Part shown: positions 1 through 32,991 of the stretch, one piece after another | Position numbering within the stretch: position 1 is the first letter of the stretch | How the letters are laid out: every line of letters starts with the position of its first letter | Source of the DNA: a virus | IMG/VR virus record: IMGVR_UViG_3300020436_001424 | Location: 1 to 32,991 of that record | Reading direction: 5' to 3' (one strand) | DNA length: 32,991 bases | Notes under the pieces: model-generated | Database searches by the model: none | What the model was told of the DNA's origin: nothing | The model's input: the letters and a program-made list of their open reading frames with translations, nothing else | Made by a program: the position numbers and the translations under genes

Positions 1-667
1 TATGAAAACCTTTAGGGCAGTTATAATCTGACCAAGTTATTTCATATTGAGTACCTAGATAATATATTGTTCCGTTATCTGACTTTCTATGAAAGTGTCC
101 TGATAATACTTTTTCAAAACGATTAAATTGTTGCATTTCTAAACCGTGTTCATTGATATGTCCTTTGTGCATTTCAAAACCTTTAACTTCTAAATGACCC
201 ATTGCAATCTGAGCAGTTGAGTTGTCTATTGCATAGATACTTTCTTCTTCAATATCAGGTGCAATCCAAGGTAATAATAATATATCTAAACCATCAAAGT
301 TAACCGTTGTCGGTTTCTCGTATATAAAAGGTTCGTTGACACCATCGTGGGAAGTAATAAGTTGTTGCATAGCATTAATCTCATTTGTATTCTTATAATA
401 GGTATCGTGGTTACCTAATATAATATGAGTATCAATCTTCTTATCCCAAAGTCTTTTCCAAAACTTATGTTGAAAATTATGTGCTGTGTTATAATTAATA
501 AACTTTCGTCTATCAACTACATCGCCTAAATGAATTAGTGTCGTAATATTATGTTCTTGCAAATATGGAAAAAATATCTCATCATAGAAACGATTGAAAT
601 ATTTTATAAATGCAGGACTATCATTACGAGCACCAAAATGTGTGTCATTAAGTAGTGCTATCTTCAT
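1..667 (-). CDS. 47: Recombination endonuclease subunit gp47 (SbcD/Mre11-like), 3' part outside window
   Basis: Nuclease subunit of the T4 gp46/gp47 complex, which resects double-strand ends for recombination-dependent replication. About 222 residues are visible and the frame stays open to base 1; T4 gp47 is about 339 residues, so the C-terminal third lies outside. All metallophosphoesterase motifs of the N-terminal half can be read: DTHFG near residue 8, a GDVVDR block, GNHD, a GHLEVKG block and GHFH. The start codon (665-667) overlaps by one base the stop of the small upstream gene, so translation is probably coupled. The partner gene 46 would be expected just beyond the left edge, as in T4-like phages. 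Confidence 0.9.
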   Translation of the reverse strand, partial: MKIALLNDTHFGARNDSPAFIKYFNRFYDEIFFPYLQEHNITTLIHLGDVVDRRKFINYNTAHNFQHKFWKRLWDKKIDTHIILGNHDTYYKNTNEINAMQQLITSHDGVNEPFIYEKPTTVNFDGLDILLLPWIAPDIEEESIYAIDNSTAQIAMGHLEVKGFEMHKGHINEHGLEMQQFNRFEKVLSGHFHRKSDNGTIYYLGTQYEITWSDYNCPKGFH

Positions 668-843
668 TATAATACATCATCAGGAGGCCATTTTGTAGCC
701 TTCAATTTGTCCTTTGCTCTTAATTTTAGTTTCTTTAAATTTTTTAAATCAAACCAAGACTTCCAACCTCGGTCTGTTTTTCTTTCCATTTCTTTAGTCA
801 ATACTAACTTTTTCAAGTCTTTGTGTTTTTCTTTTGCTGTCAT
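667..843 (-). CDS. Small basic protein between genes 55 and 47
   Basis: A 58-residue ORF, very rich in lysine, starting MTAKEKHKDLKK and ending KWPPDDVL. Its ATG (841-843) overlaps the TGA stop of gene 55, and its TAA shares a base with the ATG of gene 47. It therefore fills exactly the space between two conserved genes with both junctions translationally coupled, which is the main reason to accept it. No domain is recognised. A role with the 55 or 47 products is only suggested by position; the charge would suit nucleic-acid binding, but that is a guess. Confidence 0.7.
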   Translation of the reverse strand: MTAKEKHKDLKKLVLTKEMERKTDRGWKSWFDLKNLKKLKLRAKDKLKATKWPPDDVL

Positions 844-1409
844 AGAAAATCTTCCAAGTTTGCTTTTGCCTTTCTTACTCTTTTCTTTGTTGCACCTTTA
901 GTTGTTTTTTTCTTAATAGGTTCACTAGTCTTTTCATCTGTTGGTATATTCTTTTGTAGAAATTCTGTAAATTGATTTTTAAACTCTCTATCATCACCAG
1001 GTTGTAAAGCATAATCATCATAATTTGCGTCCTGGATTAGTTTCTGTTTGATAGTAGTTTGTTTCTTTTCTTTTTGTATTCTTCTCACAAAGGCATAATA
1101 AATTATCTGCGTAAAATACGCAAACGGATTGTTTGACTTTTTAGGATTAAAGTTATCCAGATATTGCAAACAATTTTCTATGCCATCTGATATCATATCG
1201 TCTCTAAATGTATAATTGATAAAGTTAGGTCTGTAAGACAAATGGTTAGCGATTTTTAAAAAACACTCACCTATATAATTGGTTACTGGTGGGTTCTTTC
1301 TTTTTCGTTTTTTTGCCTTCTCACACTTCTCTTTGTATTCAATCATAGCGGCTAGAAACTCTTTGTTATCAACATAATGTTCTTTTTTAGTTGTACTTCT
1401 TCTTGCCAT
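840..1409 (-). CDS. 55: Late-transcription sigma factor gp55
   Basis: Phage sigma factor that directs host RNA polymerase core to TATAAATA late promoters. The 189-residue length matches T4 gp55 (185). The sigma region 2-like core is clear: YVDNKEF near the N-terminus, NYIGECFLKIANHLS, then DDMISDGIENC, NPFAYFTQIIYYAFVRRIQKE. The extreme C-terminus is NLEDFL, resembling the short hydrophobic clamp-binding motif at the C-terminus of T4 gp55 (SLDFL), through which late transcription is tied to the replication clamp. Late promoters that this factor should use recur throughout the window. A sigma70-like promoter lies immediately upstream and would leave almost no leader. Confidence 0.93.
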   Translation of the reverse strand: MARRSTTKKEHYVDNKEFLAAMIEYKEKCEKAKKRKRKNPPVTNYIGECFLKIANHLSYRPNFINYTFRDDMISDGIENCLQYLDNFNPKKSNNPFAYFTQIIYYAFVRRIQKEKKQTTIKQKLIQDANYDDYALQPGDDREFKNQFTEFLQKNIPTDEKTSEPIKKKTTKGATKKRVRKAKANLEDFL

Positions 1410-1418
1410 AATTATCTC

Positions 1419-1447
1419 ACTATACTATATTTTGTTGTTAAGGTCAA
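1419..1447 (-). promoter_or_regulatory. Sigma70-type promoter for gene 55
   Basis: On the minus strand, TTGACC (1447-1442), a 17-base spacer, then TATAGT (1424-1419). The -35 is preceded by GC, giving the same GCTTGAC core as two other promoters here. Transcription would begin about 3 bases before the gene 55 ATG, so the message would be nearly leaderless unless the true start site is shifted. Confidence 0.55.
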
Positions 1448-1484
1448 GCTCCTAACTAATTTTGCCGTCCCATATGATAGGTGC

Positions 1485-1513
1485 TTGACAAGGTGAATTT
1501 TTGGTGTTATATT
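1485..1513 (+). promoter_or_regulatory. Sigma70-type promoter on the plus strand, no gene downstream
   Basis: TTGACA (1485-1490), exactly 17 bases, TATATT (1508-1513), with the GCTTGACA form of -35 seen at the early-type promoters. It points rightwards, against all genes. No plausible plus-strand ORF follows. A short hairpin, CAGCG-TGT-CGCTG (1514-1526), begins right after the -10 box. Confidence 0.45.
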
Positions 1514-1559
1514 CAGCGTGTCGCTGGTTGCTAGAGAATATATTAAAGAGATACTATTA

Positions 1560-2030
1560 TTAGTGTATCGTCTTATCTTTCTTTTTAAGGTCATCAAAGT
1601 CATCAAATATTTCCTCAAACTCTTCTCGTTCGGACGGCGACATCATTTCTCGGTCCATTAACTTACGAGTTCTCTCATTTTCTTCTCGTCTTACTAACTT
1701 GTCATAGTTGTTATAATCTACGATAACACTTCTATAACTTTTAATCATTTCATTACTTGCATTTGTTATTGTCAAAATTTTATCTTTAGGTATGGTAACC
1801 AATTTATCGTTAGTGTAGCCTGCCCATTTTACTAGAGCAATATAATCTTTGATACCTATGTTTGTTATTTGAGGTACATACTTTACTTCTAAAGGTTTAT
1901 CAAGTGTAAGTAAAGGTTTGTTTTGTTCGGCGTGTGCAATCTCGCATACAATATCAGTACCATTAATCAACTTAATGATTTTGATTTTAGTAGTACCGTC
2001 TGGTTTCATTTCGTTAGGATTGTTAGGCAT
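1560..2030 (-). CDS. Sm/Lsm-like small protein, conserved type in marine T4-like phages
   Basis: 156 residues. The first ~110 look like the small beta-barrel proteins often found near uvsW in marine T4-like phages: IKLINGTDIVCEI, a central LTLDKPLEV strand, ALVKWAGYT, then IPKDKILTI. This resembles an Sm/Lsm-type fold, which suggests RNA binding, but the match is by pattern only. The last 45 residues are charged and probably helical, ending in a very acidic EEFEEIFDDFDD stretch. The start has a GGAG ribosome site and lies 3 bases after the uvsW stop region. An AATAAATA late-type element lies inside uvsW at 2090-2097 and could give late expression. Confidence 0.65.
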   Translation of the reverse strand: MPNNPNEMKPDGTTKIKIIKLINGTDIVCEIAHAEQNKPLLTLDKPLEVKYVPQITNIGIKDYIALVKWAGYTNDKLVTIPKDKILTITNASNEMIKSYRSVIVDYNNYDKLVRREENERTRKLMDREMMSPSEREEFEEIFDDFDDLKKKDKTIH

Positions 2031-2033
2031 AGA

Positions 2034-3512
2034 TTACTCCTTTAGTTCTACATTATGAATTTCATAATCAAAACTCTCTTCATTGTAAATATTTATTCTT
2101 TCTCGGAAGTGCTGAAGAGTATAATTTTCTTTTTCTCCATATGACACATCATCAGCAATATCATATAAAGTTGCATTTGTTTTGTTATCTCCTAGTCGTA
2201 AACCACGACCAATAGATTGTAAGTTTCTTATCCTACTCTTACTAGGACTAGAAAAAACAATATTATGTAAGTTTCGTATATTGATACCAGTTGAAAATGT
2301 ACCATAACTTGCGACAATAATCGCACTATCCGATTTTTCTGTAATTGCTCTAATTTCTTCTCTTTCATCAGCGTTTACTCCTCCGTATACAAAGAATACT
2401 TTTCTTTCAGGATCCTTTAGTCTTATAAGTTCTTCTAATACTTTACCGTGTTTCTCAACATATTGAAATAAACACAATGTATTACCTTGTAGACCAACAC
2501 ATAGATTTTTTATATAGTTGTTTCTACTCTTACTAGCACACAAATAATCCATTTCTTCTTGGTATGTTTTATCTTTTAGATAATCTCTAGCGTTTTTACC
2601 GTGTTGTAATATCAAACAATGTATTTTAAACTTCGCTAGTTGTTTCTTTTCTATCAAGTCTGTCGTTTGTGCTACTCTATTGACAGCACCAAATAAACCT
2701 TCTAATACTAGTTTATGTGTTTTAGAACCATCTAAAGTACCTGTCATACCTATTCTGTATTTGCAATTAGTCATCTTTGTCATTATAGTTGTTAGGGACT
2801 GGGATTTAAATAAATGTGCTTCGTCACCAATAACAACACCAAAGTCTGCAAACCACTTTTTAGGTAGTTTATATACAGATTGCCAAGTAGATATAACAAC
2901 TCTTTTAGTTGTATCTTTTTCGTGTCCTTGATATATTCTATGAATATGTTTTACATTATATCCATAATCTCTAAAATCTTTATACAATTGTTCTACTAGT
3001 GAAGTTGTAGGTACAATAATTAATACTTTATTTGCTTTTCTTTCTTTTAATCTTAATAGTTGAAATCTTAAAATCAAATATGCAATCAATGATTTACCAC
3101 TAGCAGTTGGCGACAATAGTAAACATCTGTCTTCTTGTATTGCGTGATAAAACGCATTGAATTGATAATCTCTAATCTGTAAAGGTATGTTTAATGCCTT
3201 ACAAAATTTAGCACACTCTATCTTATCTAGTGGTTTATTATTTTCTTTTATCTTTGTAATAACTTGTATATTATTATCTTCACAAAACTTCTTAACATAT
3301 GGCAAAAGACCATAGTATATTTCACCTTTTGCATATTTAAATAATCTTATTTTACCATCCCAATATCTATTTCTATATTGTGGCATAAACTTATAACCAG
3401 GTACTTCAAAAGTAAAAAACTCACTTAACTCTCTACGAATATCGCTCTCAGCGTCTATCGTAAGATACACCTCGTCTTTCTTTTCAATTATAATATAACG
3501 ATTTACTACCAT
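2034..3512 (-). CDS. uvsW: UvsW superfamily 2 helicase
   Basis: RNA-DNA and DNA helicase that unwinds R-loops and recombination intermediates and switches T4-type phages from origin-dependent to recombination-dependent replication. 492 residues, close to T4 UvsW. The N-terminal UvsW domain is seen around residues 35-60 (VPGYKFMPQYRNRYWDGKIR). Helicase motifs in order: Walker A SPTASGKS (134-141), GDEAH (229-233), MTGTL (256-260), and the arginine-finger motif QSIGRGLRLG near residue 432. It sits between the oxygenase gene and the Sm-like gene with gaps of 1-3 bases, so it belongs to the uvsY operon. Confidence 0.95.
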   Translation of the reverse strand: MVVNRYIIIEKKDEVYLTIDAESDIRRELSEFFTFEVPGYKFMPQYRNRYWDGKIRLFKYAKGEIYYGLLPYVKKFCEDNNIQVITKIKENNKPLDKIECAKFCKALNIPLQIRDYQFNAFYHAIQEDRCLLLSPTASGKSLIAYLILRFQLLRLKERKANKVLIIVPTTSLVEQLYKDFRDYGYNVKHIHRIYQGHEKDTTKRVVISTWQSVYKLPKKWFADFGVVIGDEAHLFKSQSLTTIMTKMTNCKYRIGMTGTLDGSKTHKLVLEGLFGAVNRVAQTTDLIEKKQLAKFKIHCLILQHGKNARDYLKDKTYQEEMDYLCASKSRNNYIKNLCVGLQGNTLCLFQYVEKHGKVLEELIRLKDPERKVFFVYGGVNADEREEIRAITEKSDSAIIVASYGTFSTGINIRNLHNIVFSSPSKSRIRNLQSIGRGLRLGDNKTNATLYDIADDVSYGEKENYTLQHFRERINIYNEESFDYEIHNVELKE

Positions 3513-3513
3513 T

Positions 3514-4086
3514 TTATTGAAACTTCGTGCCTAATGTCCAACCTACTAATGATTTTCTAAAACCTGTTTTTACAGGCAATACTCTATGCCATAGACCAGA
3601 ATAAAATATAATCATTGTGCCTGGTGTAATTTTATCAAACTTATGAAATGTTGTTTTCTTTGGGTCTGGGTGTGGTTCGCAAATCTCTAATTCACCACCA
3701 GTATACTCATCATTTAAACATAATGTAAAACTTACTTTTCGTACCGTCTGGTCTCTATAAGCGTGAGTATGTGTATCTTGGTGCCAACCATAATGATGAC
3801 CTACGCCATAAGTTGTATATTGGAAATCTTCAAACTTCTTTAGTTTAAAGTGCCACATACATTCCTCGTTTGCTTGATTGATTGCAGGAGTTATATTGTC
3901 TATAAGATATTTGTCATTTAAGAAACAGCCTTTGCTATCTCTTATTGTATTCATACCTTCTTTGCCGTGAATTTTTAAGTCAACAAGTTTTTTCTGTTTT
4001 GCTATCTCGTCAACCTTTTGTAGAAACTCTTTACTAAAGGCATTATCTCTACGCCAATAAATCTTATTGCCTATGTAGTGTGCCAT
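3514..4086 (-). CDS. 2OG-Fe(II) oxygenase, prolyl-4-hydroxylase type
   Basis: 190-residue non-haem iron dioxygenase expected to use 2-oxoglutarate and oxygen to hydroxylate a protein or small substrate. The iron triad is visible: HQD in YGWHQDTH, and the distal histidine in GLWHRVLP, followed about ten residues later by the arginine of GFRKSLVGW that would hold 2-oxoglutarate. Length and core agree with the prolyl-4-hydroxylase-like proteins common in marine T4-like phages. Its ATG overlaps the uvsY stop (TAATG). The substrate is unknown; position in the recombination operon hints at early expression. Confidence 0.88.
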   Translation of the reverse strand: MAHYIGNKIYWRRDNAFSKEFLQKVDEIAKQKKLVDLKIHGKEGMNTIRDSKGCFLNDKYLIDNITPAINQANEECMWHFKLKKFEDFQYTTYGVGHHYGWHQDTHTHAYRDQTVRKVSFTLCLNDEYTGGELEICEPHPDPKKTTFHKFDKITPGTMIIFYSGLWHRVLPVKTGFRKSLVGWTLGTKFQ

Positions 4087-4514
4087 TAAATCGCTCCGCT
4101 AGTAAACTTACGCCACTCAATCGCATCCTTTATTAAAAATCCTCTATTTTGTATTTGTCTGATTGTTCTATCTAGGAAGTCAACAATAGTTTCCAAGTAA
4201 TCTACTTTTTGTTTTATCTTCTGATAATCTTCGTCTGCTTCAATATACTTGTCTACATCTTGTTTTAGAATTTTTAGATTGAATGGTTTTTGTTGATATA
4301 CCATAGGGTCTGCTTTACCTGTATAGTATTCCCATTTATGTAATTTAATTGTTGCAAGTTCAGCACTTGCTTTAGTTTTCATTAACTTAAACTTATTGTA
4401 ATGTTTCAAAAATTCATTATGTAATTGTGGTGTTTTAAGAGCTTCTAAATCCAACTCCGTATCATTAATCTTTAGTTTTTTCTCAACGATATCTTGTAAT
4501 TCTTCAAGTGTCAT
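4086..4514 (-). CDS. uvsY: Recombination mediator UvsY
   Basis: Loads the UvsX recombinase onto single-stranded DNA coated with gp32. 142 residues against 137 in T4. Characteristic blocks are the KASAELATIKLHKWEYYTGK segment in the middle and the C-terminal GFLIKDAIEWRKFTSG. It is the first gene of a run reading uvsY, oxygenase, uvsW, Sm-like protein. An AAGGTGA ribosome site precedes the ATG and a sigma70-type promoter lies in the short gap upstream. Confidence 0.93.
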   Translation of the reverse strand: MTLEELQDIVEKKLKINDTELDLEALKTPQLHNEFLKHYNKFKLMKTKASAELATIKLHKWEYYTGKADPMVYQQKPFNLKILKQDVDKYIEADEDYQKIKQKVDYLETIVDFLDRTIRQIQNRGFLIKDAIEWRKFTSGAI

Positions 4515-4543
4515 ATTATTTTTTCACCTTTGTTAGCCTTATA

Positions 4544-4572
4544 ATATTATACTATTTTTAGTGCTTTGTCAA
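4544..4572 (-). promoter_or_regulatory. Sigma70-type promoter for the uvsY operon
   Basis: Minus strand TTGACA (4572-4567) followed by overlapping -10 candidates: TAATAT after 17 bases (4549-4544) or TATAAT after 15 (4551-4546). The -35 context AAAAGCTTGACAAA is the same as at the AlkB-type gene. It would drive uvsY and the genes behind it early in infection. Confidence 0.65.
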
Positions 4573-4576
4573 GCTT

Positions 4577-5203
4577 TTACGATTGCGTAAGTGTGGATTT
4601 TTTACCTGGTTCAGCAAAATCGTACAATGTATATTTGAAGTTTACCGTTGAAGTTAAGTATTGTACATCTGTCGCTTGTGTTGAGAAACCAACACCAGAT
4701 AAACCTGTTGGAAATATGTCTGTAAATCTTACTTCTTTTATTACATTGTTTTTTGCTGATAATATTGATAGTGTGGCGTCTGATAAAGAAGCACCTACAT
4801 TTACGGCAGTTCCTTCTCTACCTGCAAATTTACTTACACCAGATAGTTCTTTACCTTGCGTAGGAAATCTATCTCTACCTGCTTCTATTAAATTTGCATA
4901 TTCACTATGGTCAGCAGGAAAACCTAAACTTCTTAACCAAGTGTATATCTCTTCAAAGTTATCAAACTTTTCATCTACTAAAAATGTCAATGATAAATCA
5001 CCAAACTCTAATTTAGTGCCTGGTAAAGGTATATCCTTTAATGTAGTTAGTTGTACAGCATTACCTAGATTGATACCTGGTATATTAACTTCTGTACAGA
5101 AAAACTCCACTTTAGGTAGTTTTGCAATACTGAATTTAAATTGACTAGGACTAGCATAGTCTTGTTGCGTAGGTTGTCTACTAATTGAGTTAATAGTTGT
5201 CAT
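4577..5203 (-). CDS. T4-like virion structural protein, tail-tube-like fold
   Basis: 208 residues of the type seen next to uvsY in many marine T4-like phages. Blocks that recall the tube-protein family (gp19, gp54, gp48): SQFKFSIAKLPKVEFF, EVNIPGINLG, DIPLPGTKLEFGDLSLTFLV, then NFEEIYTWLRSLGFP. It is probably a baseplate or tube-associated component; I cannot assign one T4 gene number. The start at MTTINSIS fits the family N-terminus. A perfect TATAAATA lies so close upstream that the predicted transcript would begin at the ATG itself. The region after the stop carries the uvsY promoter. Confidence 0.65.
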   Translation of the reverse strand: MTTINSISRQPTQQDYASPSQFKFSIAKLPKVEFFCTEVNIPGINLGNAVQLTTLKDIPLPGTKLEFGDLSLTFLVDEKFDNFEEIYTWLRSLGFPADHSEYANLIEAGRDRFPTQGKELSGVSKFAGREGTAVNVGASLSDATLSILSAKNNVIKEVRFTDIFPTGLSGVGFSTQATDVQYLTSTVNFKYTLYDFAEPGKKSTLTQS

Positions 5204-5208
5204 ACTAC

Positions 5209-5216
5209 TATTTATA
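5209..5216 (-). promoter_or_regulatory. T4-type late promoter (TATAAATA), possibly leaderless
   Basis: TATAAATA on the minus strand, ending 5 bases before the ATG of the tube-like gene. With T4 spacing the transcript would start at or next to the start codon. Confidence 0.55.
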
Positions 5217-5228
5217 CGACCTAATAAT

Positions 5229-5248
5229 CCCCTAGTAAAAACTAGGGG
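5229..5248 (-). terminator. Hairpin downstream of the AlkB-type gene
   Basis: Perfect 8-bp stem CCCCTAGT / ACTAGGGG with an AAAA loop on the plus strand (TTTT on the minus strand). It lies 8 bases after the stop of the AlkB-type gene. No T-run follows on either strand, so it may stabilise a 3' end or be a weak terminator rather than a classic one. Confidence 0.5.
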
Positions 5249-5255
5249 ACCGATA

Positions 5256-6320
5256 TTAGACTAGTTGTTTTGCGATTTCTTGTTCTTCTTTACTTGCATA
5301 ATCTCTATCCCATTTGTCTAAATGTTTCTTCATAAACTTTTTAAACAATGGTGGTATTAATGCAATTGTAAATAGAGTGAAATATCCAACACCTGTATTA
5401 GGAGCGCCAACATCATCAAGTTCCCAGAAGTGAGTTTCCCCTCTATCGTGGTGGTCTGCTTGTCTTCCGATTTCAATAAAGAACCAAGAAGTAAACAATG
5501 TTGAATTGTCCCAATTGTGTCTGTAATCAATAGGTTGAGATTTTACTCTTATCAAACCATAATGTTCCAGATAGTTCAAAGCTTCTAATTCAAAGTTTGA
5601 AATTACCCACATTACAGCAAGACAAGTAATACCTACCCAACCACCTGCCATAAAGAAAAGTGCTACGGTAGGTACGGACATTAGATAACCTCTAATCCAT
5701 CTATTATCAAAACTGATAAAAGATTTATCTAATCTTTGTAATCTTGCTTTCTCCATTTCAAAAAGAAACTTTGATTGACCAAGATATGAAAGTAGATAAT
5801 GTCCATAGATTGTACGACCACGAGGAGCAGTCGCTGGGTCGTCTTCTGTCGCAAGTTCTAAATGATGATTATAACAATGAGCATAACAGAAATGTGCTGA
5901 CCCACTTAACGCCATCATCCATCTACTAATAACAAAAGCAAAACCTTTTGTATGCGATAGTTCGTGTCCGTAGATGATACCGATACCTAAAAAGATACCA
6001 GCTGATAAGGTAGTGCCTACAAGTTCTAGTCCTGTGATACCGCTAAAAATTTTGTATGCGACAGCACATTGTAGAAATATAAACACAGGTAACATAAGAT
6101 ACATAACCGTGTTTTGCAACCAAGCAATACCTAGTGTTTCTCCGTTTTCATCAACGGCACCTTTCGTCTGCTTTGTGATTAATGTATCTAGTATTATTCC
6201 AACACCTAATAACGCAACGCCAGTCCACGCAAATAGACCGCCATACAATATTGATATTGCTGTTGTGATTATTAATACTGGTGCAATGAAATAACGGACA
6301 TTAGTTAATAACTTTAACAT
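5256..6320 (-). CDS. AlkB-type integral membrane di-iron monooxygenase
   Basis: 354 residues of the membrane hydroxylase family that includes alkane 1-monooxygenase AlkB and xylene monooxygenase XylM. Several hydrophobic helices alternate with histidine boxes: HELSH (119-123), HCYNHH (148-153), NYLEHYGL (249-256) and RQADHH (286-291). AlkB has an extra histidine in the last box (RHSDHH) where this protein has Gln287, and the usual EHxxGHH box is AHCYNHH. The start is taken at 6320: AGGAGG sits at the right spacing there, while the longer frame to 6410 overlaps the promoter. No rubredoxin or reductase is in the window, so host electron donors would be needed. The substrate could be an alkane, fatty acid or other lipid. 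Confidence 0.8.
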   Translation of the reverse strand: MLKLLTNVRYFIAPVLIITTAISILYGGLFAWTGVALLGVGIILDTLITKQTKGAVDENGETLGIAWLQNTVMYLMLPVFIFLQCAVAYKIFSGITGLELVGTTLSAGIFLGIGIIYGHELSHTKGFAFVISRWMMALSGSAHFCYAHCYNHHLELATEDDPATAPRGRTIYGHYLLSYLGQSKFLFEMEKARLQRLDKSFISFDNRWIRGYLMSVPTVALFFMAGGWVGITCLAVMWVISNFELEALNYLEHYGLIRVKSQPIDYRHNWDNSTLFTSWFFIEIGRQADHHDRGETHFWELDDVGAPNTGVGYFTLFTIALIPPLFKKFMKKHLDKWDRDYASKEEQEIAKQLV

Positions 6321-6379
6321 AATGCCTCCTGTCCTTTCAGACATTAATTGCAAAGATAACTCGTTTATCTTATTAATAT

Positions 6380-6410
6380 TATTTATAACATAAGTGGTTT
6401 TATTTGTCAA
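6380..6410 (-). promoter_or_regulatory. Superimposed sigma70 and late promoter for the AlkB-type gene
   Basis: Minus strand TTGACA (6410-6405), exactly 17 bases, then TATAAATA (6387-6380). This is at once a near-perfect sigma70 promoter (TTGACA/TATAAA) and a perfect T4-type late element. The predicted leader is about 55 bases and contains AGGAGG. Confidence 0.75.
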
Positions 6411-6567
6411 GCTTTTGACGCATATAAGAAAATCTGAATATTCTAAAATTCTTAACTATTGTATCTGTAGGAATAGGTGCACCAAATAAATTTAGTGGTT
6501 TATCTTTGACTAGTTTTTTTATGTACAAAGGATTGTCTTCAAAGATTATGACATTGTTCTTTTTCAT
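6400..6567 (-). CDS. Possible 55-residue protein between the gene 23 terminator and the AlkB-type gene
   Basis: An ORF starting MKKNNVIIFEDNPLYIKK and ending SYMRQKLDK. It fills the gap between the gene 23 terminator and the AlkB-type promoter, and its last codons coincide with the -35 box. There is no clear ribosome binding site (ACCCT precedes the ATG), no recognised domain and no promoter of its own, so it would depend on read-through. It may be chance. Confidence 0.35.
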   Translation of the reverse strand: MKKNNVIIFEDNPLYIKKLVKDKPLNLFGAPIPTDTIVKNFRIFRFSYMRQKLDK

Positions 6568-6572
6568 AGGGT

Positions 6573-6605
6573 AAAAAAAAGGCGACCCGAAAGTCGCCTT
6601 TTTTC
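6573..6605 (-). terminator. Strong rho-independent terminator after gene 23
   Basis: Stem GGCGAC / GTCGCC (6581-6586 and 6593-6598), six-base loop, flanked by a run of A on one side and T on the other, so it reads as a terminator with a T8 tail on the minus strand and could also work on the plus strand. It closes the transcript of the major capsid gene about 27 bases after its stop. Confidence 0.9.
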
Positions 6606-6631
6606 GTTTTCAGTATAAACTGATATACAGA

Positions 6632-7969
6632 TTACGCCAAGTTAACTACTTGTACTTTTCTGTAATATCTGTTTGAGTTAGCAGCACCAGCACCGTCAAT
6701 AACAGCGTCAGACGAAGCACTAGCTTCAGCAAAAGGATTTGCTTGTAAGCCGTATCTTGTCTTAAATCCGATTTTCGGTTGGAAAGTGTCCTGACCAACT
6801 GCTCTAACCATTTGTAATGGTACATAAGGGCAGTAGAACATACCAGCGTCATAAGGAGAAGTTCCTTTATAACCTACTACATAGAATTGTTTTGTAGCAG
6901 CGTTTGCTGAATATGGGTCAATGTATACTTTAAATCTGCCGTTTAATACACCAGCAAATGTGTTTCCTGTGTCATCAACATTTAAGTTGTTGTTTAACGC
7001 AGGTGTGTAGTCAAGTATACCAGCCATTTGTAATGCACTAGCAACATCAGAAGAACAGATAAGGATATTTCCTTTTCCTCTTCTTGTTCTTTGTGCAATA
7101 ACATTAGCGTCTCTTTCTAACTGGAACATTAAACCTTTAAATCTTTCAACAGACCATCTACCGTTGGAATCAGTATCTAAATCAAAGATTCCTGCGTTAG
7201 TTGTATCTGTAGCAGCACCTTTTTCTGAATTAATGTAAATTGTTCTTACAACTTCTCTATTAATTTCAGCAAGGATTTCAGCAGAAAGAATATTAGCAAG
7301 TTCAGTTTCAGCGTCTAAGCCGTGAATTGCTTTAAGGTCTTGTGCTAGTTCCATTGTGTACTCAGCTTTAAGAGCTCTACTCTTAGCAGTTACCGTTGAT
7401 TTCTCAATTGAGAAAGCCATTTCAGCAAATGCGTTTCCAGCAGAGTCCCCTAGGGCTTCAGCAGAAGCTGTTGCCATTCCAGCACCAGAAGTATAAGTTC
7501 CAGCTGGGGAATCGTTAAGTACAGCAGGGTTGTTTTGTGCAGGCGAATTTGTTGAAGTTCCAGCAGATCCAGGAATGTTTGCGTTAGCAGCGTTTCCAGA
7601 AAATTTACTTTCTGCTTCATCAAATAGCGCTTCAGTTCCGCCTTGAGTTTTATATCTGCTTCTCATTGCAAATATAAGTCCAGTCGGTCCGCTCATTGGT
7701 TGTACACCAGCGATATCGTAAGCGATAAGGTTTGGCATACTTCTTCTTACAAGACTAATTAGGATTGGATCCCAGTTAGCAATGTTAGAACCAGTAGCGT
7801 TAGTAGGAGCAGCTTCGTTTAAGAAAGCAGCGTCCTCTTTCAGCGCTCTTTCTTGGTTTTCCAAGATAACGCTGGTTACAGCTCGTTTATAGCTATCCGT
7901 AACCTTAGGAAGGTCAGGATGGTCTAATACTGGCTGCCATTTTTTTTGGTAAGTTTCAGATAAGTACAT
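6632..7969 (-). CDS. 23: Major capsid protein gp23
   Basis: Shell protein of the T4-type head. 445 residues from the start at 7969, which has GGAGAGAGG upstream and begins MYLSETYQKKWQPVLDHPDL, a typical gp23 opening; the frame continues to 8074 but that part overlaps gene 22 and is not used. The family segments NWDPILISLVRRSMPNLIAY and GPTGLIFAMRSRY are present. A likely gp21 maturation site is LNE-AAP near residue 52, inferred from the T4 rule (hydrophobic-x-Glu). No late promoter lies directly in front; it should be read from the gene 22 promoter and ends at a strong terminator. Confidence 0.97.
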   Translation of the reverse strand: MYLSETYQKKWQPVLDHPDLPKVTDSYKRAVTSVILENQERALKEDAAFLNEAAPTNATGSNIANWDPILISLVRRSMPNLIAYDIAGVQPMSGPTGLIFAMRSRYKTQGGTEALFDEAESKFSGNAANANIPGSAGTSTNSPAQNNPAVLNDSPAGTYTSGAGMATASAEALGDSAGNAFAEMAFSIEKSTVTAKSRALKAEYTMELAQDLKAIHGLDAETELANILSAEILAEINREVVRTIYINSEKGAATDTTNAGIFDLDTDSNGRWSVERFKGLMFQLERDANVIAQRTRRGKGNILICSSDVASALQMAGILDYTPALNNNLNVDDTGNTFAGVLNGRFKVYIDPYSANAATKQFYVVGYKGTSPYDAGMFYCPYVPLQMVRAVGQDTFQPKIGFKTRYGLQANPFAEASASSDAVIDGAGAANSNRYYRKVQVVNLA

Positions 7970-7988
7970 ATCTTTTTCCTCTCTCCTA

Positions 7989-9176
7989 TTAATTTGACAA
8001 CTTAATGTCTTTAGTTTTACTAATAGCGGTAGTATAAGCAGCCATTGCATTAGACAAATCTTCAGTATTGACACCTTGATTGTCCGCTACCGCATTATCT
8101 ACTTCGCTGTCAGAATTAGCTTCTTTTTTATTTCCGAAATATGATTCCTTAATAGTCTCACATTTCTTCTTAAAGTCATCAGCGTTAGAATACTCAACTT
8201 CTTCTGTTAATTTAGTAAACTTCTCTTTTGAAGTGTCTGCTAAATCAGAAGCAACTTCAGCAATAATGTCTGTTCTTTTCAAAGAAGAATTTTCTTTGTT
8301 CATTTCAACATTTTTGCTAATCTGTTCGTTAAGTTTCTTCTCTAACTCTTCAATCTTTGAAGCTTGGTCTTCTAACACATCATATTTTTCATCAGGAACA
8401 TCAATATAGTGGTCTTCAAAAAGTTTTTTCAGACCATTGATGAAGTCCTCAGCAATCTCTCCCTTGATACCTTTTTCAATAGCAAGTTCGTTTTCTTTCA
8501 TCCACTCGTTGACAACATAGTTCATATATGCGTCTACCTTCTCAACAAGGTCTGTTTTTGCTTTAGATACTTCTTCGTCAAATTTCTTATTGTAGTCTGC
8601 TTGCATTTCTTCTGAAATTGCTTTTACTTTAGAAGTAATCGCAGCTTCAAAAATTGTAGCAGCCTTTTGTTTAAACTCTTCAGACAAGTCGGACTCTCCA
8701 GAGGTTAAAGCGTCAATGTGTTCTTTTACATCAACATCTTTTGCTTTCTGGTCGTCTTCTGATTTCTCGGACTTCATTTTCTTCTCATCTTCGTGTGAAG
8801 TTTCTTTTTTCATCTTATAACCTTCTTCCGTTTTTTCTTTGTCAGAAGTTTCAGATTTTTCTTTTTTCTTGTCCAAGTATTTTTTCAGACCGTCTGGCAT
8901 TTCTCCTTCGGATATCTCCTTGCCGTCAGCGTCTTCAGCTTCTTCCTTCTTTACAGAAGGCATTGGATCAGCAGCACCAGCATTTTTCTGTTGTGCGTCA
9001 CCTGAAACTGGCTTAACTTTCTTCGTTGCGTCTGGATTACTATCTGTTGGTTTAACAACAGCAGAACCTAAATCTTCAGCGTCATTTTTCAATGGTGAAG
9101 TTTCGGCAGCTACGGCGTTCTTTTTAGGAGCGTCTGGAGCTGTCATTTCGGCAACTTGTTTTTCTGTTTCGGCCAT
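7989..9176 (-). CDS. 22: Prohead scaffold protein gp22
   Basis: Main internal scaffold of the prohead, later degraded by gp21. 395 residues, dominated by K, E, D and S, with long predicted coiled-coil from about residue 150 on. The N-terminal 150 residues are a low-complexity charged extension, longer than T4 gp22 (269 residues), as in other marine T4-like phages. Its position between 21 and 23 fixes the assignment. AAGGAG precedes the ATG and a perfect late promoter lies about 50 bases upstream. Confidence 0.9.
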   Translation of the reverse strand: MAETEKQVAEMTAPDAPKKNAVAAETSPLKNDAEDLGSAVVKPTDSNPDATKKVKPVSGDAQQKNAGAADPMPSVKKEEAEDADGKEISEGEMPDGLKKYLDKKKEKSETSDKEKTEEGYKMKKETSHEDEKKMKSEKSEDDQKAKDVDVKEHIDALTSGESDLSEEFKQKAATIFEAAITSKVKAISEEMQADYNKKFDEEVSKAKTDLVEKVDAYMNYVVNEWMKENELAIEKGIKGEIAEDFINGLKKLFEDHYIDVPDEKYDVLEDQASKIEELEKKLNEQISKNVEMNKENSSLKRTDIIAEVASDLADTSKEKFTKLTEEVEYSNADDFKKKCETIKESYFGNKKEANSDSEVDNAVADNQGVNTEDLSNAMAAYTTAISKTKDIKLSN

Positions 9177-9225
9177 TTGAAGTTCTCCTTAATTTAAAAA
9201 AATAATTATTTTTTTCGTTATAATA

Positions 9226-9233
9226 TATTTATA
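9226..9233 (-). promoter_or_regulatory. T4-type late promoter for genes 22 and 23
   Basis: TATAAATA on the minus strand in the gap between genes 21 and 22. The predicted leader of about 45 bases carries an AAGGAG ribosome site. Confidence 0.8.
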
Positions 9234-9257
9234 AAATTGCGTTCTTTTGTACGCAAA

Positions 9258-9905
9258 TTATAGTTTTTTTAAGAAATCAGCGAATACATTAGCCTTAGCT
9301 TCTGCGATTTTTAATCGTTTTGCTTGTGCTATATACTCTTTATATTCTTCAATTTCTCTCTCTTTTATAACACCATTGTCCCAAACCCACTCTTTGTTTT
9401 CCATAATGCCTTCTACGAAAGCGTCTGGAGCACTTGGGTCTGCAACTATATCAGCAGCTGTTGCCAAATAGAAGTCTTTTCCGACTACTGCTTGACCACC
9501 TCTACCTCTTTCTAATGAACCCATACCACGACTTGATACGCCTAATTTAGCACCCTCATCTATAAGATTTTTTACTATCTTACCGTATGGTGTGTCCATT
9601 ATCTTCGCCTCACCAATAAAATTATTTCCGTCTTCGTGTATATCTGTTATCATATGAGATACACGCTCAAGGTTTACCGTTGGTCCGTCAGGATGTCCTA
9701 ACTCACCAAACGCTCTTTTTTGGTTGACAAATTCTCTATTATATCTGCTTACTTCTTTTGCTAGAGTTTCTTTAGGATAAACTCGTCCATTTCTATTTTT
9801 GATTTCTGATTGTAAGAAGACACCACGGATTTTGTAATTCTTTTTTCCGCCTACATCTTCGCATATATACTCAACATTTTCAACTTGTTCAGTAATTAGT
9901 TTCAT
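9258..9905 (-). CDS. 21: Prohead core protease gp21
   Basis: Serine protease that processes the prohead. 215 residues, same size as T4 gp21 (212). Family blocks: KNRNGRVYPKETL, the FGELGHPDGPTVNLERVSHMI segment with conserved histidines at 71 and 84, and GVSSRGMGS with the candidate nucleophile serine near 124-125. A short leader with an AGAGAGGGA ribosome site follows its own late promoter. Confidence 0.95.
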   Translation of the reverse strand: MKLITEQVENVEYICEDVGGKKNYKIRGVFLQSEIKNRNGRVYPKETLAKEVSRYNREFVNQKRAFGELGHPDGPTVNLERVSHMITDIHEDGNNFIGEAKIMDTPYGKIVKNLIDEGAKLGVSSRGMGSLERGRGGQAVVGKDFYLATAADIVADPSAPDAFVEGIMENKEWVWDNGVIKEREIEEYKEYIAQAKRLKIAEAKANVFADFLKKL

Positions 9906-9929
9906 ATGAATTATCCCTCTCTTTCCTAA

Positions 9930-9937
9930 TATTTATA
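9930..9937 (-). promoter_or_regulatory. T4-type late promoter for gene 21
   Basis: TATAAATA on the minus strand; expected transcript start about 19 bases before the gene 21 ATG. It overlaps the region next to the stop of the small structural gene upstream. Confidence 0.75.
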
Positions 9938-9944
9938 ATATTTT

Positions 9945-10340
9945 TTATCTAAATTCAACAACTAAAGTATAGTTATCTCCTAATGCAAAGTTTTTCGTTG
10001 ATAAATGCACTTTACCATTAGGCGTTGTTGCATTATTAGGAATATCATTTCCAGCAGTTCTAAAATCTAGGTAACCATTACCACTCAATAATAGAGTAGT
10101 AGTATTTTCTGTTGCGCCTCCCCAAGCTAACTCAACTGCTGATTTTGAGTTTGCAACATTTATAGAGTACCAAACTTTTGCAATAGTTTTAGTACCATCG
10201 GCTGTCATAAAATTTGAAGTCGCTGGGTCAACTAATACACTATCAGTTTCTCCTGTACCATCACTATGATTTGTTCTCTTTACAACAAACTTTACGCCTG
10301 CTGTATCTGATACTATTTGCGTTGTTATTGCGTCAGCCAT
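9945..10340 (-). CDS. Small virion structural protein (head block)
   Basis: 131 residues, beta-rich, beginning MADAITTQIVSDTAGVKF. This looks like a small structural protein family seen in marine T4-like phages beside gene 21: an opening on TQ and VVKRTNHSDGTGE, a middle VWYSINV strand and a final NYTLVVEFR strand. The exact virion role (for example head decoration) is not known to me. Its ATG overlaps the stop of the next upstream gene. Confidence 0.6.
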   Translation of the reverse strand: MADAITTQIVSDTAGVKFVVKRTNHSDGTGETDSVLVDPATSNFMTADGTKTIAKVWYSINVANSKSAVELAWGGATENTTTLLLSGNGYLDFRTAGNDIPNNATTPNGKVHLSTKNFALGDNYTLVVEFR

Positions 10341-10699
10341 TATCCTGGATACCTCTCCGTTTCTTTATGCAGTTCTACTGCCATATTAAATTTACTTACA
10401 TTAGCATCCGTAGTAATTTTTAACTCGGTTGCTGTGTTTAGTTCTTGTTTAGGTGTTAATCTTTTTTCACCACCTTTTAGTCCCCAATTACCAAAACCTG
10501 TAAGACTTATTGTATCTTCACCGAGAGTTAAAGTAGCAACTCCTACTGCTTCGTCTGTTCCTCTAATCTCGTAATAAACATTTGCTAGTGAAACGCTTTT
10601 ATCGGAACTATACAAAGTTCCACTTTCGTTTTCAGCGCCACTAACATTAACAATTGCTTTAGTAGCGTCATCTATTTTTGAGACAACACTTAAAGTCAT
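10340..10699 (-). CDS. Small beta-rich protein, probably structural
   Basis: 119 residues, predicted mostly beta strand, with short blocks such as VYYEIRGTDE, TLTLGEDTISLTGFGNWG and KFNMAVELH. No named family is recognised. The TAATG overlap with the following structural gene and its place in the head cluster suggest a virion protein working with that neighbour; the two have similar size and strand pattern and may be distant paralogues. Confidence 0.55.
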   Translation of the reverse strand: MTLSVVSKIDDATKAIVNVSGAENESGTLYSSDKSVSLANVYYEIRGTDEAVGVATLTLGEDTISLTGFGNWGLKGGEKRLTPKQELNTATELKITTDANVSKFNMAVELHKETERYPG

Positions 10700-10701
10700 T
10701 T

Positions 10702-10938
10702 TTATTCCTCAAAATATGCTTTAATGTCGTCAGCAGATATACCACTTGCAGCCGCAACTTCATCAACTTTAGTTTCAATTATGCTTACTAAATCTTGTGG
10801 TTGTGACCAATCTATACCATCTAGTCCTTCAATCAATCCTTTGATAGCGTCTTTTGTTGCAGGCGCCAAAGCATTGTATTTGTCGTTACCTAGAAATCCT
10901 GATACATTACCAACTATACTTGATACCGTTAATGCCAT
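10702..10938 (-). CDS. Small acidic helical protein of the head block
   Basis: 78 residues starting MALTVSSIVGNVSGFLGNDKYN and ending DDIKAYFEE. It appears helical and acidic. No enzyme motif. Between the core-protein gene and two small structural genes, 2-3 bases apart on each side; a head-assembly or core role is inferred from position only. Confidence 0.5.
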   Translation of the reverse strand: MALTVSSIVGNVSGFLGNDKYNALAPATKDAIKGLIEGLDGIDWSQPQDLVSIIETKVDEVAAASGISADDIKAYFEE

Positions 10939-10940
10939 TT

Positions 10941-11300
10941 TTATTCTCCTGTTTTAACTTCTGTTTCTGTACTTGTTTCAGGTGTATGTGCAGTTTGCAC
11001 TTCGTCCTGTGTAGCTTGTGCCGTAAACGGTTCCGCAACTTCTGGTTTTGGATCCGAGTGAGGTTGTGCTGTATCTACTGCTACTTCTGTAGCACCATCA
11101 GACGGAGTTTGACCAGTCATAACATCTCTAGCGGCATTGAAAAGATTACTTGCATATTCTTTTCTACCTGTATCTAAAGCGTCACCAACTTTGTCTCTCA
11201 TTGCGTCTTTAAATGCTTCACCAGCACCTGTATTATCTCCACTTGCAAGTTTATCAACAAATGTTTCTACATTACTTGGTTGTTTTTCATTATCAGCCAT
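10941..11300 (-). CDS. Prohead core protein, gp67/gp68-like position
   Basis: 119 residues. The N-terminal half carries a motif usual for small core proteins downstream of gene 20 in T4-like phages: VETFVDKLASGDNTGAGEAF followed by KDAMRDKVGDALDTGRKE. The second half is low complexity, acidic and threonine-rich. T4 has genes 67 and 68 at this place; I cannot decide between them, and sequence identity to either T4 protein is not obvious. TAGGAG lies before the ATG. Confidence 0.6.
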   Translation of the reverse strand: MADNEKQPSNVETFVDKLASGDNTGAGEAFKDAMRDKVGDALDTGRKEYASNLFNAARDVMTGQTPSDGATEVAVDTAQPHSDPKPEVAEPFTAQATQDEVQTAHTPETSTETEVKTGE

Positions 11301-11310
11301 TATTTTTCTC

Positions 11311-12837
11311 CTATATTATTTCGTCTGGATTATTACCTGACACACTAGTTTGTGGACTTGCAATAATACCATCATCAATCTCTTGTTTGATTTGATTATC
11401 AATGTCAGCAATCTCTCTTTCAGATTGTTTTAATATGTTTTTTCTAACATAATTAACTGAAAAATATTTACCAACATAGTCTCTTACATCATTAGCAAGA
11501 GCAATTCTTTCTCTTAATAACTCAGCGTTTTTAAGTTCGCTGAAATGACCATCGGCAAGAAAATCATATTTAATTTTTTCTTTTATTGCTACCCAATCGT
11601 CATCATTGATTACTGATTTAAGAACCAATTGAGTTCTTAATAAATCATTAAACAATTCTGTAAATTTCTTTCTTAATCTTTGTACAAATTTTGTAAATTT
11701 AAGTTCGTCTCTAGTAATCTCGGTACTTCTACCTAAATTAAAACCTTGACTACTTTCTAATCTACTAATAGGTACATTTAGAGAACGATATAGTTTTCTT
11801 TGGAAGTATTCTATATCTGCAACTTCACCTAGGTTTTGACCACCAGGTAATGTAGATATATCAGTTCCTCTACCACCTTCTCTACTAGGTAACCAAAAGT
11901 CTTCAAGCATAGACATATAGTTTCTATCGTCTCTAATCTCTCCTGTACTTGCGTCATAGACAAGTTTGTTTCTGTATCTTGCCATAACATCACGGAGATA
12001 TTGTTCTGCTTTTACTTTAGGTAAGTTACCTACATCAATTTTAAATACTCTTCTTTCAGGTGCTCTTGCAATTCTGTAAATAACAACAGCGTCTTCTATC
12101 ATACGCAATTGATTTACAGGTTTAATTGCCTTATGTAAATAAGACATAACCATATTTTTGTTCAAGTCTACTAAACCACTTGGACAAAAAGTTATAGCGT
12201 CTGGTGCAATCTTAATACCACCACTTGCCATACCAGGTCCTGCAACACCTTTTTCATTATATAAAAAGTATTCGTTATAGTCGTGTACCACTTGTATGTT
12301 TGCCATAGCAACTGGACGACCTTTTTTAATTTCTCTTAACTTCTTAATTTTTCTAGGATCAATATATCGTAATTCAGTAATACCTTGTACTGGACTTTCT
12401 CTATCAATAATCTTATGATAGTATATTCTTCCATCTACATACCATCTACGAAAGATATCGTGTCCTTTTGTAGAAAAATTAAGTAGTCTTAATATTTCTT
12501 TAAATTCGTCTTCAATTTTTCTTTTGATTGCGCTTGAAAGCGTTGTATCAGATAAGTCAACTCTAACTGGATCCTTATCAATTTCATTTGCCACTATGGC
12601 TTCGTTTACGATATCCTCTATGGCCATATCGCACTCTGGATGAATTGATACCTCTCTATATCTCCTAATTAAGTCTTGCTCAGTTTTCGCCGTACCTTCC
12701 ATATCAAGGTACTGACCAAAATAACCTCCAGCGGCGACGGTTTGTGTACCGTCATCCGCTTTAGGTTGAGTAAAACTTTGTTTAGGGTCTACTTTAGGTT
12801 TAGTTCTAGTTATCTGAAAACCGAAAAGCTCTGCCAT
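11311..12837 (-). CDS. 20: Portal vertex protein gp20
   Basis: Dodecameric portal through which DNA is packaged and to which the neck binds. 508 residues against 524 in T4. Characteristic segments: AEQDLIRRYREVS-like opening, HPECDMAIEDIVNEAIV, ELRYIDPRKIKKLR, AVVIYRIARAPERRVFKIDV, and the region SREGGRGTDISTLPGGQNLG, one of the most conserved parts of T4-type portals. GAGGAT precedes the ATG. Confidence 0.97.
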   Translation of the reverse strand: MAELFGFQITRTKPKVDPKQSFTQPKADDGTQTVAAGGYFGQYLDMEGTAKTEQDLIRRYREVSIHPECDMAIEDIVNEAIVANEIDKDPVRVDLSDTTLSSAIKRKIEDEFKEILRLLNFSTKGHDIFRRWYVDGRIYYHKIIDRESPVQGITELRYIDPRKIKKLREIKKGRPVAMANIQVVHDYNEYFLYNEKGVAGPGMASGGIKIAPDAITFCPSGLVDLNKNMVMSYLHKAIKPVNQLRMIEDAVVIYRIARAPERRVFKIDVGNLPKVKAEQYLRDVMARYRNKLVYDASTGEIRDDRNYMSMLEDFWLPSREGGRGTDISTLPGGQNLGEVADIEYFQRKLYRSLNVPISRLESSQGFNLGRSTEITRDELKFTKFVQRLRKKFTELFNDLLRTQLVLKSVINDDDWVAIKEKIKYDFLADGHFSELKNAELLRERIALANDVRDYVGKYFSVNYVRKNILKQSEREIADIDNQIKQEIDDGIIASPQTSVSGNNPDEII

Positions 12838-12862
12838 TTTATATCCTCAAAGTTTTATTATA

Positions 12863-12870
12863 TATTTAGT
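12863..12870 (-). promoter_or_regulatory. Possible weak late promoter for gene 20
   Basis: ACTAAATA on the minus strand, two mismatches to TATAAATA, in the gap between genes 19 and 20 and about 26 bases before the ATG. Tentative. Confidence 0.3.
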
Positions 12871-12876
12871 CTACTA

Positions 12877-13404
12877 TTAAGTAGTTGTTCTTGCTTCAAA
12901 GAACAAGTATCTAAACGATACTTCAAAAGTTTCAACTGCTTCTGTCGGTTCCATAGACAAGTCTATCGCACCAATAGATACTGGAAAGCATCCTCTTAAT
13001 GTGTAAGACTTAATCGTTCCACCATTTCTATCAAGGTGGTCAATAAAAGCGTCAACTTGATAGTCTGCTGGATTTACTAATCCTTCGTTATCAGACATAT
13101 TGTTGATACCATTTTGCCATCTTTCAAAAGCGTCTCTTAATCTAAAGTTTGTATCGTTAAGTACCGTTATGTTCCAAGGTTCAAAAGTTCTATCAGCTGC
13201 AAGATATATTGGTCTACCACGGAAGTTAACCGTTGTAGTTCCGATACTCATAGCAGGAATAGAAGTTGCATTACATAGGAACGCTAACTCTTCTGTTTCT
13301 CCACCAACTTGAGCGTAACCAGGAAAAGGCATTGTAACCTTAAATTGGTTGGCTCTAGCGCCGCCGCCTGCAAGTTTAGTTTTGAAGTCATTTATGTTTG
13401 CCAT
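12877..13404 (-). CDS. 19: Tail tube protein gp19
   Basis: Subunit of the inner tail tube. 175 residues (T4: 163). Family blocks: ANQFKVTMPFPGYAQ, a FLCNATSIPAMSIGTTTVNF segment, then PIYLAADRTFEPWNITVLND and FRLRDAFERW. Located 21 bases after the sheath gene as in T4, with AGAGAGGAAAT before the start; no own late promoter was found, so it probably shares the gene 18 transcript. Confidence 0.96.
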   Translation of the reverse strand: MANINDFKTKLAGGGARANQFKVTMPFPGYAQVGGETEELAFLCNATSIPAMSIGTTTVNFRGRPIYLAADRTFEPWNITVLNDTNFRLRDAFERWQNGINNMSDNEGLVNPADYQVDAFIDHLDRNGGTIKSYTLRGCFPVSIGAIDLSMEPTEAVETFEVSFRYLFFEARTTT

Positions 13405-13425
13405 TGTTTTATTTCCTCTCTACTA

Positions 13426-15360
13426 TTAACCTGCAATCTCTTCAAAAGAGACACCAGTTCTGGTTGCAACGAAAGATAATGTGATAAAGTTGATACTTCT
13501 TGCTGGTTTTACAAAAATCTCAGCAATAAATTCGTTTCTATCAATTACTTCGCCTGTGTTGTTAGTTTCATCACACACTACTAAAAAGTCTGTGATACCT
13601 CGTCTACCTTGTACTTCTCTTAGGAAAGGTTCTACTAGGTTTCTAAAGTTCGCTCTTGTAAACTCGTCATTAAATTCAAAGAGTTGGAATTTAGAAGCTG
13701 TCGCAATCGCCTTTTCTAAAACGATAAACAATCTTCGTACATTTATTCTATCAAACGCAGAAGGCGTTGACAATCCAGTTTTGTCTCCGAAAAGAACAAT
13801 ACCTTGACCTGGGAATGAAACAACTGGGTTTATTCTAGCTCTGTATAATTCGTCTCTTTGAGTTTTATTTGGATTGTAAGCAAGTTTACTAGCACCTCTA
13901 ATAATACCTCTATTTAATCCTGCAGGACTAAACCAAGCGTCATTAGTTAAATCAGTTCTAGCAGCTAACCCTGCCATATCTCCGTTTAGCGGAACATATC
14001 TGAATACATCATTATATCTGTCGTACATATATTTGTAACCACTATCAAATACGACATATGAAGATGATTGTATTGAGTTAAAGAAAGCAAGTACATTGTT
14101 TGTTTGATTGATAGCAGAAGTAATTCCTACTACATCGCTTCTTTGTGGACTTGCAAATACAACAGCGTCTTTTCTTGTTTCAGCGATTGTAATTAAATCA
14201 CCGATTAAAGTTGCTGAAGCATTACCAGCCATTATCAAACTAACATCAACGGATTCACTATCTTGGAATAGTTCAAACGCAGTTTTTCTTACACCGTCAG
14301 TTGCTGTTCCATCTACACCACCTGTAAAAGTTAATGCGATAGGAGCGGTAACATCTGTAAAAGTTTTACCTGCTTTTGCGTCTCCCCAATTAGTTCCGTT
14401 TGAATTATGGTCGCCCCAATAAATTAGAGACGATTTTCTGTAAATAACTTCTGGATAGAAATTATTACTTCCACCTGCGTCTTTAGCGTCTTTAGCTTTT
14501 GAAACACCTTCAAAAACTTCCAACACTTCGTCTTTTGTTCCGTTTATAGTACCATCGGCGTCTACTACGATAATGTGCATTTCGTCATTAGAACCACCAG
14601 CAGCAGATACATCTGGAGAAGTTCCAGGAGCACCTGACACTTGGTCATAATACTTCCATCTTCTTCTTACATTTGCACCGTTTGTGATAACTCTACTTAA
14701 ACCACCTGAACCTACTCTTTTCTTTAATGTAATGTCGTTTGAAGAAACAGCAGTTACCTCATACTCAACACCATCATCATAGTCGTTAGTTCCAGCAGTT
14801 GTTGAAAAAGCGATTACATCGCCTACACCTATATTAGTTCCACTTGTAACCGTAATTGTAGTGTCACCTGCAGAAACAGCACTATCGTTAACGGTTGTTA
14901 CCGCTACCGCTTCATAAGCTGTCGCCGAAGGACATACAGAAATAGATAAACTATTTCCATAAGCACCAGCAAATCTTGCTACAAATTCTACGCCAGAGAT
15001 ACCAGTATACGCACCACTAGCTAAATAACTAGTGTTATAATCATTTGTATTTCTTATCAATACAGCTGTTCCCGAGTTGGTCACAGCGTTTTTAATACCT
15101 GTATTTTCAGTTCGTACAACTTTTAAAGCGTTTGAGTATTGCAGAAAAGATGAAGCAGTAAAGTACTCTTCAAAATTATCTGTTGTCGGTTTACCAAACA
15201 CACTTACTAGGTCTTGTTCGTTAGAGATTAATGTAACCTCTCCAACTGGTCCTCTTTTTGCATTGAAAGCATAAGCGCCAATGCTAGTAGAAACAGCAGG
15301 AACTATATTAGTAAGGTCCTTTTCTTGTACGAGAACCCCAGGTGATACTTGAAATGCCAT
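13426..15360 (-). CDS. 18: Contractile tail sheath protein gp18
   Basis: Outer sheath subunit that contracts on infection. 644 residues against 659 in T4. N-terminal SPGVLVQEKDLTNIVPAVST and the C-terminal domain (RINVRRLFIVLEKAI, FNDEFTRANFRNLVEPFLRE, GVSFEEIAG) are typical. The middle 130-350 region with repeated short beta strands and G/T-rich loops is the variable surface domain. AGAGGAG lies before the ATG. Confidence 0.97.
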   Translation of the reverse strand: MAFQVSPGVLVQEKDLTNIVPAVSTSIGAYAFNAKRGPVGEVTLISNEQDLVSVFGKPTTDNFEEYFTASSFLQYSNALKVVRTENTGIKNAVTNSGTAVLIRNTNDYNTSYLASGAYTGISGVEFVARFAGAYGNSLSISVCPSATAYEAVAVTTVNDSAVSAGDTTITVTSGTNIGVGDVIAFSTTAGTNDYDDGVEYEVTAVSSNDITLKKRVGSGGLSRVITNGANVRRRWKYYDQVSGAPGTSPDVSAAGGSNDEMHIIVVDADGTINGTKDEVLEVFEGVSKAKDAKDAGGSNNFYPEVIYRKSSLIYWGDHNSNGTNWGDAKAGKTFTDVTAPIALTFTGGVDGTATDGVRKTAFELFQDSESVDVSLIMAGNASATLIGDLITIAETRKDAVVFASPQRSDVVGITSAINQTNNVLAFFNSIQSSSYVVFDSGYKYMYDRYNDVFRYVPLNGDMAGLAARTDLTNDAWFSPAGLNRGIIRGASKLAYNPNKTQRDELYRARINPVVSFPGQGIVLFGDKTGLSTPSAFDRINVRRLFIVLEKAIATASKFQLFEFNDEFTRANFRNLVEPFLREVQGRRGITDFLVVCDETNNTGEVIDRNEFIAEIFVKPARSINFITLSFVATRTGVSFEEIAG

Positions 15361-15472
15361 TAGGTTTCTCCTCTTATTTGTTTTTTGTATTTAAATTTAA
15401 ATACATAATGTTTCCTTTTAGTTCAAAATTCGTATTATTCATACGCCCATTGCAAATTTTCTCAATCAATAC

Positions 15473-15480
15473 TATTTATT
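15473..15480 (-). promoter_or_regulatory. Late promoter variant for genes 18 and 19
   Basis: AATAAATA followed by GTATTG on the minus strand, in the 136-base gap between genes 17 and 18, giving a leader of about 110 bases. One mismatch to TATAAATA. Confidence 0.5.
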
Positions 15481-15496
15481 ATATGCCATTCCTACA

Positions 15497-17134
15497 CTAC
15501 TGACCTTTGCGTACAACTGGATGCCATACGGTTCCATACTCATCAACGGTGGGTTTTTCCTCTTCAGGTGTGCCATCATCTACAAAACCGAACGGAGCCA
15601 TATCTTGCTCTATGAGTTTTTCCTGTTCTCTATACATTTCTGCTCGTATATTTCTATCAGTCATTTCTTTAAAGTATCTTTGATTGACTAACCAACCAAA
15701 TATTACGAGACAGGTCATATAGTCGTCATTACAACCTTCTTCTGCTTGCCAAGATTGATTTTTTCTGACAAAGGTAGACATTTCTTCTATAATATTAAAA
15801 TCATTGATAACAAGTTTATCTGCCTCAATGATTGCTTTGATATTTGCAGTTCCCATCTTCTTAATTTGTTTAGTCATACGAACACCTAATTGTGAACCTC
15901 TTTGACTAAACATTGCACCTAGTATCTGACCTGCTCTACCTTTTTGAGTTGTCATTAATATATTATCATATTCTATCTCAAAATGTAAACCATCAGATAT
16001 TTGAGCGCCAATATCATTTACTTCAACAAGTATATGTGCCTTGTTATATTGTGTACATACTTTCGCAATCATTTCAGGAAATAATATTGGTTTAATTTCA
16101 TTATCTCTAAATGTTGCAACTACTCTATAAGGTAGTTGGGTTACATCATAGATTATAAACGCTGAATAATCTTTTAATGTACCACGAGCAACATCAACAC
16201 AAGCAATATAAGTGTTACCTTTTATTGGTTTCTCAAAGATACTTAATCGTCCATTTGTTTGTAATGGAGTTATATACGGTGTCGCTTTAATTTTCGCAGG
16301 ACTAATTAAAGTATCTACTGAACCTAAAAATTCACACTCAAATTCACTTGCGAATTGAGTGGCACTAGTGTTTCTTATTGTTTCTTCTTTCCATTTTTCG
16401 TCTCTACCTGGTACTTCTGACCAATGTACTTCCATAGGTACATAATCGTTGTTCTTATTTTCAGCGTCTACCCATAGTTTATAAAACTGGTTCATACCAT
16501 AAGGAGTAGAAACGATAATAACTTTTGTTTTTTGACCTGAAGTAATCGTAGGATAAACAGACGAGAAAAACTGCTCAGCGATTGTAGTAGGTACGAAAGC
16601 AAACTCATCTAAAAATATTATGTTGTATGAGCCTCCTCGTATCGCACTTGAAGAAGTTGCGGCTGCAACAATTTTAGATTTGTTTTCTAATTCTATATTA
16701 CCTTTGTTCCAGTTGATTACACCTTGTTGTAACCATTTAGGTAAGTTTTCATATGCAAGTTGTAATCTACCTAGTATATCTCTAGCAGTTGAAGACTTGT
16801 TGGCAAGTATCGCTATGTTAGAGTTAGGATTAAATATTGCATAATGTAATAAGTAAGATATAATAGTTGTTGACTTACCACTTTGTCTAGGCAACTTATA
16901 AATTGTAAACCTATTTTTGTGCATATTAGTAATCATCTTGTCCTGAAACTTATATGTTTTAAATGGTATAAGTCCTTCGTCAAGTGAAACTATTTGTACA
17001 TAGTTTTTGATAAAATATAAAGGGTCTTCTTCACACCTTTTAAATTCTACAATTTGTTCTTCTGTAAATTCAATAGGTGTATTGACTTTCTTTAAATTAG
17101 GGTTACCTAAATATGCGTCTGAAAAATTACTCAT
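15497..17134 (-). CDS. 17: Large terminase subunit gp17
   Basis: DNA-packaging motor with ATPase and nuclease domains. 545 residues (T4: 610). ATPase: Walker A LPRQSGKS (81-88), Walker B IIFLDE (172-177) and coupling motif IVSTPYG (207-213). RNase H-like nuclease: CVDVARG with D314, KDYSAF with D322, VEVNDIG, and a late NDDYMTC aspartate pair. The start overlaps the stop of gene 16 (TAATG). Confidence 0.97.
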   Translation of the reverse strand: MSNFSDAYLGNPNLKKVNTPIEFTEEQIVEFKRCEEDPLYFIKNYVQIVSLDEGLIPFKTYKFQDKMITNMHKNRFTIYKLPRQSGKSTTIISYLLHYAIFNPNSNIAILANKSSTARDILGRLQLAYENLPKWLQQGVINWNKGNIELENKSKIVAAATSSSAIRGGSYNIIFLDEFAFVPTTIAEQFFSSVYPTITSGQKTKVIIVSTPYGMNQFYKLWVDAENKNNDYVPMEVHWSEVPGRDEKWKEETIRNTSATQFASEFECEFLGSVDTLISPAKIKATPYITPLQTNGRLSIFEKPIKGNTYIACVDVARGTLKDYSAFIIYDVTQLPYRVVATFRDNEIKPILFPEMIAKVCTQYNKAHILVEVNDIGAQISDGLHFEIEYDNILMTTQKGRAGQILGAMFSQRGSQLGVRMTKQIKKMGTANIKAIIEADKLVINDFNIIEEMSTFVRKNQSWQAEEGCNDDYMTCLVIFGWLVNQRYFKEMTDRNIRAEMYREQEKLIEQDMAPFGFVDDGTPEEEKPTVDEYGTVWHPVVRKGQ

Positions 17135-17646
17135 TAGTCTTTACCTTCAATAGGAGTTCCTTTAAATGGATCATCTTTAGTATCTCTATTGTTTTCATCA
17201 AATTTTTCTGGTGTTATATCTTTTGGTTCTTTTTTGTCTTTTAACATTTTTTGTAAATCAGTTGTACTACCTACAAATAATGCGTTTTTAATTTGAGGAC
17301 TTGCACTTTTAGGTAATTCTTTCAAGTCTTTTAATTTCTTATTTAAATCTTGTAGTTTGTCAACGGTGTCTGCTACATTTTTAATACCTGCTAATGCAAC
17401 CTCATATGCTCTAGGGTGTTGACCTTCTTTTGCAACATCAAGTATACCTTGTATTGCCTCTTGTCCTTTTTCAATTAGATTGTAATAGTATTCTCTACTA
17501 TTCTTATGGTCATTATCCACATCTTGCTTTTCTTTATCTTCTTCTCTAGCAACAGGTGGTTTAAATTCTTTTTGTTGCATAAGTTCAGCGTTAGGTTTAC
17601 TTTCTACACCTAATATTTCGTTTACTCTATCTTCTAGTTTGCCCAT
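17134..17646 (-). CDS. 16: Small terminase subunit gp16
   Basis: DNA-recognition and regulator subunit of the terminase. 170 residues (T4: 164). The central part (about 60-115) is helical, with the conserved region around KEGQHPRAYEVALAGIKNVAD and the coiled-coil VDKLQDLNKKLKDLK that form the ring core in T4 gp16. Flanked by charged low-complexity tails. Directly coupled to gene 17. Confidence 0.92.
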   Translation of the reverse strand: MGKLEDRVNEILGVESKPNAELMQQKEFKPPVAREEDKEKQDVDNDHKNSREYYYNLIEKGQEAIQGILDVAKEGQHPRAYEVALAGIKNVADTVDKLQDLNKKLKDLKELPKSASPQIKNALFVGSTTDLQKMLKDKKEPKDITPEKFDENNRDTKDDPFKGTPIEGKD

Positions 17647-17647
17647 T

Positions 17648-18265
17648 TTATTTTACCGTAAAGTTTGCATTTAACACCATTCTCCAATCATTATGTATTG
17701 GGTTTGATGAAGTGTGAAATATATTACCTTTAAACATAACAGCAGTATTGTTTTTAGGTTCTACTCTTTCTCTTATTGTAAGTTCTCTATCTTTAATAAA
17801 TTCACCTTCAAACTTTTCATTAAAGAATATTGTATCGCCATCGCTATCATCAGGATAGTAAATTAAATTCCATTGATTATCTTGTAATCCCCATTTAGTA
17901 TCATCAATATGTGGTACATTATATTGACCTTCTCTAAATCTAGGATGTGGCATTAGTAAATTAAATTTTAATCTTAATACATCATCAACTTCATAACCAC
18001 ATTTTTGAACCATAACTTTTAAAGACTTATACACAACATCATAAGCAGGAGACATAGGTGTTTGTTGAACGGTTTTATTTAAAATTAAATGAGTGAATTG
18101 CATAGTTCTAAATGTTTTTTTATCATCAACTACGCCTGGGTTATGTCTAAACTGCTCATCATAAATGTCTTTTGCAATAAACCAACCACAATTAAATATA
18201 TTTCGTTTATATTCTAAATCTAAATTATCTGGTAAAGCATTGTCTATCTTTATTATATCGTTCAT
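17648..18265 (-). CDS. Second 2OG-Fe(II) oxygenase-like protein
   Basis: 205 residues. The iron triad pattern is readable: HID in NVPHIDDTKW, and a C-terminal histidine in GNIFHTSSNPI, followed by the arginine in NDWRMVLNANF as a 2-oxoglutarate anchor. The fold matches non-haem dioxygenases, in a type different from the one beside uvsY. It is inserted between genes 15 and 16, which are neighbours in T4, so it is expected to be expressed late with virion genes. GAGGAG precedes the ATG. Substrate unknown; a virion or host protein is possible. Confidence 0.75.
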   Translation of the reverse strand: MNDIIKIDNALPDNLDLEYKRNIFNCGWFIAKDIYDEQFRHNPGVVDDKKTFRTMQFTHLILNKTVQQTPMSPAYDVVYKSLKVMVQKCGYEVDDVLRLKFNLLMPHPRFREGQYNVPHIDDTKWGLQDNQWNLIYYPDDSDGDTIFFNEKFEGEFIKDRELTIRERVEPKNNTAVMFKGNIFHTSSNPIHNDWRMVLNANFTVK

Positions 18266-18280
18266 CTTTTCTCCTCATAA

Positions 18281-19096
18281 TTATTCATCACTTCCTGTCG
18301 TAGGATTGTATCTCTTAATATCATCAAAGAAATCAATAGTAGTTGTAAAACCAAAATCATCACCAGGTTTTGCACTTGCAGGATTAGGTGTGATTACTAT
18401 TCTTTCATTTCTTGCAAGAGGTGCTTCAGTTGAACCTCCTACATCTGATTGTACTTTTCTAATAACACCAGCAGCTGTTTGTGGACCATACAGATAAGTT
18501 TTTGCTGTAAATGTCATAGTATATATAACTGCTCTTCGTGTATTAAAATCACCATCATAATTATCTTCATAAGTTATATCACCTAATACAATAGGTACAT
18601 CACGCTTAATACTCATTTTAGGTATCATATTAATCGTAACCGTGTAATCAGGTTGAAAGTATGGTACTATTTGTTCAACAATTTGTAAACCATTTTCAGC
18701 AGTTGCTGTAAATATATAAAGTTGATAAGTGATATTGTAAGGTACAGGATTATAACTAAAGACCATTTTATTAGTTTGGTCACTAGTATTGCCGTCTGTT
18801 TTAGGTACTCTAATTCTTTCTATCTTATTTAATTTCCTACTTGCGTCATACTCTAAACCTGTAATTTGAAAACCCATACGAGGTAATATAGTAGAAAATT
18901 GTTGGTCTTGTAAATCTGGTTGTTGTGTTAATCTTACAATAAACTTTTCTTTAGGTGCATATGCAAGAGGCACTTTTAATCTTTTAACAACACTATCATT
19001 TGCGTCTTTTGTTTGTACAATAATATCATTAAATATCTGACCAAACGCAATTGTTAATCTTCTTAAACCTTCGTTGTAAAAATGTGTACCGAACAT
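18281..19096 (-). CDS. 15: Tail sheath stabiliser / tail terminator gp15
   Basis: Hexamer capping the tail tube and sheath and joining tail to head. 271 residues, same as T4 gp15 (272). Conserved blocks: MFGTHFYNEGLRRLTIAFGQ, FNDI, LPRMGFQITG, MSIKRDVPIVL and YTMTFTAKTYLYGP. The ATG overlaps the gene 14 stop (TAATG). Confidence 0.95.
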   Translation of the reverse strand: MFGTHFYNEGLRRLTIAFGQIFNDIIVQTKDANDSVVKRLKVPLAYAPKEKFIVRLTQQPDLQDQQFSTILPRMGFQITGLEYDASRKLNKIERIRVPKTDGNTSDQTNKMVFSYNPVPYNITYQLYIFTATAENGLQIVEQIVPYFQPDYTVTINMIPKMSIKRDVPIVLGDITYEDNYDGDFNTRRAVIYTMTFTAKTYLYGPQTAAGVIRKVQSDVGGSTEAPLARNERIVITPNPASAKPGDDFGFTTTIDFFDDIKRYNPTTGSDE

Positions 19097-19935
19097 TATT
19101 TAACTTCTCCAAATGGGTTAGCTTCTGTAAAGTCTAATATGTCATCTGAAACCGTTGCAGTATCAAAGCCTGCTTCAGTATCTAAATCTAAATTATCAGC
19201 ATATACAGATTTAGTTTGAATACTTGTTGCTGGGTCACCGTCAGTTGTTGTATCATCAAACTCTTCTTGTATTAGATACATTGGGTTACCGTGTTTGTCA
19301 CCTGTTTCTAATATTAATCTACCACTTGAAGAAGTTAAACTAAATGTACCATCTTCAAGTAAAAATTGATATTGTAAACTTGTATCAAGTGATTTTCTAT
19401 CATCAGCAGTATCAATATCAGGATTACCTGTATTAAATTCTTCACTTGAATATTCAAAAGTTTTACATCTTAATTTGTAAACTGGTAAGTTACCTAGTTG
19501 AAAAAATGGCTCTTGGTCTTCAACAAACGCAACTTCAAAAAATTTGTTCATTAAAGGATAATAAATTACATCACCTTCGTTAGGTCTACCATCAACCATT
19601 AAGTTTGCTGGGTCTTCAACCTGTTCCATAAATCTTCTTTTTGCTACAACAAAAGTTGTATCGTCTCTAACTTCTAAACCAAACTTACTGATTATTTCTT
19701 GTTCGCCTTGGAAACCTTCAACCGTTTCAAAATACATTTCAATCAAATAACTATCGTCAAACCTAGACGCAGAATCCTCGCCTAAAATTAGGTCTCTATT
19801 AACTAGAGTTCTAGGTAAATAATAAACAGCGTGACCATAGATTTTTAAATTTTCTATAATTAAGTTTTCGTGCAATCGCTTTTCAGCGTCTGTACCTATG
19901 CCATCGCCGCCTTGAAAGTAATGATTAACGGCCAT
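19096..19935 (-). CDS. 14: Neck protein gp14
   Basis: Forms the neck with gp13 and seals the filled head. 279 residues (T4: 256). The N-terminus MAVNHYFQGGDGIGTDAEKR and blocks such as GHAVYYLPRTLVNRD, FDDSYLIEMYFETVEGF and EGDVIYYPL fit T4-type gp14. About 7 bases after gene 13; coupled to gene 15. Confidence 0.94.
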   Translation of the reverse strand: MAVNHYFQGGDGIGTDAEKRLHENLIIENLKIYGHAVYYLPRTLVNRDLILGEDSASRFDDSYLIEMYFETVEGFQGEQEIISKFGLEVRDDTTFVVAKRRFMEQVEDPANLMVDGRPNEGDVIYYPLMNKFFEVAFVEDQEPFFQLGNLPVYKLRCKTFEYSSEEFNTGNPDIDTADDRKSLDTSLQYQFLLEDGTFSLTSSSGRLILETGDKHGNPMYLIQEEFDDTTTDGDPATSIQTKSVYADNLDLDTEAGFDTATVSDDILDFTEANPFGEVK

Positions 19936-19942
19936 TGTTGTT

Positions 19943-20749
19943 TTATCCTATCATCATTGCTGGGTTTAACTCAAACGAAGTCCTAATTTCAGTTTCTAAT
20001 TTCTCTATGTCTTGTAGAGCTTCTGTATAAATTTGTTGTCCGTTTAAGGTAACACCACCAATCATTGCTACTCCATTAAATTTAGAGAGATTGGCACCCC
20101 ATTGTCTTTTGATTAATTGTGTTGTGTATCTCTTTAACCAGATATCGTTATAAACATCTGTATATGTGTCTGGGTCTAATTTTCTATATGCTTCTATTAC
20201 TAGATATTCACCTACTTGTAAATCGTTTTCCCAGTCCATATCAATGTATAATCTGTTATCGTGTTGATTAAATCTTAATGGCTTTTCTCCTACTAATATA
20301 TGGTCTAAAAAATCTAATTGTCTTAAAACAATGTCATAGTTGATAACACTTGTTGATGAAAAATCGTACAAGTCATTTAGTCTTAATTGATATCTAACAT
20401 CAAATAAGTTTAAGTTTCCTTTATTAGAAAAAGGAAAAATATTAATTACAGATATTACGCTTTCAGGTACAACGATATATGCGTTGCCTTCTTTCCAAGT
20501 AGTGGTTACACTATTCTTGGTTACACCTTCAGAGCTATCTGTTAGTATTCTAGTTTTATCATTTTGAGTATACTGATATTTTAAATATGTTCTTCTGATA
20601 CCATCATAGTGATATTGTTGATAATATTGTAATGCTTCGTCAACTCTATCGTCTATCTGGTCATCATCAACATTTATTTCAATAACAGGATGCCCTAACG
20701 CTCTTTTAGCGTATGAAATTAATGTTTGTCTTGTATTAGGAGTTGCCAT
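19943..20749 (-). CDS. 13: Neck protein gp13
   Basis: Head-completion and neck protein that binds the portal side. 268 residues (T4: 309). Typical features: opening TPNTRQTLISYAKRALGHPV, then INVDDDQIDDRVDEALQYYQ, later IWLKRYTTQLIKRQWG and a C-terminal ELNPAMMIG. GAGGAT precedes the start. First gene of the 13-14-15 run and next to the bilin cassette. Confidence 0.95.
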   Translation of the reverse strand: MATPNTRQTLISYAKRALGHPVIEINVDDDQIDDRVDEALQYYQQYHYDGIRRTYLKYQYTQNDKTRILTDSSEGVTKNSVTTTWKEGNAYIVVPESVISVINIFPFSNKGNLNLFDVRYQLRLNDLYDFSSTSVINYDIVLRQLDFLDHILVGEKPLRFNQHDNRLYIDMDWENDLQVGEYLVIEAYRKLDPDTYTDVYNDIWLKRYTTQLIKRQWGANLSKFNGVAMIGGVTLNGQQIYTEALQDIEKLETEIRTSFELNPAMMIG

Positions 20750-20772
20750 AGTTTATCCTCTTCTTTTAGCAA

Positions 20773-20780
20773 TATTTATA
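20773..20780 (-). promoter_or_regulatory. T4-type late promoter for genes 13-14-15
   Basis: TATAAATA on the minus strand, overlapping the stop codon of the small membrane-protein gene; leader of about 18 bases with a GAGGAT ribosome site. It restarts virion-gene transcription after the bilin cassette. Confidence 0.75.
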
Positions 20781-20976
20781 ATTTCCACCAGGTACAATCC
20801 TTTATATACTTTGCTATTTCATCATCTTTATCAAAATATACGCATAGGAGGGCGATAGCGAGGCCTACACCGATTAATCCTTGCATAAACGGACTATGTA
20901 AGATAAGAAACCAAAGTACATCTAAACCGTTGCCTCCGTCTACTAATATCCAATCTATTTCTTCTTCTATGTTCAT
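20776..20976 (-). CDS. Small single-pass membrane protein, last gene of the bilin cassette
   Basis: 66 residues, acidic N-terminus (MNIEEEIDWILVDGG), a hydrophobic stretch from about 20 to 48 (VLWFLILHSPF to IALLCVYF) that can form one or two membrane helices, and a charged tail ending CTWWKL. Not recognised. The start overlaps the hemA stop (ATGA), so it is translated with the cassette. It may tether a cassette enzyme or act on the envelope; both are guesses. Could instead be a late lysis-type or structural micro-protein. Confidence 0.6.
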   Translation of the reverse strand: MNIEEEIDWILVDGGNGLDVLWFLILHSPFMQGLIGVGLAIALLCVYFDKDDEIAKYIKDCTWWKL

Positions 20977-22166
20977 TTCTTTTTACCACACCTTTTTAGT
21001 GCTGATTTTAATTTAACGACCATATCAAATATATGAGCGTCTGTATGAAAAGGTGTTGGTGTAAATCTTAATCTTTCTGTTCCTCTTTTAACCGTAGGCC
21101 AGTTAATAGGTTGTACATAGATACCTTCTTTGTAAAGTAATTCATCTGATACTGCTTTACATTTGATAGGATCACCTATGATAACAGGAACAATATGACT
21201 ATCGTTTTTTAAAACTTCTATACCTTGTCTTTCAATCTCTTCTTTTGTTTTTCTTGCTCGTTCTTGTATCTTTTCTCTTAATTCAGGATGGTCTTTAACA
21301 TACTTAATACTAGTTAACGCCCCAGCACATATTACTGGCGATAAACTAGTTGTAAATATAAACGCACTTGCCATACTTCTGATTGCGTCTATAAACTCTC
21401 TCTTTCCTGTAATGTACCCACCTTGTACACCATAGGCTTTTGCTAGCGTTCCGTTTATAATGTCAACTTCAACTTTGTCTCTTTCACAAATACCAGCACC
21501 TGTTTCACCATATAAACCAACAGCGTGTACTTCATCAATATAAGTTATTGCATTATATTTTTTACTTACTTCAATAATTTCTTTTACAGGTGCAATATCA
21601 CCGTCCATAGAATATACACTTTCAAATACAACACATTTAGGTCCTGGGTTAGACATTAATATACTTTCTAAATCTTGTACATCATTATGTTTAAATATTT
21701 CTTTTCTACATTTACTATGCCTTAATCCTTGTATGATTGAAGAGTGATTTTCTTCGTCTGATATAAACAATAAGTCAGGTATAATCTTACCCATTGTTTC
21801 TAAAGTTGTTTGATTAGCGTTATACGCTGAAGTAAATAATAAAGCACTTTCTTTCTTATGTAATAATGCAAGTTCTCTTTCTAACGCATTATGATAATGT
21901 GTTGTGCCTGATATATTTCTAGTTCCACCTGCACCTGCACCAGCAGTTTCAAGTGCTGTTTTCATACTATCAATTACATATGAGTGTTGACCCATACCTA
22001 AATAGTCGTTTGAACACCAGTTAACTATATTTTTGATTGAGTATTTTGAATACCATATGGCATTAGGATAATCGCCACGCTTACGAATAATGTCGTTAAA
22101 TGTTCTATAACGACCATCATCTTTATAGTCTTTTATTACTTGTTGAAATTTGTCTAAATGTTCCAT
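20973..22166 (-). CDS. hemA: 5-aminolevulinate synthase (C4 pathway)
   Basis: PLP enzyme joining glycine and succinyl-CoA to make 5-aminolevulinate, the first tetrapyrrole precursor. 397 residues from the ATG at 22166, which overlaps the bilin reductase stop (TAATG); the extra 11 codons upstream are discarded. Signatures: WCSNDYLGMGQH (50-61), GGTRNISGT (80-88), DEVHAVGLYGETGAG (211-225) and GTLAKAYG with PLP lysine K243. GTLAKA and the NDYLGM form point to aminolevulinate synthase rather than the related KBL or BioF enzymes, and synthesis of a bilin precursor fits the cassette. Alphaproteobacteria use this route, cyanobacteria do not. Confidence 0.93.
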   Translation of the reverse strand: MEHLDKFQQVIKDYKDDGRYRTFNDIIRKRGDYPNAIWYSKYSIKNIVNWCSNDYLGMGQHSYVIDSMKTALETAGAGAGGTRNISGTTHYHNALERELALLHKKESALLFTSAYNANQTTLETMGKIIPDLLFISDEENHSSIIQGLRHSKCRKEIFKHNDVQDLESILMSNPGPKCVVFESVYSMDGDIAPVKEIIEVSKKYNAITYIDEVHAVGLYGETGAGICERDKVEVDIINGTLAKAYGVQGGYITGKREFIDAIRSMASAFIFTTSLSPVICAGALTSIKYVKDHPELREKIQERARKTKEEIERQGIEVLKNDSHIVPVIIGDPIKCKAVSDELLYKEGIYVQPINWPTVKRGTERLRFTPTPFHTDAHIFDMVVKLKSALKRCGKKK

Positions 22167-22897
22167 TATTCTGCATAAGGAAATAATGCGTCTGTACAAA
22201 ACTCTTCAATATCTTTTTCAGGTAATCCTAGTGCTTTCATTGTTCTAGGTGTATGAGGATTTTCTCTTTGAAATTTTGCGTATCTGTTTTGTGCTTCTTT
22301 TACTTCCTTCTCGCTTTTAATATTTGAATTTAAATTAAAATCTTGTTTATATCTTCTTAATAAAGTAAAGTAAGGTCCCAAATCAGTACACGCTAAACTT
22401 AATGCGTTTGTCAATTCTTTTTCTGTATTAATATTACCTGCGGCTATCATACCTGGACTAAAAATTTGTAATGCCCAATCAGGTAATTCTCTTACTTTTG
22501 ATGGTTCGTAAGTTTTACTTTCTTCACAAAACCATTCTACCATCGGATGGTCCATTTCTCTCTTGCCACTTAAAGGTGACCAATCGTGGAAAAAACCAGT
22601 AACCTTATTAGGTCCTGCGATAACATCTAAACCCCATATAGGTGCTGGTGTATGAAAATGAGGTATAACAACACAATGAAACATATAAAGTTTTTTACTT
22701 TCTCTAGCGTCAACTACATCTATATGACATCTTCTTGCTTCAGGTGTTTCCCAAACTCTATTAATCCAACCATCTTCAGGTCTATTAAATTTTGCCATAC
22801 TTTCTTCAACAATCTCTTTACCTTCGTCATCAAATTTTGACATAAGATTTTTAGTTGCGTCTTCTAACATTTCCCATATTCTACTTCGTTGTGCCAT
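22166..22897 (-). CDS. pcyX: Ferredoxin-dependent bilin reductase, PcyX/PebS type
   Basis: Reduces biliverdin with electrons from ferredoxin. 243 residues starting MAQRSRIWEML at 22897, with AGAGG upstream; the longer frame to 22993 runs inside the haem oxygenase gene and is rejected. Family features: RRCHIDVVDARE (56-66), IWGLDVIAG with the conserved catalytic aspartate D91, FFHDWSPL (102-109), and the C-terminal NPHTPRTMKALGLPE. PcyX enzymes, described from uncultured ocean phages, are related to PcyA but make phycoerythrobilin. PebS or PcyA activity cannot be excluded from sequence alone. Overlaps the haem oxygenase end by 17 bases and hemA by one. Confidence 0.85.
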   Translation of the reverse strand: MAQRSRIWEMLEDATKNLMSKFDDEGKEIVEESMAKFNRPEDGWINRVWETPEARRCHIDVVDARESKKLYMFHCVVIPHFHTPAPIWGLDVIAGPNKVTGFFHDWSPLSGKREMDHPMVEWFCEESKTYEPSKVRELPDWALQIFSPGMIAAGNINTEKELTNALSLACTDLGPYFTLLRRYKQDFNLNSNIKSEKEVKEAQNRYAKFQRENPHTPRTMKALGLPEKDIEEFCTDALFPYAE

Positions 22898-23540
22898 CAC
22901 CAAACCTCTTTTCGTTATTCTTAATAAATTGCAACATTTCTTTAAATAAGTCAGTTGCAAAACCAAAACATTGTCTTGCTTCATAGACAACATTATTTAC
23001 ATTTTTATCTTTATCGCTAGCGTCATTATAAACATAATGACTATCTACTGCTAATCTTAATGCTTCTTTAATCTCGTTTGTATCTTTATATGTGATACCG
23101 TGTTCTGGATTTTTGTTAAATTTAAATTCATAATACTTACCAAGACCAGGTACTTTTCTTTTTATCATTTGACCACCTGATAAATCGCCCATATGTCTAA
23201 CATAGATATGTGCCATTATTTTTTCAGGACAATCCATTAATTCTTTATTTGCATAATCAACATACTTTCTTGTACTCTCCATCATCATAGGTTGATGAGC
23301 ATAAGTCCACAACTCATCAAAATCTGCTTTGATAGCAGGTGCTCTTCTAATAAAAGGAAACTTATCTAATAAACCTTCTGCCATTGCAAGAGGTTCAAGT
23401 ATATTATAACATTGGTGTTGATTGAAAAGATAATTTGCGTATACTTCAGGATGTATTTTACCAGACATTAATATCTTAACGAACCCTTGTCTTTCTGCTT
23501 CTTTGTGGTGTTCCCAAGTGAGTTCTTTAAGAGTTTTCAT
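22881..23540 (-). CDS. ho1: Haem oxygenase
   Basis: Opens haem to biliverdin IX-alpha, CO and iron; supplies the substrate of the bilin reductase encoded next. 219 residues, usual for bacterial and phage enzymes. Proximal haem ligand H12 in the HKEAE motif, the YLFNQHQCYNILE helix, and the distal glycine-rich helix YVRHMGDLSGGQ are all intact, so it should be active. Overlaps the stop of the paralogue upstream by 14 bases and the reductase start downstream by 17, so the three are co-translated. AAGGAT lies before the start. Confidence 0.94.
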   Translation of the reverse strand: MKTLKELTWEHHKEAERQGFVKILMSGKIHPEVYANYLFNQHQCYNILEPLAMAEGLLDKFPFIRRAPAIKADFDELWTYAHQPMMMESTRKYVDYANKELMDCPEKIMAHIYVRHMGDLSGGQMIKRKVPGLGKYYEFKFNKNPEHGITYKDTNEIKEALRLAVDSHYVYNDASDKDKNVNNVVYEARQCFGFATDLFKEMLQFIKNNEKRFGDGTTK

Positions 23541-24336
23541 TGATAGGTAATCCTTGTTCTTCTTTCTTTTTCTTTTCGTCTAAATCATCTTGTACATATT
23601 TTTTTAAATCTTCAGGTACATCTTCAATCTTCATAGTTTTAATATGTACAGCGTTTGCCATAAGACCTGCTCTTACCATTAGGTCTTCTGTTTCATCTTT
23701 GTTACCATCTGCTACATTGTTTGTACCAGATTTATCTTTTGACATTTCTTTTACAGCAACAGCAAACATATCTACTTTAGGTTTTATTTCTTGCCAATAT
23801 TCTTCGTGTGCTTCTAAATCACCTAATAGTTGGTGTCTGTACTGCCAAGATATTTTAACTTCTTCAAGTACTTCTTCTCTTCTTTCACTATCATATGCTT
23901 TTTTAAATTCTTTTTCTATGTCTTCTACTAATACAGAAGACTTTAGATTTCTATGTATCTCACTCATCAATGCCCATAAGTGTGCAAGTATCTTTTCTCT
24001 ATCTTCTTTAATACTATGTAAATGTTCTATGTAAGATTGACAAGCATACATCACAGCAGGTTGAACATACTTGCCTTTTTCTTCTATACCATTTAAAGGC
24101 CAGTTTTTCTGATACTCTTCTCTAATAAGAGTGCCAACATATATTGGGTCTTTGTCTTTTGTGAGTTTGAGATTGTGTGCGTGAAATTCAGTAGAGGTTA
24201 TGATATTTGCCTGATTAAACAGGAAAGTACCTACAACCTCTATGTAATCTAATTTCTTATCTTTATATCTTTCGTAGAAAGGATGATTTTCGTATCTAGT
24301 TCTTGCTTTGTCAACAAATTCAATAACTTGTTCCAT
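23527..24336 (-). CDS. Haem-oxygenase-like paralogue without the haem-binding motifs
   Basis: 269 residues starting MEQVIEFVDKARTRY at 24336, where TTGGAG is well spaced; a GTG two codons earlier is adjacent to that site and less likely. The FLFNQ helix lines up with YLFNQ of the haem oxygenase next door, and LAHLWALMSEIHRN with its distal helix, so an HO-like helical fold is likely. But the proximal histidine position appears to be arginine (R12) and the GDLSGG motif is absent, replaced by SEIHRNLKSS. Many H and E residues in helices could instead bind metals, as in HO-like di-iron enzymes. The last ~75 residues are charged and probably extended. Function unknown. Confidence 0.7.
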   Translation of the reverse strand: MEQVIEFVDKARTRYENHPFYERYKDKKLDYIEVVGTFLFNQANIITSTEFHAHNLKLTKDKDPIYVGTLIREEYQKNWPLNGIEEKGKYVQPAVMYACQSYIEHLHSIKEDREKILAHLWALMSEIHRNLKSSVLVEDIEKEFKKAYDSERREEVLEEVKISWQYRHQLLGDLEAHEEYWQEIKPKVDMFAVAVKEMSKDKSGTNNVADGNKDETEDLMVRAGLMANAVHIKTMKIEDVPEDLKKYVQDDLDEKKKKEEQGLPINENS

Positions 24337-24383
24337 TTTCACTCCAATTGTTAATATAGTGACCTATCGGTCTATAATGTAAT

Positions 24384-24391
24384 TATTTATA
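24384..24391 (-). promoter_or_regulatory. T4-type late promoter for the bilin cassette
   Basis: TATAAATA on the minus strand, directly after the stop of the RCC1-repeat gene. The predicted leader of about 40 bases carries TTGGAG. It is the only promoter seen for the five-gene cassette. Confidence 0.75.
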
Positions 24392-26596
24392 TTAGTCTCT
24401 AGGACCCAAGTGGAAGAAGTTGGACTCTTGGTTAGAGTTCGCACCTTCTCCATAAAAGTCGTGTTGATATGTAGCAGAAGAACCACCATCATATCCAGTC
24501 CAATATAACTGGCCTCTTTGGTTCAATGCAGCTGGCATTGAAGAGTTTCCAGATTGACCACCTATAAACAAGTCTGTCCATCTATGACCACCAGAAGGTT
24601 GGAATACAATTCTCTTTCTAACTCTAAAGTTCTCGTTGTCTTCCATAGCACCTTGGAAAGAGTTTCTTCCACCATTTGTCCATTGGTCATCATTTTGAGA
24701 AGTTCCACCAAGACCTTGGTCATCATTATTACCACCTCCCCAAATCTTGCCGTTGTCGTCAAGTATCATAGGTGAGTGATATTGATAATAAGGTGATGAA
24801 CCTTGCATCCTATCTTGTCCTATATCACATACATTAACAGGCCATTTAGGTCCTTTAATGTGTATAAATGTTCCTGGCATTCCACCAGAGTGATAGTAGT
24901 ATCCGTTGGATTCAACTGATTGACCTCGGTTACCATATGTATGATGGTTACCATCGTGGTTCCATAACATACCTGTTGATTTCTGTCTAAACATAAACCA
25001 TTTTTGTTCGTCACCACCACACCAGAAGTAGTCTACATCACCATTGTGAGCAAAACTCATCCGTCTCCAAGAACCTAAATATTGAGTTCCTGTATAACCT
25101 GGTGACCCGAAAGGTACTGAACCTGAAGTCGTGTAACCTGTGAACCACATAAATCCTTCACCGTCTAGTATGAAAGAAGCGTGATGGCTACCATTTGACC
25201 AAGTGTGTTTTAATAACTTAATTCCACCATATCTGTTAAAGTCAATACCTACTCTTGTTGGTTTCGTATAGTAGTAAGTTCCGTTATAGTTACCTACACC
25301 AAGTTCACCGTGTTGGTTATGACCCCAAGCCCATAAGTGACCTGCTTCGTCTAATGCGTGAGTCCAAGCCTCTTCTGAACCTGACCAGTAAACATCAACA
25401 ATCATACGGCCATCAAAATAAGATTGTGGTAATCTTACAGGTCTGGTTACATTACCAGAATAGAAAGCAGTTGAAGTTGGTCCACCAGTAGTGTCCGTTG
25501 AGTTGTTAATTGATGGGTTACCTAAACCAAGTTGACCGTTGTTATTGTAACCCCATACCCATACTGAACCGTCATCACCTAACGCCCACATTGAAGAGGT
25601 ACCGCTATTTTTGTGCATATCAGACATACCAATTTTTACAATTTTAGTCTGATTGAAAGTTTTAGTTATGTTGTTACCTTGCCAGTCAGTAGTGTCATTT
25701 GCAGTTACCCTAACCGTGTATTGTCTATCAGTAGTTTCTGAATTTCCTAATCCGTAGTTACCATTTTCACCAGAAGCATATACTTCACCATTATCCATTA
25801 ACCAATATGTTCTATTGTAAGTACCAACTACTTGTATAATTCTAGGTGCTCTACCGTGATGAGTAGTCATACGACCTGTACCAGATAAGTTCCAAGTTCT
25901 ATTATCAGTAGATTGCATCCAGTTTGTAAATGTGAAACCTGTTGACATAAACTTCGCAGTTTCAACATTACCTGCAACACCATCACCTAAACCAGAACAA
26001 GAGGTACTTTCACCAGCACCATACCACATATCAGAACCGTCTGAACATAATACGCAAGTTCTATAATTCATAGAAGCGTCATCACCGTGGTTACTTCCTA
26101 AGTTGTATCTCCAGCCTAACGGAGCTCTGTTTACGAAAGATACTACTTCGTTTCTAGTACACCATTTGTTTTCGTTTATGTAAATTAGTTCCCAATACTT
26201 TGATGGACTTCCATCGTGTTCTTCTACCCAAGTGTTTTGATATCTAGTTCTTTTTAGACATAGATAAATTTTGTCAGCAACCTTAACCATTTCGCCTCTT
26301 TCATATTGTCTCCAATATTGCCAAGTTTCAATGTTATCGTTACCTGCAAGTAATAGTGTCCAGTATCTTTGATTATCTGGTCTATAACTTCTCTTAACAA
26401 TTGTAGGTGCGTAATGCGTATAAGAAGATGTATTGGTCATTGATTCCGAAGATATAGTAAAGCTGTTTTCAGGTGTATCTTCAATACATCTGTACGATTT
26501 ACCTCTCCAGTAAACTACATCATTTCTTTTGTAGCTTGTCTTATCTTTCCAAGTACCTCTCCAGGTTACTTTGAAATTTTTAATATCTAATGCCAT
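24392..26596 (-). CDS. RCC1-repeat (beta-propeller) fibre-like protein 1
   Basis: 734 residues. N-terminal 1-45 is a small aromatic module (TWRGTWKDKTSYKRNDVVYW), resembling carbohydrate-binding CBM5/12-like modules, followed by a second similar stretch near 95-115. The rest holds RCC1 repeats, for example VWVWGYNNNGQLGLGN, LWAWGHNQHGELGVGN, VYASGENGNYGLGN and IWGGGNNDDQGLGG; about seven blades can be counted. Probably a receptor-binding tail or baseplate fibre. AGGAAAAAG precedes the ATG; no late promoter in the 22-base gap, so it likely reads through from the small gene upstream. Confidence 0.75.
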   Translation of the reverse strand: MALDIKNFKVTWRGTWKDKTSYKRNDVVYWRGKSYRCIEDTPENSFTISSESMTNTSSYTHYAPTIVKRSYRPDNQRYWTLLLAGNDNIETWQYWRQYERGEMVKVADKIYLCLKRTRYQNTWVEEHDGSPSKYWELIYINENKWCTRNEVVSFVNRAPLGWRYNLGSNHGDDASMNYRTCVLCSDGSDMWYGAGESTSCSGLGDGVAGNVETAKFMSTGFTFTNWMQSTDNRTWNLSGTGRMTTHHGRAPRIIQVVGTYNRTYWLMDNGEVYASGENGNYGLGNSETTDRQYTVRVTANDTTDWQGNNITKTFNQTKIVKIGMSDMHKNSGTSSMWALGDDGSVWVWGYNNNGQLGLGNPSINNSTDTTGGPTSTAFYSGNVTRPVRLPQSYFDGRMIVDVYWSGSEEAWTHALDEAGHLWAWGHNQHGELGVGNYNGTYYYTKPTRVGIDFNRYGGIKLLKHTWSNGSHHASFILDGEGFMWFTGYTTSGSVPFGSPGYTGTQYLGSWRRMSFAHNGDVDYFWCGGDEQKWFMFRQKSTGMLWNHDGNHHTYGNRGQSVESNGYYYHSGGMPGTFIHIKGPKWPVNVCDIGQDRMQGSSPYYQYHSPMILDDNGKIWGGGNNDDQGLGGTSQNDDQWTNGGRNSFQGAMEDNENFRVRKRIVFQPSGGHRWTDLFIGGQSGNSSMPAALNQRGQLYWTGYDGGSSATYQHDFYGEGANSNQESNFFHLGPRD

Positions 26597-26618
26597 ATCT
26601 TTTTCCTACTTTGTTAAA

Positions 26619-27008
26619 TTAGAATCCAAGATTACTTAAAAATGCAGCCTTGGCAGCCTTATGGTCAGCGATTGCTGTTTTTGTTGCAGAAGTGTCATCT
26701 GCTACATCAGCAAGTAAGTCAACCATTGACTTGTCTTCCATAAATTTTCTGTCTAAATCTTCTAAACCATCTTTTACATAGTTTGAAGAAGCCTTTAATG
26801 TTGCTTTTTCATCAGCGTCTGAAACAACTGAAACACCGTAAACGCTATCGTTAGCACCATCAGTCTTAATAGTTGTATTGCCGTCATCAATTGAGAAGTA
26901 AGATTTACCGTCTACTTCACCTAAACTGATTGGCGTATCACCTGTTGGCTGCGTATAGTCGTCACCGTGAGGTACTCCAGCAGTCATTGAAAATATTACT
27001 TTTGCCAT
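26619..27008 (-). CDS. Small protein between two RCC1 fibre genes
   Basis: 129 residues: a beta-rich N-terminal half (AKVIFSMTAGVPHGDDYTQP, GKSYFSIDDGNTTIKTDG) and a helical C-terminal half. No domain recognised. It lies 22 bases before one fibre gene and has its own late promoter. A structural or fibre-assembly role is inferred only from position. Confidence 0.6.
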   Translation of the reverse strand: MAKVIFSMTAGVPHGDDYTQPTGDTPISLGEVDGKSYFSIDDGNTTIKTDGANDSVYGVSVVSDADEKATLKASSNYVKDGLEDLDRKFMEDKSMVDLLADVADDTSATKTAIADHKAAKAAFLSNLGF

Positions 27009-27044
27009 TGTTTTTTTCTCCGTTAGTTTAAATTACTTTCCTTA

Positions 27045-27052
27045 TATTTATA
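27045..27052 (-). promoter_or_regulatory. T4-type late promoter for the small protein and RCC1 protein 1
   Basis: TATAAATA on the minus strand; leader of about 31 bases with GGAGAAA before the ATG at 27008. It abuts the stop of the large fibre gene. Confidence 0.75.
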
Positions 27053-30000
27053 TTATCTACCAATACCAGCATTCCACATCATTGCTCTTCCTGTACTTGA
27101 CCAAGTTGCAGTAGCGTGGTGACCCAAGTTATTGTTATTTGAGTAACCCCAAAGTAATACTTGTCCGTCATCTGTTCCCACCATCATTTGCGGTGAGTAG
27201 TAGTTTGATGAATTATCAGTACCTTTAGCGTACATAGTTCTAATTCTAGTTCCAGCAGGAATGTAAGTATGGAACGGTTTATAAGTTCCATCTTCACCAG
27301 TCCAACTAGTTCCAGCGATTGGATTTGCGAGACCACTATAACTATTGTAACCTTGAGCAAAAAACTCTCCGTTATCTTGTAGCATATAAAGTCTTGCTAT
27401 ATCTCCAGAAGAACCTACGATTGATACTTCTTTCAAATTGTTAACTTTGTCAACTTGTACAGGTGCCTGGTTAGTTCCAGTACCACCATCTCCTGATACA
27501 TAATAACTACCAGAGTGACCAGCAGTCCAAGTTTGACCATTTTTCAATCTCATAAATGTCGTGTGGTAACCATTCCAGAATAATGTCCAGAAGTCTACGA
27601 TATCTTCGTTAGGCGTAGCAGTTGATTGTGTTAACTGATTTCTGTTTGTTGTAGAGTTATCTACAAAGTTACCATATCCATTGTAACCTGTTGCCCAAAT
27701 ATATCCGTTACCATCTAGTACCGAGAAGTTTGAGTTTGATGAGTGAGAATTACATTGCCATACAGCGATACCACCGTTATCAGCAGCATTGAAACCAGAC
27801 ATCTTAACAGGTCTGTATTTGTCCGTTGTAGTTGTATCACCTAATTGACCAACATTGTTTCTACCCCAACCGTAAATATTATCTTCACTTGTTCTTACAT
27901 AGAAACTTGTACTATCACCACCTGAGCAAGTAATATCTACAATCTTCTCGTCATTAAACCATTCTCTTGGTATTCTTTTTGGTCCGTAGCAGTTTTGCGT
28001 TCTACCATCACCACACTCTCCATATCCATTGTAACCCCATACCCATACATCACCATTGTCATCTAAAAATGCAGGTGTGTGAGTACTATCTTCATTACCG
28101 TGTTTTTGTGCTAGTTTAACAGCAAATACATCTTCAAGTCCAGCAGGCGACATTGCCATACCAGGTGAACCATCATAACCAGTTCCTTGTTGACCGTGTG
28201 AACCGTATCCTGTGTGGAATACTTGTCCGTTATCAAATAAAATTAATTTGAAACCGTAACCTTCTTCAATCTGTATACATCTAGGTGTTCTTTGTCTATC
28301 GTATCTAGTCCACTTACCACTTCTTCTTTCTTCATAACCACCTTCGTTTCTGTTTTCAGAATTGTAGAAATCTCTCCATCTAAATGTCATTTCTCTAAAG
28401 TAAGAAGATGAACGACCTTGTTCACCATTTGAAGAGTTAGTACCGTGTCCTAATGTCCATATAGCACCATTTTTATCAATATAAGTATTGCTTCTGTATA
28501 CACAAGCAAATTCAGAATTACCGTGTTTGTATGGCCAGTTCATTGGTCCTCTATTCGGGAACCAAACACCAGCACATTGTTCTTGCGAGTTCATACCTGC
28601 AAACGATTCCCAGCAGTTGTGATACGATTGAATATGAGCAGGATAGTTCTTACCTGTTTCATTGTTTTGTTCGTGTTCACTTCTACCAGTTAATCTACCA
28701 CTTGTAGTTGTAGTTTTCGTCATCATAGGTGACCTTGTTGGTTCTTGGAAACCATATTGAGGTGGTCTACCTTTGTTATCTCTTAATGCACGATATAAAC
28801 CAGTACCCATAAAGTAATGTTTTTCGCCAGTTGATATTCGTTTAAACTCTTTGTATGATACAACATCATTGTAGTTGTAGTGTGTATTTGGAGAATACTC
28901 ACCTCTAAATCTTAAAGATGATTGTATCTTATCCCAATGTTTATGACCTCTCCAAGTTTTCTCAATTGTCCAACCTAGTGAGTTATACATTCCACTAGTA
29001 GCTCTGTTTGAAGTTGTAGGTTCTAAACAGAAAGGATAGATGATTGTATTTGTACTTCTCTCATAATCGTTTTGAGCATAAGGTACTAAAATCTCAACCG
29101 TTCTACTTTCTTTGTTTACGAAATTGTAACCACTTTCAAATCCAAGTGTTTTACCATTTCTCATTTTCTTAGGATAGTTTCTATTGTAGTCTCTATCAGC
29201 ATTGAAGAAACTATCAATGTAAGTATTTTCGTCTACTTGTCTATTGTTTAAGTAGTATTTAACCCAACCGTTCTTACCATAACCTCTCCATTTTTTAATG
29301 TTTGTAGGTGCGTAAGTTCTTGCCTGGTTATTTGCCATATCATAAGTTTCAACTGATTTAGAATTGTACATACCAGCGTGTGCTTTACAATAAATGTAAA
29401 GTTTAGCAGTTGCTTTTCTAACATTGATTTTAGTATGAGCACCAGGATTACCAGGAGTACCAACATAAGTTACCCCAGCAGTTAATTCACTACCACCTCC
29501 GTGTGTTCCATCAGCAGTTGTTGAAAATGCTAATGTATGTCCAGAGTTAGTTGAATTAGATTGGTCAAATAAATAAGTTTTTCCTTCTTCAAATTTAACT
29601 ACATTATCAGCAGCTAAAACACCGTCAACATAGAATTTGTTTCCACTACCTGGGTTTGAAACAGATATTTGGAAAGTTCTTTCTGTATTTTCAGTTGGAT
29701 CAGTTGTGTCAGGCATATACAACTCTATTAATCCTTCATTTGAAGTTGGTGAAGAACCTAAAGCGTTAGAGTGTGAAGTACCTGTTTTGTCAACAGCAGT
29801 AAAGTTACCTGTAATACCACCAACACTTGTTGTTGTGGATTCAGCAACTAATTGATAAACTGGTTTACCATTTACTAATAAGATTTTCTTACCAGCAGCT
29901 GCGTGTTCAGATGGAGCAGGAGTTCCTGCAGCCACAAAGTTATCTCTTCCTTGAGTAATTGTAGCAGTAATATTAGCGCCAACTTTTAATGCACCTTGAA

Positions 30001-31180
30001 TATAAACTGGTGCAACCGTTGAACCTGTTTCTGTTGGATATTCAGCACTATCAGCAGAAGAAACATAAATTGTTCTTCTAGTTGAAACTGAAGCACCAGC
30101 ACCAGCAGTACCTGCCCAAGCATTTGTAACCTGTAAGTAAGTATTATTACTTGCGTCTGTTAAAAGTGAAACAATGGTATCTTTTAATTGATTACCAGAA
30201 GAATCCAACATACCTTTTAATGATGGACTTGCTTCTGTTTCCCAACCAGGTACATCACCTTGATTGAAAGTAACCTTTCTACTAGAACCAGCACCACCTC
30301 TTCTTGTATCTTCAGCGTTTGCAGCTTCTTCATCTTTATACATTGGGAAGAAGAAACCATTATCGCCGTTTGAAGCAGTACCTTTAACATAGTAAGGACC
30401 TCTAGGATCTTCTCCTAATGACTTACCTGTGTTATTCGTATTGTGAATACCATCAGCAGTATAAGAGAAACCTAATGGGTAATACTTGTTAGAGTTGTTG
30501 TGTTGATGAAATCTGTATGTATGACCTTCTTTGAAAAACTCCCAGTTCTTATAACCAGCAAATTGTCTACCTTTAGTATTGTGTCCCATACGATTGTCAA
30601 TTTTGAAATCTGGCACACCACCTGAAACTTGTACACTAACTACAAAGTTGTTGTCAGTTGGTACATAGTGGTATCTAAAGTAATTTTGTTCGTAACCGTT
30701 AAAGCTATCTAATTCAGAATAGTCGTCTTCTGTCATTTGGAACATTTCGTCATACTCTTCAAATAGGTGTTTTTGATGGCGAACAATTGAACCCATTGAA
30801 GCGTCTATTGTAGAGTGGTGAGCGTGTATTGCTTCGTGCTCATTTGAGAAATTAGTAGAGTGTTTAGTAATAGGGTTACCATCCATATCTGTTCTTTGTT
30901 TCTCGTCACCTCTTTCGTTTTCAGTCCAGTATTGTGTGTAACCGAAAAAGTCTGTATTTGTGAAATTAGGGTCGTTAATCCAACCATTCATTTCTTTAGG
31001 ATTATATCCAAATATTTTTGTTCCTGGAGCAAACGCATTTGTACCATCAGGCATATATTCATTTGTAAGAATCCACATAGCATTATTGTGATATACTATG
31101 TCGTCTCTTCTATATGACTGGTTCTTGTCGTATTCTCCTTGGAATTGTAATTTAATTCTTCCAAGATTTATTTTTGCCAT
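27053..31180 (-). CDS. Large RCC1-repeat fibre protein 2 with cupredoxin-like domains
   Basis: 1375 residues. Order: N-terminal aromatic module (LQFQGEYDKNQSYRRDDIVY, 11-30); a cupredoxin-like region near 170-285 that has lost its ligands; a serine/glycine/threonine-rich beta region; a second cupredoxin-like region near 500-605 keeping GHTLAF and YCKAHAGM, the H, C, H, M set of type 1 copper sites; another aromatic module (RFRGEYSPNTHYNYNDVV); then about eight RCC1 blades (VWVWGYNGYGECGDG, IYGWGRNNVGQLGD, IWATGYNGYGN and others). Probably a tail or baseplate fibre that binds the host surface. TAGGGA before the ATG; AATAAATA upstream. Confidence 0.75.
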   Translation of the reverse strand: MAKINLGRIKLQFQGEYDKNQSYRRDDIVYHNNAMWILTNEYMPDGTNAFAPGTKIFGYNPKEMNGWINDPNFTNTDFFGYTQYWTENERGDEKQRTDMDGNPITKHSTNFSNEHEAIHAHHSTIDASMGSIVRHQKHLFEEYDEMFQMTEDDYSELDSFNGYEQNYFRYHYVPTDNNFVVSVQVSGGVPDFKIDNRMGHNTKGRQFAGYKNWEFFKEGHTYRFHQHNNSNKYYPLGFSYTADGIHNTNNTGKSLGEDPRGPYYVKGTASNGDNGFFFPMYKDEEAANAEDTRRGGAGSSRKVTFNQGDVPGWETEASPSLKGMLDSSGNQLKDTIVSLLTDASNNTYLQVTNAWAGTAGAGASVSTRRTIYVSSADSAEYPTETGSTVAPVYIQGALKVGANITATITQGRDNFVAAGTPAPSEHAAAGKKILLVNGKPVYQLVAESTTTSVGGITGNFTAVDKTGTSHSNALGSSPTSNEGLIELYMPDTTDPTENTERTFQISVSNPGSGNKFYVDGVLAADNVVKFEEGKTYLFDQSNSTNSGHTLAFSTTADGTHGGGSELTAGVTYVGTPGNPGAHTKINVRKATAKLYIYCKAHAGMYNSKSVETYDMANNQARTYAPTNIKKWRGYGKNGWVKYYLNNRQVDENTYIDSFFNADRDYNRNYPKKMRNGKTLGFESGYNFVNKESRTVEILVPYAQNDYERSTNTIIYPFCLEPTTSNRATSGMYNSLGWTIEKTWRGHKHWDKIQSSLRFRGEYSPNTHYNYNDVVSYKEFKRISTGEKHYFMGTGLYRALRDNKGRPPQYGFQEPTRSPMMTKTTTTSGRLTGRSEHEQNNETGKNYPAHIQSYHNCWESFAGMNSQEQCAGVWFPNRGPMNWPYKHGNSEFACVYRSNTYIDKNGAIWTLGHGTNSSNGEQGRSSSYFREMTFRWRDFYNSENRNEGGYEERRSGKWTRYDRQRTPRCIQIEEGYGFKLILFDNGQVFHTGYGSHGQQGTGYDGSPGMAMSPAGLEDVFAVKLAQKHGNEDSTHTPAFLDDNGDVWVWGYNGYGECGDGRTQNCYGPKRIPREWFNDEKIVDITCSGGDSTSFYVRTSEDNIYGWGRNNVGQLGDTTTTDKYRPVKMSGFNAADNGGIAVWQCNSHSSNSNFSVLDGNGYIWATGYNGYGNFVDNSTTNRNQLTQSTATPNEDIVDFWTLFWNGYHTTFMRLKNGQTWTAGHSGSYYVSGDGGTGTNQAPVQVDKVNNLKEVSIVGSSGDIARLYMLQDNGEFFAQGYNSYSGLANPIAGTSWTGEDGTYKPFHTYIPAGTRIRTMYAKGTDNSSNYYSPQMMVGTDDGQVLLWGYSNNNNLGHHATATWSSTGRAMMWNAGIGR

Positions 31181-31204
31181 TTTAGTTCCCTATCTTTGTT
31201 TAAC

Positions 31205-31212
31205 TATTTATT
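31205..31212 (-). promoter_or_regulatory. Late promoter variant for RCC1 protein 2
   Basis: AATAAATA on the minus strand in the short gap between fibre genes, giving a leader of about 19 bases. Same variant as upstream of gene 18. Confidence 0.5.
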
Positions 31213-31213
31213 A

Positions 31214-32991
31214 TTATCCTAATACCGCAGGTTGGAATAATGATGAGTAATTACTATCATTTTGTTGTTGTATGTAGTTTCCACCATATCCAACGATTAA
31301 GTATCTGTTATCAAAAGTTTTTATTTCTCTAAAGTGATATCTGTTACCATCTTGCGAATAATAACCTCTACCTCTTATATCTTCTACTCTTCCGTGTGCG
31401 TAGTTCGGCATACGAACCATTTGGAAGTAGTAATCATCTGTCTCTTCAATTCCGTTGGAAGCGTTTCTATCTCCAACATATGAAGTAGAATATCCTACTG
31501 AACAAGTTCCGTAGTTATTTCTACCTGCCATAAATATAAATCCGTCATATGTTAATAAGTGGACTGAACAATGCCATTGGTTACCATATGCAGATTGACA
31601 TCCAATATCTTTAATGTTATGAACATCTTGCGTTGTAACCGAAGTTGTTCCAACATTAACTTGCCATTTAGGCGATACAGCAGAAGATTGATTAGTTGTA
31701 TTACCAAGTCCTAATTCATAGTTACCATTGTAACCAGCACACTTGATTTTACCTTCTTGGTCTTTAGTCCAGAAACTTGCGTATCTGCCGTTTCCAGTAA
31801 ACCACATATTAGTTGCGCTTGAGTGAGTTCCACTTCCTGGTCCGTTACCCATTTGTGTAAATGTGTTAACATCTGAAGTATTACCCATCATCGCCCAACC
31901 GTATTCGTTTCTTCCACACCAGTAAATCTTACCTTTTTCAGTTAAGATTGCAACTCTTTGATATGATTGCTGACTATCTACTAGTAATTTTTTAATTTTA
32001 CCAGCACCAGAAGCTGAGTTATCAAAGGTTACACCAGTTATTTCAGTTGGTACTGATAAGTTAGTTGTGTTACCTTGTGCTAAAACACCGTAACCATTAT
32101 AACCCCAACTATATAATTTTCCTGTTATGTCTAAAGCAAAACAGAAAGCGTATCCTGCACCAGCAGTCCAGAAAGCGTCAATCTTATTACCATTGAAATA
32201 TGAAGTCTTGTTAATTTTTGTTGGTCTACTTAAATCAGAAGTATTGTTTTGTCCTAATTGACCGTATCCATTATAACCCCAAGCCCATAGTTCGCCGTCA
32301 GTATCTAACGCATAACAACTATGAGTATTAGTTCCGTTATTATCACCGCCCCAATTAGTTAAGTATATTCTTTTAATTCTAGTATCTTTTAATGTGTGTG
32401 TTGAAGTATTACTTGCTTGATATACTTCTTGGTATGTACCACCACATCTTACAGGATAACCTCTATTTGAAGTAGCGGCGTCACCGTTTTGTCCGTGACC
32501 TCCGTAACCCCAATGGTATACTTCACCATTATTAAATAGTGCCATACCACTTTCGTATCCAGATAATAGTTGAATTGCTTTTGGTACTTCTCCATCAGGA
32601 GTTGTGTGAACACCAGAACCACCGTTATCTGTACTTCTGTACCAATCGTTGAATGGGAATGTCATTCCTACTCCAGTTAGTACATTACCTTGGTTTAATC
32701 CGTTTTGACCATTTGAGTTTGAACCCCAACTTGTAATACCACCACGACCATTAATAAAACACGGCCAGTCAACACATTGACCTTGTTGGAATTGTCCAGG
32801 CAATCTGTATAGTGGATGGTCATCTCCGATAGGACCACTTGTATTACATAGAGACATACACTCTAAACGGTTACCAGAAAATCTATTTTGATAACCTCTA
32901 ACTTTTTTAGAAGTCGTAGCAACATCAAAGGTTACATTGGCAGAAGAGTAGAATACTTGACCATCTATTCTTAATTGGTCATTAGCAGCAT
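31214..32991 (-). CDS. RCC1-repeat fibre-like protein 3, 5' end outside window
   Basis: 592 residues are visible. The reading frame stays open past the first ATG (32857) to the right edge, and the extra 45 residues read as normal protein (for example GQVFYSSANVTFDVATTS, RGYQNRFSGNLECMSLCN), so that ATG is internal and the gene starts beyond the window. Seven RCC1 blades: TSWGSNSNGQNGL, YHWGYGGHGQNGD, LWAWGYNGYGQLGQNN, LYSWGYNGYGVLAQGN, IYWCGRNEYG, IKCAGYNGNYELGLGN and IFMAGRNNYG. This may be one complete propeller preceded by another domain. Probably a fibre or adhesin; no enzymatic motif. Confidence 0.75.
   Translation of the reverse strand, partial: AANDQLRIDGQVFYSSANVTFDVATTSKKVRGYQNRFSGNRLECMSLCNTSGPIGDDHPLYRLPGQFQQGQCVDWPCFINGRGGITSWGSNSNGQNGLNQGNVLTGVGMTFPFNDWYRSTDNGGSGVHTTPDGEVPKAIQLLSGYESGMALFNNGEVYHWGYGGHGQNGDAATSNRGYPVRCGGTYQEVYQASNTSTHTLKDTRIKRIYLTNWGGDNNGTNTHSCYALDTDGELWAWGYNGYGQLGQNNTSDLSRPTKINKTSYFNGNKIDAFWTAGAGYAFCFALDITGKLYSWGYNGYGVLAQGNTTNLSVPTEITGVTFDNSASGAGKIKKLLVDSQQSYQRVAILTEKGKIYWCGRNEYGWAMMGNTSDVNTFTQMGNGPGSGTHSSATNMWFTGNGRYASFWTKDQEGKIKCAGYNGNYELGLGNTTNQSSAVSPKWQVNVGTTSVTTQDVHNIKDIGCQSAYGNQWHCSVHLLTYDGFIFMAGRNNYGTCSVGYSTSYVGDRNASNGIEETDDYYFQMVRMPNYAHGRVEDIRGRGYYSQDGNRYHFREIKTFDNRYLIVGYGGNYIQQQNDSNYSSLFQPAVLG

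Follow-up and report, generated by a model that had tools for sequence, protein, structure and literature searches.

The window, by which we mean the whole 32,991-nucleotide stretch of IMG/VR virus record IMGVR_UViG_3300020436_001424, is a 33 kb fragment of a T4-type phage which carries the genes for TerL, TerS, portal, major capsid, sheath, tube and neck proteins together with that for the late sigma factor gp55 (840-1409). Phage structural genes also lie on both flanks of the locus described here, with RCC1-repeat tail genes and the neck gene gp14 enclosing five overlapping genes on the minus strand (24336-20776). From promoter to end, the predicted products are a haem oxygenase-like (HO-like) protein of 269 aa (23527-24336), a haem oxygenase (HO or vHemO; 219 aa, 22881-23540), a PcyX-type ferredoxin-dependent bilin reductase (243 aa, 22166-22897), a 5-aminolevulinate synthase of the C4 type (AlaS or vAlaS; 397 aa, 20973-22166) and a small protein of 66 aa (20776-20976). 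The overlaps are 14 nt between the HO-like gene and HO, 17 nt between HO and the reductase, 1 nt between the reductase and AlaS, and 4 nt between AlaS and the small gene. The initial annotation had described five overlapping genes with no photosynthesis genes in view, and both statements stand, as all five ORFs are present and tightly chained and no photosynthesis gene appeared among the database matches within the window. The start of the HO-like gene was set at the ATG at 24336 because the GTG at 24342 is replaced by TTG or missing in some relatives, that of the reductase at the ATG at 22897 because homology to PcyX (5OWG) starts there, and that of AlaS was taken as the ATG at 22166, replacing a TTG at 22199. 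The 66-aa protein has one predicted transmembrane helix (Kyte-Doolittle maximum of 2.12 in a 19-residue window) and gave no significant family in Pfam, PHROG or NCBIfam; homologues of 59-66 aa sit after AlaS in related contigs.

The operon is predicted to start at a T4-type late promoter, the box TATAAATA at 24384-24391 on the minus strand. This box occurs seven times in the window, always on the coding strand and in six cases within 60 nt 5' of a gene start. Its total count is not above chance, and the evidence therefore lies in its placement, for which comparison with other AT-only 8-mers gave P = 2.6e-4. A second of these boxes (20773-20780, minus strand) opens the neck-gene unit (gp14 at 20749). 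The window thus holds both the box and gp55, as is characteristic of T4-type late operons, and in most relatives, too, the HO-like gene has the box in front of it, L004 and L095 carrying it with a single mismatch. Position 24391, where the initial annotation had placed the upper limit of the cassette, coincides exactly with the end of the promoter box. Between promoter and first gene there is a leader hairpin (GACC-GATA-GGTC, 24361-24372, minus strand), whose stem still pairs in 12 relatives although three of its four pairs have changed on both sides, and which may terminate transcripts arriving from upstream or act within the leader; its folding energy alone is not unusual, and by eye no such hairpin follows any of the other six boxes.

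The assignments of the three enzymes in the initial annotation, including those of an intact haem oxygenase and a PcyX-type reductase, agree with both family matches and key residues. HO matches PF01126 (1e-23) and haem oxygenases in the PDB (up to 1.8e-13), is 42-46% identical to the HO of phage Mosig, and keeps the catalytic His12 and the motif GDLSGG (distal GDxSGG) expected of a haem oxygenase; in an alignment of 71 phage HO sequences His12 is found in 69, the other two having gaps. The reductase matches PF05996 (3e-18), and its best match in the PDB is PcyX itself (5OWG, 8e-64), compared with about 1e-11 for PcyA; against the NCBIfam PcyA model it scores 69 bits, under the cut-off of 206 bits. 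Its residues Asp60, His74 and Asp91 correspond to PcyX Asp55, the position of PcyA His88, and PcyX Asp86, so that it has Asp where PcyA has Glu76. The phylogenetic tree places it as a separate branch on the PcyX side, at a distance from cyanophage PcyA and also from a pair of "HLK" sequences of bacterial bins, and its predicted product is phycoerythrobilin. AlaS scores 572 bits against the curated equivalog model TIGR01821 (cut-off 339) and 7.6e-129 against Rhodobacter capsulatus ALAS, with Lys243 aligned to the PLP lysine (K248) of the latter; it has Lys at the position of the haem-feedback His342, and a C-terminal Cys (Cys400) lies beyond the aligned part. The activities of all three are inferred from their characterised relatives.

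The phage is probably a Mosig-like relative of SAR11 phages, with SAR11 as its probable host. TerL is 74.6% identical to that of Mosig, compared with 64% for the next phages, and gp14 is 84% identical to its Mosig counterpart; Mosig infects Pelagibacter HTCC1062. Phage AlaS is placed in its tree as sister to the chromosomal AlaS of SAR11 IIa (two SAR11 bins, 68-70% identity), which in one of the bins is found on a chromosomal-looking contig adjoining a HemN-type radical SAM gene. Both TerL and AlaS thus uphold the alphaproteobacterial host suggested at the outset. Among 197 genomes from the putative host family, HemB was found in 172. For glutamyl-tRNA reductase no match exceeded the cut-off, and those below it were short, weak and confined to the surroundings of one part of the model. 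No HO, bilin reductase or phytochrome PHY domain was found in any of these 197 genomes, some of which are incomplete; for haem degradation the search covered HO. If this absence holds, the phage brings chemistry which its host lacks.

Database searches showed that the gene order HO-like, HO, PcyX, AlaS, small protein and gp14 is shared by 24 IMG/VR records besides the window, some of which are probably one phage sampled twice. In all 24 of the tight-cassette contigs that reach that far, not counting the window, the HO-like gene lies beside HO. Close relatives of AlaS occur at 56 IMG/VR loci and in varied settings: in the tight cassette before gp14, between TerS and TerL, or alone. The recurrence of the cassette in so many contigs means that it is neither a chance arrangement nor an assembly artefact. 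A second upstream family (A5), present in nine Mosig-like contigs, is weakly related to the HO-like gene and was left out of the count. In other relatives a gene of about 100 aa located 5' of HO had been suspected of encoding a ferredoxin, for which no support was found; a ferredoxin was found in only two of ten longer relatives.

The first gene of the operon had been called an HO-like paralogue, and this proved correct despite the lack of any Pfam match, for the protein itself or, beyond chance matches, for its family of 15 members. The family profile likewise gave only chance matches against the PDB, and no homologue of the gene was found in 50,697 phage records or, by a weak short-pattern scan, in bacterial genomes. 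A profile of six copies nevertheless matched phage HO with a probability of 95 (0.1 for the control against the reductase), and with hhalign the 15-sequence profile matched that of 71 PcyX-linked phage HOs with a probability of 98.97 (E 7e-18, 166 columns) but did not match a cyanophage HO or a TenA. An AlphaFold model built from the 15 sequences reached a pLDDT of 77, superseding a model from six sequences which was too poor to use (pLDDT 52). The top 24 matches in a PDB fold search with this model are haem oxygenases, and the best viral fold match is a phage HO (rmsd 2.9 A). As single Foldseek E-values are only about 0.003, it is because profile and fold agree that homology can be argued; judged from these two, the first gene is a true paralogue of HO with the predicted fold of HO.

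This paralogue appears to have lost its active site. In 15 out of 15 sequences the haem-ligand His12 of HO is replaced by Arg, and Gly118, Asp119 and Gly122 by Glu, Ile and Asn, with loss of the distal Gly-Asp-x-x-Gly. Since both the proximal His and the distal motif are missing, the gene was not classed as a haem oxygenase; it encodes an apparent HO fold without the His ligand, which makes it a pseudo-haem-oxygenase (pseudo-HO). Five residues (Arg12, Ser125, Glu126, Ile127 and Asn130) are invariant across the 15 sequences, some of which are only 37% identical to the window copy. The pseudo-HO would accordingly lack the residues for haem-iron coordination and O2 activation and looks inactive.

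We consider it likely that the five genes form an auxiliary metabolic operon which a Mosig-like pelagiphage expresses late. In the proposed sequence of events gp55 would transcribe the operon from TATAAATA along with the structural genes, which would place the bilin pathway in time; phage AlaS would raise the supply of the haem precursor, host enzymes from HemB to HemH would take aminolevulinate on to haem, phage HO would open the haem to biliverdin, and PcyX with ferredoxin would reduce biliverdin to phycoerythrobilin. The pseudo-HO would most likely bind a porphyrin or a bilin, or else act as a partner of HO, and in this way steer or shield a reactive pigment, but its role could also be unrelated to tetrapyrroles. 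The initial annotation had presented the cassette as a complete route that takes 5-aminolevulinate to a pink bilin. This overstates the case, since the host has to supply the conversion of aminolevulinate to haem: the enzymes from porphobilinogen synthase to ferrochelatase are absent from the window, as is the ferredoxin reductant.

What the bilin is for bears on the published question of why phages of non-phototrophs make bilins. The initial annotation had seen no bilin-binding partner, and none emerged from a wider search: ten longer relatives of up to 177 kb contain no psbA and no GAF or phycobilisome domains, and with no PHY domain in the 197 host-family genomes the pathway is left without a visible purpose. 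This lack of an acceptor would fit an explanation in which haem is opened for iron release, or for the removal of host haem proteins at takeover, with the bilin as waste and AlaS repairing the loss; PMC11480375 mentions earlier discussion of a part played in supplying iron. We regard this explanation as doubtful. A bilin reductase is unnecessary for iron release, and the late promoter suggests action at assembly and not at takeover. AlaS, moreover, would feed de novo haem synthesis, and iron recovered from newly made haem would be the same iron that ferrochelatase had just spent, with no net gain; the iron motive offered by the initial annotation is thereby weakened, and the pairing of AlaS with HO would point to the bilin, and not the iron, as the wanted product.

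It is unlikely that the window represents just the published vhemO-pcyX-valaS cassette accompanied by a decaying, functionless duplicate of HO. The three-gene cassette has indeed been described (PMC11480375), the active site of the HO-like protein is lost, and dN/dS of the HO-like gene exceeds that of HO in every pair for which both could be computed. Nevertheless, the HO-like values of 0.18-0.46 indicate purifying selection and maintenance as a protein, the five residues noted above are invariant among 15 divergent sequences, and every full-length copy examined is intact, the gene always adjoining HO. We find it improbable that the bilin serves as chromophore for a host photoreceptor or antenna: phage-made PCB did yield an assembled phytochrome in E. 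coli (PMC11480375) and PcyX and PebS can feed cyanobacterial phycobilisomes (PMC13197396), but the host-family genomes and longer phage relatives searched showed no domains to receive such a chromophore. Equally improbable is that the HO-like protein catalyses some other chemistry on the HO fold, such as a haem-oxygenase-like diiron oxidase, as AetD, a binder of two Fe2+, is among the fold matches but is outranked by haem oxygenases, the profile matches phage HOs and not TenA, and by eye the conserved polar residues form no obvious set of diiron ligands.

With a late auxiliary operon as the preferred reading, its conserved, inactive-looking HO relative becomes a concrete candidate for the protein partner of the bilin pathway, and the best candidate inside the operon. 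We raise tentatively, as a possibility that may well prove wrong, that pelagiphages evolved a dedicated pseudo-HO from their own HO. Made late together with HO, PcyX and AlaS, it would have porphyrin, biliverdin or phycoerythrobilin as its ligand, and through it the pigment would acquire a use specific to the phage in a host without bilin biology of its own. Our literature search, which was thin on subscription papers, found no description of a pseudo-HO in a phage, and as far as could be told this would be the first described in a virus.

The enzymatic part of the operon is not new. Wegner et al. (2024) reported hemO-pcyA/X-alaS cassettes from pelagiphage-like contigs, some complete and others broken, and showed the activity of all three enzymes for the freshwater phage CB_2 (PMC11480375). 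The combination of AlaS, HO and PcyX in one phage cassette, which the initial annotation had implied to be novel, had thus already been published with biochemistry. As in those cassettes, hemO, FDBR and alaS are adjacent in a phage contig, the phages are of myovirus type and near pelagiphages, marine members have a PcyX-type reductase, and vAlaS appears to be without a haem-feedback residue. The CB_2 reductase, by contrast, is a PcyA without the PcyX Asp55 that the window reductase has, the closest cellular AlaS is 68-70% identical for the window as against about 55% stated there, and the text of the paper names no HO-like fourth gene, small membrane protein or late promoter. The Bradyrhizobium ORS278 hemO-pcyA-alaS island has the same three enzyme types in an alphaproteobacterial setting but adjoins a phytochrome gene, of which none was seen in the window (PMC11480375). 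Mosig EXVC030M (MT647606) shares with the window the placement of HO and PcyX directly before gp14, a further link to SAR11 phages; unlike in the window, the genes preceding HO there encode 2OG-Fe(II) oxygenases and a protein annotated as ferrochelatase, and neither AlaS nor an HO-like gene was found. PcyX 5OWG has the same catalytic Asp, His and Asp as the window reductase, whose group forms its own branch on the PcyX side. Pseudo-haem-oxygenases are known from Arabidopsis (HO2, in which Arg replaces His) and Plasmodium (PfHO; PMC11634067), and the window protein resembles both in its HO fold without the His ligand and resembles HO2 in having Arg at that site. Unlike these two it has also lost the distal Gly-Asp-x-x-Gly, and while they are eukaryotic plastid proteins, the window protein is kin to phage HOs and is encoded in one operon with an HO of the active type.

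Gene-by-gene comparison of the window with contigs L006 and L007 showed uneven divergence, with 5-aminolevulinate synthase (AlaS; 96-100%) and the neck gene product gp14 (94-99%) being much closer than the haem oxygenase (HO; 76-77%), the bilin reductase (82-83%) and the HO-fold paralogue pseudo-HO (55%) of the same contigs. This disparity in sequence similarity points to recombination inside the operon. In nine Mosig-like contigs (L050, L054, L057, L062, L064, L066, L067, L071, and L082), the RCC1 tail gene is separated from HO by a gene for a different protein of 218-257 aa, the N-terminal part of which resembles pseudo-HO (probability 93 over 68-70 columns). A covarying hairpin (24361-24372) lies between the late promoter and the operon's first gene; no such hairpin was seen downstream of the other six TATAAATA late promoter boxes in the window.

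Pairs of HO and PcyX were also identified in other large phages (L047, L048, L049, L051, L052, and L059), one of the contigs measuring 357 kb. By eye, these pairs adjoin genes resembling those for small heat-shock proteins, DnaK, and ClpS. Among bacterial bins, "Rhodobacteraceae Water_Bin34" (G014; L221-L223) holds three bilin reductases, two of them with HLK at the PcyX Asp55 site, and two AlaS loci, while a Neomarinimicrobiota bin (G015; L220) holds one PcyX-type reductase and one AlaS; phage contigs are likely to be present within these bins.

The "putative ferrochelatase" of the Pelagibacter phage Mosig (L012:2423-3193 and relatives) adjoins 2OG-Fe(II) oxygenases and has no Pfam match. Its name is doubtful, since the PHROG named ferrochelatase also matches the 2OG-Fe(II) oxygenase of the window (3514-4086).

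The supply of 5-aminolevulinate in the putative host family was addressed in 197 genomes of the Pelagibacteraceae, the family of the SAR11 IIa bin locus L139. HemB was found in 172 of these, but no more than 23 had an AlaS that passed its score cut-off, and none of the 197 had a glutamyl-tRNA reductase that passed its own. Most sampled members seem to lack a recognisable 5-aminolevulinate route, although the search could have overlooked one. This apparent lack is at odds with the published statement that the Shemin pathway is the sole route used by the Pelagibacteraceae.

Follow-up and report, generated by a model that had tools for sequence, protein, structure and literature searches.

A gene directly before hemO in a marine phage haem cassette very likely encodes a haem oxygenase paralogue that has lost its haem site

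Pseudo-haem oxygenases have been reported in several organisms, and little is known of what they do in the cell (PMC11634067). Arabidopsis HO2 has the haem oxygenase (HO) fold with arginine in place of the proximal histidine, and it shows no HO activity, while an active HO is present in the same organism (PMC11634067); it binds protoporphyrin IX strongly (PMC13316938). Plasmodium falciparum PfHO has a divergent HO fold without the histidine ligand and does not degrade haem (PMC11634067). The superfamily fold is also found in TenA and in the HO-like dimetal oxidases (HDOs) UndA, SznF and CADD, HDOs being defined by three histidine and three carboxylate ligands on the core helices (PMC13108848). 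Wegner et al. 2024 (PMC11480375) reported a hemO-pcyX-valaS cassette in marine phages; the text of their paper presents it as three genes and makes no mention of a gene in front of hemO.

The stretch of viral DNA analysed here (the window; 32,991 nt, IMG/VR record IMGVR_UViG_3300020436_001424) carries on its minus strand four tightly packed genes, X-hemO-pcyX-alaS, behind a conserved TATAAATA site. Gene X (23527-24336) encodes a protein of 269 aa. The ORF is real, with the ATG at 24336 as the family-wide start; the stop codon ends at 23527. It is followed by hemO (22881-23540; Pfam PF01126, E 1.1e-23), which encodes the long form of haem oxygenase (219 aa), and by the gene of a ferredoxin-dependent bilin reductase, pcyX (22166-22897; Pfam PF05996, E 2.3e-18), whose start was taken as ATG 22897 (MAQRSRIW...), overlapping hemO. 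The fourth gene (20973-22166; Aminotran_1_2, E 3.7e-66) lies directly after pcyX, with an assumed start at ATG 22166 (MEHLDKF...), and was identified as valaS (alaS), encoding 5-aminolevulinate synthase, by its position in the published cassette (PMC11480375). In the window the published three-gene cassette is thus preceded by a further gene. The four-gene block is flanked by large structural-region genes and by the gp13 gene, whose T4-type neck protein product has 83.6% identity with gp13 of Pelagibacter phage Mosig. Two large proteins with many repeated glycine-/tryptophan-rich segments are encoded upstream of X (24392-26596 and 27053-31180); by the look of the sequence, these repeats resemble RCC1-type propeller repeats.

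The end of X overlaps the start of hemO by 14 nt in the window and by either 4 nt (ATGA) or 14 nt at the loci measured, an overlap typical of translational coupling. The TATAAATA site (24384-24391, minus strand) is located 48-55 nt upstream of X and corresponds to the T4-type late-promoter consensus. It is exact in 21 of the 25 loci with enough upstream sequence. The whole window contains seven exact copies, all on the coding strand, against 5.45 expected, which is no more than chance; the evidence therefore lies in the conserved position and not in the count. A small hairpin, GACC-GATA-GGTC (24361-24372, minus strand), is placed between this site and X. Its stem letters vary on both sides among loci with pairing kept, and single sequences fold no better than shuffles in most cases.

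Neither X nor its family as a whole matched any Pfam, NCBIfam or PHROGs model at a curated cut-off. No family member reached PF01126 at E up to 10, and a search of PDB sequences with the family profile found no match. When the profile of X was compared with that of the pelagiphage HO family using hhalign, 166-167 columns were aligned with a score of 105 (P 1.8e-15), while the reversed HO profile scored 12.8 and 30 column shuffles scored 18.9 or less. Against a set of cyanophage and solved HOs, X scored 37.9 and pelagiphage HO 154. Sequence identity between X and HO is ~19%. X resembles pelagiphage HO in its NQ motif, in having a shorter central loop, and in an AH[IL]Y..H pattern; the FLFNQ helix that an earlier note on this DNA had recognized in both proteins is found at residues 38-42 of X and, as YLFNQ, at 37-41 of HO. 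That X is nearest to pelagiphage HO (105 vs 37.9) is consistent with a duplication within this lineage and a strong divergence afterwards.

An AlphaFold2 model of X obtained from 17 sequences had a mean pLDDT of 77.7 and a pTM of 0.65 (a first model, from four near-identical sequences, was poor, with pLDDT 43, and was set aside). In a Foldseek search with this model haem oxygenases came first, with probability 1.00 and an E-value of only ~3e-3. The best match in VIA-align 2 was a solved haem oxygenase (Z 16.6, 2.8 Å, 170 residues), and TenA chains reached Z 14, behind true haem oxygenases. X thus belongs to the HO family both by fold, as judged from this superposition, and by descent, as judged from the hhalign comparison with its controls. 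The earlier note had proposed the paralogy and called for structure prediction and superposition; both analyses agree with it, with solved HOs as the best matches. It had also named two observations that would speak against the proposal, a fold unrelated to HO and homologues keeping the proximal histidine: the predicted fold is that of a haem oxygenase, and no homologue has this histidine. It is highly probable that X is an HO paralogue whose haem site has been lost. The nearest relative by profile, with operon and fold in common, is the pelagiphage vHemO of the hemO-pcyX(-valaS) cassette (PMC11480375), from which X differs by an extra tail of ~70 residues and by the residues described below.

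Alignment to solved HOs identifies His12 of HO as the proximal ligand. Arg12 of X aligns with it without gaps, and arginine occupies this position in all 17 distinct full-length X homologues, as histidine does in 22/22 sequences of the adjacent HO. The same 22 sequences keep G118, D119, G122 and G123, and the GDLSGG distal helix, present in all of them, is absent from every X; the earlier note had inferred both losses from the window. The hemO product of the window is intact (His12, Lys5, GDLSGG, Lys158, Arg162). For Lys5, Lys158 and Arg162, which are equated by alignment with the haem-propionate contacts Lys18, Lys179 and Arg183 of human HO-1, the alignment shows no counterpart in X. Of the features of an active haem oxygenase, X therefore shows neither the proximal histidine nor GDLSGG nor a match to PF01126. 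Because the proximal histidine, the distal helix and the propionate-contact Lys/Arg of vHemO are all lost, it is very unlikely, judging by the residues, that X binds haem in the usual mode or cleaves it.

The combination of an HO fold with a proximal His-to-Arg replacement, which defines an AtHO2-like pseudo-HO (PMC11634067), is found in X. By its described features, Arabidopsis HO2 is the closest precedent; the two share the fold, the arginine and the presence of an active HO in the same system; unlike X, HO2 is a plant chloroplast protein not encoded beside the active HO. Two solved structures of human HO-1 H25R are among the structural matches of X, one of which (5btq) has biliverdin bound, so an arginine at the proximal-histidine site is compatible with holding a bilin. 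In the collection of papers searched, none dealt with an H25R haem oxygenase with biliverdin.

The earlier note had also considered a changed function of the TenA-like or di-iron oxidase-like type, and had advised a check for a conserved metal set in homologues. X as an HDO, or as another TenA-type enzyme acting on a small molecule, would agree with the HO-like fold and with the invariant residues E50, E73, E126, D173 and H177, which include a D-x3-H spacing. However, the three-His signature of UndA, SznF and CADD was not found among the 17 homologues: H177 is the sole invariant histidine, H119 is replaced by Gln in 4/17, and H124 and H128 are replaced by Met in 3/17 and 7/17, respectively. 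TenA thiaminase requires a catalytic Cys. No Cys is conserved across the X family, and in the fold comparison TenA comes behind true haem oxygenases. With the ligand sets missing, the di-iron oxidase and TenA readings were rejected, and we regard an enzyme of this kind as highly improbable.

Besides the window, X was identified on 28 IMG/VR contigs, with 37-99% identity. The search for the gene pair in other marine phage contigs, advised in the earlier note, thus shows that the pair recurs. The X-bearing viruses are some viruses of SAR11-type ocean bacteria. A tblastn search with two X proteins gave no match in 50,697 phage records, and no relative of X was found in 84,980 bacterial and archaeal genomes with two short peptide patterns only, which distant homologues could escape. 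Among the HO loci recovered, X is located directly before hemO in 28 of the 28 that encode the long form (~219 aa). It occurs in none of the 13 with the short form (~188 aa) and is also absent from pelagiphage Mosig (0/14 together). The place directly before the active enzyme and first in the cassette, which had been noticed in the window, is kept in every related contig.

Other genes were seen before hemO in some phages without X. By sequence look, ClpS-like and small heat-shock-like genes lie directly before hemO in the short-form phages L034, L036 and L044, and L034 also has a DnaK-like gene before hemO. The annotation of Mosig (L047, 4152-8007) lists in this place an endonuclease V and a putative ferrochelatase along with several putative 2OG-Fe(II) oxygenases.

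Contigs L025-L028 lack alaS and encode a PcyX cut to 202 aa, with X and HO both intact; the genes compared are near-identical among the four, which may represent a single event. The PcyX of these contigs (e.g. L027:8626-9234) has GLSI where that of the window has GLDV, the Asp of which is the catalytic Asp of bilin reductases, and their bilin reductase may be inactive. Since X stays with HO without alaS and with a shortened PcyX, it follows HO and not the rest of the cassette. For the same reason, the role in bilin or haem handling suggested in the earlier note is weakened in its bilin or AlaS link in particular. A role of X tied to AlaS was rejected, as X is kept where alaS is absent. After removal of the gp13 signal, the distances of X gave partial correlations of 0.85 with HO, 0.90 with PcyX and 0.38 with AlaS; linkage alone could produce this pattern.

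These contigs also bear on the possibility that X is a tetrapyrrole-binding regulator or sink resembling Arabidopsis HO2, which would bind protoporphyrin IX or haem and tune haem supply without contacting HO. The inactivity of HO2 (PMC11634067), its strong binding of protoporphyrin IX (PMC13316938) and the fact that X usually shares a cassette with AlaS are in line with such a function. The retention of X beside HO in L025-L028 is not, and neither is the loss from X of the equivalents of the haem-propionate Lys/Arg, so that we consider a regulator or sink rather unlikely.

The X family has 47 invariant positions at 37-40% identity, its ORF is intact in every full-length copy, and dN/dS in the closest pairs is 0.11-0.47; X is under purifying selection. 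Its rate of evolution exceeds that of HO (mean p-distance 0.46 vs 0.27), with a somewhat higher median dN/dS (0.41 vs 0.30). Such differences might be expected if X were a decaying, functionless duplicate of hemO, but the intact ORFs, the invariant positions and dN/dS well below 1 oppose this explanation. It is largely refuted by the purifying selection and is barely credible.

The protein is composed of an HO-fold core (residues ~1-183, with Arg12 replacing the proximal histidine), a linker (~201-214) and a conserved helical tail (215-260). According to the aligned ranges of the structure match, the residues past ~183 are extra relative to the HO core. The long charged C-terminal tail mentioned in the earlier note is indeed present (~200-269); several of its residues are invariant, and across the homologue family it is conserved to the same degree as the core. 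Residues 234-254 (window ~23575-23637) show a weak likeness to the 34-aa CD1375 family in 12/17 homologues, with best E-values of 8.6e-4 and, for the tail alone, 4.4e-4, both below the curated cut-off; the best score, 20.0 bits against the NCBIfam cut-off of 22.5, does not place the X tail in CD1375. The same residues weakly match phrog_1382 in 9/17 homologues.

A tail conserved like the core, with its short stretch of CD1375 likeness, would suit a re-use of the HO fold outside tetrapyrroles, in gene expression or in a nucleic-acid or virion-linked role with the tail as the active part. X also lies behind a late-type promoter site and beside large genes of the structural region, and PfHO provides a precedent of a pseudo-HO with an unrelated role (PMC11634067), being an apicoplast protein needed for organelle gene expression; unlike X, PfHO is not paired with an active HO gene. 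The strict pairing of X is with hemO and not with its structural neighbours, and the neck-gene neighbourhood is the same in Mosig, which lacks X. We therefore judge a role outside tetrapyrroles to be unlikely.

The exclusive pairing with one HO form, together with the H25R/biliverdin structure, points to a pseudoenzyme partner, possibly product-holding, as the most likely role of X. According to this proposal, X would be a diverged duplicate of a pelagiphage-type HO that has kept the all-helical fold, has lost haem ligation and cleavage, and is retained to serve the long-form HO, translated from the same message, as a dedicated protein partner. It may bind HO through its fold or through the conserved C-terminal tail. 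Without an iron ligand, the vacated, haem-free pocket might hold a tetrapyrrole such as biliverdin or porphyrin, the simplest candidate being biliverdin on its way out of HO, and X could thereby modulate HO stability, turnover or product release.

We give an even chance to the proposal that X is a pseudo-HO and a protein partner to the long-form enzyme. The partner or scaffold function considered in the earlier note is favoured by the pairing, while the binding itself is something that we infer. The faster evolution of X than of HO counts against a partner, and both the pairing and the distance correlations could also be explained by gene adjacency and shared recombination history, without contact. 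The core of the phage long-form HO is typical of HOs in general, so the long form is not necessarily adapted to X. A stricter version of the proposal, in which the long-form phage HO has X as an obligate subunit and the Arg-lined pocket of X receives biliverdin, would make the two an enzyme-pseudoenzyme pair in tetrapyrrole catabolism; this version is possible but doubtful. If it is true, X would be the first pseudo-HO for which both a partner and a product-handling step are defined.

The cassette described here couples a pseudo-HO with its active paralogue in a phage operon that is small and expressible, in which partner and ligand are directly testable. In one of its branches, the phage haem cassette published with three genes has a constant fourth member, and this member bears on why phages of non-photosynthetic bacteria degrade haem.
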